A stretch of DNA of 55,480 nucleotides from Fischerella thermalis PCC 7521 (lineage in GTDB: Bacteria > Cyanobacteriota > Cyanobacteriia > Cyanobacteriales > Nostocaceae). Shown here piece by piece: positions 1 through 55,480 of this stretch. Location of the stretch: contig NZ_AJLL01000034.1 of assembly GCF_000317225.1 (NCBI RefSeq), positions 1 to 55,480 on the forward strand, given 5' to 3'. Position 1 is the first letter of the stretch. Each line of letters starts with the position of its first letter. The notes below the pieces were generated by a model that did not search any database, had not been told where the DNA came from, and was given only the letters and a program-made list of their open reading frames with translations. The position numbers were made by a program, and so were the translations under genes.

Positions 1-25
1 ATAATTCACCGTAATTTTACTAGTA

Positions 26-688
26 GTGGGAAAAATTTATCATGAATTGCTTACTAAGTGGTGGCAGTTGCTCCAATCTTTTCCAGTAGAACAAACTGCT
101 GCTGAGGACGTCTTTTGGCAACTAGTTGCAGCTTATTCGACTCCTGGTCGCTATTATCACACCCTAGAACACATCTACCATGTACTCTCTGCTATAAAGA
201 CATTACAAAACCAGGCTCAAGATTTACCTGCTATTCAATTTGCTGCCTGGTTTCATGATGTTGTATATGATACTCAGGCACAAGATAATGAACAACAGAG
301 CGCTAGCTATGCTGTTGAAATTTTAAGTTGGCTGCAAATTCCTCACAGTATTATTGCTAGAGTCGCAAGTCTAATTTTAGGCACAAAGCATCATCAAGTT
401 GAACCAGATGATTTTGATGCTCAGGTGTTCTTGGATGCAGATTTAGAAATTCTAGGTAGCAATCCCCAACGCTACCATCAATATGCACTTTCGATTCGTC
501 AAGAATATTTGTGGATGCCAAATGTAGAGTATGTTACAGGAAGAAAGCAAGTTTTGCACCAGTTTTTACACAGAGATCGCATTTACTTAACAAATTTGAT
601 GTTTCATAAATTTGAATCATCTGCTCGCCAAAACCTGCAAGCAGAAATTATGAGGCTCGAACAGATTTCTCCAGCAAATCAATCATAG
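26..688 (+). CDS. HD-domain predicted metal-dependent phosphohydrolase
   Basis: This 220-residue soluble protein carries an HD-superfamily signature: YHTLEH near residues 44-49, FHDVVYD near 76-82, a KHH pair near 121-123 and LDADLEILG near 136-144. These are the His and Asp ligands expected for a divalent-metal phosphohydrolase fold. Homologues are usually annotated only as predicted HD-superfamily hydrolases, and the substrate is unknown. The start is GTG; an in-frame TAA lies 21 bases upstream of it, so the gene is complete despite the window edge. Its 3' end overlaps the 3' end of the convergent tetR-type gene by 41 bases. Family assignment is firm, function is not. Confidence 0.85.
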   Translation: MGKIYHELLTKWWQLLQSFPVEQTAAEDVFWQLVAAYSTPGRYYHTLEHIYHVLSAIKTLQNQAQDLPAIQFAAWFHDVVYDTQAQDNEQQSASYAVEILSWLQIPHSIIARVASLILGTKHHQVEPDDFDAQVFLDADLEILGSNPQRYHQYALSIRQEYLWMPNVEYVTGRKQVLHQFLHRDRIYLTNLMFHKFESSARQNLQAEIMRLEQISPANQS

Positions 689-1271
689 TATCAATAATGC
701 GATCGCCTTTCATTGGTATAATATTTTCACCATGCAGCACTTCCTGCGTAATATGGAAATGCACTAAAGATCCAAGTAAAATTCTCGCCATTGCCTCTGG
801 ATCTCTTATTTTCAGTTCTGGATGAGACGCTAAATATTTCTTGAGAGCCACCAGGGTTGGTTTGATCATGGAATTGACACAAATTTGAGCTAACTCTGGA
901 AAGCGACCAGATTCCCCAATTAACACGCGCATAAATGCAGAATGTTCTTGGTCAGTACTCATCTGTTCTAAAGCTCTAGTTCCTACCTGGCGCAAAACTT
1001 GCAGTGGCTCGCCTTCCAAAGGTTCGCTACCAAATATCAACTGAAACTTCTTGCGTGCTAGTCGCTCGATTAATGCTTTAAATAGCCCCTCTTTATCTGC
1101 AAAGTGGCTGTAAACAGTAGCTTTAGAAACACCTGCTGCTGCTGCTACCCTATCCATACTTGTACCAGCAAAGCCATGCGCCAGAAACTCCTGCATTGCT
1201 CCTTGGAGAATTTGTTCTACTTTCTCAGGTGAACTCTCACGCTCCATTTCATTTGTTTTTGCACGTATCAT
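648..1271 (-). CDS. TetR/AcrR-family transcriptional repressor
   Basis: The 207-residue protein has an N-terminal TetR helix-turn-helix at about residues 20-66, including the GVSKATVYSHFADKEGLF recognition block. A ligand-binding/dimerisation C-terminal domain resembling AcrR-type C-terminal domains follows. It is transcribed divergently from devBCA, and three copies of a palindrome built on ACTAAAC/GTTTAGT sit just before devB. The inference is that it represses the exporter operon, and perhaps itself, until a lipid or toxic ligand binds. An alternative start at residue 9 (MERESS) is possible. The family is certain; the target is inferred from layout. Confidence 0.9.
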   Translation of the reverse strand: MIRAKTNEMERESSPEKVEQILQGAMQEFLAHGFAGTSMDRVAAAAGVSKATVYSHFADKEGLFKALIERLARKKFQLIFGSEPLEGEPLQVLRQVGTRALEQMSTDQEHSAFMRVLIGESGRFPELAQICVNSMIKPTLVALKKYLASHPELKIRDPEAMARILLGSLVHFHITQEVLHGENIIPMKGDRIIDTMIDLLEKSVRAS

Positions 1272-1630
1272 TTTTGCTGATTCCTGCTATCTACCAGAAG
1301 TATTGGGGTAGGGGTAAAGGGTAGTCTAAAGGAAAATTTCATTCCTGTTACGTGCATCCTGACTTCTGTAAGAGACACTATGAACAGAGTTCACAATCAA
1401 GAAGCAAGATTTCTCTTCCCCTACACCCTTACACTCTTTCTTCCTTATATCTTTACACCCTAAACCCTTCGTACCTTATTTTTTCTATAAGTTTTTGTCT
1501 ATAGATTGTAATGCTCAAAGAGAGAAACACGCACACGACAATATTATTTCTGGAGAAGCCAGAGGTTAGCCCTTAACTTTTCCCTAAATATTTGCCGTGC
1601 CGTGTTTGTCAAGAAACTGCAAGGAATATA

Positions 1631-1650
1631 ACTAAACGATACAGTTTAGT
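1631..1650. promoter_or_regulatory. Operator-like palindrome O1
   Basis: Left arm ACTAAAC (1631-1637) and right arm GTTTAGT (1644-1650) are separated by six bases. The same arms recur in O2 and O3, which makes a shared binding protein, most simply the adjacent TetR, the best explanation. Confidence 0.65.
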
Positions 1651-1673
1651 TTATTTACATTATAGTGCTTGCC

Positions 1674-1697
1674 AAACTAAACTGTTCGGTTTAGTTT
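1674..1697. promoter_or_regulatory. Operator-like palindrome O2
   Basis: Arms AAACTAAAC (1674-1682) and GTTTAGTTT (1689-1697) are separated by six bases, the same spacing as in O1. A further TTTAGTT follows immediately and could extend the site. Confidence 0.7.
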
Positions 1698-1709
1698 AGT
1701 TATATCATA

Positions 1710-1728
1710 AAACTAAACAGTTTAGTTT
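1710..1728. promoter_or_regulatory. Operator-like palindrome O3 next to the devB start
   Basis: AAACTAAAC and GTTTAGTTT flank a single central base, giving a perfect 19-base palindrome. It ends 15 bases before the preferred devB ATG, so an occupied site would block initiation or promoter clearance. Confidence 0.75.
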
Positions 1729-1743
1729 TTGAGCAAGGGTACT

Positions 1744-3048
1744 ATGCTGCAAAACTTCAAAGAGAGTTCTTTCTTACCACAATCGATATTTCGTCCGTCA
1801 ATTGCGATCGCAGCAGTTGTAACTTTTACTGTGGGTGGGATCAGTGTTTACGCGCTTCAGCAGTCTCGGAGTGCTGAACAACAGAAAGCACAACAACAGC
1901 TAGTGCAACTACCAGAAGTCAAAACAGTCACAGCCTTGGGTAGACTGGAGCCAAAAGGAGAAGTGATCAAACTGTCTGCACCTGCTTCCTCAGAAGGAAG
2001 TCGGGTAGAACAACTGTTGGTGAAAGAGGGAGATACAGTCAAAGCAGGACAAGTAGTGGCAATTTTAGATAGTCGCGATCGCCTAGCAGCTGCGTTGGAA
2101 GAAGCCAAAGAAGCAGTACAAGTAGCCCAAGCAAAGCTACAGCAAGTTAAAGCAGGCGCAAAGCAAGGTGAAATAGCAGCCCAGACAGCAGAGATTGATC
2201 GCCTGCAAGTAGAAAGAGAAACCCAAATCACAGCCCAAAAAGCCACGATCGCCCGTTTGGAAGCAGAAAAAAACACGCAAATCGAAGCCCAAAAAGCCAC
2301 AATTGCACAGTTGCAAGCACAGCTAGATAATGCCCAAGCCGAATATCAACGCCATCAAAGTTTGTATCAACAGGGAGCGATTTCGGCATCCTCCCAGGAT
2401 AGCAAACGCCTGACTTTGCAAACAGCCCAACAACAACTAGCACAGGCCAAAGCCAACCTCAAGCGCATAGAAGAATCGTTACAAGAACAATTAGCAGAAG
2501 CAAGAGCAAACCTGACACGCATTCAAGCATCTGGAGAAAAACAAATCGAATCAGGTAAAGCTACCCTCAATCGCATCGCCGAAGTTCGTCCTGTGGATAT
2601 AGCAGCCGCCCAAGCGGAAGTCAACAAAGCGATCGCATCCATGAAAAGAGCAGAAGCCAACTTAAAACAAGCTTACGTGCGATCGCCCCAAGACGGTCAA
2701 GTTTTCAAACTATATACCCGTCCGGGTGAATTAATATCTAATGACGGCATTGCCGAAATAGGACAAACAAACCAAATGTATGCAGTAATAGAAGTTTACC
2801 AAAGTGATATCAGTAAAGTACATCCCGGGCAAAAAGTCCGCTTAGAGAGTGACTCCATCCCTGGTCAATTGTACGCAACCGTAGAAAGAATAGGCTGGCA
2901 AATCCAACGGCAAAACGTCATCAACAGCGATCCCTCCAGCAATATCGACGCCAGAGTCGTAGAAGTCCACGCCCAGTTAGACAAAGCCTCTAGTCAGAAA
3001 GCAGCAAAATTTACCAACCTGCAAGTCAAAGCAGTCATCGAACAATAA
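1744..3048 (+). CDS. devB: DevB-like periplasmic adaptor (HlyD/membrane fusion protein) of an ABC exporter
   Basis: The product links an inner-membrane ABC exporter to an outer-membrane channel. It has one N-terminal membrane segment (about residues 20-40), a lipoyl-like half-motif (VKEGDTVKAGQVVAILD), a long Gln/Ala/Glu-rich coiled coil of some 170 residues, then the second lipoyl half (SPQDGQVFKLYTRPGELI) and a C-terminal barrel. This is the usual order for DevB/HlyD adaptors. I place the start at ATG 1744 rather than the in-frame TTG at 1729, because the TTG lies at the edge of operator O3 and AAGGG precedes the ATG. It heads devB-devC-devA. In Anabaena, DevBCA exports heterocyst glycolipids; several paralogues exist, so the substrate here is unproven. 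Confidence 0.88.
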   Translation: MLQNFKESSFLPQSIFRPSIAIAAVVTFTVGGISVYALQQSRSAEQQKAQQQLVQLPEVKTVTALGRLEPKGEVIKLSAPASSEGSRVEQLLVKEGDTVKAGQVVAILDSRDRLAAALEEAKEAVQVAQAKLQQVKAGAKQGEIAAQTAEIDRLQVERETQITAQKATIARLEAEKNTQIEAQKATIAQLQAQLDNAQAEYQRHQSLYQQGAISASSQDSKRLTLQTAQQQLAQAKANLKRIEESLQEQLAEARANLTRIQASGEKQIESGKATLNRIAEVRPVDIAAAQAEVNKAIASMKRAEANLKQAYVRSPQDGQVFKLYTRPGELISNDGIAEIGQTNQMYAVIEVYQSDISKVHPGQKVRLESDSIPGQLYATVERIGWQIQRQNVINSDPSSNIDARVVEVHAQLDKASSQKAAKFTNLQVKAVIEQ

Positions 3049-3062
3049 ACTAAAAATGCACC

Positions 3063-3116
3063 TCGATAAACCCATCCGTGTTATCCGTGTTCATCCGTGT
3101 GCATCGGTGTTCGATA
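3063..3116. repeat. CATCCGTGT-type dispersed repeat between devB and devC
   Basis: Several tandem variants of CATCCGTGTT/CATCGGTGTTCG lie in the 96-base devB-devC gap. The same word family forms the large hairpin between urtD and urtE (33564-33630), so this is a dispersed host repeat rather than a gene-specific element. Confidence 0.6.
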
Positions 3117-3144
3117 TTAATTAATGACTTAAAGCAAAGCAATC

Positions 3145-4326
3145 ATGATTGGATTTATTCAGCAATTACAGCGACGCACACCCTTAGGATGGCTGCAACT
3201 CAACCGTCATAAAAGTCGTTTTCTAGTAGCATTATCAGGCATTGCCTTCGCGGATCTGTTAATTTTCATGCAAACAGGCTTCCAAGCAGCCTTATACAAC
3301 AGTAATACCAGATTACATCGCAGCTTAGAAGCAGACATTGTCTTAATTAATCCCCAAGCGCGTAACATCGCCAACTTATCAACATTTACCCGACGGCGAC
3401 TATTCCAAACAATGGACGTACCAGGGGTGAAGTCAGCAGAACCGATGTACATTAACACCGTCTCTTGGAAGAATCCCCAAACTCGCAAAGAGACAATGGT
3501 TTTGGTGATCGGCTTCAATCCAGATAAACCAGCATTTAATTTACCAGAAGTCAATAGCCAACTAGACAAAATTAAATTACCAGATACCGTCTTATTTGAT
3601 CGTGGTTCTAGGGGAGACTACCAAGAAGCGATCACGCAAATTGAACAAGGTAAAACCGTCACTACTGAAATCGAACGCCGGACAATAACCGTCAGCGGGT
3701 TATTTAAAATCGGTGCTTCCTTCATCGCTGATGGTAGTTTAATTACTAGCGACCAGAACTTTTTGCGGTTATTTCCGAGACGAGAACCAGGTAGCGTTAA
3801 TTTAGGATTAATTCAAGTTCAACCAGGCTACGACCCGCAACAAGTAGCGACAGCTTTGCAAAAACATCTAGCTAATGAGCAAGACGTCAAAGTTTTAACT
3901 AAAGAAGAATTTGTCAAATTTGAGGAACATTACTGGCAAACCAACACTGCGATCGGCTTTATCTTCAGTTTGGGTGTATCAATGGGATTTATTGTCGGGG
4001 TGATTATCGTTTATCAAGTCCTGTCTACCGACGTCAACGCCCATATGAAAGAATACGCCACCTTCAGAGCTATGGGTTATCAAAATAGATACTTGTTGAG
4101 TGTGGTATTTGAAGAAGCCATCATTATGGCAATGTTCGGTTTTTTACCTGGATTTGCCATATCTACAGGACTTTATGCCCTCACCCGGAGCGCGACAAAT
4201 TTGCCACTATACATGACTTTAGCCAGAGCAGTACAAGTATTAATTATGACAATAATTATGTGTATGATTTCGGGGGCGATCGCTACTCGTAAAGTCTTAG
4301 CTGCTGACCCCGCAGATATGTTTTAA
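3145..4326 (+). CDS. devC: DevC-like ABC exporter permease
   Basis: This 393-residue MacB/FtsX-type permease has one N-terminal membrane helix (after HKSRFLVALSGIAFADLLIF), a large extracytoplasmic domain (about residues 50-265) and three C-terminal helices (about 270-300, 325-350 and 365-385). That topology and the length match DevC, the inner-membrane component that works with DevA ATPase and DevB adaptor. It lies between devB and devA in the same direction. The motif MKEYATFRAMGY is typical of the coupling region. No defect is visible. Confidence 0.9.
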   Translation: MIGFIQQLQRRTPLGWLQLNRHKSRFLVALSGIAFADLLIFMQTGFQAALYNSNTRLHRSLEADIVLINPQARNIANLSTFTRRRLFQTMDVPGVKSAEPMYINTVSWKNPQTRKETMVLVIGFNPDKPAFNLPEVNSQLDKIKLPDTVLFDRGSRGDYQEAITQIEQGKTVTTEIERRTITVSGLFKIGASFIADGSLITSDQNFLRLFPRREPGSVNLGLIQVQPGYDPQQVATALQKHLANEQDVKVLTKEEFVKFEEHYWQTNTAIGFIFSLGVSMGFIVGVIIVYQVLSTDVNAHMKEYATFRAMGYQNRYLLSVVFEEAIIMAMFGFLPGFAISTGLYALTRSATNLPLYMTLARAVQVLIMTIIMCMISGAIATRKVLAADPADMF

Positions 4327-4360
4327 CTTAATTTGTTGTTTGGAGAAACAACCAACTAAT

Positions 4361-4386
4361 GTACAGACGTGCCATGGCGCGTCTCT
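4361..4386. repeat. GAGACGCG-type hairpin repeat upstream of devA
   Basis: An imperfect palindrome centred on GCCATGGC with AGACG and CGTCT arms lies between devC and devA. A related hairpin with the same GCGTCTCTA arm lies just after devA (5301-5328), so devA is bracketed by two copies of a common cyanobacterial hairpin repeat. Confidence 0.6.
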
Positions 4387-4420
4387 AAAACCAACAATCA
4401 ACCACCAACCACCAACAATT

Positions 4421-5104
4421 ATGGTTATTTCTGTTAAAAATCTGAATCACTACTTTGGTAAAGGACAACTCCGCAAACAAGCGTTATTTGATATTAATTT
4501 AGAGATTAACGCTGGTGAAATTGTGATCATGACAGGTCCTTCTGGTTCTGGCAAAACTACCCTACTAACCTTAGTTGGTGGGTTGCGTTCTGCTCAAGAA
4601 GGGAGTTTGCGGGTGTTGGGAAGAGAACTGTGCGGTGCAAATGACAAAGCACTGACGCTGGCGCGACGTAATAATGGTTATATCTTCCAAGCGCATAATT
4701 TGCATGGTAGTTTGACAGCTGTGCAGAACGTCAAGATGGGTTTAGAACTGCACAATGGACTTTCCCCAAAAGCAATGTACACTCGCGCCGTCGAGATGTT
4801 AGAGATGGTAGGATTGGGTAATCGTCTGAATTATTACCCCGATGATTTATCGGGAGGACAAAAACAACGAGTAGCGATCGCTCGTGCTTTAGTGAGTCAT
4901 CCGAAAATAGTCCTTGCGGATGAACCTACAGCAGCCTTGGATAGTAAATCTGGTCGAGATGTGGTTAATCTAATGCAGAAGCTAGCCAAAGAGCAGGGTT
5001 GTACTATTGTTTTAGTAACTCACGACAACCGGATTTTAGACATAGCTGATCGCATTGTTTATATGGAAGATGGCAGGTTAGCAAATGCTCCTGTGGCAGC
5101 ATGA
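4421..5104 (+). CDS. devA: DevA-like ABC exporter ATP-binding protein
   Basis: This nucleotide-binding subunit powers the DevBC exporter. Walker A is GPSGSGKTT, the signature is LSGGQKQRVAIARAL, Walker B is IVLADEPTAALD and the switch His is in LVTHDNR. The family N-terminus (MVISVKNLNHYFG) starts at ATG 4421. An upstream in-frame TTG at 4340 would add 27 residues encoded by hairpin and CAACCA-type repeats, so I reject it. At 227 residues the length is normal for this family. It is third in the tetR-controlled devBCA cluster. Confidence 0.9.
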   Translation: MVISVKNLNHYFGKGQLRKQALFDINLEINAGEIVIMTGPSGSGKTTLLTLVGGLRSAQEGSLRVLGRELCGANDKALTLARRNNGYIFQAHNLHGSLTAVQNVKMGLELHNGLSPKAMYTRAVEMLEMVGLGNRLNYYPDDLSGGQKQRVAIARALVSHPKIVLADEPTAALDSKSGRDVVNLMQKLAKEQGCTIVLVTHDNRILDIADRIVYMEDGRLANAPVAA

Positions 5105-5147
5105 ATTGTAGATTTAGAGGGTAAACCAAAAAGAGGATTGGCGTTGC

Positions 5148-5303
5148 ATGTTTACGCATCACGACGTTTGGGAAAATGGTAGAAGTCCTGAAGTTGCAAC
5201 TAGTGAGAACAGGGAAAAAGCAGGTCAGCCAAAGTTAAGCGTGGAAGACCTGGTGCGTGATAGCAAAGCCATAACGTACCCTTCCCAATTTCCCAATTTT
5301 TAG
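5148..5303 (+). CDS. Possible 51-residue small protein downstream of devA
   Basis: An ATG-initiated frame with AGAGG twelve bases upstream encodes a hydrophilic 51-residue peptide. Its central part (SPEVATSENREKAGQPKLSV, then EDLVRD) looks protein-like rather than repeat-derived, but the last residues (YPSQFPNF) come from a CCCAATTT repeat. It follows devA by 43 bases on the same strand. I recognise no family. It may be a small gene, a remnant, or chance. Confidence 0.25.
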   Translation: MFTHHDVWENGRSPEVATSENREKAGQPKLSVEDLVRDSKAITYPSQFPNF

Positions 5304-5328
5304 AGACACGCTGTTTGAAGCGTCTCTA
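5301..5328. repeat. Hairpin repeat after devA
   Basis: TAGAGACACGC and GCGTCTCTA form an imperfect stem around an eight-base loop. No T-run follows, so it is better called a dispersed hairpin repeat than a terminator, although it may stabilise the devBCA 3' end. It is related to the hairpin at 4361-4386. Confidence 0.55.
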
Positions 5329-5353
5329 CATATGTGCTGACTTACTTAAATCC

Positions 5354-5854
5354 CTAAACAATCTCAAACTCTATCTGTCGACTCGTCAAAAAATCATGAG
5401 TGAAATGATCCACTACATTCGTATCACTCAATTCTAAATTGTAAAAATCCACACTCTCATGCTCAAAATATGGCCCTGCGTGCCAAGTTCCCACTTCTAA
5501 CTTGATAAAACAATTCCCCGGAATACGGAAAGCTGCAATGTTTTCTAAATCTGGTTCATTCATATCATTATTAGGAGGACAAACCGCAATTAACCAGTCT
5601 TTACCTTCTAATGAACCCAGACATTGAGTGCATTGGAGGTGGCGAGTGATTTTGTGAAATTTCCGTCCGCGACCTTCCAAATGCATAATGTAAAAACGAG
5701 GTGTGCCTTGATCTAGTTTTAATTGAGCATCTTCTGTGTCGAAGGTTTTACCATCTTGACTAGGAAAAATTACCTGTCCATAACGGGCAAAGTTTTCTGG
5801 TGTTATCAATTGGGCTTGTAATTGTTTTACTATTTTTGATGTATTCATATCCAT
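5354..5854 (-). CDS. Ureidoglycolate lyase family protein
   Basis: The 166-residue protein matches the AllA/ureidoglycolate lyase family: ITPENFARYGQVI at the N-terminus, a cupin-like core with HLQCTQCLGSLEG, and the GTWHAGPYF motif near residues 120-130, where a conserved His and Phe are expected. The family releases urea from ureidoglycolate in purine (allantoin) breakdown. The urea importer operon at 29-34 kb is unlinked. ATG at 5848 (third residue) is an alternative start. Immediately upstream lies a Uma2 pseudogene. Function is by family; many cyanobacterial copies are untested. Confidence 0.8.
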   Translation of the reverse strand: MDMNTSKIVKQLQAQLITPENFARYGQVIFPSQDGKTFDTEDAQLKLDQGTPRFYIMHLEGRGRKFHKITRHLQCTQCLGSLEGKDWLIAVCPPNNDMNEPDLENIAAFRIPGNCFIKLEVGTWHAGPYFEHESVDFYNLELSDTNVVDHFTHDFLTSRQIEFEIV

Positions 5855-5864
5855 GATAAAAATA

Positions 5865-6157
5865 CTATTTAAGTCTCCGAATCCAAGCTCTAAATTCTTT
5901 CATAGTCCTATTTCTGCCAAAAGTTTTACTTCTGTTTAAATAGTCAGGAATTATTTCATTAATTGGCAAGTTAGGAAAAATAAGACTCGTATCTGATTCA
6001 ATATATTTATTATCAATAAGTAGATTAATTTCTAGTTTTTTACCATTTCAATGCCATAGCTCAGGTACTCCTTGCGTTTATATGTTTGCCAAGAGACATC
6101 TTTGATTAATAATTGATGTCCAGGAGGAATAATTAATTGTTGGAGTGCTAGCTGCAT
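5865..6157 (-). pseudogene. Decayed Uma2-family (DUF820) endonuclease-like gene
   Basis: Read on the minus strand from ATG 6157, about 41 residues (PPGHQLLIKDVSWQTYKR and neighbours) match the N-terminus of Uma2/DUF820 proteins. The frame then stops (TAG). In the next frame the sequence resumes with the family C-terminus: LEINLL, YIESDTSLIFPNLP, INEIIPDYLNRS, KEFRAWIRRL, ending at 5865. The middle, which should contain the catalytic Asp/Glu-Lys core of about 100 residues, is missing. An internal deletion plus frameshift is the simplest reading. Uma2 families are highly multiplied in filamentous cyanobacteria, so a decayed copy is unsurprising. Confidence 0.75.
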
Positions 6158-6841
6158 GTTTACAACTCCTGCTAATGATGAAGTTGATTTAACCCGAGTA
6201 TGACTTAGTTTTGATAGCGATCGCTGTCTATAACTCTGCTCTTTTTTTTGATATTAAAACAAGTTACTTTTCCTGAGTTGCATATACATATATCGATTCA
6301 AATGTCTTTGTACTTAAAAAATACTAGTAAAAATAATTACATTGACATTATGGATTTTACTATTGAGTCATAAGAATAACTAATACATTTCATAGCAAAG
6401 CTCTCTGCTAGCGAGATTCACATCTGCTGAGTTTGCTAGCTAATGTTTGCTCTGGGTTTAAAATCAAACCTACGATAGATGTTTTAGTATTAATACCCAA
6501 ATACAAATTTTTTGGTAGCATTTTCGTCATTATGTTACCTGAGATTAACGCTTCCATTACCACGTTTGCTAGTAGAATCGAGTTATTAAGTTTTATTGCC
6601 TGTTTTCAGCAATCTAAATCAGTAAACAGTGAACAGTTATTAATGAACAGGCATATCGTGACGCTTAGATAAGCGCTACCAACGCTTTCGACCAATTGGT
6701 CAGGGACTTAAACCCAAGCGAAGATGTGTCCTTCACAGATAACTGACAACTGTTACAAGCAGCTGAACACTTAGTTATTTATTTTCCGAAGCTTCAGCAG
6801 AAGCTCTAAACTGGATAACGGTAAAGAGAGGATTTCACAAA
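6158..6841. other. Non-coding gap before sodB
   Basis: About 680 bases of AT-rich DNA contain one HIP1 site and scattered repeat words such as AACAGTGAACAGTTATTAA. A 79-codon frame at 6433-6672 has no recognisable features and is not called. The sodB ribosome binding site AGAGAGG lies 10-16 bases before its ATG. No clear promoter consensus was identified. Confidence 0.5.
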
Positions 6842-7444
6842 ATGGCATTTACACAGCCCCCCCTTCCTTTTGCATTTGATGCTTTAGAGCCATACGGTAT
6901 GAAAGCTGAAACTTTCGAGTACCACTATGGTAAGCATCACAAAGCTTATGTAGATAACCTCAACAAACTCACTGAAGGTACAGAGCTTGCTGATAAGTCC
7001 TTGGAAGAAGTAATCCAGCTTTCTTTTAAAGATTCCTCCAAAACAGGCGTTTTTAACAATGCTGCCCAAGTTTGGAATCATACCTTTTTCTGGAACTGTC
7101 TGAAGCCAGCAGGTGGCGGCGCACCTACAGGTGATTTAGCTACCAAAATTGAAAAAGATTTTGGTAGCTTTGATAAGTTCAAAGAAGAGTTTTCTAATGC
7201 CGCAGCGACTCAATTCGGTAGCGGTTGGGCTTGGTTAATCGATGATGGTGGCACCTTGAAGGTGATGAAGACACCCAATGCTGAGAATCCTCTTGCTCAC
7301 GGTAAGAAGGCACTCTTAACCCTAGATGTTTGGGAACATGCCTACTACATCGATTTTCGCAATGCTCGTCCAGCATTTATCAAGAACTTTTTGGATCAAT
7401 TGGTGAACTGGGACTTTGTAGCTGAACAATACGCTACGGCTTAA
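6842..7444 (+). CDS. sodB: Iron superoxide dismutase
   Basis: It converts superoxide to hydrogen peroxide and oxygen in the cytoplasm. Its 200 residues match FeSOD in length. Metal ligands are visible: His in the EYHYGKHHKAYV helix, His in NHTFFW, and the Asp/His pair in LTLDVWEHAYY. AAQVWNHTFFW and FGSGWAWL favour the Fe type over Mn. There is no signal peptide. The gene is monocistronic with a strong ribosome binding site and a textbook terminator at 7569-7598. Confidence 0.95.
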   Translation: MAFTQPPLPFAFDALEPYGMKAETFEYHYGKHHKAYVDNLNKLTEGTELADKSLEEVIQLSFKDSSKTGVFNNAAQVWNHTFFWNCLKPAGGGAPTGDLATKIEKDFGSFDKFKEEFSNAAATQFGSGWAWLIDDGGTLKVMKTPNAENPLAHGKKALLTLDVWEHAYYIDFRNARPAFIKNFLDQLVNWDFVAEQYATA

Positions 7445-7568
7445 ATCAGTGTAGACACGTAGCGGCTTGCCGCAGGCTACAGTTATCAGTTAAAAGTGTC
7501 AAAAACTATAACTGACAACTGATAACTAATTAATTGCCGAAATATCAATTGGTTCACTAAAACTTAAG

Positions 7569-7598
7569 ACAGTCACGATCGGAATCGTGACTGTTTTT
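7569..7598 (+). terminator. Rho-independent terminator of sodB
   Basis: An 11-bp perfect stem, ACAGTCACGAT (7569-7579) and ATCGTGACTGT (7584-7594), encloses a four-base CGGA loop. The stem's final T starts a run of five T residues (7594-7598). It lies 125 bases after the sodB stop. Confidence 0.9.
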
Positions 7599-7653
7599 GA
7601 TTCATCATTGTATTAAAGCAACTTATATATTCAACAATTGAGAAACAAAAGAC

Positions 7654-7860
7654 ATGGATAGCAAAGACTTAGCCCAGTACATGGAAGCAACTGACAGCAT
7701 TGCCAAACCCTGGTTGATGGTACAACTGCGACTGAAGAAACTGCAAGAACTGCGCGAAGCACTTTCAGAAAATGAATACGCTGATACATTGGCTGATATT
7801 CACCAAGATTTAATGAATTTAGGTGAATGGTGGCGTGGTAGAGAAGATGAGGTGTTTTAA
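7654..7860 (+). CDS. Small conserved cyanobacterial protein
   Basis: This 68-residue, acidic, mostly helical protein lacks signal or membrane segments. It contains KPWLMVQLRLKKLQELREAL and ends in GEWWRGREDEVF. It looks like the small hypothetical proteins often conserved near purM in Nostocales, but I know no function. It lies between the sodB terminator and purM on the same strand. Confidence 0.65.
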   Translation: MDSKDLAQYMEATDSIAKPWLMVQLRLKKLQELREALSENEYADTLADIHQDLMNLGEWWRGREDEVF

Positions 7861-8004
7861 CTTAGTCATTGGTCATTGGTCATTGATTAATAGTTAGCAC
7901 TCATTACAAATGACAAACAACAAAGGACTAATGACTAGTGATCACACAAGGCGTCCAACGTGATAATCTAGGTGGTTGGGGCATTGATAACGGTGTTGTA
8001 AGTA

Positions 8005-9033
8005 ATGGATTATAAAGAGGCAGGAGTTGATGTTGAGGCTGGCCGAGCTTTTGTAACTCAGATTCGGAATTTGGTTCATAGCACTTTTAGACCAGAAGTG
8101 TTGGGTGGATTGGGAGGCTTTAGTGGCTACTTTCAGTTACCAACTAGTTTGCAGGAACCAGTTTTAGTTTCTGGTACTGATGGTGTAGGTACAAAACTTA
8201 AAATTGCTCACACTCTCAACATCCATGACACCGTTGGGGTCGATTTGGTAGCGATGTGCGTTAATGATGTGTTGACATCTGGCGCGGAACCACTATTTTT
8301 TTTGGATTATCTGGCAACTGGTAAGTTAGAGAAAGAGCAGTTAACCCAAGTCGTGGCGGGTATAGCTTCTGGTTGTAAACAAGCTGGTTGTGCTTTATTG
8401 GGGGGAGAAACAGCAGAAATGCCTGGTTTCTACCAAACAGGTGAATATGACTTGGCTGGTTTTTGTGTGGGAGTTGTAGAAAAAAGCCAACTACTTGATG
8501 GTTCGCAAGTACAAGTAGGAGATGTGGCGATCGCACTCGCTAGTGCAGGTGTCCATAGTAATGGCTATAGTTTGGTTAGGAAGATTATCTCTGATCGTGG
8601 GTTGGCTTGGGAGCAGCGCCCAGAATTACTTGGTGGGAAAACTTTAGGAGAAATTTTCCTTACACCTACCCGCATCTATGTCAAACCTGTTCTCGCTGCA
8701 CGCCAAGCGGGTTTAGAAATTCACGGTATGGCTCATATTACTGGTGGTGGTTTACCAGAAAATTTACCTAGATGCTTAGGACAAGGACAAGCAATTAAAA
8801 TTAACCCTGACGGTTGGTCTATTCCTCCTGTATTTCAATGGTTAGCCCAGATTGGTTCAGTCAGTCCTCAAGTGATGTATAACACTTTTAACATGGGTAT
8901 AGGTTTTGTCTTACTTGTACCTCCGCAACAAGCTCAACAAGCAATACATCATTTTGAGTCACAAAATATTGCAACCTATACGATTGGTGAAGTCATTACT
9001 GGCTCCGGTGAATTATTAGGTTTACCAGAGTAA
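8005..9033 (+). CDS. purM: Phosphoribosylformylglycinamidine cyclo-ligase (AIR synthetase)
   Basis: It makes aminoimidazole ribotide from FGAM with ATP, the fifth step of purine synthesis. [13 protein letters not shown] at the N-terminus, [13 protein letters not shown] (ATP/phosphate loop), [11 protein letters not shown] and [13 protein letters not shown] are PurM hallmarks. The 342-residue length is usual. The gene is transcribed alone here, unlike enterobacterial purMN. No anomaly is seen. Confidence 0.97.
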
Positions 9034-9531
9034 ATGACAAAATTAATACATTTGAGTATCCCGCCAATGAATAAATTCCAAGGCTAATAACACAAGTCCG
9101 TTTCAACGAACTCAAAGACTTTCTTAGTCAGATTTATCTGACTTTAACTATTAGCCAATAAATAAATTTATTGGCGCTGTGAAAATCTCGTGCAAGATAT
9201 CAGATTACCAATTACCAATCACCAATGATATGAATGTTCGAGTGGACATGAGATGACTCAATAAGTATCTTAATCGTTATTTCTATATCTACTCTTGTGG
9301 GAAAAACTGAGATTTTGAGCAATATTTATTACTTTTATTGAGGTTGGCAATCGAAAATACTCATGACCGACTGCGTTTGAATTTGCTAACGTAGTCTTAA
9401 CATTTTGAAAAATATTACTAACCAAGCTTACAAAAAGTCTGCTAGCACTATATAGAAGTGTTGGTATTTTCAGAGCTATAGATAGTTGTGTTGGAGTGTT
9501 AACTATCACTCATGACAAAAAAGAGGGGGTT
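9034..9531. other. Gap before the PHP gene, holding one structured repeat
   Basis: Nearly 500 bases lack a credible gene. Copy C of the structured repeat family (9093-9198) is the main feature. The remainder is AT-rich, with short ATTACCAATTACCAATC-type heptad repeats at about 9204-9225. Confidence 0.55.
9093..9198 (+). repeat. Structured dispersed repeat, copy C
   Basis: This 106-base element runs from CAAGTCCGT to GTGCAAGAT. It contains the perfect hairpins AGTCAGAT-TT-ATCTGACT and GCCAATAAAT-AA-ATTTATTGGC. It aligns along its length with copy D (10315-10420), and its parts align with copies A (21090-21200) and B (53255-53400). See the first finding for covariation. Confidence 0.8.
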
Positions 9532-10221
9532 ATGACTGTCAATTTTATTCGGACTGCTTTTGCCTCTAGAGAATTCTTAGAAGAAGTATTTCAAAACATC
9601 AATGCTCAAAGTTGTCCGAAGTGCTTCAACTTTCACATGCACACCGTCTACTCTGATGGGAAATTGCATCCTTGTGGGTTAATGGAACAGGCGATCGCTA
9701 TCGGTTTAGAAGGGCTAGCCATTACCGATCATCATAGTATATCTGGCTACCAAGTAGCAAAACAGTGGTTGGAAGATTGGCAATGGAGCAATCCAGGTGT
9801 ACGTATTCCTCATCTGTGGAGTGGTGTAGAAATTAATGCCAACCTCCTGGGTATAGAAGTTCATATTTTGGCTTATGCCTTTGATACTACACATCCAAGT
9901 ATCAAGCCATACATTCAAAGAAGAGTTACCACAGGTGAAGAATATCAAGCAGCTAACGTCATTACTGCTATCCAAAAAGCAGGTGGATTAGCTGTACTTG
10001 CTCACCCAGCACGTTATAGAAAATCCCATTTAGAATTGATTCCTGCTGCTGCTGAACTAGGTATTAATGGTGTGGAAACTTTCTACGCCTACAACAACCC
10101 AAAGCCTTGGCAACCTAGTATGACAGAATCACAACAAATCCAACAGTTAGCTGCTGAATACGGACTCTATAACACCTGTGGTACTGATACTCATGGTTTA
10201 AGTCTATTACAGCGATTGTAA
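9532..10221 (+). CDS. PHP-domain metal-dependent phosphoesterase
   Basis: The 229-residue protein has the TrpH-like PHP pattern: FHMHTVYSDGKL (first HxH and Asp), ITDHHSISG, GVEIN (Glu ligand), LAHPARYR and GTDTHG. These positions bind the catalytic metal cluster. Family members hydrolyse nucleotide or nucleic-acid phosphates; the substrate here is unknown. I use ATG 9532, preceded by AAGAGGGGG, rather than in-frame GTG 9496. Copies C and D of a structured repeat flank the gene in the same orientation. Confidence 0.85.
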   Translation: MTVNFIRTAFASREFLEEVFQNINAQSCPKCFNFHMHTVYSDGKLHPCGLMEQAIAIGLEGLAITDHHSISGYQVAKQWLEDWQWSNPGVRIPHLWSGVEINANLLGIEVHILAYAFDTTHPSIKPYIQRRVTTGEEYQAANVITAIQKAGGLAVLAHPARYRKSHLELIPAAAELGINGVETFYAYNNPKPWQPSMTESQQIQQLAAEYGLYNTCGTDTHGLSLLQRL

Positions 10222-10314
10222 ACACAGGAAAAATTGTGAATTCTGAATTCTGAAATTTCCAGCATTCATCATTTTGTACTTACCCTATATCCCGTTGTGA
10301 GAATAAATTCTCGA

Positions 10315-10420
10315 CAAGTCTGTTTAAACGAACTCAAAGACTTTCCTAGTCAGATTTATCTGACTTTTGCTATGAGCCAAGAAATTTATTTCTTGGCGGT
10401 ACGAAAAGTTGGTGCAAGAT
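10315..10420 (+). repeat. Structured dispersed repeat, copy D
   Basis: This 106-base element contains AGTCAGAT-TT-ATCTGACT and GCCAAGAAAT-TT-ATTTCTTGGC hairpins and ends GGTGCAAGAT. Compared with copy C, the last stem has a G-C pair replaced by T-A on both arms, a compensatory change. Confidence 0.8.
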
Positions 10421-10597
10421 ATGAACTGACACCCCTACTCTGTTCCTAATGAATTTTGAATTTTTAATTGCTTTCTCCCAATCTCCCCATCCCTTGTGTC
10501 ACCTTCCAATGTGGCACAGCACCGAAATGACTACAAGGTGATTGTTGCTACCATTGTGCATACAATATAACTATAATTTCTGCGTTGGAGGGCTTCT
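10421..10597. promoter_or_regulatory. Leader of the secreted-protein gene
   Basis: TATAAT at 10572-10577 is a good -10 candidate, 20 bases before the ATG, but no well-spaced -35 was found. GGAGGG at 10587-10592 is a strong ribosome binding site for the ATG at 10598. Confidence 0.4.
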
Positions 10598-11086
10598 ATG
10601 GATAAACGTTGCCCCCGACTTCTCTTAAGAGGGGGTTGGATTTTAGCTATACTGTTATTTATTTCCCCCGCACTTATATCAGCAAATACATCTAACTTTG
10701 GTAAAATTACTTTATCACCCAACTTTGAAGCAGCAGAAGGGACAGTAACAGGTTATACAGGTGGCTCTTATTCTCTATCAGCAATTAGCAATCGCGATCG
10801 CCACAAAAATGCCTGTATTGGCTTTGCCGATCCAACTCCAGATCACATCTTAATTTTGAAAGAAAACTTTCCCCGCCTGAAAATAATCGTCAACAGTGGC
10901 GGTTACGATACCACTCTACTCATTCAAGGGCCAGACAATAACACTATTCGCTGTGGTGATGATACAGGTAACAGTAAAGATGCCAGTATTGACGACAAAG
11001 ACTGGAAAGCAGGAACTTATAAAGTTTGGGTAGCAACCTTTAACTCTCAAGTCAAAAAGAACTACACACTTTCTGTTGAGGAGTAG
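10598..11086 (+). CDS. Secreted protein of unknown function
   Basis: The 162-residue protein has a cleavable-type signal peptide (positive MDKRCPRLLLRGG, hydrophobic core to about residue 28, ISA-NT cleavage zone). The mature part has beta-rich spacing: a SYSLSAISNRDR block, ACIGFADPTPDHIL, then VNSGGYDTTLLIQGPDN, RCGDD and GTYKVWVATF. The second half resembles PPC-type beta-sandwich domains that accompany secreted proteins. An ABC-type or enzymatic role is not indicated. It follows a strong GGAGGG ribosome binding site and probably acts in the periplasm. Confidence 0.7.
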   Translation: MDKRCPRLLLRGGWILAILLFISPALISANTSNFGKITLSPNFEAAEGTVTGYTGGSYSLSAISNRDRHKNACIGFADPTPDHILILKENFPRLKIIVNSGGYDTTLLIQGPDNNTIRCGDDTGNSKDASIDDKDWKAGTYKVWVATFNSQVKKNYTLSVEE

Positions 11087-11117
11087 GGATCGGGGTGGCG
11101 AAAGGGGAAAGGGAAAA

Positions 11118-11233
11118 ATACTAACCACTAACGACTAACTACTAACAACTAACAAACAACAACCAACAAATATAAATACTAACCACTAACGACTAACTAC
11201 TAACAACTAACAAACAACAACCAACAAATATTA
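11118..11233 (+). repeat. Two tandem 58-bp copies of a CTAAC-rich repeat
   Basis: Copy 1 (11118-11175) and copy 2 (11176-11233) differ at about one base. Each is built from degenerate ACTAACC/ACTAACG/ACTAACT heptads followed by AACAAACAACAACCAAC. The near-identity indicates a recent tandem duplication upstream of cysE. Confidence 0.9.
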
Positions 11234-11277
11234 AGATAGAGTGTAGCTTGTTTGGCAAAACAGAGGGTACATAGAGC

Positions 11278-12045
11278 GTGCTGTCTACACTCCTTGCTGA
11301 TTTTCGCATTATTTTTGAACGTGACCCAGCTGCCCGTAACTGGTTGGAAGTATTGTTTTGCTACCCTGGTTTACAAGCTTTGCTATTTCATCGGCTGGCT
11401 CATTGGCTGCATCATGTTGGTATCCCCTTTATTCCCCGTTTGATCTCCCATTTTGCCCGGTTTTTGACCGGAATCGAAATTCACCCCGGTGCTGTGATTG
11501 GTAAAAGTGTATTTATTGATCATGGGATGGGGGTAGTAATTGGCGAAACAGCGATTGTGGGAGATTATGCGCTGATTTATCAAGGCGTTACTCTGGGTGG
11601 TACTGGTAAAGAAAGCGGTAAACGCCACCCGACTTTGGGTGAAAATGTTGTAGTTGGTGCAGGTGCAAAAGTATTAGGTAATATCCAAATTGGTAATAAT
11701 GTTCGTATTGGTGCTGGCTCAGTTGTTTTGAGGGATGTACCTTCTAATTGCACTGTTGTTGGTATACCCGGTCGCATTATTTATCGTTCTGGTGTGCGAG
11801 TCGCTCCATTGGAACACAATAATTTACCAGACTCGGAAGCAGAAGTAATTCGCGCTTTAGTAGACCGAATTGAATTGTTAGAACAACAAATACAAAGCCT
11901 ACAGCAGAATCAATCTGACACCAAAACTCTTGTTTTTGTAAATCAATTGCCCGCTAATAAAGAAAGTGAAAAATTACAAGATGGTCTGTCTTGCAATCTC
12001 AGAGATAAGGCTATTCAAGAGTTTCTGGATGGAGCTGGAATTTGA
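11278..12045 (+). CDS. cysE: Serine O-acetyltransferase
   Basis: It acetylates serine with acetyl-CoA, committing serine to cysteine synthesis. The N-terminal helical part ([20 protein letters not shown]) is followed by the left-handed beta-helix hexapeptide region. There, [13 protein letters not shown] supplies the catalytic His/Asp, and [17 protein letters not shown] forms the acetyl-CoA/serine loop. The C-terminus carries an extra region of about 60 residues, coiled-coil-like at first ([18 protein letters not shown]). The start is GTG 11278, whose product matches the family N-terminus. Confidence 0.95.
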
Positions 12046-12153
12046 GACTTTGTTGGTAGTTGAAAAGATTATTCCATTAGTCTACTTAAAGTAGTCAGGA
12101 CTTACGCAAAACATAACTAGTACTGAACCATATTGATTTTCATAGGCTGTCAA

Positions 12154-12182
12154 ATCCCCGACTTTTAAAAAAAGTCGGGGAT
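12154..12182. repeat. Perfect hairpin after cysE
   Basis: ATCCCCGACTTTT and AAAAGTCGGGGAT form a 13-bp perfect stem around AAA. The sequence is a common intergenic hairpin type in cyanobacteria. It may terminate cysE transcription, but there is no adjacent T-run outside the stem. Confidence 0.65.
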
Positions 12183-12249
12183 CTTGCTTAATTCGATAAT
12201 ATTTATCAAATTCATACCAATTTGGAAAAAGAATGCAACACATGAATAG

Positions 12250-12310
12250 TATCAGACCCCTCCCCAACCCTAAGCGAGAGCGAGGAGGGTGGCGTCAGGC
12301 GGGTGGGGTT
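12250..12310. repeat. CCCTCCCC/GGTGGGG repeat
   Basis: CCCCTCCCCAACCC pairs loosely with GGGTGGGGTT, with GAGAGCGAGGAGGG between. It resembles a widespread cyanobacterial intergenic repeat. No coding content was seen. Confidence 0.4.
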
Positions 12311-12363
12311 ATCTGTTGCAAACATTTTTGGAATTAGCATCACATTAAATTATGGACATATAG

Positions 12364-12404
12364 TTGACATACTCACCGACGTTCAACGTCGGTGAGTATG
12401 TCAA
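12364..12404. repeat. 41-base perfect palindrome, possible IS200/IS605-type end
   Basis: TTGACATACTCACCGACGTT and its exact reverse complement flank one central C. The outer word (GTGAGTATGTCAA) resembles right ends I associate with IS200/IS605-type, tnpB-carrying elements, but no transposase frame is adjacent. It may be a transposon scar or a minimal hairpin element. It abuts a decay zone. Confidence 0.7.
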
Positions 12405-12526
12405 TTCCACCTGATCTCTTGCCACTGATCCAAGAAATTTTACCAGGGTGCGGCGATGCAGTTTTAGACCTCCAAGCCATTATTCATTGCCCTCTATGGA
12501 AAAAACATCAGGAGAGAGAGACGTAA
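12398..12526 (+). CDS. Unassigned short frame, probable gene remnant
   Basis: An ATG inside the right arm of the 41-base palindrome opens a 42-residue frame (SIPPDLLPLIQEILPGCGDA, then VLDLQAIIHCPLW). The composition is protein-like but I recognise no family. It lies just upstream of chemoreceptor fragments and may be the 5' end of another gene truncated in the same event. Low confidence that it is expressed. Confidence 0.2.
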   Translation: MSIPPDLLPLIQEILPGCGDAVLDLQAIIHCPLWKKHQERET

Positions 12527-12723
12527 ATTCTCCAATTGCACGATTCATGAGGCAACTCATGAAAAATAATACCCAAGATAACCAAGAAATTACTGAGCAC
12601 TCAGAAAGTTTAGCCCTGGATGTCAACTCACTAGATGCATATCAAATAGACGACGTAAATCAAAATGCAACTATGCAGAACTTAGAGCAATCTGAATCAA
12701 GATTCAATCCTGTTATTTTTGGT

Positions 12724-13052
12724 AACTCATCATTTATGAAGTGGGAACAGTAGTGATGGCGGGGGATGCAGCCATTGATCGCACCGTTGATGAGATGGAA
12801 GACATCCGAGAAACAGTCATGGAAACCAACCAGCGACTGCTGCGCCTTTGTGAATCTTCCCAGAAGATTTCCAGAGTCGTCAACTTGATTAGCAACTTTA
12901 CGACCCAAACCCAACTTTTGGCTTTAAATGCATCGATAGAAGCCACACGCGCCGGAGAATTTGGACGTGGTTTTGGCGTTGTAGCCGATGAAGTGCGATC
13001 GCTTGCTCGTCAGTCTGCCAATGCAGCCACGGATTTATTTTTTGCCCGTTAG
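12724..13052 (+). pseudogene. Fragment of a methyl-accepting chemotaxis protein signalling domain
   Basis: The frame from 12724 to the TAG at 13052 encodes about 100 residues of the conserved MCP cytoplasmic hairpin: [35 protein letters not shown], and [15 protein letters not shown]. The frame then diverges (DLFFAR) and stops, so the C-terminal part of the domain is absent. No start, sensory domain, HAMP or membrane segment is present. A separate frame at 12448-12753 overlaps its 5' end without matching anything I know. It is a broken remnant. Confidence 0.8.
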
Positions 13053-13110
13053 TGTATTTTCATCCAGAATGAGTATAAAGTTTTTAAACCCAGAGGAACG
13101 CAGAGTTTCG

Positions 13111-13701
13111 CTAGGGATTGATAGCTTGGATGAACCACTCTTTTTGTTGATCATCGTAACAATAAAGCCAGCGATTTTGCGGTTCACCACGCAATTCTAA
13201 GTGGTCTACCTTAACCGGATCGAGTAGCAACAAACAAAAATTTGCTAATGGCTGCATCGGATCAGGTTGGGGAAGAATAAAGGTTTTTTGTTCTTCCATT
13301 CTCCTGGGTTTACCAGGATGAGGCCAAGCAAACTGTATGCGTGCAGCATCACTAAGTTCTTGCCATGTTGTAGTGCGGGATTGTTGTAACACTGGGTCAA
13401 AATTATCCCATCCCACCAGAGTCAAGCAGCCACTGATGCGGAATTGTTCACGTGTACTAGGAAAATACCAACAAACTTCCGCCCAAGGTTGTTGTTGAAT
13501 TTGGTCAACTTTTTCACTACGATCATCAGTAATGAATTTGAGCTTATTGGTATCTTCTAAAAAGCCACGGAATACCACGGTACGATTAGCAGGACGACCA
13601 TTACTTCTTACCGTTGCCAGTTGTAAGTAACGAGCATAAACAAGGCTACGGTTACGATGAAGAGCGCGAGCGATCGCATTTCGCCAAGGAGCAATAGACA
13701 T
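13111..13701 (-). CDS. PPOX-class FMN-dependent flavoprotein (Npun_F5749-type family)
   Basis: This 196-residue protein of the pyridoxamine-phosphate-oxidase-like split-barrel superfamily contains LATVRSNGRPANRTVVFRGF, the flavin-contact strand, then DDRSEKVDQIQQQPWAEVCWYF and a FRISG strand. It ends in RWLYCYDDQQKEWF. Members bind FMN and probably reduce or sequester small substrates; this subfamily is common in cyanobacteria and plants but its reaction is not established. It lies three bases downstream of the alpha/beta hydrolase gene, so the two are probably co-transcribed. Confidence 0.85.
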   Translation of the reverse strand: MSIAPWRNAIARALHRNRSLVYARYLQLATVRSNGRPANRTVVFRGFLEDTNKLKFITDDRSEKVDQIQQQPWAEVCWYFPSTREQFRISGCLTLVGWDNFDPVLQQSRTTTWQELSDAARIQFAWPHPGKPRRMEEQKTFILPQPDPMQPLANFCLLLLDPVKVDHLELRGEPQNRWLYCYDDQQKEWFIQAINP

Positions 13702-13704
13702 AGT

Positions 13705-14562
13705 TTAAAGCCCCAAATAATCCTGGATATACTGATTTACTAATTCTGGTTGTTCCTGCTGTACCCAGTGGCTACAATCGGGAATATATTTAATTTGTAA
13801 ATCTCTCACATAAGCTTCTGTACCGTAAGTGAGTTCTTTTCCCAATGCAGTATCTTTTTCACCCCAAATCATTAATGTTGGAACTTCTAAGATTCCCCAA
13901 CTTTTATTAAACATTTTATCTTGAAAAATATTCCGGTAATAATTCAACATTGCTGTCAATGCTCCGCGTTTGGCAGCAGCATTTTTATAAGCTTCAATAT
14001 CAGCTTGACTAAAAGCATTTTTATTCACAGCCATGCCTTTAAAAGCATTTTCAAGTAGTTGATAATCCAACGATTGCATCAATAATTCTGGTAGCCAGGG
14101 CAGTTGGAATAAAAACATGTAAGAACTTTTGAGTAATTGTCCGGGTGTACGTAACCCTTCACTAAACTTAGCTGGATGAGGGATATTTAATATAATTAAT
14201 CGCTCTACCATTTCTGGATGAGCATAAGCAAAACACCAAGCGATCGCACCACCCCAATCATGACCAACCAAAATACACTTTTCGTATTCTAATCCCTTAA
14301 TTAAGCCCTGAATGTCTTTCATAAATTCATCCATTACATAGGCAGATTTCTCTTGAGGTTTTTCGCTGTCATTGTACCCACGCAAATCTACAGCCACAAC
14401 TTTAAAATATTTGGCAAATTCTGGAATTTGATGCCGCCACGAATACCAAAACTCAGGAAAGCCATGCAGCATCAACATCAATGCTCCTTCTCCTTGAGTG
14501 ACATAATGCAGCTTAATTCCATTAGTAGTAATATAATCGTGCTTCCAGCTAGTCTCTATCAC
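13705..14562 (-). CDS. Alpha/beta hydrolase, epoxide-hydrolase-like
   Basis: The 285-residue enzyme has the alpha/beta fold motifs LHGFPEFWYSWRHQIP (oxyanion HG region), the nucleophile elbow VGHDWGGAIAW with Asp as nucleophile, and a late HW pair (DCSHWVQQEQP) supplying the catalytic His. The Asp nucleophile and the HGFPE/Trp pattern point to soluble epoxide hydrolase or haloalkane-dehalogenase-like chemistry. Cytoplasmic; no signal peptide. It is the first gene of a two-gene unit with the PPOX flavoprotein. The exact substrate is unknown. Confidence 0.88.
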   Translation of the reverse strand: MIETSWKHDYITTNGIKLHYVTQGEGALMLMLHGFPEFWYSWRHQIPEFAKYFKVVAVDLRGYNDSEKPQEKSAYVMDEFMKDIQGLIKGLEYEKCILVGHDWGGAIAWCFAYAHPEMVERLIILNIPHPAKFSEGLRTPGQLLKSSYMFLFQLPWLPELLMQSLDYQLLENAFKGMAVNKNAFSQADIEAYKNAAAKRGALTAMLNYYRNIFQDKMFNKSWGILEVPTLMIWGEKDTALGKELTYGTEAYVRDLQIKYIPDCSHWVQQEQPELVNQYIQDYLGL

Positions 14563-15135
14563 AGATATGACTCCTAAAAAATAGTTATTAAATTGCAGTT
14601 ATTACTAATTATTTCAATTCACCAATAGTGAATTTTTCAACTAAAAATCTCAAAACAACAATCAAATCGTCTAAATATAATAATATCTCGACTAAATTTA
14701 AAACTAACTATATTTCATCTAGTGTAACATAATGTTCTTGATTAAGTAAACATCTTAAAATGCAAACTAAAATCTATCTTTCCTTAGCGCTCTTGGCATC
14801 TTGGCGGTTCGTTAAAACAGCAAAAATCTGATTTTATCAGCAACTATATTAAACTAATAAATCAACCACTTAAAAATATGCAATTCTCCTTGAGATGGAT
14901 AAAAAACATAGCTATATCCTGCTAGAAACATAGCTATGAATATATTCAAAAACTATGACACAGCAACTCATACACCATCTAGCAGCGAATTAAGTAGAAG
15001 GCAGACGCAAAAGGATCCCGATGGAACTCGTTTCACCGCTAGGCATGAAACAACCTCACAAGAACAACCCCTTTCCTTTGCTTATTGCCTATTCCTTGTT
15101 ACCTATTCCCTGTTCACTATTCCCCATTCCCTAAG
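14563..15135. other. Non-coding gap with host repeats
   Basis: About 570 AT-rich bases. At 14793-14813 a CTCTTGGCATCTTGGCGGTT unit belongs to the GACGCCAAG repeat family also seen at 25047-25100 (inside mutS) and 31631-31667. Near 15070-15134 are TATTCCCTGTTCACTATTCC-type heptads. A 67-codon frame at 14936-15139 runs through these repeats and is not credible. Confidence 0.5.
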
Positions 15136-16290
15136 ATGACTATCATTGAAACTCGAGGCGTTTGGCTGACTACTACCGATAGCGAGGTTCTTCGTTCTCA
15201 AGAACGCATTGCTTCAGCAATGGACTTTTTAGCCGAGACAGGGTTTAATGTTGTCTTTCCAGTTGTCTGGGGTAAGGGAGCAACGCTATACCCTAGTCAG
15301 GTTATGCAACAGACTTTTGGTATAGAAATAGACCCATCATTTCTGGGACGTGATCCGCTAGCAGAAGTAGTTGCTGTTGCGCATCGAGTGGGTTTAAAAG
15401 TCATCCCTTGGTTTGAATACGGATTTGCTAGTTCCTACAACATGAATGGGGGACAACTGTTAGCAAAAAAACCAGAATGGGCTGCCCGTGATTGCAAGGG
15501 TAATTTACTCAAAAAGAACGGCTTTGAGTGGTTGAACTCTCTCAACCCAGAAGTTCAGAATTTTATGTTGAGTTTGATACTAGAAGTTGCGCGAAATTAC
15601 GAGGTTGATGGTATTCAAGGTGATGACCGCTTGCCCGCATTACCTTGTGAAGGCGGTTATGATCAAATTACTGTAGAACGTTATCGCCAGCAGGTTGGTA
15701 AGCATCCCCCACAAAATTACAAAGACTATCAGTGGTTAAAGTGGCGTGCTGACATTCTCACAGAATTTCTTGCCCGTTTGTATCAATCAGTCAAAGCCAT
15801 AAATCCCAATTTAATAGTATCAATGGCTCCTAATATTCCTGGCTGGGGATTTCAAGAGTATCTGCAAGACTCGCGGACTTGGTTGGAACGAGGGTTAGTA
15901 GATATTTTGCATCCACAGATATATCGTCGTAACATCTTTAGTTATCGATGTACACTTGAGCAGCTGCTTCACAAGGAATTAGCAGGTATAGAATTAGCAA
16001 GATTAGCGCCAGGAATTTTAATGAAAATTGGTTCCTATCAAATCAGTGGTAACGAACTTGTACAGGCAATTGAGTTTAATCGTGCTTGTGGTATTTCAGG
16101 AGAAGTATTCTTTTTCTACGAAGGTTTACGAGAAAATAATAATGCTCTAGCGAAGGTGTTACAAAGAGGCCCTTATGCTCAAGCAGCGACTTTCCCCTCT
16201 GTTGCGGATTTGAATAGATTAAGTGAAAATCGAATAGGATTATCTTCTATTTGGCAAAGATTAATAAGACTTTTTCACACTATTTTTTAG
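15136..16290 (+). CDS. Family-10-type glycoside hydrolase-like protein (GHL10/DUF187, YngK-like)
   Basis: The 384-residue protein begins ETRGVWLTTTDSEVL, the signature of GHL10 proteins, and continues with a TIM-barrel pattern: GFNVVFPVVWGKGATLYPS, VIPWFEYGFASS, DGIQGDDRLPALP (probable acidic active-site region) and ILHPQIYRRNIF. Relatives are thought to act on polysaccharide or peptidoglycan-derived glycans. I start at ATG 15136, where family similarity begins; a longer frame would translate heptad repeats. No clear signal peptide is present. The DUF2358 gene follows after 11 bases. Confidence 0.85.
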   Translation: MTIIETRGVWLTTTDSEVLRSQERIASAMDFLAETGFNVVFPVVWGKGATLYPSQVMQQTFGIEIDPSFLGRDPLAEVVAVAHRVGLKVIPWFEYGFASSYNMNGGQLLAKKPEWAARDCKGNLLKKNGFEWLNSLNPEVQNFMLSLILEVARNYEVDGIQGDDRLPALPCEGGYDQITVERYRQQVGKHPPQNYKDYQWLKWRADILTEFLARLYQSVKAINPNLIVSMAPNIPGWGFQEYLQDSRTWLERGLVDILHPQIYRRNIFSYRCTLEQLLHKELAGIELARLAPGILMKIGSYQISGNELVQAIEFNRACGISGEVFFFYEGLRENNNALAKVLQRGPYAQAATFPSVADLNRLSENRIGLSSIWQRLIRLFHTIF

Positions 16291-16301
16291 AGGTTATAGG
16301 C

Positions 16302-16733
16302 GTGGATTATAAAACGCAAATTGTTCAAGTTATAGAAACTCTTAAACGCGATTTACCCACACTTTTTGTCAAGGATATTTCCTACAATATTTATACACAA
16401 GATATATATTTTAAAGACCCTGTTAATAAATTTAAAGGTAAAATAAATTATCGCATCATTTTTTGGACTTTGCGTTTTCACGCCCGCTTATTTTTCACAG
16501 ATATTCATTTCGATTTACACGATGTTTATCAGTCAGCTGAAGATATCATCACAGCAACATGGACTGTGCGTGGTGTATTACGTGTTCCTTGGCAAGCACA
16601 CATATTGTTTAATGGATATTCTACCTATAAACTCAACCAAGATGGTTTGATATATGAACATATCGACACTTGGGATCGAAAACCTGGGGAAATTTTACAG
16701 CAGTTTTTTCGCAAGGGAAAAGCCCATAAATAA
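16302..16733 (+). CDS. DUF2358-domain protein
   Basis: With GTG 16302 as start the protein is 143 residues. QVIETLKRDLPTLFVKDISYNIY, YFKDPVNKFKG and TWTVRGVLRVPWQ fit the NTF2-like DUF2358 family of cyanobacteria and plastids. No enzymatic role is known. It starts 11 bases after the GH10-like gene, on the same strand, and is likely co-transcribed. The frame could open earlier at 16251 inside the preceding gene, but similarity starts at the GTG. Confidence 0.75.
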   Translation: MDYKTQIVQVIETLKRDLPTLFVKDISYNIYTQDIYFKDPVNKFKGKINYRIIFWTLRFHARLFFTDIHFDLHDVYQSAEDIITATWTVRGVLRVPWQAHILFNGYSTYKLNQDGLIYEHIDTWDRKPGEILQQFFRKGKAHK

Positions 16734-16747
16734 TGTGTTCGTAATCA

Positions 16748-16767
16748 GCGCTTTAGCGCTTCTTTAA
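16748..16767 (+). terminator. Possible terminator hairpin
   Basis: AGCGCT-TT-AGCGCT followed by TCTTT lies just after the DUF2358 gene. The stem is short (6 bp), so termination is plausible but not certain. Confidence 0.5.
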
Positions 16768-16933
16768 AAACTCAAGAAACAAAAAATTACCTCTGGCTGT
16801 CTTTAGGGGCAAGAGGTATAAATGGCGTATCTATCCGAAATAATTGGAGGGGACTGGTAGTTAGTGTTATTGCCATTGCCTAACCTCGGTAAACAAGTAC
16901 AAACTAACTTCCTGTCAATCAGGCTCTATAATT

Positions 16934-18901
16934 ATGCGAATTTCTTCTGCTGCAATTTTTACTTTAGCTACTTTAGCCACTGGCAATGTGACTCAGCAAG
17001 CAACAGCTGCGCCTGCCAATAATTCTACTCAAAATCAAAAAACAGCAAATGTAGTAATACCAGTAACTGAAGTTACACCTGCACAGGTAAATACGATCGC
17101 ATCACCGGAAACAGTTGTCGTTTCCCAATTTTCCCAAAACAAAGACACAGCTAAAGAAGTTACTGACAGTAACTTAATTGTGACTGCGACAGATGTACAA
17201 ATTGTTGGTGCAACACCAGAATTGCAGCAGATTGTGAGCAAGATTATCAAAACTCAAGTTGGTGGCGAAACTAGCCAAACTCAATTACAAAAAGATGTGG
17301 CGGCAATTTTAGACACTGGTTTATTTGCTAATGCCAGCGTTAATAGCAGCAGTACCAAAGCAGGATTCAATGTAGTTTATCAAGTGCAACCTGTCGTAGT
17401 GCGATCGCTACAATTTTCTGGTGCAAAAGCCCTTAACTATCAGCAAGCCTTAAAACCATTTCAATCTCAAATCGGGAAGCCAATTAGCCCTGCAAACTTG
17501 CAGCAAGCAGTACAGCAAATCAATCAATGGTACGCTGACAGCGGTTACAAAGTAGCCCGGGTATTATCAATCACACCTAGTCGTGAAGGAATTTTAACTG
17601 TCGATGTCGCAGAAGGATTAGTAGGTGATATTAAGTTTCGTTTTGTCAACGACCAAGGTCAAACAGTAGATGAACAAGGTAAACCAATAGCAGGGCGGAC
17701 GAAAACAGATTTTCTTCGACAACAAATAAAACTTAAGCCTGGTGAACTTTTCCAAGAAAATTTAGTTAAACAAGACTTACAAAATTTATATAAATTAGGA
17801 CTATTTGACAGCGTCAATGTCGCCCTAGAAGGCGATGCAAACAAGCTAGACGTCATTTACCAACTCCAGGAACGGGGCGCACGTTCTGTAAATGTCGGGG
17901 GCAATTATAACGCTGACCAAGGTTTAGTAGGTAGTCTTTCCTTTCAAGACCAAAACGTCGGTGGTGTGAACAACTCTTTTGGCGCTAATCTACAAATAGG
18001 CGCCCGTGACCTCCAGTTTAATACTAAGTTTACTAACCCCTATCGCAGCAATAACCCTGATGCCCTTGGTTACAGTGTAGGTGCTTTCCGTAATCGGGAG
18101 TTGTCAAATACCTTTGATGATGAAATTAAATTAGCCAATGGCGATAAAGTCCGGGAAGGACAATTTGGTGGTAGTTTAACATTCCAGCGACCAATTGAAG
18201 GCTGGGATACCAGCTTAGGATTTAATTACAGCCGTACTAGCATCCGCGATAGCGACGGTAAAATTACCCCTGTAGATGCCCAAGGTAATCCTTTATCTTT
18301 TAGTGGTACAGGCATTGACGACTTGACAACTGTATCTTTTACTGCTGTCAAAGACAATCGCGATAATCCCGCTAACCCAACTCAAGGATCTGTTTTAGGT
18401 TTGAAAACAGAACAATCAATTCCCATTGGTCAGGGTGAAATTTCGATGAATCGCCTGGAGGCGAACTATAGTCAATTTGTGCCAATTAAATTATTTGACT
18501 CTCAACAGCCACAGGTATTTGCTGTGAATTTGCAAGCTGGAACCGTGATTGGTGATTTGCCACCCTATCAAACATTTAACTTGGGCGGGCCAAATTCTGT
18601 ACGTGGTTATGATTCTGGCCAGCTTGGTAGTGGTCGGAGTTACGTATTAGCTTCAGCAGAATACCGCTTTCCTGTGTGGCAAAATTTCGGTGGCGTTGTG
18701 TTTGGTGACTTCGCTTCTGATTTGGGTTCTGGTGACACTGTACTTGGCAACCCGGCGGGAGTGCGTGGTAAACCAGGTATTGGTTTTGGTTATGGGGCAG
18801 GTATACGCTTTAATTCACCCTTAGGCTTAATTCGTGCTGACTACGGTATCAATGACCAAGGTGAAGGTAAATTTCACTTTGGTATCGGTCAGCGTTTTTG
18901 A
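16934..18901 (+). CDS. Omp85/BamA-family outer membrane protein
   Basis: This 655-residue cyanobacterial Omp85 (Toc75-like) protein inserts or transports proteins at the outer membrane. It has an N-terminal signal peptide (to about residue 25, TAA-AP), a low-complexity periplasmic linker, then POTRA-like repeats (VRSLQFSGAKALNYQQALKP; VARVLSITPSREGILTVDVA; GLFDSVNVALEGDANKLDVIYQL). A beta barrel follows from about residue 320, beginning SVNVGGNYN. The barrel has the NLGGPNSVRGYD motif (VRGF/Y loop), and the C-terminal residue is Phe (GQRF), the usual insertion signal. Confidence 0.93.
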   Translation: MRISSAAIFTLATLATGNVTQQATAAPANNSTQNQKTANVVIPVTEVTPAQVNTIASPETVVVSQFSQNKDTAKEVTDSNLIVTATDVQIVGATPELQQIVSKIIKTQVGGETSQTQLQKDVAAILDTGLFANASVNSSSTKAGFNVVYQVQPVVVRSLQFSGAKALNYQQALKPFQSQIGKPISPANLQQAVQQINQWYADSGYKVARVLSITPSREGILTVDVAEGLVGDIKFRFVNDQGQTVDEQGKPIAGRTKTDFLRQQIKLKPGELFQENLVKQDLQNLYKLGLFDSVNVALEGDANKLDVIYQLQERGARSVNVGGNYNADQGLVGSLSFQDQNVGGVNNSFGANLQIGARDLQFNTKFTNPYRSNNPDALGYSVGAFRNRELSNTFDDEIKLANGDKVREGQFGGSLTFQRPIEGWDTSLGFNYSRTSIRDSDGKITPVDAQGNPLSFSGTGIDDLTTVSFTAVKDNRDNPANPTQGSVLGLKTEQSIPIGQGEISMNRLEANYSQFVPIKLFDSQQPQVFAVNLQAGTVIGDLPPYQTFNLGGPNSVRGYDSGQLGSGRSYVLASAEYRFPVWQNFGGVVFGDFASDLGSGDTVLGNPAGVRGKPGIGFGYGAGIRFNSPLGLIRADYGINDQGEGKFHFGIGQRF

Positions 18902-19116
18902 TTTTTAAGGGATTGGGGACAAGGAGGACAAGGGGGGACAAGGGGGAATTGGTTACTATGTTATTCTCCTCACACTGTCCACCACCCCATTGCCCCTAAT
19001 TCCCACCAGGGGCTCCGAGTTCCCCATCTCCAACCCCCGATTCTGATCGAGATTTTCAGTTTCGGATTTTAGATTATTAGGATAATATTTGACGCTAATC
19101 TAAAATCTAAAAATGG
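18902..19116. repeat. GGACAAGG and CTAAAATCTAAA repeats
   Basis: GGACAAGGAGGACAAGGGGGG tracts near 18918-18948 and ATCTAAAATCTAAAAATGG at the kinase start are low-complexity host repeats. No gene was seen. Confidence 0.5.
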
Positions 19117-19155
19117 ATGCCCAGATCTAAATCTCAAATCCCACATCAAAACACT

Positions 19156-20826
19156 ATGCTAGCTGGTACAAAATTGCAGGGTGGAAAGTATACCTTAGAC
19201 CAGGAAATTGGTCGGGGTGGCTTTGGCATTACTTTCAAAGCTACTCATCACTTTTTAAACCATGTAGTAGTGATTAAAACCCTGAATGAAAAGCTAAGAC
19301 AACATCCTGATTTTGCCAAGTTTGAGCGTCAGTTTCAGGATGAGGCCAGGCGCTTGGCTACATGTGTCCACCCCAATATTGTCCGGGTCAGCGACTTTTT
19401 TGTCGAGAATGGGCTGCCATACATGGTGATGGAGTACATTCCAGGTGAAACTTTAGGGGAAGCATACGTTTTACCAGGAATTCCTCTACCAGAGGCGACA
19501 GCAATTCATTATATTCGGCAAATCGGGGCTGCTTTACAAGTAGTGCATCAAAATGGTCTGCTGCACCGAGATGTCAAACCTGATAATATAATTCTCCGCC
19601 AAGGAACTCAGGAAGTAGTACTGATTGATTTTGGTATTGCCCGCGAATTTAATAGTGGGGTGAGGCAGACTCATACAGGTATGGTGTCTGAAGGTTATTC
19701 ACCAATTGAACAATATTTATCGCAAGCACCACGCACACCTGCAACGGATGTTTACGGCTTAGCAGCGACGTTATATTCATTTTTGACAGGGCAAGTACCC
19801 ATGCCCGCATTATTGCGCGATCGCGAACAAATGCCCACACCCCGCGAATTGCAACCCCATTTAAGTGCAGCAGTGAATCAAGCTGTGATGCGCGGTATGG
19901 CAATTGAAGCCAAGTTCCGCCCCCAAACAGTGGCAGAATGGTTGAAGCTACTACCAGGAGAAGGAATAAATCAGATACCAGTGCCCGTGGTTACGCAAAC
20001 AGTGCCAACTATTGATTTATCTGCCCAGTTGCACCAAGAAAACTTACCTAAACAAAAAATAGCCAATCAAAAAATTTTTTTATCACTGTTTGCCAAGCTT
20101 AATTCTGCTAGTAAAAAACTGCGATCGCCAAAGTTACTTTTGGGTAGTGGTGTAGCTGTGATTGCTGCCACAGCAGGTTTCAGTATAACCACCATGTTTA
20201 ACAAGCCACAGCAACCAACTCCTAAACCAGTTTTTCAACAACCTAATCAAACTACTTCAGCCGAAATACAATCCACCGATACACCCTCGCCGACACCCTC
20301 TGAGACTTCCGTCAGCTCTGCGCCCGTCTCTACTACTTCCAGGCGACGCAGCAAGCGTAATCGGCGTTATCCCCAACCAGAAACTTCAAATCGGAACTCC
20401 ACAGAAGAATCAACTAGAAATAATTCTCAAACTGAGGATTTACAACAGGGGCAATCTTCAGAACAAGTATCATCACCCACCACGCCCAGTACTTCTTCTT
20501 CACCATCTCTAGTGGAAAAACTGCGAGAAATACGTAACTCTCGTCAAAATTCTCCTTCTCCATCTCCAGTAAATCAGTTAGTACCACCACCATCTTCAGT
20601 TAAAATCAAGCTTTCTCCACCACCGCCATCAACAAATGATTCTAGTTCAGTTGTTGTGCCAATCTTGCCCAACAGAGGGTCAAAACAGTCAAATCCCCCA
20701 GAGGTAGTAGTTCCAACCCAGGAAGTCAAGCAAAATTTTAACTTTGATAGTCAATCAGGACAAAAGCCACAAAAGGAAGTTAAACAAGAAAATAGTGAGG
20801 AAACGACACAAACTGACGATAATTAG
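19156..20826 (+). CDS. Membrane-anchored Ser/Thr protein kinase
   Basis: The N-terminal kinase domain (about residues 10-270) is complete: glycine loop [10 protein letters not shown], catalytic Lys in [17 protein letters not shown] with catalytic Asp, DFGIARE, and [11 protein letters not shown] in the activation/P+1 segment. A single membrane helix ([15 protein letters not shown], about residue 333 onward) is followed by some 200 residues rich in Ser, Thr, Pro and Gln, a disordered extracytoplasmic or wall-facing tail. The family start [14 protein letters not shown] is at ATG 19156; the upstream ATG 19117 adds 13 residues overlapping CTAAATCTC repeats. Targets are unknown. Confidence 0.9.
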
Positions 20827-21089
20827 TTCTCGACCATATTAATTTTGACGGGTGAATCGGATGTTCAATTTCTCTTGTTTTGTTTTTACTTCCTGGTCTA
20901 CCCTGCGGGTACTCTACCTTAAGCCTATAAGCGCGTCTAGGTGACCGGAAGCGGAGCTACTGCGTTGGACGGGTTTCCCGGCTTGTAGCACGTGGCGTCC
21001 AAGACTGCGACCCCTTCACCGCTGTTGCGTCTAATGCGTCCATTGTGGTTCGTTACTTTACCCATCAAATTGAGGTTAACTCACCTGAG

Positions 21090-21200
21090 TTGCACCTCGC
21101 CCTGAGTACGTCTTGAACTGATTCAACCCTCATAGCCCAAGTCCGTTAAAACGGACTCAAATGTATATCCAGTAAGCTTTAGCTTACTTGAGCTTTGAGA
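21090..21200 (+). repeat. Structured dispersed repeat, copy A
   Basis: It begins TTGCACCTCGCCCTGAGT, shared almost exactly with copy B, and includes CCCTCATAGCCCAAGTCCGT, the tetraloop hairpin GTCCGT-TAAA-ACGGAC and the perfect hairpin AGTAAGCT-TT-AGCTTACT. The 3' portion (GCCAA hairpin and GGTGCAAGAT end) seen in the other copies is missing or diverged. Confidence 0.75.
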
Positions 21201-21366
21201 CTCGTGATCTGAGTACTTACTAGGGAACAGCGATCGCACTCGCGCAATTCTTAGCCGCCTTGCAGATCATAAAAATTCTTATCCCTTCAGCCTTATCAAC
21301 AACAAAGGACGCTCAAAAAATTTAACCTGTGGCTGTAGAGAAGCTCAAATATAAAATATAGTACTA

Positions 21367-21516
21367 TGTTCAATTGACAGCATCATATTCGTTCCAGAAG
21401 CAGTGGATTTAAAAGCGGGTGAATATAGAGCCTCTGGAAGAACAGCCAAAATAATTTTTGCACAAGCAAAGCAGTTGATCAGCTTGTTTGACCGTGATTT
21501 TGCTGAGTTTGGCTAA
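21367..21516 (+). pseudogene. Short coding-like remnant
   Basis: The frame ending TAA 21514-21516 reads IDSIIFVPEAVDL, GEYRASGRTAKIIF, AQAKQLISLFDRDFAEFG. It has no upstream ATG; GTG 21412 would give about 34 residues. The composition looks protein-like, but I recognise no family. It is probably the 3' end of a lost gene. Confidence 0.2.
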
Positions 21517-21609
21517 GACTCAGTGTAAATTTGCACACAATACTTTGTGGTAGTAAGTTACTTGCTATCACTTTGTTGTTATCCAATTGCAAAGCGCGGA
21601 ATTTGAGAT

Positions 21610-21795
21610 ATGAGCAATAGAAAAGAAAGTGAAAGTAACGGAAAAGCCCATGAAAGGAATATTGGTGAGAAATTTACTCCTTTAGGAGGCGGAGAATATA
21701 TGGAAGAAAGTTCAGGTAATCCGGTGGAGAGGGAAGAAATCGTGAAAGAAGATAAAGACGAAAAGGGTAATGGCTCTGGTAAAAGTAAGTCCTAA
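21610..21795 (+). CDS. Small, charged protein of unknown function
   Basis: The 61-residue product is almost entirely hydrophilic: rich in Glu, Lys, Gly, Ser and Asn, with GGGEYMEESSGNPVEREE in the middle and a KGNGSGKSKS tail. It is likely unstructured in isolation. It lies 76 bases before another unknown gene on the same strand, so the two may form an operon. No family was recognised and it may not be conserved. Confidence 0.45.
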   Translation: MSNRKESESNGKAHERNIGEKFTPLGGGEYMEESSGNPVEREEIVKEDKDEKGNGSGKSKS

Positions 21796-21871
21796 CTAAC
21801 TGAATATTTATCCCCACGCCTAATCTTAGCCCTTGTGGGGGTAATACAAAAAGACTGCTTGAGAGGCAACT

Positions 21872-22261
21872 ATGGAAGAAGAATTCACTCAAAGGTATCA
21901 AATCATCAATTCATCTGAGGAGCTAAAAAAAATACCTACTAGACAATCTTATACTAGACCACTTCATATAGTGACATATTGGAGAAAAGATAATGATTTT
22001 TTAATTGAAAAAACTACATTAACTTTAGGAAAATCTTTGAAGCAATCAGAAATTGAAGCAGCGAAATTGATGCATGATGCTGTTGAAGAACATTTTGGAT
22101 TAACAAGAAAAGAAATTTTTAGCATATTATTAGAGCTTTATGGCGGACAACAGGGTTACTATGTTGTTGATTTAAAAAATCGCCAATACTTCTACTATAA
22201 AAACTACGAAGATATGATAGTAAAGCTGGAAGAATTAGGCTGTAAACCTGTTGATTACTAA
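21872..22261 (+). CDS. Protein of unknown function (129 residues)
   Basis: The sequence is protein-like with balanced helices and strands: QRYQIINSSEELKKIPTRQS, HIVTYWRKDNDFLIEKTTL, then QSEIEAAKLMHDAVEEHFGL and GYYVVDLKNRQYFYYKNYED. There are no membrane segments or signal peptide. AGAGG precedes the ATG by nine bases. It follows the 61-residue gene. I do not recognise the family; the pair could be a small two-gene module, but nothing in the sequence proves a toxin-antitoxin or defence role. Confidence 0.6.
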   Translation: MEEEFTQRYQIINSSEELKKIPTRQSYTRPLHIVTYWRKDNDFLIEKTTLTLGKSLKQSEIEAAKLMHDAVEEHFGLTRKEIFSILLELYGGQQGYYVVDLKNRQYFYYKNYEDMIVKLEELGCKPVDY

Positions 22262-22337
22262 CGTAATGTAATTTTTTCTCTACATGGGCAATGTTTTGGT
22301 AATGAGTAATGAGAAATAAAAAAACTACCAAAAGTTG

Positions 22338-22557
22338 TCACGAATTAACTTGAATCACCAATTTTCCAAAGTGAGCCGCACTTTGCAAGAATTTTTCTGG
22401 CAGGTGAGTTGACCGTAAATCCAGTCTTAAAAGAAAATGCCAGCGACGCGATCGCCTACTTTAACTCGTGTCACACCTTCTGCCAATGCTACGACTTCAC
22501 CCGCACCATCAGGCATGGGAATGAGTCGATTTTAAATTTTGACTGTGGAATAAATCT
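22338..22557 (-). pseudogene. Remnant of a zinc-type/quinone oxidoreductase (MDR family)
   Basis: On the minus strand the MDR N-domain signature DGAGEVVALAEGVTRVKVGD, then RVAGIFF, is readable. It is followed by an in-frame TAA where FFQDW would be expected. In another frame the family C-terminus HLPEKFLQSAAHFGKLVIQV is present, ending TGA at 22338. The Rossmann domain of about 200 residues between them is gone. A nonsense change plus a large internal deletion with frame change explains this; no start was found. Confidence 0.75.
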
Positions 22558-22629
22558 AACATCCAAAATCGAATGACTTGGATAGATGCATCCTGAAGGC
22601 ATGATGATTTCCTATCAAAGCTTGATGTT

Positions 22630-23415
22630 TTACTTTTTGGGAGTACTTGGCTGGCGGCTAGTGCGGAAAGTCACATTCACACCTTCATTGGACTGTTCTA
22701 GAACCAGTAAAGGCGTCGGTTTAGCCTTCTGATCCCAATGCATATAAGCAACTCGACCTTGAATGGTAGGTTGCCAGTTATCCTCCTCATCTGCGGGCCC
22801 GAGATAATTTTCAATACAGTCAATAATCTGGCTAATCGTGGCTGAAGTTGCTTGTGTTGGTAACTTCATCAGGCGAATTTGAATGCGAAATAGCACTCGC
22901 TTAGTAATATTTGGTGGAGTACCAGTCTCATACTCAACATCAAAGATTTCATCGACTTGGCGTCCTGTACTGCTGGCAATTCCCACTACTCCTTGTTGGG
23001 CTTGATTGGGTCTTAGTGCTTGAGAAATTTTATCCTTAACTTTGATTTTAATTTGATTGAGGATTGCAAAATGAAAAACCTCCTCTGACATGCGCATCCG
23101 CAGATAATCTAGGTTAAATTCCCGTGAGTTAATCAAGTCAGGGTTAGTTTCCATTTTGCGAATCGTGTCCAAAGCGAGTTTAAACTTTTTGTCTAGTTCT
23201 TGCGTGCGGAATTTTTCAAACTTAAGCTTTTTCTGTAGCTGATTCATTTGGATTTTGCCATAGACAATTAAAGCAATCACAACTAGGGCTAATCCTCCAC
23301 AAGTAGCTACTAATAATGGTGGTGTTTGTGGATCGCTAGCGGCGGCTTGTTGAGATTGAGATACGTTTTTAGTTTTTGTCCCAGAAGATTGGGCAATAAA
23401 CATAGAAGTTGACAT
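22630..23415 (-). CDS. Conserved cyanobacterial membrane-anchored protein
   Basis: The 261-residue protein has a single membrane segment (VATCGGLALVVIALIVYG, about residues 38-55), a charged coiled-coil stretch (KLKFEKFRTQELDKKFKLAL) and a soluble C-terminal domain. The ATG at 23415 is preferred to TTG 23424. Function is unknown; similar proteins occur across Nostocales. It is divergent from the HAD phosphatase gene, with 160 bases of repeat-containing DNA between them. Confidence 0.65.
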   Translation of the reverse strand: MSTSMFIAQSSGTKTKNVSQSQQAAASDPQTPPLLVATCGGLALVVIALIVYGKIQMNQLQKKLKFEKFRTQELDKKFKLALDTIRKMETNPDLINSREFNLDYLRMRMSEEVFHFAILNQIKIKVKDKISQALRPNQAQQGVVGIASSTGRQVDEIFDVEYETGTPPNITKRVLFRIQIRLMKLPTQATSATISQIIDCIENYLGPADEEDNWQPTIQGRVAYMHWDQKAKPTPLLVLEQSNEGVNVTFRTSRQPSTPKK

Positions 23416-23574
23416 GGTAAGCAAACATTAATGCTGGACTCCTGATGTATAGGATGCCCAAATCCTGGATGTCATTTTGCGGTATTAATGGTATTTTTTA
23501 TTGGAAGTGGTTAGTAGTGGATAATTATTTCTCTACTCCCTCACTTCCCCTACTCCCCATCTCCCCAATCCCCT

Positions 23575-24360
23575 ATGTCCAAACTCCTGACCTTATCTCA
23601 AATTTCATTAGGCGATCGCTTCAGTAATATTCGTCTAGTTGCGACAGATATGGATGGGACTTTGACTGTGGCAGGTAAGTTTACCAGCCAACTTTTGCAA
23701 GCTTTTGAGAATTTAGCAATGACTGGAATCAAAGTGCTGATTGTGACTGGACGTAGTGGCGGTTGGGTAAGTGGACTGGCAGCTTATTTACCAATTGTCG
23801 GGGCTATAGCCGAGAATGGTGGTTTGTTCTATCCAGGCGACAGCGAAAAACCCGTAGTCCTAACACCCATTGCTGATTTAGTTACTCATCGTCAGCAATT
23901 AGCTGTGGCTTTTGCAAAATTACAAACCGAATTTCCCCATCTGCAAGAATCATCAGATAATCGTTTCCGTATTACTGACTGGACGTTTGATGTTGCGGGA
24001 TTAAGTACAGAGGAAATCCGCACCTTAAGCAATCTTTGTCAACAAATGGGTTGGGGATTTACTTACAGCAGTGTGCAGTGTCACATCAAACCTTGGGGAC
24101 AAGATAAAGCAGCTGGGTTATTGCAAGTGTTGCAAAAGTACCTTCCCCAATTTGCACCCCAAGAAATCATGACTGTTGGTGATAGTCCCAATGATGAAAA
24201 TTTATTTGATGACCGTTGTTTTCCTATTTCTGTGGGTGTCGCTAATGTATTGGAGTATGCACAACAGTTGCAGTATCAGCCTGTTTATGTCACCACGGCT
24301 GCGGAAGGCGAAGGATTTTGTGAATTGATACAATATTTGATTTCGCCTTCATCTATATAA
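23575..24360 (+). CDS. HAD-superfamily hydrolase (Cof-like, type IIB)
   Basis: The 261-residue enzyme has motif I DMDGTL (nucleophile and acid/base Asp), motif II VTGRS, a type IIB cap domain, Lys of motif III in HIKPWGQDKAAGL and motif IV GDSPNDENLF. Such enzymes dephosphorylate sugar phosphates or related metabolites; specificity cannot be read from sequence. The family start may be a little downstream of MSKLLTLSQISLGD, as the conserved part begins at IRLVATDMDGTL. It converges on mutS. Confidence 0.9.
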   Translation: MSKLLTLSQISLGDRFSNIRLVATDMDGTLTVAGKFTSQLLQAFENLAMTGIKVLIVTGRSGGWVSGLAAYLPIVGAIAENGGLFYPGDSEKPVVLTPIADLVTHRQQLAVAFAKLQTEFPHLQESSDNRFRITDWTFDVAGLSTEEIRTLSNLCQQMGWGFTYSSVQCHIKPWGQDKAAGLLQVLQKYLPQFAPQEIMTVGDSPNDENLFDDRCFPISVGVANVLEYAQQLQYQPVYVTTAAEGEGFCELIQYLISPSSI

Positions 24361-24414
24361 GGCTTATAAAATGTGCAAGTTAGGAGCGTAGAATAGTTCG
24401 TCAAACTCCTCAAG

Positions 24415-27036
24415 CTAAGGGCGATCGCTTGACTCCAAACTCTGCAATCCAATGGCAATCTTACTGTGCTTCTCAATTTGTCCCATCACTTGTTTTGCTC
24501 GTTGAATTACCACCCCAGGTAAACCCGCCAATCTTCCTGCTTCAATACCGTAAGACTTATCCGCACCCCCAGGCTGCACCTGATGCAAAAAGATAATTTG
24601 GTCTGGTAACTCCTTCACCGTCACCTGATAATTAGCCACATTCGGTAACAGTGACGCCAACTCATTCAACTCATGATAATGGGTCGCAAAAATCGTCCGC
24701 GCCCCAATCTCCGCCGCTAAATATTCCGCCACCGCCCAAGCGATCGCCAGCCCGTCAAAAGTTGCCGTCCCCCGCCCAATCTCATCCAACAACACCAGCG
24801 ATCGCGACGTAGCATGATTGAGAATATTCGCCGTCTCATTCATCTCCACCATAAACGTAGATTGGCCCGTCGCCAAATCATCCACCGCACCCACACGGGT
24901 AAAAATGCGATCGCACACACTCAACTTCGCATACCTAGCAGGCACAAAACTACCAATTTGCGCCATCAACTGAATTAACCCCACCTGTCTCAAATAACAA
25001 CTCTTACCACTCGCATTCGGACCCGTAAGGATAATCAAATCCGGAGAAACCCTCTCCTCCTCTTCTTCCTTGGCGTCCTTGGCGTCATGGCGGTTCATTC
25101 CTCCTAATTGCGTAGAATTCGGCACAAAAAACCCCATTGGTAAAGACTGTTCCACCACTGGATGACGCCCATCCACAACATAAATCTCTCGTCCCTCCAC
25201 CATTTCGGGGCGACAGTAACCTTGATAAACAGCCAACTCCGCCAAACCACATAACACATCCACCGCCGCCACAGCCCGCGAAAGATTGCGAATCACCTCC
25301 GCCTGCGCCGCTACCTCCTCCCGTAACGCCACGAAAATTTCATACTCCATCTGGTTCAAATCATCCCGCGCCGTTAGAATCCGGGCTTCCCGTTCCTTCA
25401 ACTCTGGAGTAATGTAACGTTCTTCATTCGTCAAAGTTTGCTTGCGTATATAATTTGACGGTACTTGGTCAACTTTAGCCCGGGAAATACTGATGTAATA
25501 ACCAAAAGTTTTATTAAATCCCACCTTCAGCGTTTGAATACCCGTCCTCGCCCGTTCCTCAACCTCCAAATTTGCAATCCATTTTTGGTCTTCTTCCACT
25601 AAAGCCCGTCTTGCATCTAACTGGGGATTAACTCCCTGACGAATCAATCCACCTTCTTTAATATGTATTGGTGGTGACTCCACAATATAACTACGAATTT
25701 TTTGTCCTAACTCCTCCAAGCCAGGAGGTACCTTCTGTAAGGCTTTGAGGAAAGGAGAAGCAGTATCCATCACTAGTAGCGCTAATTCCGGCAACTTGGA
25801 TACAGAGTCTGCCAAAGCCACCAAATCTTTGGCATTGGCTCTACCAGAACCAGCCCTTCCTGTCAACCGTTCCAAGTCATAAATTTGCCGTAACAACTGC
25901 CGCAAATCTTGACGCAGAGGTGTATTTTCTACCAATTCTTGAATTGTATCTTGCCGCGCCCGGATACCTTTGATATCAAGTAGCGGTTGTAATAACCAGC
26001 GTCTTAAAGCCCGACTACCCATCGCCGTAGAAGTTCTATCCAAAGCCCACAGTAAGGAGCCGTGAAAACTACCATCGCGGACAGTTTGCGTAATTTCCAG
26101 GTTACGGCGAGTTTGATGATCTACAATCATGTAGTCAGTGATTGTATAGGTGCGAAGCAGTTGTAGTGGGATAGAATTTTCTTTTTGTGTATCTTCCAAA
26201 TATTCTAAAAGACCACCAGCCGCCCGGACTGCTAGGGGGAGGTGTTCGCAACCCAAACCTTCGAGCGATCGCACTTTAAATTTCTGCAATAATCTAGATC
26301 TCGCTTCCCCGGCTGAAAAAGGTAGTTGCGATCGCAGTGCATAACAAAACGCTGGTGGTAAACATTCCGGTAAATGGTCAGACTTTTCTCCTGGACGCAG
26401 TAAACTTCCCAAATCAGGTGCATTCGTAGGAACTAATACTTCCGCAGGCTGCAACCGCATTAATTCTTGCGTCAAATGTTCACTGCTGCTACCTTGGGTA
26501 GTGAGGAATTCCCCAGTAGAAATATCTGCATAAGCCAAACCCCAATGCTCCCCAGCAATTACCACAGCCGCCAGATAATTATTGCGACTGGCTTTCAACA
26601 TTCCTTCTTCTAGGAGAGTACCGGGAGTGAGAATCCGCGTCACTTCTCGCCGTACCAATCTACCAACAGCTTCCGCAGCATCTTCAACTTGATCGCAAAT
26701 TACCACCGCATACCCTTTTTCTACCAACACAGTAGCGTGACGTTCCCAAGCGTGATGTGGGACACCACTCATTGATACCCTTCCCACTTCTCCTACTGGC
26801 TTACTCGTGAGGTAGAGTTCTAATTCCTGCGCCAGAATTACAGCATCTTCAAAGTAACATTCAAAAAAGTCTCCCACCCGATACAGCAACACCGCATGGG
26901 GATACTTCTCCTTCGTTTCCACATAATGCTGAAACATTTGAGTCAGCTTACTGCGATCCACCAGTCGATGGTCAGTAATAAATGTGTTCGCATTGTTGCT
27001 AGCGTTTGGCTGGGATGCAGAGTAAGAAGCGGTCAT
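24415..27036 (-). CDS. mutS: DNA mismatch repair ATPase MutS with an in-frame repeat insertion
   Basis: MutS recognises mismatches and recruits MutL. The 873-residue protein has the N-terminal mismatch-binding motif ([14 protein letters not shown], with Phe-x-Glu in the FFE triplet), core and clamp domains, and the ATPase: Walker [27 protein letters not shown] (signature), [14 protein letters not shown] (Walker B) and FATHYHEL. Between STQLGG and [12 protein letters not shown] lies an extra block [18 protein letters not shown] (about residues 645-663, DNA 25047-25100). It is encoded by the dispersed GACGCCAAG repeat, sits just before the ATPase and keeps frame. Confidence 0.95.
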
Positions 27037-27227
27037 GGACGTTTAGGGATACACATTTTTGACATGCCAATAACCGATGATAGCGCGTCATCAGCGCTAC
27101 CAAGAAATTGCTCAAGGTTTATTTATTTTTTCTTCATCAAGGGATTGGGGATTAGGGACAAGTTTTGTAGGATGCGTTATTTATGGACGGAACGTCCTAA
27201 CGCACCGAAAACCACTCCTTTTGATGC
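27037..27227. repeat. Hairpin repeat between mutS and the kinase remnant
   Basis: TGCGTTA (27173-27179) pairs with TAACGCA (27198-27204), with an inner GGACG-GAA-CGTCC stem. This GGATGCGTTA...TAACGCACC pattern is a common cyanobacterial intergenic repeat. No gene was seen. Confidence 0.6.
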
Positions 27228-28873
27228 TTATCCTCTAAGCTTAATTAAACTAACATTTTTGTTTAACAATTCTTGTGGTTGTCGAAGTGGGATATATGCT
27301 CTACTTCGTTCCCCTGTACTCCATTCTGATGTAGGTGGGTCGAATCGAACATAATCCAATGTTGTAATAACTTGAACTCCCTCTGAGTCAAAATATTGAA
27401 CATTGAAGAAGTCTGAGGTAGCAGATCCCTGTTTTGCTTCGACAGAAAAAGCTATTGCACCGCCTTCCCACAAAGTATTCTGAAATTTATCTGGAAGCGA
27501 TTCTTTTTTTAGTACTCTAATATTCCAAATTTTAAAGTTATCTGGCAAAGAACCAAAATCAACTTTAATTTGCCTCCCTTGACACATAAGATATTCACTT
27601 TCATAATATTCACAACTATTGTTAGACCTCAATCTTGTAGGTGGTAAAAACTCAGTAATAGATGTTGATACTTTTGGAGTAGGTGTTGTTTCTTCTACTG
27701 AGGTTCCTCTTTCAGTATTTGCTAGATTTGTTGGTATTACTGGTGGATTTAATGTTCCAGGGTTCGGTGTATTTGTTGGTGGCTGTCCTATTCTTATTGT
27801 TGACATTGGTGTAGGTTCAGGTTTTGATTTACTGATATCTTGGAGTATTGAAATTACATTTGGAATCAGCCATATTGCAGTTGGAGTTCCTACCAGCAAT
27901 AAAACAGCACCAATCTCCCAAAACTTAGTTTTTGATTGTTTCGGTCTGGTAGTCTTATTAGTACTACTAACATTCCTACCTAAAACTTGCTGCGATGACT
28001 GAAATTGCTGGTTTTGATGTGAGCTAGGCGAAACTCTTCTAGAATTGGGAATTGGAGTAGGAATAAGTGCTTGCAATGCTTCTGATGCATTCTGATAACG
28101 CTGACTAAAATGGTCGCTCACCATTACACTGAGAACATCTGCAAGGCGATCGCTTACTTGTGCATAGTTACGCCAGATAATTTCACCAGTATTAGGATCT
28201 TCAGACAGTTGATAAGGTTGCATCCCTGTGAGAGCTTGAATACCAATTATTCCCACTGCGTAGATATCACTGGCTAATTTGGGTTTACCCTTAGCTTGCT
28301 CACTTGGTATATATCCTGGAGAACCAATTCCCGCTGTTAAACTGGTTTGTCCCTGATGGTTGACTGTTAAAACACTAATTTGTTTGACTGCACCAAAATC
28401 AATTAACACTAATTTTCCATCTTTTTGCCGTCGTCTGATATTCGCAGGTTTAATATCACGATGAATAACATTTTGTTAATGAACTACTGTTAAAAATTCT
28501 AAAATTTCTTGTAAGAGTTTCACAGTTTTTTGTTCGCTCCAGGGTTGACCAAAAATGATTTCTTGACTTAAATCATGTCCATCAATAAATTCTTCAACTA
28601 GAAAAAATCATCACCTTCCTCAAAATGTGCGTAGAGACGTGGTATCTGATCATGTTCGCCAAGGTGATAAAGAGTTTCTGCTTCTCTTTCAAACAAAGCT
28701 TTAGCGATAGGGAAAACTTCTGGTCTGGGGTCTTTAGGCTTGAGTTGCTTGACAACACAGGGGTGATTATTGGGTAAAGCCAGGTCAATAGCTTTGTAGG
28801 TGTCTCCAAAACCACCACTACCCAATGTTGAAGTAATTTTGTAGCGATTGAGAAGAATTTTACCAATAAACAT
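27228..28873 (-). pseudogene. Broken Ser/Thr protein kinase gene
   Basis: The N-terminal frame (28598-28873) encodes the glycine loop LGSGGFGDTYKA and the Lys of VVKQL. It breaks at a run of six T on the coding strand (28602-28607), where seven would give FFLVEEFIDGHDL. Downstream in the restored frame, a TAA (28476-28478) replaces the Gln expected in VVHQQNVIHRD; HRDIKP and DFGAVKQ are otherwise intact. A frame open from 28409 codes for the rest of the kinase, a membrane helix (GAVLLLVGTPTAIWLIP) and an extracytoplasmic domain. Two independent lesions argue for a real pseudogene. Confidence 0.85.
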
Positions 28874-29045
28874 AATGTTTATAGGGATGTGCCATGTAAA
28901 GTGTTAACCACCCTAAAAACTTATTTAACTAATTATTAACCTTTGATAACAAACAGTATCAAAATAGACTGTTTCCTAGTTAAATGTAACACTAACATGC
29001 TTGCAAAAGTTTTAAGCTAATTCATTTGAGCAAAACAATTTAAAT
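28874..29045. promoter_or_regulatory. Upstream region of urtA
   Basis: Urea importer operons of cyanobacteria are usually activated by NtcA through GTAN8TAC sites. The closest match here is GTATCAAAATAGAC (28950-28963), which has GAC instead of TAC. I see no well-placed TAN3T -10 box after it. Treat this as a weak candidate only. Confidence 0.3.
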
Positions 29046-30359
29046 ATGAGACGGCGTAAGTTTATAGTCTATGGTTCCGCCTCCTTGGGAGGAAGCTTGA
29101 TATTAAAGGGTTGTGCCAACAATTCTTCAACTAATACCGCAGAAAGTCCAGCCTCAGGTACATCACCAGCGGCTTCTCCTGTTAGTGCTGCTGCTAATGG
29201 AAACACAATTAAAGTCGGAATTTTACATTCCTTAAGCGGCACAATGGCTATTAGTGAAAAAAGCGTTGTTGATGCCGAAAAACTAGCAATTAAAGAAATA
29301 AACGCTGCTGGAGGAGTCTTAGGCAAAAAAATTGAAGCAATTGTCGAAGATGGTGCTTCCAACTGGGATACCTTTAGGGAAAAAGCCACAAAACTAATTG
29401 ATCAAGATAAAGTTGCAGTCGTTTTTGGTTGTTGGACTTCTGCTAGCCGCAAGAATGTCAAGCCAGTATTTGAAAGCAAAAACCATATGCTTTGGTATCC
29501 AGTGCAGTACGAAGGACAAGAGTGTTCTCAAAACATTTTCTACACTGGCGCTGCTCCCAATCAACAAATAGAACCTGCTGTTGACTGGCTACTCAAAAAT
29601 AAAGGCAAAGAATTCTTCTTAGTAGGTTCCGACTACGTTTTCCCGCGAACAGCGAACACAATTATTAAAGCGCAGTTACAAGCTCAAGGCGGTAAAACAG
29701 TCGGCGAGGATTACTTACCACTAGGTAACACAGAAGTAACGCCCATTATCACTAAAATTAAACAAACTTTACCTAACGGTGGCGTAATTTTCAACACCCT
29801 GAATGGTGATAGCAACGTCGCATTCTTCAAACAATTGCAAGGTGCGGGATTAACCCCAGATAAATATCCCACCATGTCTGTAAGTATTGCAGAAGAAGAA
29901 GTCAAAGCGATCGGTGTAGATTACCTTAAAGGACACTACGCCGCTTGGAACTACTTCATGACAGTTGATACTCCCGAAAATAAGAAATTTGTTGAAGCTT
30001 TTAAAAAAGAATATGGAAATGATCGCGTCACAAATGACCCGATGGAAGCAGCCTATATCGGAGTTTATTTGTGGAAACAAGCAGTAGAAAAAGCCAAGAC
30101 TACCGATATCGCCAAAGTACGCGCCGCAGCCTACGGTCAGACCTTGAATGCTCCCGAAGGTAAAGTCACAATGGAAGCTAATCATCACATATCAAAAATA
30201 GTGCGAATTGGTGAAGTGAGAGATGATGGTTTATTTAATATTGTCTATGCTACTCCCGCACCAGTGGAACCAATTCCTTGGAATCAGTTTGTCAAAGAAA
30301 CTAAGGGATTTGCTTGTGATTGGTCAGATCCAAACAAAGGTGGTAAATACAAAGTTTAA
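29046..30359 (+). CDS. urtA: Urea ABC transporter substrate-binding protein
   Basis: It captures urea outside the inner membrane for UrtBCDE. The 437-residue lipoprotein-like precursor has RRRKF (twin-arginine-like) and a Cys at residue 23 after LILKG, then a Ser/Ala-rich spacer. The binding-protein fold ([20 protein letters not shown]) is of the branched-chain amino-acid/amide type, and [17 protein letters not shown] is typical of UrtA. It is first of five urt genes. Confidence 0.95.
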
Positions 30360-30380
30360 CCGATGAATTTTCCTTGGTGT

Positions 30381-30425
30381 CTTAGTGTCTTGGTGGTTGA
30401 AACACAAAGACGCAAAGACACTAAG
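30381..30425. repeat. Hairpin repeat between urtA and urtB
   Basis: CTTAGTGTCTT (30381-30391) pairs with the AAGACACTAAG near 30415-30425 across a loop containing GGTGGTTGAAACACAAAG. It is a dispersed host repeat placed within the operon and could attenuate or stabilise the long transcript after the highly expressed urtA. Confidence 0.65.
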
Positions 30426-30461
30426 AAGATTAAATTGGATTAATAGCTGCTTGGGGGAAAT

Positions 30462-31622
30462 GTGTTAGCAGGGTTTTTAGATGCCATATTTAATGGCATT
30501 AGTATTGGTGCTGTTTTGCTAATTGCAGCACTAGGTCTTGCCATTGTTTTTGGACTGATGGGTGTCATTAATATGGCCCATGGCGAGTTGATGATGTTGG
30601 GAGCATACACTACATTTGTGGTGCAAAATTTTAGCAAACAACTCGGTGGATTATGGTTTGAAAGTTATATATTTTTTGCTCTGATTTTTGCATTTTTAAT
30701 CACAGCAATTGTTGGATTATTTCTAGAACAGGGTGTGGTGCGTTATCTCTACAATCGTCCCCTAGAAACTCTGTTGGCAACTTGGGGTGTGAGTTTGATT
30801 TTGCAGCAGTTTGTTCGCAGTGTAAATTGGGTTTTGGTAATTGGTGTTGCTCTATTTTGTCTATTATTTTTTGGTGGTTTATGGATTTTGAATTCCCGCG
30901 CCAATTTTGGACGGGTGCGGAATTGGATTGTGACTGTAATTTTGCTACTTTCTTTGGGGGTGACAATCGCAGTCAGTAATTTTTTAAGTGCGACTTATCA
31001 ATTAGCTGTTACTCAACCTTGGTTTGGGGCGCAAAATGTCGATGTGACTCCACCTGGTTGGCTACGAGGTGGTATGTCTTTGGGTGGCGTGCAATTACCT
31101 TTTGCTAGGTTATTTATTATTGCTTTGACTGTGATTTGTGTGGTGGGTATTTACCTATTTTTGCAGCGTTCTAATTGGGGATTAAGGATTCGCGCAGTGA
31201 CACAAAATCGCAGCATGAGTGCTTGTTTGGGTATCCCGACACAGAAAGTTGATGCGATGACATTTGCACTGGGTTCGGGATTAGCTGGTGTGGCTGGGTG
31301 TGCGATTAGTTTACTCGGTTCTGTGGGGCCAAATACAGGACAAAATTATATTATTGATACTTTTATGGTTGTGGTTGTGGGTGGTGTGGGAAACCTGGTA
31401 GGTAGTATTGTGGCTGCGTTGGCGATTGGGACGGTAAATTTTTTGATCGGTTCTGGGACTTTGGCTTTGTTGTTGACTCCTGTTCAGCCTTTGGCAGATT
31501 TGTTTACGTTTTTTGCGACAACGAGTATGGCGAGGGTAATGGTGTTTGCATTAATTATTGCGTTTTTACAGTGGAAGCCTGCTGGTATTTTTCCACAGAA
31601 GGGTCGTACTGTTGATGTTTAG
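30462..31622 (+). CDS. urtB: Urea ABC transporter permease UrtB
   Basis: This LivH-type inner-membrane permease of 386 residues starts at GTG 30462 (MLAGFLDAIFNGISIGAVLL). About ten hydrophobic helices are visible, with the family block GLMGVINMAHGELMMLGAY near the N-terminus and VGGVGNLVGSIVAALAIG near the C-terminus. With UrtC it forms the urea channel. It lies 102 bases after urtA, with a hairpin repeat between. Confidence 0.95.
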   Translation: MLAGFLDAIFNGISIGAVLLIAALGLAIVFGLMGVINMAHGELMMLGAYTTFVVQNFSKQLGGLWFESYIFFALIFAFLITAIVGLFLEQGVVRYLYNRPLETLLATWGVSLILQQFVRSVNWVLVIGVALFCLLFFGGLWILNSRANFGRVRNWIVTVILLLSLGVTIAVSNFLSATYQLAVTQPWFGAQNVDVTPPGWLRGGMSLGGVQLPFARLFIIALTVICVVGIYLFLQRSNWGLRIRAVTQNRSMSACLGIPTQKVDAMTFALGSGLAGVAGCAISLLGSVGPNTGQNYIIDTFMVVVVGGVGNLVGSIVAALAIGTVNFLIGSGTLALLLTPVQPLADLFTFFATTSMARVMVFALIIAFLQWKPAGIFPQKGRTVDV

Positions 31623-31630
31623 GTTGAAAC

Positions 31631-31667
31631 AAACCGCCAAGACGCCAAGGACGCCAAGGACGCCAAG
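31631..31667. repeat. GACGCCAAG tandem repeat supplying the urtC ribosome binding site
   Basis: Almost perfect GACGCCAAG units fill the urtB-urtC gap and end two bases before the urtC ATG. The AAGGA at 31656-31660 created by the repeat sits nine bases before that ATG, the only good Shine-Dalgarno match there. The same repeat is translated inside mutS. Confidence 0.75.
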
Positions 31668-31669
31668 TT

Positions 31670-32791
31670 ATGAGAAGGAATAGAAAAAGGCTGATTTTAT
31701 TTGAGGTGGGGGTGGTGGTGGCGATCGCACTCATCCTGATTTTGATTATGCCTGTTGTTTTGTCTAGCTTTCGGCTGAATTTGCTGGGACGATTTTTATC
31801 GCTGGCAATTGTGGCTTTAGGTATAGATTTAATTTGGGGTTATACGGGGTTGTTGAGTTTGGGACATGGGATTTTCTTTGGCTTGGGTGGATATGCGATC
31901 GCTATGTACCTGAAACTGCAAGTTCCCCAAGGTGAGTTACCTGATTTTATGGGATTGTACGGGGTGACGGAATTACCCTGGTTTTGGCAACCTTTTTATT
32001 CGTTTCCTGTTGCGGTTGTTGCTGTGGTAGTGATTCCCGCAGTATTGGCGGGTTTATTAGGATATTTGGTGTTTCGTAACCGCATCAAGGGAGTATATTT
32101 TTCGATTTTGACGCAAGCGGCGACAATTGTTTTTTTCAATTTTTTTAATGGTCAACAAAAATTATTTAATGGTACGAATGGGTTGATAGATTTTACAACT
32201 TTATTTGGTGCGACGGTTAGTGATACAAAAACCCAGTTTGTTTTCTACATTCTCACAATATTGTTTCTTGTTGCTACCTATGCTCTTTGTCGCTGGCTAA
32301 CAAGTGGACGTTTCGGTAGGTTGCTTATCGCAATTCGTGATGATGAAAGTCGAGTGCGTTTTTCTGGTTACAATCCTACAGAGTTTAAAGTATTAGTTTT
32401 TGCTATTTCAGGAGCAATAGCCGGAATCGCCGGAGCATTTTACACTCTGCAAAGTGGTTCTGTATCACCAAGAGCAATGGATATTGCTTTTTCGATTGAA
32501 ATGGTAATTTGGGTTGCAGTCGGGGGACGCGCCACTTTAGTAGGAGCAATTTTAGGCGCTTTACTTGTTAACTATGCTCGTGTTTTCTTGAGCGAACAAT
32601 TTTCTGAAATCTGGCTATTTTTTCAGGGGGCGCTATTCTTAATTGTCGTCACAGTCCTACCGGATGGTATAGTTGGATGGCTGCGTCAGCAAAAATTTTC
32701 TCTTTTACAACGTCCTGCTCAAATTGCCACTTATCCCAGTTTAGAACAAGACCCCGAAGTGCAGCATGAACGCCAAAATCTTGGAAACTGA
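31670..32791 (+). CDS. urtC: Urea ABC transporter permease UrtC
   Basis: This LivM-type permease of 373 residues pairs with UrtB. It has an N-terminal positive patch (MRRNRKRL), about nine hydrophobic helices, DLIWGYTGLLSLGHGIFFGLG-type LivM motifs and the EAA-like loop FGRLLIAIRDDESRVRFSGYN. Its 3' end overlaps the urtD start by 26 bases, so translational coupling is likely. No defects were seen. Confidence 0.95.
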   Translation: MRRNRKRLILFEVGVVVAIALILILIMPVVLSSFRLNLLGRFLSLAIVALGIDLIWGYTGLLSLGHGIFFGLGGYAIAMYLKLQVPQGELPDFMGLYGVTELPWFWQPFYSFPVAVVAVVVIPAVLAGLLGYLVFRNRIKGVYFSILTQAATIVFFNFFNGQQKLFNGTNGLIDFTTLFGATVSDTKTQFVFYILTILFLVATYALCRWLTSGRFGRLLIAIRDDESRVRFSGYNPTEFKVLVFAISGAIAGIAGAFYTLQSGSVSPRAMDIAFSIEMVIWVAVGGRATLVGAILGALLVNYARVFLSEQFSEIWLFFQGALFLIVVTVLPDGIVGWLRQQKFSLLQRPAQIATYPSLEQDPEVQHERQNLGN

Positions 32792-33515
32792 AAACCTCAC
32801 TGTTACTTTTGATGGGTTTCAGGCATTAAATCAGTTGAACTTTAGCATGGATGTGGGAGAATTACGAGTAGTAATTGGCCCGAATGGTGCTGGTAAAACA
32901 ACCTTTCTTGATGTGATTACAGGTAAGGTGCAACCAACAAAGGGACGAGTTTTATTTAAAGGTAAAAATCTCCGTTTTCTCAAAGAACATCAAATCGCCC
33001 GTTTAGGAATTGGTCGCAAATTTCAAACACCTCGAATATACCTTAATTTAACACCTCGTGAAAATTTGGAACTTGCTAGCAACCGCAATAAAAATGTATT
33101 TTTGACTTTGTTCGGACATCCTAGTAATGCGGAAAAAAATAGCATCAAAGGATTACTAGAAACAATTGGTTTAAGAAATAAAGCAGATATTCCAGCAGGT
33201 TTACTTTCTCATGGCGAAAAACAACGTTTAGAAATAGGGATGTTGGTAGCACAGTCTCCTGATTTATTACTCGTTGATGAACCTGTGGCTGGGTTAACTG
33301 ATGAAGAAACTTATAATGTCGGGGAATTACTTTTGGCGTTAGCACAGAATCATTCAATTTTAGTGATTGAACATGATATGGAGTTTGTGCGCCAAATAGC
33401 CAGAAAAGTTACAGTTCTCCATCAAGGTTCCGTGCTGTGTGAAGGTAGTATCGAAGAAGTGCAAAATGATCCCCGCGTGATTGAAGTTTATTTAGGACAA
33501 CCGCAAGATAGTTAA
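32766..33515 (+). CDS. urtD: Urea ABC transporter ATPase UrtD
   Basis: LivG-type ATP-binding subunit, 249 residues. Walker A GPNGAGKTTF, signature LLSHGEKQRLEIGMLVA (SHGEK in place of canonical SGGQ, as in many UrtD proteins), Walker B LLLVDEPVAGLTDEE and a VIEHDMEF switch. It overlaps urtC by 26 bases. It works as a heterodimer with UrtE. Confidence 0.95.
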   Translation: MNAKILETENLTVTFDGFQALNQLNFSMDVGELRVVIGPNGAGKTTFLDVITGKVQPTKGRVLFKGKNLRFLKEHQIARLGIGRKFQTPRIYLNLTPRENLELASNRNKNVFLTLFGHPSNAEKNSIKGLLETIGLRNKADIPAGLLSHGEKQRLEIGMLVAQSPDLLLVDEPVAGLTDEETYNVGELLLALAQNHSILVIEHDMEFVRQIARKVTVLHQGSVLCEGSIEEVQNDPRVIEVYLGQPQDS

Positions 33516-33563
33516 TAGGGTTTGATATGAATGTAAGCGTTGACAACAGTCGTGTTTTTTAGT

Positions 33564-33630
33564 CGAACACAGATGAACACAGATACACACGGATAGCTTA
33601 TCGGTGTTCATCTGTGTGCATCTGTGTTCG
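33564..33630. repeat. Long hairpin between urtD and urtE
   Basis: A 21-base arm from 33564 (CGAACACAGATG...) pairs with 33610-33630 with a single mismatch, across 25 bases. It is built from the ATCTGTGTTC repeat family seen between devB and devC. A 21-bp RNA stem inside the operon could lower or stabilise urtE expression. Confidence 0.75.
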
Positions 33631-33656
33631 TTTCTTCTTCCTATAAATACAAAATT

Positions 33657-34355
33657 ATGTTGCAAATATCTAACCTTGATGTCTTCTACGGCGAAAGTCA
33701 CATTCTTCGTAATGTCGATCTGAGTGTTCCAGATGGACAAATGGTTTGTCTCATCGGACGTAATGGTGTAGGGAAAACTACTCTCCTCAAAACAATTGTG
33801 GGTTTACTCAAACACCGTAGCGGTAAAATTGCCTTGAATGAAACAATTATAAATTCCAAGTCTCCCGATCAAAGAGCAAAAATGGGAATTGGTTATGTCC
33901 CCCAAGGACGGGAAATCATACCGCGTTTAACGGTGAAAGAAAATCTGTTATTGGGTTTAGAAGCGAGAAAAAAACCAGCGAAAAATCAAGAAATACCCGA
34001 AGAAATTTTAACGCTATTTCCTGTGTTGAAAACTATGCTTTCCCGTATGGGTGGTGATTTGAGTGGTGGACAGCAACAACAATTAGCGATCGCACGTGCT
34101 TTAATGGGACAACCCCAATTACTTTTATTAGACGAACCCACAGAAGGAATTCAACCCTCGATTATTCTAGAAATTGAAGCCGCAATCCGCCGGATTGTCG
34201 CAACTACAGGTATTTCTGTTTTATTAGTAGAACAACACCTACACTTTGTCCGCCAAGCCGATTACTATTACGCTATGCAAAAAGGTGGTATTGTCGCCTC
34301 TGGTTCTACCAGCGAACTCAGTCAGGAAGTAATTCAAAGGTTTTTGGCTGTCTGA
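33657..34355 (+). CDS. urtE: Urea ABC transporter ATPase UrtE
   Basis: LivF-type ATP-binding subunit, 232 residues from ATG 33657 (MLQISNLDVFYGESHILR); an upstream start at 33624 would add 11 residues from repeat DNA. Walker A GRNGVGKTTLLKT, signature LSGGQQQQLAIARAL, Walker B LLLLDEPTEGIQ, switch VEQHLHF. It is the last urt gene. Its 3' end overlaps the convergent AI-2E-family gene by 22 bases. Confidence 0.95.
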   Translation: MLQISNLDVFYGESHILRNVDLSVPDGQMVCLIGRNGVGKTTLLKTIVGLLKHRSGKIALNETIINSKSPDQRAKMGIGYVPQGREIIPRLTVKENLLLGLEARKKPAKNQEIPEEILTLFPVLKTMLSRMGGDLSGGQQQQLAIARALMGQPQLLLLDEPTEGIQPSIILEIEAAIRRIVATTGISVLLVEQHLHFVRQADYYYAMQKGGIVASGSTSELSQEVIQRFLAV

Positions 34356-35425
34356 ATTTCGGAACTATATTTAACATCCTCGTTGGTTGCGGGAGTGAAT
34401 TTCCCTTCACGCCAATTATCGCCAACACTTTTGATAAAACTTCCTAAAGGAATAGCAACTAAAAGTCCTAATAATCCTCCTAATTTTGCACCTATCAATA
34501 AAGAAATTACCACCCAAACAGGGTTTAAACCAGTTAAGTTACTCAGAATGCGAGGCGCAACAAAATTGTAGTTAAATTGGTCGATCGCTACTGCTACAAT
34601 TAAAACTTCTACTCCTAACCAAAAATTACTTAATGCGACTAAAGAACTGACTATAGTAATACCTATCCCTGTCCCAAAAGGAAACAAAGCAAAAAAACCA
34701 ATTACTAATCCAAAAAGTAAACTCAAAGGAACTCGCAGCGCCAAAAAAGCTAGAGTAATCCCTGATGCCAAAATAGTAGCTAATGTTACCTGACCGATAA
34801 AATAATTTTGAAAATCTTCTCGTAATGAGTGACGCACTTGTAAGCCAACATGAGATGGAAACCACAGAAAGATACCATCCCACAAGCGCTCTCCATTTAA
34901 AACTAAGTAGAAAGTCAGTACTACTGTTAACAAAACATTAACTAAGCTACCAATAGTATCTAAAGCAAAGCCTAATATCCTACCCGTAAAATTTTGAATT
35001 TGATTGGATATTCTGTCGAGAATTTGAGGTATTAAACCACTTAAATGAACTGGTAATTGTTCAGTTGTTGCCCAATTTTGTAAAGCTTGTAGTTGTTGGC
35101 TACCAGAATCTATCCATGTCGGCAAAATATTAGCAAGTTCGTTGAGTTGTTGTATAATCAGCGGTACTAAAGTAATACCTACAGCTACTAATATTAGTAC
35201 AGCCAACAGTAGTACTCCAGCAATAGCAAGATTACGTTTCACCCCTCTTCCTTGCACAAATCGAATTGGATAATCCAGAATAAAAGCTAATAAAATAGCA
35301 GCAACAACAATGCTGACTAAAGGTTGAAAATAATTAATTACCTGAAGCAAAACCCAACCATTGAGAATGATCAAGGGAAATGCTAAGGCTATATTTAACC
35401 ATCGCGGAAGTTGATTTGCTGACAT
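34334..35425 (-). CDS. AI-2E transporter (PerM/UPF0118) family protein
   Basis: The 363-residue integral membrane protein has about eight helices, arranged as a pair or triple near the N-terminus, then GQVTLATILASGITLAFLAL, LFGLVIGFFALFPFGTGIGI and a C-terminal helix block ending at GLLVAIPLGSF. PFGTGIG-type and NPVWVVISLLIGAKLGGLLG motifs are typical. Family members include AI-2 exporters and sodium/proton antiporters, so the substrate is not deducible. It is convergent with urtE. Confidence 0.9.
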   Translation of the reverse strand: MSANQLPRWLNIALAFPLIILNGWVLLQVINYFQPLVSIVVAAILLAFILDYPIRFVQGRGVKRNLAIAGVLLLAVLILVAVGITLVPLIIQQLNELANILPTWIDSGSQQLQALQNWATTEQLPVHLSGLIPQILDRISNQIQNFTGRILGFALDTIGSLVNVLLTVVLTFYLVLNGERLWDGIFLWFPSHVGLQVRHSLREDFQNYFIGQVTLATILASGITLAFLALRVPLSLLFGLVIGFFALFPFGTGIGITIVSSLVALSNFWLGVEVLIVAVAIDQFNYNFVAPRILSNLTGLNPVWVVISLLIGAKLGGLLGLLVAIPLGSFIKSVGDNWREGKFTPATNEDVKYSSEIQTAKNL

Positions 35426-35554
35426 TGGGAATTGTTATATTAGTTGTTGGTTGTTAGTGGCTAATGACTTACTACTCCCCATCTCCCCATCTCCCCACAC
35501 CCTTACACCCATCTTCAAGTTAGTTGTTAGTGATTTATTGTTGATCTTTTACCA

Positions 35555-35998
35555 CTAACCATTGAAGATTCCCTTTTTCATAAAATCTAACAAAATTCGC
35601 TGATGCACTGGTCCAAGAGGACGGACTTCTCCTGCGATTTGGGAATAACATTGTCCTTGATGAATTTCATCTGATGTTACTAAACCCATATCCCAACCTT
35701 CGTTAAGAACAAGTTGATTTAATTCCACTAACAGTGGCGCTTGGAAAACGTGACGTACCACAGAGTCATCACCATAACAACCAAACTCAGACACTGTTGG
35801 AGGTAGATTGTAGCCAATTTCTTCTAAAATTTCTCGCTTCACTGCTACATCTGGGGTTTCACCAAGTTCGATATGTCCGCCAAATAGTCCCCAGTAACCA
35901 GGGTAGAGAATATTGGGAATGTTATCACGCAGTTGCATGAGAAATTTGTCTTTTTGGTAGAGAATAGCGATCGCTACATGCACTGGTTGCTGACTCAT
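35555..35998 (-). CDS. NUDIX hydrolase
   Basis: The 147-residue protein carries the Nudix box GGHIELGETPDVAVKREILEEIGY (G-x5-E-x7-REUXEEXGU), which coordinates Mg and hydrolyses nucleoside diphosphates linked to other moieties. I start at ATG 35998 (MSQQPVHVAIAILYQ). A longer frame from 36148 would overlap the neighbouring gene and encode nothing family-like. It sits 24 bases downstream of the OB-fold-like protein gene on the same strand. Confidence 0.88.
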   Translation of the reverse strand: MSQQPVHVAIAILYQKDKFLMQLRDNIPNILYPGYWGLFGGHIELGETPDVAVKREILEEIGYNLPPTVSEFGCYGDDSVVRHVFQAPLLVELNQLVLNEGWDMGLVTSDEIHQGQCYSQIAGEVRPLGPVHQRILLDFMKKGIFNG

Positions 35999-36021
35999 AA
36001 ATTTTCCTTGGGACAGAATCA

Positions 36022-36510
36022 TTACTTTTCTTCTACATACACTTCCCCATATTCTCTGTTTGCAATCGGAATACTCCGGTAGCGAATTTGACCTTTGATT
36101 ACTACTTGATCTCCAACTCGCAAATTTGTTTGATTGGTGATGACCCAAATTTTACCTGTCTCGTCCCTTACCAAATACGCTCGTCGTTTCAAGAGGGGAG
36201 CTATTTTTTCCACCTTGCCTTGGATGTATACTGTTGTATTACTATCTGGTTGCGATCGCAGTTCTCGAATTGGAGTCACATTTGCACCAAGAGCGTTGAT
36301 CCCAAAAAAGCTGAAATTACTGCAACTTACTAATCCAGCTGTGAGAAAGTAAGTTAATCCCAAATAAAAAACTGTGGAAGGAAGGTAATACGATTTTGGC
36401 TTTTGGATTTTGGATTTTGAATTGGGAATCTTTTTAGAAATCTGAGTTTTGTCAACCCATTTATGACATTCTTTTTTGAAATTAATGTAAAATTTATGTG
36501 CCTGTAGCAT
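36022..36510 (-). CDS. Probable lipoprotein or exported OB-fold-like protein
   Basis: The C-terminal 90 residues (VYIQGKVEKIAPLLKRRAY, then VRDETGKIWVITNQTNLRVG and VVIKGQIRYR) look like a small OB-fold or nucleic-acid-binding-like beta barrel. They follow a hydrophobic segment ending LTAGLVSCSN, a lipobox-like motif. The preceding stretch (KKIPNSKSKIQKPKS) is encoded by an AAATCCAAAA-type repeat, so the true start may be further in, for example near the hydrophobic segment. Function is unknown. Confidence 0.6.
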   Translation of the reverse strand: MLQAHKFYINFKKECHKWVDKTQISKKIPNSKSKIQKPKSYYLPSTVFYLGLTYFLTAGLVSCSNFSFFGINALGANVTPIRELRSQPDSNTTVYIQGKVEKIAPLLKRRAYLVRDETGKIWVITNQTNLRVGDQVVIKGQIRYRSIPIANREYGEVYVEEK

Positions 36511-36813
36511 ATAAAGATACCCTTTGGGGAAATTTTGGCATCAGTGGTTGCTTTGTCGCTATTTACAATGAGTCAGTTCCCCTTCAGTTTACCCATGTTC
36601 TTCACTTCTCAAAATACACTCTCAGTTGCAGCAACCAATCTGAGAAAATGGGTAATAGGTAATGGGTAATAGGTAATGGAATGGTTAGTGGTTATTAATC
36701 ATCTTCCCCGACCCTGTTCCCTCTTTCCCCTTTCCTATGGCAAATGCTGTTTGAAAAGCGCTACAGCATGAGACAGCGACACCAAAAAAAAGAGCGTATT
36801 TTTGTTAGTTCTG
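36511..36813. other. Gap before folD with heptad repeats
   Basis: GGGTAATAGGTAATGGGTAA-type heptads (about 36650-36680) and pyrimidine-rich CCCTCTTTCCCC tracts are present. No gene was seen. Confidence 0.5.
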
Positions 36814-37698
36814 ATGGAAACAAACACTGCTAAACTGCTTGATGGTAAAGCCCTAGCTACAAAAATTCAGCAAGAATTGTCTGCTACTATTACCAGATTA
36901 CAACCCCACATAGGACGCCCACCTGGTTTAGCAGTACTAATGGTGGGGGATAACCCAGCCTCAGCTGCTTATGTCCGCGGGAAAGAAAGAGCCTGTACAA
37001 AAATCGGTATGGCTTCTTTTGGTAAGCATTTTCCCACACAAACCACCCAAGCCGAACTAGAAGAAGTTATTCATCACCTAAACCAGGATGAACGGGTGGA
37101 TGGTATTCTTGTGCAATTGCCCCTACCCAATCATCTAGATGCTATTTCCTTATTGCATCAAATTGATCCTGGCAAAGACGCCGATGGATTACACCCAGTG
37201 AATTTAGGCAAACTCCTGCGGAGTGAACCTGGTTTGCGTAGCTGTACGCCGGCGGGAGTTATGCGTCTGTTGCAAGAATATGAAATTTCCTTGCGCTCTA
37301 AACAAGCAGTAGTGGTAGGACGTAGTATTTTGGTGGGTAAGCCATTGGCATTAATGCTCTTACAGGCTGATGCAACAGTGACAATTGCCCATTCGCGATC
37401 GCACAATCTCCCAGCCATAACCAAAAACGCTGATATCTTAATTGCAGCTGTTGGTCGTCCAGAACTAATTACGGCCCAGATGGTTAAACCAGGCGCTGTT
37501 GTGGTAGATGTGGGGATAAATCGTGTCACCGATGACAATGGCAATAGCCGCTTAGTCGGCGATGTCCAATTTGAATCAGTTGCTAATGTGGCAGAATTCC
37601 TCACCCCAGTACCTGGCGGTGTTGGACCTATGACTGTGGCTATGTTATTGCAAAATACAGTGGATAGCTACAGCCAACGCTTAAAAACTAAAGAGTGA
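36814..37698 (+). CDS. folD: Bifunctional methylenetetrahydrofolate dehydrogenase/cyclohydrolase
   Basis: FolD interconverts one-carbon folates to supply formyl-THF for purine synthesis. The 294-residue length is normal. Family motifs are present: [24 protein letters not shown] (with the catalytic Lys), [41 protein letters not shown] and [17 protein letters not shown] 36814 (METNTAK) is preferred. It is followed by crtE and a PAP2-family gene on the same strand. Confidence 0.96.
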
Positions 37699-37824
37699 TA
37701 ATTGTTGTTTGTTTGTTGTTGGTTGTTTAAAATACCTAACCCCACTAACCACCAACTACCAACTAATCATGACTCTTTCCCTTGAAATTGTTACTTAAAT
37801 AACATAAATTTAAGGAAATTAAGG

Positions 37825-38751
37825 ATGGTAACAACGGATAACCTGAAACAAACTCCAGGAAAAGCAACTTTTGACCTCATTACCTATTTAAAAGAACGAC
37901 AAAAGCTATGTGAAGTAGCTTTAGAACAGGCTATTTCCGTACGTTATCCAGAAAAAATTTATGAAGCAATGCGCTACTCGCTTTTAGCTGGAGGTAAGCG
38001 CCTGCGCCCCATTATTTGCCTTGCTACTTGTGAAATGACGGGTGGAAACATCGCCATAGCTATGCCAACAGCGTGTGCATTGGAGATGATTCACACTATG
38101 TCTTTAATTCACGATGATTTGCCAGCAATGGATAATGATGATTATCGTCGCGGTAAACTCACCAATCACAAGGTATACGGTGAAGATATCGCTATTTTGG
38201 CTGGAGATGGCTTGTTAGCTTACGCTTTTGAATATGTGGCTGTGAATACCGAAGACGTGCCAGCAGAGCGGTTATTGCGAGTAGTCGCCCATCTAGGGCG
38301 TGCAGTAGGTGCGGCTGGTTTGGTGGGTGGTCAAGTACTCGATTTAGAATCAGAAGGGAAATCAGATATTTGTTCAGAAACATTGGATTTTATTCATCAC
38401 CACAAAACAGGAGCGCTTTTAGAAGCTAGTGTAGTTTGTGGTGGAATTTTGGCAGGAACATCAGAAGACAATTTAAAAAGACTCTCTTGCTACGCCAAGA
38501 ATATTGGGCTAGCCTTCCAGATTATTGATGACATCTTAGATATCACCTCTACACAAGAGCAGCTAGGAAAAACTGTAGGCAAAGATCAAAAAGCCAAGAA
38601 AGTAACCTATCCAAGCCTCTGGGGAATTGAAAAATCTCAAAAACAAGCCCAACAGCTAATTGAGTCTGCTTGTGCAGAATTAGAACCCTTTGGGAAAGCG
38701 GCAGAACCATTAGTGGCACTAGCTCACTTTATCACCAGTCGTAGTCACTAA
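37825..38751 (+). CDS. crtE: Geranylgeranyl diphosphate synthase
   Basis: This trans-prenyltransferase makes GGPP for carotenoids, chlorophyll phytyl and quinone side chains. The 308-residue protein has the first Asp-rich motif [24 protein letters not shown], the Lys/Thr-rich HKTGALL block and the second Asp-rich motif [10 protein letters not shown]. The sequence alone does not exclude farnesyl diphosphate synthase, but this form serves as GGPP synthase in cyanobacteria. Confidence 0.93.
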
Positions 38752-38903
38752 GCAGTTATCAGTTAACAGTTATCAGTAACTGGTGGACTGTTTACTGATT
38801 TTCTGATGTACAGTACTGGGTTAATTGTGGATTTTTGGTTGCATCTATTACTTTCTCACACACACAACATGCTGCTCATTGTTATTAACCTGACCAAAAT
38901 ACC

Positions 38904-39362
38904 ATGCAGGATATAGGTAATATTTTAGACAACCGGGTGTTGGTGGTCGCTCTAGTAGCTTGTTTGATGGCTCAAGCTTTGAAGCTCATCATTGAACTAG
39001 TCAAGAATCGAAAATTAAATGTAAGTGTCTTAGTCACAACCGGAGGTATGCCCAGCGCTCATTCAGCTCTAGTTACGGCTTTAGCAGTTGGCGTGGGGCA
39101 AACTCATGGCTGGGCTTCTGCTGAATTTGCCCTTGCCACAGTTTTTGCGATTATTGTCATGTACGATGCAGCTGGAGTCCGTCAAGCTGCTGGCAAACAA
39201 GCTCGTATTCTCAACCAAATGATTGATGAATTGTTTCACGAACACCCAGAGTTTACAGGCGATCGCCTTAAGGAATTGTTAGGACATACACCATTTCAGG
39301 TGATAGCAGGCTCAGCATTAGGTATCACCATCTCGTGGTTAGCTAGTTATGCTTATAATTGA
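38904..39362 (+). CDS. Divergent PAP2 family protein
   Basis: The 152-residue membrane protein has LVVALVACLMAQALKLI and later hydrophobic segments, the GGMPSAHSALVTALA motif and MYDAAGVRQAAGKQARILN. These are the hallmarks of the divergent PAP2 (DUF212) family. Phosphatase activity on polyprenyl phosphates is a plausible role given the crtE neighbour, which it follows by 150 bases, but it is inference. Confidence 0.9.
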   Translation: MQDIGNILDNRVLVVALVACLMAQALKLIIELVKNRKLNVSVLVTTGGMPSAHSALVTALAVGVGQTHGWASAEFALATVFAIIVMYDAAGVRQAAGKQARILNQMIDELFHEHPEFTGDRLKELLGHTPFQVIAGSALGITISWLASYAYN

Positions 39363-39374
39363 AAGATTTGTTAT

Positions 39375-39452
39375 TGGTTAGTGGTTAGTGGTTAGTAGTT
39401 AGTAGTTAGTAGTTGTTGACCAATTACCAATTACCAATTACCAATTACCAAT
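39375..39452. repeat. Two STRR heptad arrays
   Basis: About five TTAGTGG/TTAGTAG heptads (39378-39412) are followed by five nearly perfect CAATTAC heptads (39421-39452). They fill the gap between two convergent genes. Such short tandem heptads are characteristic of heterocystous cyanobacteria. Confidence 0.85.
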
Positions 39453-40139
39453 TTAATTTTGTGGTATATTCACTGCCGATCGCAACAGCATCACCTTACT
39501 ACTGTCCACAATCACAGCAAAAAAACCTCGTTCTGAGAGTTTTTTTAATATGCTGTATGCATCTTTTTGATTAGTTGTATAGGATGCTAGCAAGTAATGG
39601 CGCTGTCCATAAGCTACAAAACCGACATCGCCCCCCACTGTTTGTTTAACTTGATTTGCCAGTTCTGGACGGTTGAAATAATCTACTAAGACGGCGAAAC
39701 CGTTTCCCAAACGTTGAGGTTGAAAGCTAGGTGTCTGACTTGGTGCTACTGCTACGTCTGCTGGTCGAGTGGTAATAATAGCAGACAAACCCGCGATGCT
39801 ATTGATATACCTAGCCCAACGGTTGGCATCATCAATTCTAGTAAATCCGCCGATTCTAGTGACTGTATCGTTGAGATATCTACAGTTTGTAGTCTTAAGC
39901 TCAGACGGTAAGGCCCGATGCAATTGATTGCGACTATCCTGTGTTGGACTGATTATCAACAATACATATTCGCCAGGATTGGGAGGTTGACAAACGGGAG
40001 TTTTTTGTTGTTGAGCAACAGCAGTATTGACACCAGCGACCAAAGAGGAAAAGTAAACAAACGAGGCGATCGCTAGTGTGAAACTACCTAAAAAAATATT
40101 TGGTTGATCCTGAAATTTATACACCGCTGGTTTATACAT
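39453..40139 (-). CDS. Exported SPOR-like protein of unknown function
   Basis: The 228-residue protein has a hydrophobic N-terminal segment (LGSFTLAIASFVYFSSLVAG) and AVAQQQ as likely cleavage area. The mature part has repeating SPOR-like blocks with Tyr/Gly loops: GGFTRIDDANRWARYINSIAG and then GFAVLVDYFNRPELANQVKQ. A role in peptidoglycan binding is suggested by the SPOR resemblance only. Confidence 0.6.
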   Translation of the reverse strand: MYKPAVYKFQDQPNIFLGSFTLAIASFVYFSSLVAGVNTAVAQQQKTPVCQPPNPGEYVLLIISPTQDSRNQLHRALPSELKTTNCRYLNDTVTRIGGFTRIDDANRWARYINSIAGLSAIITTRPADVAVAPSQTPSFQPQRLGNGFAVLVDYFNRPELANQVKQTVGGDVGFVAYGQRHYLLASYTTNQKDAYSILKKLSERGFFAVIVDSSKVMLLRSAVNIPQN

Positions 40140-40210
40140 AAAAGTAAATTCACAGTATTATCCACCATCTTTGATAAAAAATACATATATTTGTTCCATA
40201 TATTTTAGTT

Positions 40211-40262
40211 AGGTAATGGGTAATGGGTAATGGGTAATGGGTGATGGGTAATGGGTATGGAA
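40211..40262. repeat. GGGTAAT heptad array
   Basis: Six or so tandem GGGTAAT/GGTAATG heptads in the gap between two minus-strand genes, of the same STRR class as 39375-39452. Confidence 0.8.
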
Positions 40263-40308
40263 TAGTTAGTGGTTATTAATTCTCATCCCCGTTCCCCTAT
40301 CCCCAACA

Positions 40309-40638
40309 CTAAGACACACTGGCAAGAGAAGCCAAAGGATCGGGGATACTTTCACTAGGGGCTTGAAATTCTCCTGTAAGGACGTATTCTAAGCGCAGTT
40401 TTAACCAAGTAATAAATTGGGGATTGGTAGAAATGATCGCTGCTGCTGGTTGCGGACACTTTGCCTTAACTTGTGCCATCCGGGGAGATTCCAGAAAAGC
40501 AGGTTGTTTCACTACCCAAAAATCAATTTCCTTTTCTTGTTCGTGGTAGTGACGGGTACGTTCCCGCAACACTTCTTCCATCGGTTCTTCTTCTAGTAAA
40601 AAGCGTTGGCTTGCTAAAACGTAATAGTATGTTTTCAT
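40309..40638 (-). CDS. ycf54: Ycf54 (Mg-protoporphyrin IX monomethyl ester cyclase complex protein)
   Basis: The 109-residue protein shows the family sequence YYYVLASQRFLLEEEPMEEV and IDFWVVKQPAFLESP, then PAAAIISTNPQFITWLKLRLEYVLTG. Ycf54 supports the oxygen-dependent cyclase of chlorophyll biosynthesis. The C-terminal tail (PDPLASLASVS) is variable in the family. A perfect 12-bp hairpin lies 27 bases upstream of the start (40666-40694). Confidence 0.92.
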   Translation of the reverse strand: MKTYYYVLASQRFLLEEEPMEEVLRERTRHYHEQEKEIDFWVVKQPAFLESPRMAQVKAKCPQPAAAIISTNPQFITWLKLRLEYVLTGEFQAPSESIPDPLASLASVS

Positions 40639-40665
40639 TTTTGTTCTTTACTAAACAGCTAAGGT

Positions 40666-40694
40666 AAGGACATAGTATTATCTACTATGTCCTT
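40666..40694. terminator. Perfect 12-bp hairpin between the NTF2-like gene and ycf54
   Basis: AAGGACATAGTA (40666-40677) and TACTATGTCCTT (40683-40694) enclose a five-base loop. It lies between a gene end (40769) and the ycf54 start. No strong T-run follows on either strand, so it could be a terminator, a processing barrier or a 5' UTR element of ycf54. Confidence 0.6.
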
Positions 40695-40768
40695 GAAAAT
40701 TATCTCAGCTTTAGCCTCTTTAACTACGACCCGAAAGGACAACTATAAGCTGATTGTTCATCACTAGC

Positions 40769-41419
40769 CTATTTACCGCCACTTGTGAGCTTGTTAAAAA
40801 ATTGACTGTTGTCAAAATAATGCTCAACAGAGAGAATTTTCAAGTCATCAGTAACACGAGCAACACTCATGCCCACTATCTCCACCGTTTCCCCTGTGGG
40901 TGCATGGTCTTTATATGGACCATTAAAAGTCCCCCAATGACGCCACTTAAATGTAACGTTGGGTGGCCCTGAATAAACCTCCAGCACTTCCCACAAAAAT
41001 CCTTTTGGAAAGGCAGTCTTAAAAAGCTGACCTGAAGATTCAAAACTTTCCTCAGAAGCTTTGTAATTATCTATATCACCGATGAATAGATTATAAGTTC
41101 CAGATGCAAACACATCTTCGGCTGTGTAGGACTGACCTCCATTACTACTCATGCGAAACTTGTATTGTACAACAGATAACCACTCTTGGGGATTACTTTT
41201 AAAAGAAACCTCCATCTCAAAAGTTCTGACCAAGTTTTGCACGATCGCTTCTAGAGAACCTTCTATATGGCGGCATTTGCTCTCCTGGGCTAGACCTGCT
41301 TTTGAATCGGAATAATCAGGAGGGGCGCCGTATCGCCATTGGGCATTTTTGCTTTGTGCAATTACTGTATCCCGGTCTTGTACCCAAAGCGGAAGGTCTT
41401 GAGATTGTGTTGCGCTCAT
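40769..41419 (-). CDS. SnoaL/NTF2-like domain protein
   Basis: The 216-residue protein has a C-terminal half typical of SnoaL-like polyketide cyclase or NTF2 folds: VTFKWRHWGTFNGPYKDHAP, TVEIVGMSVARVTDDLKILS, EHYFDNSQFF. The ATG at 41419 has AAGGA six bases upstream and is preferred over 41437. No membrane segment. The enzymatic role, if any, is unknown. Confidence 0.65.
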   Translation of the reverse strand: MSATQSQDLPLWVQDRDTVIAQSKNAQWRYGAPPDYSDSKAGLAQESKCRHIEGSLEAIVQNLVRTFEMEVSFKSNPQEWLSVVQYKFRMSSNGGQSYTAEDVFASGTYNLFIGDIDNYKASEESFESSGQLFKTAFPKGFLWEVLEVYSGPPNVTFKWRHWGTFNGPYKDHAPTGETVEIVGMSVARVTDDLKILSVEHYFDNSQFFNKLTSGGK

Positions 41420-41574
41420 AAAATTCCTTGGTTTCAAAGTTGACTTGCCGTAACCGTAAATACCACTAAAATTTTAGATTTCGCAGAGACTTTTTCTTCT
41501 AGCTTTTCGGTGATCGATTATTAGTGATTACTGAACAAGTATTAGCTAAAGATTAACTGATAACTGTTCACTGT

Positions 41575-42297
41575 TTACAGATTACCGCGCATAGCTAATT
41601 TCATCTCCTGAACTGCCCTTTCCATACCTACTAATACAGCCCGGCTGATGATGGTATGACCTATATTGAGTTCTTCCATACCAGGAAGACAAGCAACGGG
41701 GTAAACGTTCCAGTAGGTGAGTCCATGACCAGCGTTTATTCGCAATCCGGCTTTGATTGCTTGTTCACATCCTGCTGCCAACAGGTCTAGCTCCTGTTGA
41801 CGACTAGTTTCATTTTTCGCTTCAGCATATCGACCAGTGTGCAATTCAATAAAATTTGCCCGTACCGTCCGAGATGCTTGTATTTGTGCCGATTCTGCAT
41901 CAATAAACAGACTCACTGGAATGTCAGCACCCTGTAGTTTATCAACAACCTCTCCAATTCTATCAATCTGACCTGCGACATCCAATCCACCTTCCGTAGT
42001 CACTTCTTCCCGTCGTTCAGGAACTAAAGTCACATAGTCTGGTTTGATCTCGAGGGCTATGGCAACCATTTCATCTGTCGCCGCCATTTCCAAATTCAAA
42101 TGTGTTCTGACTGTCTGTCGCAATAAACGCACATCCCGTTCTTGGATATGCCGTCTATCTTCTCGCAGATGGGCAGTAATACCATCTGCACCACCCAATT
42201 CTGCCAATATTGCCCCTGCTATTGGGTCTGGTTCCACCGTCCGTCGCGCTTGCCGGATAGTGGCGATATGGTCAATGTTTACACCAAGTGTCGGCAA
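41575..42297 (-). CDS. pdxJ: Pyridoxine 5'-phosphate synthase
   Basis: PdxJ joins 1-deoxyxylulose 5-phosphate and 3-amino-1-hydroxyacetone phosphate to form pyridoxine phosphate. The conserved [18 protein letters not shown] starts at TTG 42297 with AGGGAG upstream, so I prefer that start to ATG 42321, which would add eight residues. The family blocks [25 protein letters not shown] and [16 protein letters not shown] are present. The product is 240 residues. Confidence 0.9.
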
Positions 42298-42433
42298 CCC
42301 TAGTTTCTCCCTAATCCACAATCCAGAGATGATTTTAGCGGAAATACTGGTTCGGTAGTCAATTGTTGGTTAGTGGTTAGTAGTTGTTCACTACCCCTCA
42401 CACTCCCCATTGCCCCTAATCCCCACCACCACG

Positions 42434-43435
42434 CTACGGTATTCTTGGTGAATTATCAGATAGGCTGTCACCAGAAGGCAAACTTCGTATCCGATTCATT
42501 TGTGCAAGGGCGTATCGTGCTGTTGCTTGGACATCAGGATCGGAATCTTGCACTGCATGACATAAAATCTGGCTAATTTGAGCCATCATGTCATAAACAC
42601 GAGTCAGGTCACGGATAGCATTTTGCCGTACTTGTGGGCTTTGATCTCGTAGAGAGATAGCCAAAGCGTTATTCATCGGTTTAAGTGTGCTGATGCCAAT
42701 TTCTGCTAAAGCAGCCAAGATTAGGCTCCGCTGTTGTGAATCTGCATCAATCATTAAATCTACTAACGGTTGAATCGCCCGTGAGTCTCCTTGTTGACCT
42801 AAACTCCAAATTGCTTTGCGTCGCTTGATAGGATCAGGACTGTTTAAATCTTGAATTAATTCTTCAACAATATTGACTTTAGTTAGGCGGGAGGTGCTTT
42901 GTGTTGGTGATGGTGGCAGTAATTTTACTGTTTGTGATGTGGTAGATACTTGTAGACTGTTATCTAATTCTTCGGGAGGCTGTGTCTGTTGTTGGGAATC
43001 TATATCACTGGAGTCTTCCAAAGATAAAGTATCACTTTTGCTAGGTATAACTTTTTTGCTTGTGCCCAATAATTTTATAAAAAATAACAATGCACCACTA
43101 GCTCCCAAAATCGCGATCGCCACTACTAACCACCAGATCAAGTCGTAATCTTTTGATTGCTTGTTAGTTTTAGTGGATTCTGGGTTGGGGCTGGCAAGAA
43201 TATTTTTAGACCAAGTTGTGTTAAAATGCAACACTTCAAGCGATGGGCTGGGGTGGTGAAGTGAAGTCTTTTTCGCCATCTCCCTATTGTCCCTAATTCC
43301 CGCTTCCAGGGAGGAGTAAGGCTCCCGAGTTCCCCATCTCTCAAGGTTTTGTGTTGCTGTACTTGGGGAACTATAGCCCAAACTCAGGTAAGTAAAACAG
43401 ATAGTCAGCGCAATTGAATAACGGCATAGCCTCAT
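42434..43435 (-). CDS. HEAT-repeat membrane protein
   Basis: The 333-residue protein has an N-terminal signal-like sequence (CRYSIALTICFTYLSLGYSS), one membrane helix (WLVVAIAILGASGALLFFI, about residues 100-118) and a C-terminal HEAT/PBS-lyase-like repeat region (from about residue 195; LNSPDPIKRRKAIWSLGQQG and further units). Such repeats usually form a scaffold for protein binding. No catalytic residue pattern is visible. Confidence 0.75.
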   Translation of the reverse strand: MRLCRYSIALTICFTYLSLGYSSPSTATQNLERWGTREPYSSLEAGIRDNREMAKKTSLHHPSPSLEVLHFNTTWSKNILASPNPESTKTNKQSKDYDLIWWLVVAIAILGASGALLFFIKLLGTSKKVIPSKSDTLSLEDSSDIDSQQQTQPPEELDNSLQVSTTSQTVKLLPPSPTQSTSRLTKVNIVEELIQDLNSPDPIKRRKAIWSLGQQGDSRAIQPLVDLMIDADSQQRSLILAALAEIGISTLKPMNNALAISLRDQSPQVRQNAIRDLTRVYDMMAQISQILCHAVQDSDPDVQATARYALAQMNRIRSLPSGDSLSDNSPRIP

Positions 43436-43736
43436 ATACTAAATTTTAGTCAGAATATATGTGGAATTCATGGATACCACGATAACTTCAGACAGAACTA
43501 AATGTTAATTATTATTTTGAAAATTTTTTACATCAGTATTTTCAATATGGTTGGTAACGGTGGTCTATTGTTGGGAATAAGCTTTTTCTCTTAAGGTTGA
43601 GCGATTAACCTCACAGGATTAAAGAATACAGAAAATGTATCATCTACTACTATTGCTAACCACTGTAGATAAGCTTTTGTACTTAGGCGATAGGGTAAAA
43701 TATTTTTCCCATCTCCCCCTGCTTCAATTAATATTT
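43436..43736. other. Gap without a recognised gene
   Basis: About 300 AT-rich bases between two minus-strand genes. No notable palindrome or repeat was found. Confidence 0.4.
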
Positions 43737-44267
43737 TTAGCCTTTTGTCTGTTTTTCCAGATACTGACGTACTCCTTCACTCATTTGGAATAGATTCGGT
43801 TCAACTTTTTTGCTGAGAAAATCTTCAACTATGTTTGCGACTTTGGTTGCGATGAACCAGGGTACACCTTTGATTTGCTTGGGGTCAATTATCAGTTCGC
43901 CACGACTCTTAATCAGTGTGGCATCACCATCTGCAATAAAGCGGTTCTTACCTGCACAGTGAACCGCTTCGGTAAAAGCGTGAGTTTTAATCTGCCACTC
44001 CACCACAAACTCAGCCTCGTTCCAAGTATTGTATTCAGTCCAAGAGAGCATATCTTCACTGAGTATGGCTCTTGCTGCCAATGGAATGTCTCCACCTCCA
44101 TGCCATTCGTTAATACTGTAAACTCGTTTATCTTCCTCTTGACGAGATTTCACCTCAATTTGACGCACGTTTGGCATGTAGGGAACAAGTTCAATTAGCT
44201 TATCCCGATAGGTAGCGTAGACTAGGGAGAGTGGAAAAGAAATCCGCGTATCAGCAGATATGAGCAT
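43737..44267 (-). CDS. SRPBCC/START-like domain protein
   Basis: The 176-residue protein begins LISADTRISFPLSLVYATYRDKL, a pattern of polyketide cyclase/SRPBCC proteins that bind lipids or other hydrophobic ligands in a deep cavity. It also contains NEAEFVVEWQIKTHAFTEAV and a C-terminal amphipathic helix. No enzyme signature is seen. Confidence 0.7.
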   Translation of the reverse strand: MLISADTRISFPLSLVYATYRDKLIELVPYMPNVRQIEVKSRQEEDKRVYSINEWHGGGDIPLAARAILSEDMLSWTEYNTWNEAEFVVEWQIKTHAFTEAVHCAGKNRFIADGDATLIKSRGELIIDPKQIKGVPWFIATKVANIVEDFLSKKVEPNLFQMSEGVRQYLEKQTKG

Positions 44268-44764
44268 TTGTTAATTGATTTTGGTTGAGATTTTTAATAA
44301 AAGACAGTTTTAAAGTGAACTGGGACTTTTATATTACCAATATCACTAGAAAGTTATGTTAGCTGGATGTGTGATCGCCCTGTTGGATGTAGAAATTTCC
44401 GTAACTGGCAAAAAGCACCAAAACAGTTAAATGAAGATGAAGCGGATTTAATTATCGGGCATTGCCTACAGTATTCGTCTTGGCATCAAAGACAAACACC
44501 ATATCAAGAAAACTTGGATTGTGTTGTTAGCGTGAGTTGCGCTCATGCTCCAGTGGCTCTTCACTAGTGTATCTCTTGTTGCCGCAAACGGTTCATAATG
44601 GGTAATTGGTGAGACTACTTGCCGTCTTGGCTTGATGCCAGATGGCAAAGTAGTAAACCCGAAGGGTAATTAAGATACTGATGATTTTTCCCATGCTCAA
44701 TGCCCTCTGCCTTTCTCTGTCAGCACTGAGCCTAACTTGATATTACTGGTGATAGCTAAATCAT
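44268..44764. other. Gap before the peptide-transport ATPase
   Basis: Close to 500 bases with no credible gene. A 66-codon frame (44367-44567) contains NEDEADLIIGHCLQYSS but shows no family features and is not called. No strong hairpin was found. Confidence 0.4.
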
Positions 44765-46450
44765 ATGAGTGATACTTTATTCTCTATTGAAAATTTGCGG
44801 GTTGCCTATCCTCACCGTAGTGATGAAAAGACTCAATGGGCTGTTGATGATGTGTCTTTCAGTCTTCGACCAGGTGAAAAAATAGGATTGGTAGGAGAGT
44901 CTGGGTGTGGTAAGTCAACTTTGGGGAGGGCAGCAATGCGATTGCTACCACCATCCACTCGGATTGAGGGACAGGTAAAATTTCAAGGACGGTCAGTGTT
45001 TGATTTGACACCCGTAGAGATGCGAAAATTTCGGGGGGAAGCAGTGGCATTGATCTTTCAAGATCCAATGACGCGCCTCGATCCATTGATGACCATCGGC
45101 AACCACTGTATTGAAACGCTCAAGGCACACTCACCCCAATTGTCAGCAAAAGCAGCAAAAGAAAAAGCGATCGCCACTTTAGAAAAGGTTAATATACCTG
45201 CTACTCGCTGGCATCAGTATCCCCATGAGTTTAGCGGTGGAATGCGGCAACGGGTTGCAATTGCTTTAGCTTTGTTGTTGCAACCAAAGCTGATAGTTGC
45301 CGATGAACCCACCACCAGCCTAGATGTCACTGTCTCGGCTCAGATTTTGCAGGAACTCACACGCCTGTGTGCCGAAGAAAATATGGCCCTGTTGCTGATT
45401 TCCCATGATTTGGCAATGGTAGCAGAGTATTGCGATCGCATTGGCGTGATGTATAACGGCAAAATGGTAGAGATGGGTGCTACAGAAACCGTATTTCGGC
45501 ATCCTCAACACGAATACACGCGATCGCTCTTACAAGCAGCTTTGCATATTCAGGCGGTGGAGGACAAAGAAGATGGGGAGAAGAATTCACTCAATCACCC
45601 CACCACCCCACCACCCCACCACCCCATCTCGGAAGCCCGATCCCCTATTCTGCGTGTTGTAGATCTAAAACAGCACTACACCATTGAGCCGAATTTTGTT
45701 GAGCGCATATTTAAAGGCCCAGGTCAAACTATTAAAGCAGTTGACGGCATCAACCTAGAACTTTATCCGGGAGAGATTTTAGGATTAGTCGGAGAGTCTG
45801 GTTGTGGCAAAAGTACCTTATCGCGAACAATTTTGCAACTAATTCGTCCTAGCGCTGGCAAAGTAGAGTTTCTTGGTAAAGACATTACTAACCTATCTCG
45901 GCAAGAAATTCGTCTGCAACGGCGGCAAATGCAAATGGTCTTTCAAGATCCCCATGCTTGCCTCAATCCTGCGATGACGGTAGGACAAAGTATAGCTGAC
46001 CCTTTATTAATTCACCAACTGGCAACTCCTGAAGAAGCAAAACAGCAGGTTTTGCAGATGTTAGAAAAAGTTGGGTTACAACCACCGGAAGTTTATTATC
46101 AGCGTTATCCCTCGGATTTATCAGGAGGACAGCAGCAACGAGTCGCAATTGCTCGTGCTTTAATCACTCACCCCAAACTTTTGATTTGTGATGAACCCGT
46201 GAGCATGTTAGATGCTAGCGTACAGTCACAAGTATTGGATTTGATGCTGGAGTTGAAGGAAGAATTTGATTTAACGTATTTGTTTATAACTCATGATTTA
46301 TGGTTGGCAAGGTTCTTGTGCGATCGCATTGCCGTTATGAACGGTGGCAAGATTGTTGAAATGGGCCCCACTAAAGAGATTTTTGCCAATCCCCAACATC
46401 CCTATACGCAAACTCTCCTTGCTGCTGCGCCTTTGTTAGCAAGAGCATAA
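44765..46450 (+). CDS. Fused double-ATPase peptide/nickel-type ABC transporter subunit (DppD-DppF like)
   Basis: The 561-residue protein contains two ABC ATPase domains. Each has its own motifs: GESGCGKSTLGRA, FSGGMRQRVAIALALLL and LIVADEPTTSLDV in the first; GESGCGKSTLSRT, LSGGQQQRVAIARAL and LLICDEPVSMLD in the second. Both have the oligopeptide-transport C-terminal extension (HPQHEYTRSLL; NPQHPYTQTLL). It would power an oligopeptide permease whose permease and binding-protein genes are not in the window. The linker (about residues 268-292) is an in-frame run of CCCACCAC-type repeat giving TPPPHHP. Start at ATG 44765. Confidence 0.92.
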   Translation: MSDTLFSIENLRVAYPHRSDEKTQWAVDDVSFSLRPGEKIGLVGESGCGKSTLGRAAMRLLPPSTRIEGQVKFQGRSVFDLTPVEMRKFRGEAVALIFQDPMTRLDPLMTIGNHCIETLKAHSPQLSAKAAKEKAIATLEKVNIPATRWHQYPHEFSGGMRQRVAIALALLLQPKLIVADEPTTSLDVTVSAQILQELTRLCAEENMALLLISHDLAMVAEYCDRIGVMYNGKMVEMGATETVFRHPQHEYTRSLLQAALHIQAVEDKEDGEKNSLNHPTTPPPHHPISEARSPILRVVDLKQHYTIEPNFVERIFKGPGQTIKAVDGINLELYPGEILGLVGESGCGKSTLSRTILQLIRPSAGKVEFLGKDITNLSRQEIRLQRRQMQMVFQDPHACLNPAMTVGQSIADPLLIHQLATPEEAKQQVLQMLEKVGLQPPEVYYQRYPSDLSGGQQQRVAIARALITHPKLLICDEPVSMLDASVQSQVLDLMLELKEEFDLTYLFITHDLWLARFLCDRIAVMNGGKIVEMGPTKEIFANPQHPYTQTLLAAAPLLARA

Positions 46451-46518
46451 GTAATTCAGTGATCGCTGATCAGTTATCAACCACTAACCACTAACCACCA
46501 ACAACCAACAATTAACTA

Positions 46519-47487
46519 TTAAATATTGACTAACGGCGAACACTCAAACAAATGTAAACCTAAATGTTGAGACAGTTCCTCGCACACCTTGACTCCCCGG
46601 ACGCTGTTACTGCGTGCATCTAAGCGGGGTGAGAATACTGCAATTCCCATCTTGTTGGGTACTACGGCAATAATTCCACCAGAGACACCACTTTTGGCAG
46701 GAATACCAACTTTGTAAGCCCATTCACCAGCAAAGTTATACATCCCACAGGTGTACATGACACTCAGAATGTCTTTGACATAACAGCTTTTTATAGCTTG
46801 TTCATTGGTGATGGGATTGACACCCTTGTTAGCTAATGTCGCCGCCATTACTGCTAAATCATGGCAATTGACCATCACAGCACACTGCTGGAAGTACAGA
46901 TCCAACGCTTCATCAATGGGTTTGTCAATCATGCCAAAGTTGAGCATGAGATGGGCCATCGCCCGGTTACGGTGTCCGGTGGTGCGTTCTGAGGTGAATA
47001 CTGAGATATCAACAAATACATCACGTCCGATGTATTTCTGAAACATATCTAACATCCGGTTTAAACGTTCGGTTGCGTCTGACCCTTTGATCAAGCTAGT
47101 GGTGGCGATCGCTCCTGCATTGACCATTGGGTTGTAAGGTCGTTTGGATTGTTCGTCAAGGACTATGGCGTTAAACGCGTCCCCTGTTGGCTCTACACCT
47201 ACTCTGGTCAATATATAATCTCGCCCGTGATCCATAAGAGCGAGTCCGTATGCGAACACCTTTGATATGGATTGAATTGTAAACAGCTGCTGATAATCTC
47301 CAACTTCGTAAATTTCACCGTTAACATTGACGATGCTAATGGCAAACAACTCTGGGTCTACCTTGGCCAATTCTGGAATGTAGTTCGCAACTACTCCATC
47401 CTGTAATGACTCGTATTTAGAATACAAGTCATCAATATAAGCTTGTAGTGAAGATGGATTTCTTGCTAGTTCTTCTTGGTTTGTCAT
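46519..47487 (-). CDS. glsA: Glutaminase
   Basis: GlsA hydrolyses glutamine to glutamate and ammonia. The serine-dependent beta-lactamase-like fold is recognised by [16 protein letters not shown] (nucleophile Ser and Lys in S-x-x-K), [15 protein letters not shown], and [22 protein letters not shown]. The 322-residue length is slightly above the usual 300-310. It is convergent with the peptide-transport ATPase gene across a short heptad-containing gap. Confidence 0.93.
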
Positions 47488-48411
47488 GAAGTTGAGTCAA
47501 AAAGTCTGAAGGATGAAATTAGAAGAAAATCGGATAAAACACTTTTATTTTTCGATGGACATATATGAAGTATATAGACCAAAACTGTTTATTGTTCGGC
47601 TATTTTTTCATCCTTCACCCTTCTATTAACAACTCAGTTTGAAAAATAACTCGTTCTCAACTACCCAAAGCAAAATATTAAGTTTCTTTGCCGTAGTTAC
47701 AAATTATTCGTATAACACCAGCAAATCTGGTTAATTTTTGAAAAAAATATTTTTTGTTCTATTGTAAAAAATGTTCCATGCAACTGGAATTACTTTCCAG
47801 TTCTATATTCCAGATATATGTAAATTAATTTACTACATATCTGCTGTGTTGGGTTAATTCAGTGTATCCAGACACTTGTTGCCAGAATCACATTTATAAA
47901 AAGATAATCAATATCGAAATCACTGCAAAGCTAATTTTGTATATCGACTTTATAATCAGCGATCCCCTAATTGCTATCTTTGATGAACTATTGGCAAATT
48001 CTACGGAAAAATTGTTATAAATATAACTTAAAGTTTATGACTAATGATAATTTCTTATCTTGAGTATATCTACTTATTATAAGTATATTTATGGGAAAGT
48101 CAAATTTTTGAGAAACTAAATAACATTAATGAGCTTTTTAGGCAAGCCCATATGCAATTTCATTGATTTGAATACCAAATCGTGTCAAGTTTTCTTAATA
48201 AAATTTCTAAACAATAAAAAAAACTGTTACATCGTCAAAATCCGCTTTTGAGAAAGGTTTTGACCTTGAAATACTCATTTAATTTTGATAAATTTACCGA
48301 GTCTTACGCTAAAACCCTGATCCCCAAGTTCAGAGGTTCGTGTTAATCTGTTGCAGTTAATAGCAAAAAGTGAAAGCGGAACGAGTTCGATTGTTGGAGA
48401 AGGTAATTTTC
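47488..48411. other. Long AT-rich gap upstream of rlpA
   Basis: About 920 bases without a recognisable gene. It contains a small hairpin ACTGGAA-TTAC-TTCCAGT at about 47787-47804 and an imperfect inverted repeat AGATATATGTA/TACATATCT at about 47812-47842. Cyanobacterial cell-wall hydrolase genes are sometimes preceded by c-di-AMP riboswitches, but I could not find convincing ydaO-type conserved blocks here. Confidence 0.4.
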
Positions 48412-49581
48412 ATGAAATACCTAACCCACGAACTGTCAAACATCCGTTCTTCAGTAGCTTTAATATTCGGACGCATGAATCAAAAACATTTGTGGACTGT
48501 TGTCGCTGTGTGTAGCACTGTTTTGGGGATGCCCTTAGTTGGACGTACAGAAACAGCTAAGAAAACTGCTCCAAGCTCACCACTTCTGCCTTCAGGTGAT
48601 GTGGAAAAAGTAGGAGAATACCAATCCCCAACAGCAAATCCTGTTGCAGGTGGTGCGATCGCCAAGATTCACACACACCAAGTAGCAGGTCGCCCAGTGG
48701 CAACGCTCTATATCCGCGATATTCCCGTTCTCAGCTTTTTAGGACAAAAGTCAGTTGCCAATCAAGAAACAAAAGTTGGTGAAATTGGTAACTTCAACGG
48801 GATATCCAAAGCTCTTGATAGCAGCAGTTCCACTCAAATAGCAGCAACCAATGGAACAGGCATAAGTTTGACAAGTCAGACTAGCTCGGCAACAGAAGAC
48901 CCAATTCAAAGGGCAAGTGTAGTAGCAGCAAAAATTAACCAGCTAGTTCTAGATAAAGTAGACGCCAGTAAAATCATCGTCAGCTGGAAAGCACCAAACG
49001 CATCTACAACATCCAAGCAAGACCAGAAAAAAGGATTAAATGCTCAACAAAAAGCTGGCGATCGCTTCGTTATCAAAGTCAACAATCAAGAACTGGTAGA
49101 GATTGATCAAAACACAAAACTAGCGGATACAACCAACGATCCAGTTCAGGATGCATTGCAAGTGACCAACCGCTTGCGCCGACTCATAGGCAACGCATCG
49201 CCTATAAACCAGATCGCTAACTTACCTGCCAGTTCATTAGAATCACTACCAGCTAAGCTACCACATAAGCTTGCCGTTAAAGTTCAAGATACTTTCAAAG
49301 GCATAGCTTCCTACTACGGCTACGATTTTTCCGGCAATAAAACCGCCACAGGCGAGAGGTTCAATCCACATGGAATGACAGCAGCTCACCGCAGCTTGCC
49401 TTTTGGTACAAGGGTGCGTGTAACCAATACCCGCAATGGTCGGTCTGTGACTGTGCGCATCAATGACAGAGGTCCATACATTCGTGGTCGGGTTATTGAC
49501 CTCTCTCTAGGTGCAGCGCGCGTTTTAGGTATGATAGGTAGCGGCATAGCGCCTGTGCGAATTGAAGTTTTGGGAAGGTAG
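48412..49581 (+). CDS. rlpA: RlpA-family septal ring lytic transglycosylase
   Basis: The 389-residue exported protein begins [18 protein letters not shown] 48412 follows GGAGAAGG closely, so it is preferred to GTG-like 48370. A hydrophobic segment ([17 protein letters not shown]) directs export. The last 95 residues are the double-psi beta-barrel: [53 protein letters not shown]. RlpA degrades peptidoglycan strands lacking stem peptides. The middle is a variable cyanobacterial region. Confidence 0.9.
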
Positions 49582-49662
49582 TTAGTAGTTGGTAGTTAGT
49601 AGTTGGTTGTTGGCTGTTGGCATTTAAGTACCACTAACCAATAACCACTAACGACTAAAAAA
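49582..49662. repeat. TTAGTAG/CTAACCA heptad arrays
   Basis: GTTAGTAGTTGGTAGTTAGT on the left and ACCACTAACCAATAACCACT on the right can fold into a loose hairpin after rlpA. The same heptads recur throughout the window. Confidence 0.65.
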
Positions 49663-49750
49663 TCTTCTTGTTCCCCTAGACTAGCCTCTTGCCTCACTTT
49701 CGGATATAAACTAACGGGGGAGAGCTAGATTCAAGACTAGGGGTATTTTT

Positions 49751-51355
49751 GTGCGCCTGTTGACAACTACTGTGGCATTACGCTGCTATTTAAATCAGCG
49801 CCGTTCGGAAAATCAGCTTATAGAGCAAGAACGGCCATCAGAATTTGAGGTGACTGGCAGACCCTTGACGGCTGTTGGTCTAGTCCCCACCATGGGAGCC
49901 TTACACAAAGGTCATTTAAGTTTAATTCAACGGGCGCGGCAAGAAAATGCTACGGTTATTGTCAGTATTTTCGTCAATCCTTTGCAATTTGGCCCCAATG
50001 AGGATTTTCACCGTTATCCCCGCACTTTAGACCAAGACCTGCAACTGTGCGAGCAAGCAGGGGTGGATATAGTTTTTGCGCCGACTCCAGAAGAAATGGG
50101 AGTTGACCTGAAAAATATACAAGAATCAAAGGTTACACAAGTCAACCCGCCATCTGCTATGATATCTGGCTTGTGTGGTCGCTATCGGCCTGGTCACTTT
50201 CAGGGTGTGGCTACGATCATGACCAAACTTTTCAATTTGGTACAGCCTGATCGAGCTTATTTTGGTCAAAAAGATGGTCAGCAGCTGGCTATGATCAAAC
50301 AGCTGGTAGTTGATTTGAATTTTTTGATCGAAATTGTTGCTTGTGCAACGGTGCGAGAAACATCTGGTTTAGCCATCAGTTCTCGTAACCAATATTTGAC
50401 TACCACAGAAAAACAGCAAGCAGCTGTGTTGTATAGTGGCTTGCAAAAAGCCCAAGCAGCTTTTCGTGCTGGAGAACGCAATGCTAACAAGCTCATTGCA
50501 GCAGTTCAGCAAGAAATAGCAATGGTCAGTTCTGTATCTGTGGAATATATTGAATTGGTTGAACCAAATACTTTAATGCCAATAGAAACAGTTCAGGAGG
50601 AAGGAATGCTCGCGATCGCTGCTCGTCTTGGTTCTACACGTTTGATTGATAACACCATTTTGCGCGATCGCCAGGCAATTATTGCTATTGACGGGCCAGC
50701 CGGAGCTGGCAAATCTACCGTTGCTCGGCAGGTAGCAGCAAAACTAGGTCTAGTATATCTGGATACAGGAGCCATGTACCGTGCTGTCACTTGGTTGGTA
50801 CTGCATGAAGGAATCGCCCTAGATGATGAGTGTGCGATCGCAGAATTAGCTAGTGGGTGTGTGATTGAACTGGCTCCGGGGCAGGACTTACAATCTCCAG
50901 TACAAGTGTGGATTAACCATCATGATGTTACCCAAGCAATTCGCTCAATTGCGGTGACATCCAATGTTTCGGCTATAGCTGCACAAAGTGCTGTGCGTCA
51001 AGCATTAGTCAAACAACAACAAAGGTGGGGCAAAAAAGGTGGCTTAGTTGCAGAAGGACGGGATATCGGTTCCCATGTTTTCCCTGATGCAGAAGTAAAA
51101 ATCTTTTTAACCGCCTCTGTGCAAGAACGCGCCCGTCGCCGCCTACGTGACTTTCAAAAACAAGGTCAAAGTGACATATCTTTAGAACAGCTAGAAAAAG
51201 ATATCGCCGAACGTGACTGGAAAGATAGCACCCGCAAAGTTTCTCCTTTAAAGAAAGCGCCAGATGCGGTTGAAATTAGCACAGATGGTTTGTCAGTAAC
51301 CGAAGTCACAGAAAAAATTGTTGACTATTACCAGCAACGCTTATCTCAGTTTTAG
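49751..51355 (+). CDS. panC/cmk: Bifunctional pantoate-beta-alanine ligase/cytidylate kinase
   Basis: This 534-residue fusion is known in cyanobacteria. Residues 1 to about 300 are PanC: PTMGALHKGHLSLI (HxGH), FVNPLQFGPNEDF, FGQKDGQQLAMIKQLVVDL and the RETSGLAISSRN block; it makes pantothenate. From about residue 312 the Cmk part starts: IAIDGPAGAGKSTVARQVA (P-loop), YLDTGAMYRAVTW, and VAEGRDIGSHVFPDA. It phosphorylates CMP/dCMP. Start GTG 49751. Confidence 0.96.
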   Translation: MRLLTTTVALRCYLNQRRSENQLIEQERPSEFEVTGRPLTAVGLVPTMGALHKGHLSLIQRARQENATVIVSIFVNPLQFGPNEDFHRYPRTLDQDLQLCEQAGVDIVFAPTPEEMGVDLKNIQESKVTQVNPPSAMISGLCGRYRPGHFQGVATIMTKLFNLVQPDRAYFGQKDGQQLAMIKQLVVDLNFLIEIVACATVRETSGLAISSRNQYLTTTEKQQAAVLYSGLQKAQAAFRAGERNANKLIAAVQQEIAMVSSVSVEYIELVEPNTLMPIETVQEEGMLAIAARLGSTRLIDNTILRDRQAIIAIDGPAGAGKSTVARQVAAKLGLVYLDTGAMYRAVTWLVLHEGIALDDECAIAELASGCVIELAPGQDLQSPVQVWINHHDVTQAIRSIAVTSNVSAIAAQSAVRQALVKQQQRWGKKGGLVAEGRDIGSHVFPDAEVKIFLTASVQERARRRLRDFQKQGQSDISLEQLEKDIAERDWKDSTRKVSPLKKAPDAVEISTDGLSVTEVTEKIVDYYQQRLSQF

Positions 51356-51504
51356 TAGTCATTGGTCATTGGTCAATGGTCATTTGTAAAAACTCTGGAC
51401 AATTGACTATTGACTTCACAAAGCAGAAGTTAATTTACATTAAGTCAATGAATCTGAGAATAAACTCGCTATCCTAGAGGAAGAGCAGGACGATACTTTA
51501 ACAA

Positions 51505-51876
51505 ATGAGCTTTAAAAACTTTCAGTTAAGTCTGTATCAACTCCGCCCTTGGCTTACCCTCGTAGTAATTGCGTGGTTACTAGGATCATTAGGCTTGGGC
51601 TGGTTGGTAAATTCGTTGCTGATAATCGTTGGGCTACTTTTGCTTACGCCTATTCTGGCGTTTTTTGGGTTTCGTTGGTGGTTGCAACGTAACTTAGTTA
51701 CTGATCGCTGTCCCGTTTGTAGATACGAATTTACGGGTTTGAATCAGACTCAGTTGCAGTGTCCTAATTGTGGAGAACTGTTGTCAGTGCAACAGGGCCA
51801 TTTTCAGCGCATTACACCCGATGGAACTATTGACGTGACAGCCGTTGAAGTACCAGCACAATCACTCGAAGATTAG
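51505..51876 (+). CDS. Small membrane protein with a zinc ribbon
   Basis: The 123-residue protein has two hydrophobic segments (WLTLVVIAWLLGSLGLGWLV and LLIIVGLLLLTPILAFFGF) and a C-terminal zinc ribbon with paired Cys: CPVCRYEF and CPNCGEL. It is probably a cytoplasm-facing metal-binding domain on an inner-membrane anchor. No function is known; similar small genes are common in cyanobacteria. Confidence 0.7.
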   Translation: MSFKNFQLSLYQLRPWLTLVVIAWLLGSLGLGWLVNSLLIIVGLLLLTPILAFFGFRWWLQRNLVTDRCPVCRYEFTGLNQTQLQCPNCGELLSVQQGHFQRITPDGTIDVTAVEVPAQSLED

Positions 51877-51939
51877 TTATTGGTCATCATTGGTCATTGG
51901 TCATTAGTAAACAAACAACAAATGACAAATGACTGATGA

Positions 51940-53118
51940 CTATTTAGTATTGATAAATTCTGAAGTGGTTTGTGTGTATTTACGTACTATAGCCATCACC
52001 TTTTCAGGTGATACAGGTTTGGCGAGCAAATCTGTAGAACCTACAACTTTAGCTCGAACTCTGCCTAAAAGATTATCGCTGTCTGTTAAGATAACTATCG
52101 GCGTATTAGCAAATAGGGAAACACGCCTGAGTTGAGCGCAGATTTCATAACCACTAGTAACTGGCGACACCAAATTCAAAAAAATCAGGTTTGGTCTATG
52201 TTCAATGAGGATTGATAGGGCATGAATGCTATCTTGAACATTAATAAATCTAAACCCATTTGAGATAATAATATCCTCTAGTGTTTGACTAACCGAAGGG
52301 TTATTATTAACATAAGCAATCAGTGGACTATTGTCAGTTGTGATTTTTTGAATCAAAGACTTATTATTAACTTCAACAACTCGTAAAGGCAAGTCAAAAA
52401 CTTCTACTAATTCAACTGTTCCTTTGGATATATAAGGAAGCAAAGAATGGGTAACTTTAAGTACGCTTTGCTTCATTTTTACGGCTAAATCCCATAAAGT
52501 GTATTTGCCATTAATTAAAGTCAGAAAATTCTTGTAGACTGCTGAACTTACCTGTTTGTGAAGTTGATCTGGTTTTCTTACTGTTGGGGCTAAATTAGGT
52601 GATATATTCGTCAAACCAGCTTCTGACCAATTTTTCCAAGACTCTTGCATCAGTTTGAAAGACATATCTGCACCTGCGATACTGATTGCTGCTTCTAAGA
52701 TAGTTTCTTGGTTGCGATCGCAACTTATGGAGTAAAAATTTGCTTGTTGATTGATATCAAATAATAACTCTGCAATGGTGTTTTCTATCACAGAAATCAT
52801 TTGTTCACGCTTAATTTTTTGTTGCTTGTATAGAGAAGTTAGCAGAGAATAATCCCAATAATCAAGAGATGCTTCTTGAGAGTGCAAAGATATCTTATCA
52901 ACATCTATACTAGGGCAGTTTTGGGCGATTTGTCGACGCCAACGCCGGAAGGGATGAGTACCTCCTGTTGCCCAAATTATTCTGCCAAAATAATAATATA
53001 AAATCCATTTTTGACCATTGGCACTTTTTATATTTAATCTGCCACTGTATTGTGATTGATTACAAAGTTTCAATTCATTAATTAATTTATCTGCTACCAT
53101 CATTGGCGCATGGTTCAT
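51940..53118 (-). CDS. PatA/PixG-like response regulator with a degenerate receiver domain
   Basis: The 392-residue protein has an N-terminal DUF4388/PATAN-type domain (SGRLNIKSANGQKWILYYYFG, GRIIWATGGTHPFRRWRRQI), a helical middle, and a C-terminal receiver (from about residue 265). Residues that should be acidic are Asn: AYVNNNPSV (271-273) in the metal site and FLNLVSP at the phosphorylation position (residue 315). The Thr/Ser (ILTDSD) and Lys (LLAKPVSPE) remain. ATG 53118 with AAGGA upstream is preferred to ATG 53142. It may act in pattern control or motility, but cannot be phosphorylated in the normal way. Confidence 0.88.
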   Translation of the reverse strand: MNHAPMMVADKLINELKLCNQSQYSGRLNIKSANGQKWILYYYFGRIIWATGGTHPFRRWRRQIAQNCPSIDVDKISLHSQEASLDYWDYSLLTSLYKQQKIKREQMISVIENTIAELLFDINQQANFYSISCDRNQETILEAAISIAGADMSFKLMQESWKNWSEAGLTNISPNLAPTVRKPDQLHKQVSSAVYKNFLTLINGKYTLWDLAVKMKQSVLKVTHSLLPYISKGTVELVEVFDLPLRVVEVNNKSLIQKITTDNSPLIAYVNNNPSVSQTLEDIIISNGFRFINVQDSIHALSILIEHRPNLIFLNLVSPVTSGYEICAQLRRVSLFANTPIVILTDSDNLLGRVRAKVVGSTDLLAKPVSPEKVMAIVRKYTQTTSEFINTK

Positions 53119-53758
53119 ATTTTTTTCCTTGATTAATATCATGGGTAAATTATTTTGATTATGTCGATTTTTATCGACACATTATTAATTAACTATATTT
53201 TTATGGTTCAAATTAAATGAGTCTTTTTCCCACACCAAGGAAGGTTTAGAGAAAGTTGCACCTCGCCCTGAGTGCGCTTGAACAGAAGTTCAACCCTCAT
53301 AGCCCAAGTCCGTGAAAACGGACTCAAATGTATATCTAGTAAGCTTGAGCTTTGAGCCAATAAATTTATTTCTTGGCAGGCGAAAAAGTAGGTGCAAGAT
53401 CCAAGTTGATTAGTTTGAAAACAGCTGTATTTTTATGTGTTGGTATACAGATTTCCTAAGTTCAAAATCAAACTTTTCTAGGAATTATATATACATAGTA
53501 TACTTTTGAACTTAAGTTTGTATCCGTATTAATTCTGATTTTATTGTTATGTTAATTTGTAGAAATAGGTGGTTTGTCGCTGAGAATATTGTGGAGAAAT
53601 CGCTTCGTAGTAAGCAATTCAATTTCATGGAGTATACCTGCGCTCACTACAAAGCCGACTAAACTAACACGGCATCTCAAAATTTATGTTTATACTAAAT
53701 AAAATAATTGATACCAAAACCCTACTTAGTAGAAAAGCTAAAAGCCATACTCCGACTT
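53119..53758. other. Gap holding structured repeat copy B
   Basis: About 640 bases between two minus-strand genes. Besides copy B (53255-53400), the rest is AT-rich with no identifiable gene or terminator. Confidence 0.5.
53255..53400 (+). repeat. Structured dispersed repeat, copy B (fullest copy)
   Basis: The 145-base element starts TTGCACCT (53256-53263) and ends AGGTGCAA (53390-53397), its exact complement, so the ends form a closing stem; next to it CGCC pairs with GGCG (53379-53382 side). Inside are the hairpins TTGAAC/GTTCAA, GTCCGT-GAAA-ACGGAC, a shortened AGTAAGCTTGAGCTT and GCCAATAAAT-TT-ATTTCTTGGC with one mismatch. The order is as in copies C and D. Confidence 0.8.
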
Positions 53759-54685
53759 CTAGAACTTGTTGTAGTTTTTACCGCTAGCGATCGCTGCTCT
53801 GAGATTACCTTGATTTTCAGAAAGCAGTTGTAGACTTTGTTCTTTGTCCAAGCCAGTCCAGTGCATTAGGAGTGCTAACTTTACCCATTTACCGCTGCGT
53901 TCTAATAAAAAATCTGATGCTTCACGACTCAAGCCCGTCAGGTCTTGCAAGATTCTTAAAGCGCGATCGCGTAATTTGTTATTCGTTACCGCAACATCTA
54001 CCATGCGATTTCCGTAGACTTTGCCTAAGCGTACCATCACACCCGTAGACAAAATATTCAAAGCTAGCTTAGTTGCGGTTCCAGCTTTGAGGCGAGTAGA
54101 GCCAGCAAGTACCTCTGGACCTGTTAAGAGGCGAATATCAATATCTGCTTCTATACTCACTTGCTCAGCGGGTACACAGGCGATAAAAATTGTAGTTGCT
54201 CCCCGTTGACGAGCAGCATTGATGGCGCCATGAACATAAGGTGTTGTCCCACCAGCTGTAATACCAACTACTACATCTAGTTGGGTTATTTGTCGTTCTT
54301 GTATCGCCGTTTCTCCATCTTGAAAGCGGTCTTCTAAGTCTTCAGAACTACGTACTAGCGCCGCAGCACCACCAGCAATAATTCCTTGTACGAGTTCTGG
54401 AGGGGTACAAAAAGTTGGTGGACACTCAGCAGCATCTAATACTCCCAATCTCCCACTCGTTCCTGCACCAACGTAAAATAGCCGTCCTCCCTTTTGCAAG
54501 CACTCGGCGGTATGTTCAATTGCTTGAGCTAACTGGATCTTTGCAGCAGCAACCGCAGCCACTGCTTTTTCGTCCTCGCGATTAAAAATTTCTACCAACT
54601 CTAAACAACTGAGTTGGTCTAGGTTCTGACTATTAGGGTTAACTTGTTCTGTGAGCAGATGTCCGCGTTCGTGTAAATCAGTCAT
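53759..54685 (-). CDS. murQ: N-acetylmuramic acid 6-phosphate etherase
   Basis: MurQ cleaves the lactyl ether of MurNAc-6-P in cell-wall recycling. The 308-residue protein has an SIS sugar-isomerase domain: LFYVGAGTSGRLGVLDAAECPPTF, VVVGITAGGTTPYV, GPEVLAGSTRLKAGTATKLALN and an acidic catalytic area (SSEDLEDR). Length is typical. The small gap to the DUF3110 gene contains heptad repeats. No companion transporter is nearby. Confidence 0.95.
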   Translation of the reverse strand: MTDLHERGHLLTEQVNPNSQNLDQLSCLELVEIFNREDEKAVAAVAAAKIQLAQAIEHTAECLQKGGRLFYVGAGTSGRLGVLDAAECPPTFCTPPELVQGIIAGGAAALVRSSEDLEDRFQDGETAIQERQITQLDVVVGITAGGTTPYVHGAINAARQRGATTIFIACVPAEQVSIEADIDIRLLTGPEVLAGSTRLKAGTATKLALNILSTGVMVRLGKVYGNRMVDVAVTNNKLRDRALRILQDLTGLSREASDFLLERSGKWVKLALLMHWTGLDKEQSLQLLSENQGNLRAAIASGKNYNKF

Positions 54686-54930
54686 ATCAAGTCCGGCTAA
54701 TTACTTACGATATCATTTTGATGCAGTTGGGCATTGGGCAAGAGATTTTTCCCATTACCCATTATCAATTACCAATTACCGGTCTTCACAGATATGATAA
54801 GTCTTTAAACGGACATGATATCGTTTGTTTGTTGTCCTTGAACCACTATGTGGAGTCAAGTGTCAATTGTCCAGAGTCAAGAGTTTTTTAACCATTGACC
54901 ATTGACAATTGACCATTGACTAATGACTAT
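54686..54930. repeat. ATTGACC-type heptads
   Basis: AACCATTGACCATTGACAATTGACCATTGAC (read as separate short heptads near 54890-54920) and CCATTACCCATTATCAATTACC (near 54750-54775) fill much of this gap. No gene was seen. Confidence 0.6.
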
Positions 54931-55323
54931 TTATAGTAATCCTTCTAATCGGCGGCGAATACTATCTAGTTCCGAATCAGACAATTCTGCTTCTGGTGGT
55001 GATTCTTGGGTATCAGTGTCTGGTTTCCAGTCGGTTTCTTCTACATTGATTTCTGGGGGAACCACCAAACCACTATTTTCTGTGACGATTTCCCAATCAT
55101 AGCCAGCACTTTGACAAAACTCTTTGATCTCTTCAGCATCAATTGGCTCGACTGCGGGTGTAGGGAAATCTTGGGCTTCTAGCATCAAAGCAAAGCGCGT
55201 GGCGTCGTCTTCTGACTCAAACATGAGAATTTTATTGCGATCGCCTTCTCGAACTGTGTGGATTCCTTCGTTGTCTGTGCCAGCATTGAAGATTAACACA
55301 AAAACACGCATGGGTGTAATCAT
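54931..55323 (-). CDS. DUF3110 family protein
   Basis: The 130-residue cytoplasmic protein contains RVFVLIFNAGTDNEGIHTVR at its N-terminus and a FESEDDATRFALMLEAQDFP segment, typical of DUF3110. The C-terminal third is acidic and low complexity, ending SELDSIRRRLEGLL. AAGGA precedes ATG 55323; MRVF at 55311 is an alternative start. Cyanobacterial and plastid homologues exist; no biochemical function is established. Confidence 0.8.
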   Translation of the reverse strand: MITPMRVFVLIFNAGTDNEGIHTVREGDRNKILMFESEDDATRFALMLEAQDFPTPAVEPIDAEEIKEFCQSAGYDWEIVTENSGLVVPPEINVEETDWKPDTDTQESPPEAELSDSELDSIRRRLEGLL

Positions 55324-55480
55324 CTTTCCTTTTTTTGGGTCTATTCTTAATTAAAGTTCTAGCTGGTGTCCAAAGAAAAGATTATGAAGCTAAAGGTGAG
55401 AGCTGGTTGGGGTGTGTGGCGATCGCGGTTTCGTGGCTTCTGACTTGAAAGCAACCTCACCCCGTCCTGTCAGACACCCC
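55324..55480. other. Window end without a recognised gene
   Basis: This stretch contains one HIP1 site and GC-rich text after 55440. It may be the start of another gene or gap outside the window; I see no frame to call. Confidence 0.3.

Follow-up and report, generated by a model that had tools for sequence, protein, structure and literature searches.

A four-hairpin core, probably kept at the DNA level, in several kinds of cyanobacterial MITE and in four worn repeats of Fischerella thermalis

Four repeats in the window, which is the whole stretch of 55,480 nucleotides of Fischerella thermalis PCC 7521 analysed here, are read as relics of non-autonomous MITEs whose four-hairpin core is shared across MITE kinds and kept at the DNA level, a reading to which we give a probability of about three in four. 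The same core was found in mini-transposons with three duplication lengths (3, 4 and 9 bp) and two transposase partners. The occurrence of one hairpin core within several unrelated mini-transposon kinds is apparently new: titles and abstract openings, mainly in the open literature, gave no earlier description of a four-hairpin core, though one may exist.

The four copies (A–D) lie where the preliminary description had placed them and can be aligned with one another, and none of the four is overlapped by an open reading frame of at least 80 amino acids. Their main features are as follows.

Copy C, 9049..9209, plus strand: right end CGTGCAAGATATCAG present, without a left terminal repeat.
Copy D, 10268..10431, plus strand: right end GGTGCAAGATATGA present, left end worn.
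Copy A, 21084..21200, plus strand: left half with hairpins H1, H2 and H3 (21171-21188), right part missing.
Copy B, whole element, 53256..53397, plus strand: left end TTGCACCT at 53256-53263, right end AGGTGCAA at 53390-53397.
Hairpin H1 of copy B, 53278..53293, plus strand: TTGAAC/GTTCAA; five H1 column pairs covary at E < 0.05.
Hairpin H2 of copy B, 53307..53324, plus strand: AGTCCGT/ACGGACT; one H2 column pair covaries at E < 0.05.
Hairpin H4 of copy B, 53356..53377, plus strand: GCCAATAAA/TTTCTTGGC with one mismatch; no H4 pair covaries at E < 0.05.

The compensatory stem changes reported earlier among these copies are present. One stem reads GCCAAGAAAT/ATTTCTTGGC in copy D and GCCAATAAAT/ATTTATTGGC in copy C, with one unpaired position in copy B, and a second reads AGTCAGAT/ATCTGACT in copies C and D versus AGTAAGCT/AGCTTACT in copy A. 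Hairpins in the same order had been claimed for all four copies, which is correct for H1 to H3 in copy A; however, this copy is truncated at the right, without H4 and the right end, and copy B has lost part of H3. The outer pair TTGCACCT/AGGTGCAA closes copy B, whose outermost bases are worn and which has no visible target duplication. Since copy B lacks this duplication and copies A, C and D are damaged, the window copies alone are no proof of mobility.

Beyond the window, blastn with copy B, for which 40 of 65 first-look candidates were scored, gave at least 43 matches in the F. thermalis genome at E ≤ 10. A covariance model (R1) was built from 20 copies of this genome; with 150 of 2609 first-look candidates scored, it gave at least 149 matches at E ≤ 1. 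These represent at least 100 distinct places, of which at least 74 reach 40 bits and four lie in the window; the dispersed family proposed from four copies therefore stands. R1 matched 48 of the 60 genomes searched, F. thermalis included, at E ≤ 0.001. In a phylum-wide search at least 49 of 292 genomes matched at E ≤ 1e-6 (28 of the same family, F. thermalis included, 18 of the same order and 3 elsewhere in the class); as nine candidates were scored per genome, a genome without a match there may still carry copies. When 18 relatives were searched again at E ≤ 1e-8, each genome gave between 4 and 133 matches with both strands counted.

An exact 31-base half-core pattern, searched in one genome per species, was found in at least 110 stretches. 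Among the 80 stretches listed, 78 carry cyanobacterial names (Nostocales, Symploca, Microcoleus, Planktothrix, Pleurocapsales and others) and two are contigs of one metagenome-assembled genome (MAG) labelled Chloroflexi. The dispersed core copies in this MAG lie at L340:7638-7818 and L352:3000-3179, the second cut by the contig end. The core in one MAG contig scores 61 bits, and the L340 copy has a GC content near 55% and ends that share CATTACCCACAT with a cyanobacterial type. By eye, the genes around the MAG core do not look cyanobacterial; contamination of the MAG may be an alternative source of these copies. Plasmid searches with family queries gave three matching records in all. On the Anabaena sp. 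90 plasmid pANA02 (L410), a degenerate copy has a formylglycine-generating-enzyme-like gene on one side and, on the other, the avd gene of a diversity-generating retroelement. A phage search gave no match for one core or for the type-a transposase described below, and the half-core pattern was absent from viral contigs. In Limnofasciculus baicalensis a core-bearing element is repeated three times in tandem with a period of 186 bp (L353:1423-1911).

From H1 to H4 the core measures 102-126 nt, with a median of 114. Its left half consists of H1 (GCC...GGC), NATAGC NN, H2 (AGTCNNN T..A NNNGACT) and a variable linker, and its right half of H3 (AGTCNNN T..A NNNGACT), NN GCTATN and H4 (GCC...GGC). 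With perfect pairing of both arms, the loop of 4 nt almost always has the form T-N-N-A. The right half approximates the reverse complement of the left, which gives the core near mirror symmetry and lets one model match it on either strand: opposite-strand overlapping R1 matches occur in 58 of 89 sources in alignment A3 (the best 150 of 203 matches), and one locus, L182, scores 116.3 bits on each strand. The core is flanked by terminal repeats, which differ between subfamilies. Five further F. thermalis loci (L025, L033, L037, L038 and L043) have only the right end of copy B (H4 and the terminal repeat) in common with it. Their left parts differ from that of B, resemble one another and contain ATGACCAACA...TTACTTGA; they apparently form a separate MITE family that has this right end too.

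Type-a elements, the type found in the window, have the ends CTNATATCTTGCACC / GGTGCAAGATATNAG and measure 159-182 bp where both ends are present, except for one of 78 bp. Identical 4-bp flanks were found in 15 of the 31 non-orthologous type-a copies with recognisable ends (TTAA in five), compared with a mean of 1.9 and a maximum of 9 in 20000 permutations; the other 16 copies have no identical 4-bp flank. One locus (L084) was excluded from this set as the ortholog of another (L013), and the 78-bp element (L023) is counted among the 15. The type-a ends also enclose a transposase gene (DDE_Tnp_1) on plasmids: in Nostoc sp. C052 the unit from CTYATATCTTGCACC to GGTGCAAGATATRAG has TTAA on either side, and in N. 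carneum it has TCGG. The best NCBIfam models for this transposase are IS701 and IS4, all below their cut-offs. A further transposase copy in Calothrix sp. NIES-4101 has its left end at the edge of the record, and for one in Trichormus variabilis no left end was found. The F. thermalis genome contains a decayed copy of this IS701/IS4-like element (L174) and a core-less deletion derivative (L175); no intact transposase of type a or b was seen in it. Because the ends are IS701/IS4-like and the 4-bp duplication is frequent, type-a copies were most likely mobilised in trans by such a transposase.

Type-b elements carry the core between other ends. In one genome (G003), 20 fetched copies of 166-167 bp are nearly identical, with the ends AGACYTCTTGCAAAA, and 16 of the 20 have identical 3-bp flanks (AAT, ATT or ACT). 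The same genome has a 922-bp element with type-b ends and identical ACT flanks, whose IS5-type transposase is split over two reading frames (HTH_Tnp_4 and DDE_Tnp_4, with NF033581 below its cut-off); ANT duplications are those of the ISL2 group of IS5. At the start of the contig, about 100 bp away from this element (L153:221-1142), there is a 5S rRNA match (3-119). Types a and b both have terminal inverted repeats and target duplications, and IS200/IS605-type (PATE/REP) elements are characterised by having neither.

Further outer inverted repeats around cores include GGGCTATTTCATTCT, GGTGTCAACTTAA, GTCGAATGGCACTAAG and TTGTCATTACC. Elements with GGGCTATTTCATTCT ends (type h) have 9-bp duplications in two of three copies, judged by eye, and no partner insertion sequence for GGTGTCAACTTAA ends was found among the 98 sites listed from two genomes. 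Overall, outer inverted repeats with a score of at least 22, the 99% shuffle value, surround 37 of 93 cores, a few of these repeats being host hairpins; the other 56 score below 22, their repeats being worn, lacking or short. By eye, copies are also nested in hairpin loops of other copies (the H3 loop in L134, the H2 loop in L272 and the H4 loop in L275), and five elements with GGTGTCAACTTAA-type ends lie inside GTAG-like palindromes. These five are all in one genome (G030: L257, L259, L260, L262 and L263), within GTAG-like repeats such as GTAGGGGCACGGCATTGCCC, and one of them, L257, is core-less.

Individual sites were also compared with those of relatives. The flanks of copy B occur without the element in both of two congeneric genomes, in agreement with the empty sites that the preliminary description had suggested looking for. 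The junction differs by 9 bp in this comparison and shows no duplication, which marks copy B as worn. Copies C and D are absent beside the same genes in three relatives, the spacer being otherwise changed. None of 18 F. thermalis copies is covered by an open reading frame of at least 150 amino acids, versus 42% of random windows in the same loci (1363/3236). The earlier idea of a non-autonomous mobile element is well supported by the ends that copies have in common with insertion sequences, by the target duplications and empty sites, and by the nesting.

The presence of one core in at least three end types, with their three duplication lengths, could also mean that the core moves or recombines on its own, as a cassette entering different MITEs, and is not the inherited interior of one MITE lineage that has exchanged its ends. 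Core-less elements with the same ends exist (L175 and L257, and L155-L157 of G003, which have type-b ends and another interior), as such traffic would predict. Against this reading, neither a core boundary with its own target duplication nor a core inserted by itself into an otherwise intact MITE turned up, and an enzyme for such movement is not known; we consider it possible but doubtful. We put forward just as tentatively its wider form, in which the core is a DNA cassette carried by transposons and passed among unrelated families of mini-transposons, perhaps even between phyla (as the MAG labelled Chloroflexi may suggest), because its strand-neutral extruded hairpins are useful to any carrier. 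They might, for instance, shape replication, repair or target choice, and hairpin-templated repair would keep the arms perfect. In the reading that we prefer, the core would pass between MITE kinds by nesting and by recombination among the many copies in each genome.

Covariation among 20 F. thermalis copies was estimated by five measures, two of them weaker. Cells changed on both sides numbered 66 versus 26.3 in shuffles, and the covariation score was 0.218 versus 0.113 (neither reached in any of 500 shuffles), and the proposed structure outscored every slid version. The weaker measures gave 16 versus 12.2 pairs with a change on both sides (19 of 500 shuffles) and 41 versus 39 further pair types (126 of 500). 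A larger set, 93 cores less the two reverse-strand rows of L135, comprised 91 distinct cores from many genomes; R1 served to locate them and MAFFT to align them, using the sequences only. With our own script, in the manner of R-scape, a G-test with average-product correction was compared with 60 alignments simulated on a FastTree tree; this null keeps the substitutions per branch, and the smallest possible E is 0.017. Nine column pairs reached E < 0.05, all nine inside the proposed stems (five in H1, one in H2 and three in H3) and none outside them. No pair in H4 reached this level (best E 0.32), and none in the outer stem P0 or the long-range stem P2 was significant. In P2, where nearly all pairs are invariant and the test is correspondingly weak, the single variable pair shows no clear covariation. 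As significant covariation is confined to H1-H3, the inference of a fold from covariation is supported for these local hairpins and not for a global fold. A fixed four-way junction, attractive by eye, was set aside on the same P0 and P2 results.

Covarying hairpins may be kept as RNA or as DNA, and the two differ in their mismatches: an RNA tolerates G.U on the transcribed strand and does not tolerate A.C. Among isolated mismatches, flanked by Watson-Crick pairs, we counted 67 G.T versus 53 A.C (binomial p 0.24), and a per-copy strand preference was absent (summed imbalance 62 versus 71 expected). As a control, the acceptor and T stems of 11 tRNAs drawn from the fetched loci (132 pairs) had 12 G.T versus 1 A.C, which differs from the elements at Fisher p 0.015, the control being small. 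Without the filter, stem mismatches were 127 G.T versus 92 A.C (p 0.02). Isolated G.T also exceeded A.C in H3 (8 versus 1) and H4 (21 versus 8), together 29 versus 9 (p 0.002); the counts elsewhere were 5 versus 13 in P0, 10 versus 10 in H1, 5 versus 6 in H2 and 18 versus 15 in P2. The strand of each core was picked by its score with R1, a criterion biased towards G.T, and no hairpin is aligned as poorly as H4. Part of the H3 and H4 excess may result from this choice of strand by model score, and for these reasons the lean towards DNA was kept.

The loops point in the same direction, as they recur as the exact reverse complement on the same stem. In the 20 near-identical G003 copies, the H3 loop is TTCA in 12 and TGAA in 8, and the H2 loop is TGAA in 19 and TTCA in 1, with no intermediate for either. 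Hairpin formation in DNA is known to produce such loop inversions. Given the near mirror symmetry, the loop inversion and A.C mismatches almost as common as G.T, the pairing seems to be kept at the DNA level, although this lean is less firm than the overall parity alone would allow. RNA made from both strands could be another source of symmetric pairing.

These results bear directly on the structured RNA proposed in the preliminary description, considered here as a non-coding RNA family (stand-alone or a cis-regulator) whose dispersal is incidental, with selection acting on the RNA fold. The significant covariation in H1, H2 and H3, the conserved loops and linker motif, the stable predicted folds of single copies (computed without a shuffled control) and the excess of G.T in H3 and H4 and in the unfiltered count are all consistent with it. 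Against it stand the near parity of G.T and A.C among isolated mismatches overall, a model that matches both strands with equal scores at L182, loops that invert, long-range stems (P0 and P2) without significant covariation, and whole elements that duplicate their target and are absent at orthologous sites. Moreover, no Rfam family reached its gathering score in the window, and in 20 other loci only the 5S rRNA beside the IS5-type element (L153) exceeded a cut-off. The CRISPR repeat model RF01359 scored 25.8 bits on copy B against a cut-off of 50, a chance hairpin match. We therefore do not favour the structured RNA, which we regard as improbable.

A more specific candidate, an RNA of the HEARO/IscB-type omega class or one linked to TnpB, has in its favour only a sequence block to which the preliminary description had pointed. 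That block, CCCTCATAGCCCAAGTCCGT, is one subfamily's form of the family-wide motif GGCTNATAGCNNAAGTC and not a HEARO signature, and RF02033 gave no match for copy B at E up to 10 or for 20 other loci at E up to 0.05. The terminal inverted repeats and target duplications are also of the DDE-transposon kind. As far as the Rfam model can show, this identity is dismissed as extremely improbable. Nine window proteins, most of them encoded beside copies, have no IscB/TnpB-type Pfam domain, and three of these have no Pfam family at all.

If the pairing is a property of DNA, it could be purely mutational, with quasi-palindromes made perfect by template switching and no selection on structure. Short-loop hairpins alone covary and long-range stems do not, the loops invert without intermediates and the pairing is close to strand-neutral, all as this process would predict. 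The hairpin plan, the AGTC/GACT bases and the GGCTNATAGC motif are nevertheless conserved across many genera, so mutation bias alone is insufficient; we hold this explanation to be a real possibility, though short of even odds. Our preferred account would join hairpin-templated correction to selection or bias for palindromic cores. When DNA is replicated or repaired, correction and inversion templated by the hairpins would help to maintain them, as would the persistence of copies with a good palindromic core. Our best guess is that the core acts as a strand-neutral DNA structure, with hairpins extruded on either strand, and not through an RNA product.

Several known repeats resemble these elements in part. 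The Nostoc repeats SDR4-6 of Elhai et al. 2008 (Genome Res) are reportedly units of 21-27 nt with compensatory mutations in a common hairpin fold, and the small dispersed repeats (SDRs) of that study are said to occur in cyanobacteria as nested copies and inside minitransposons. They thus share with the present elements the compensatory mutations in a hairpin fold, the nesting and the location in minitransposons; in contrast to their 21-27 nt, the present core has 102-126 nt and four hairpins inside elements with terminal repeats, a comparison of plan. The IS701/IS4-like and IS5 elements have the same terminal repeats and duplication lengths as types a and b, respectively, but the copies read encode a transposase and are without the four-hairpin core. 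Elhai et al. 2008 is cited on small dispersed repeats in PMC4390886. The type II MITEs of Anabaena sp. 90 have ends without similarity to the insertion sequences of that genome (PMC3542288), and Nezha is a cyanobacterial MITE named in PMC3733652 and in the reference list of PMC10969869. Such MITEs are like the present elements in being short, non-coding, mostly intergenic and present in many copies, with terminal inverted repeats and predicted hairpins; unlike the Anabaena sp. 90 MITEs, the present elements have several end types with one core, and partner insertion sequences for two. The GTAG-tagged REP palindromes, single tagged hairpins (PMC3733652), are likewise dispersed and also found in filamentous cyanobacteria; among the present elements, some copies with GGTGTCAACTTAA ends are inserted inside GTAG-like palindromes.

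MITEs are usually regarded as the worn remains of one insertion sequence each. An interior common to MITEs with different ends, duplications and partners would mean that this interior has an evolutionary life of its own, on a scale of tens of copies or more per genome in a large part of the cyanobacteria. For RNA searches, strong covariation in a dispersed repeat can be an effect of palindromes at the DNA level, and counting G.T versus A.C mismatches helps to separate an RNA from such an effect. The near-identical copies within one genome are, finally, a natural system for measuring hairpin-templated mutation.
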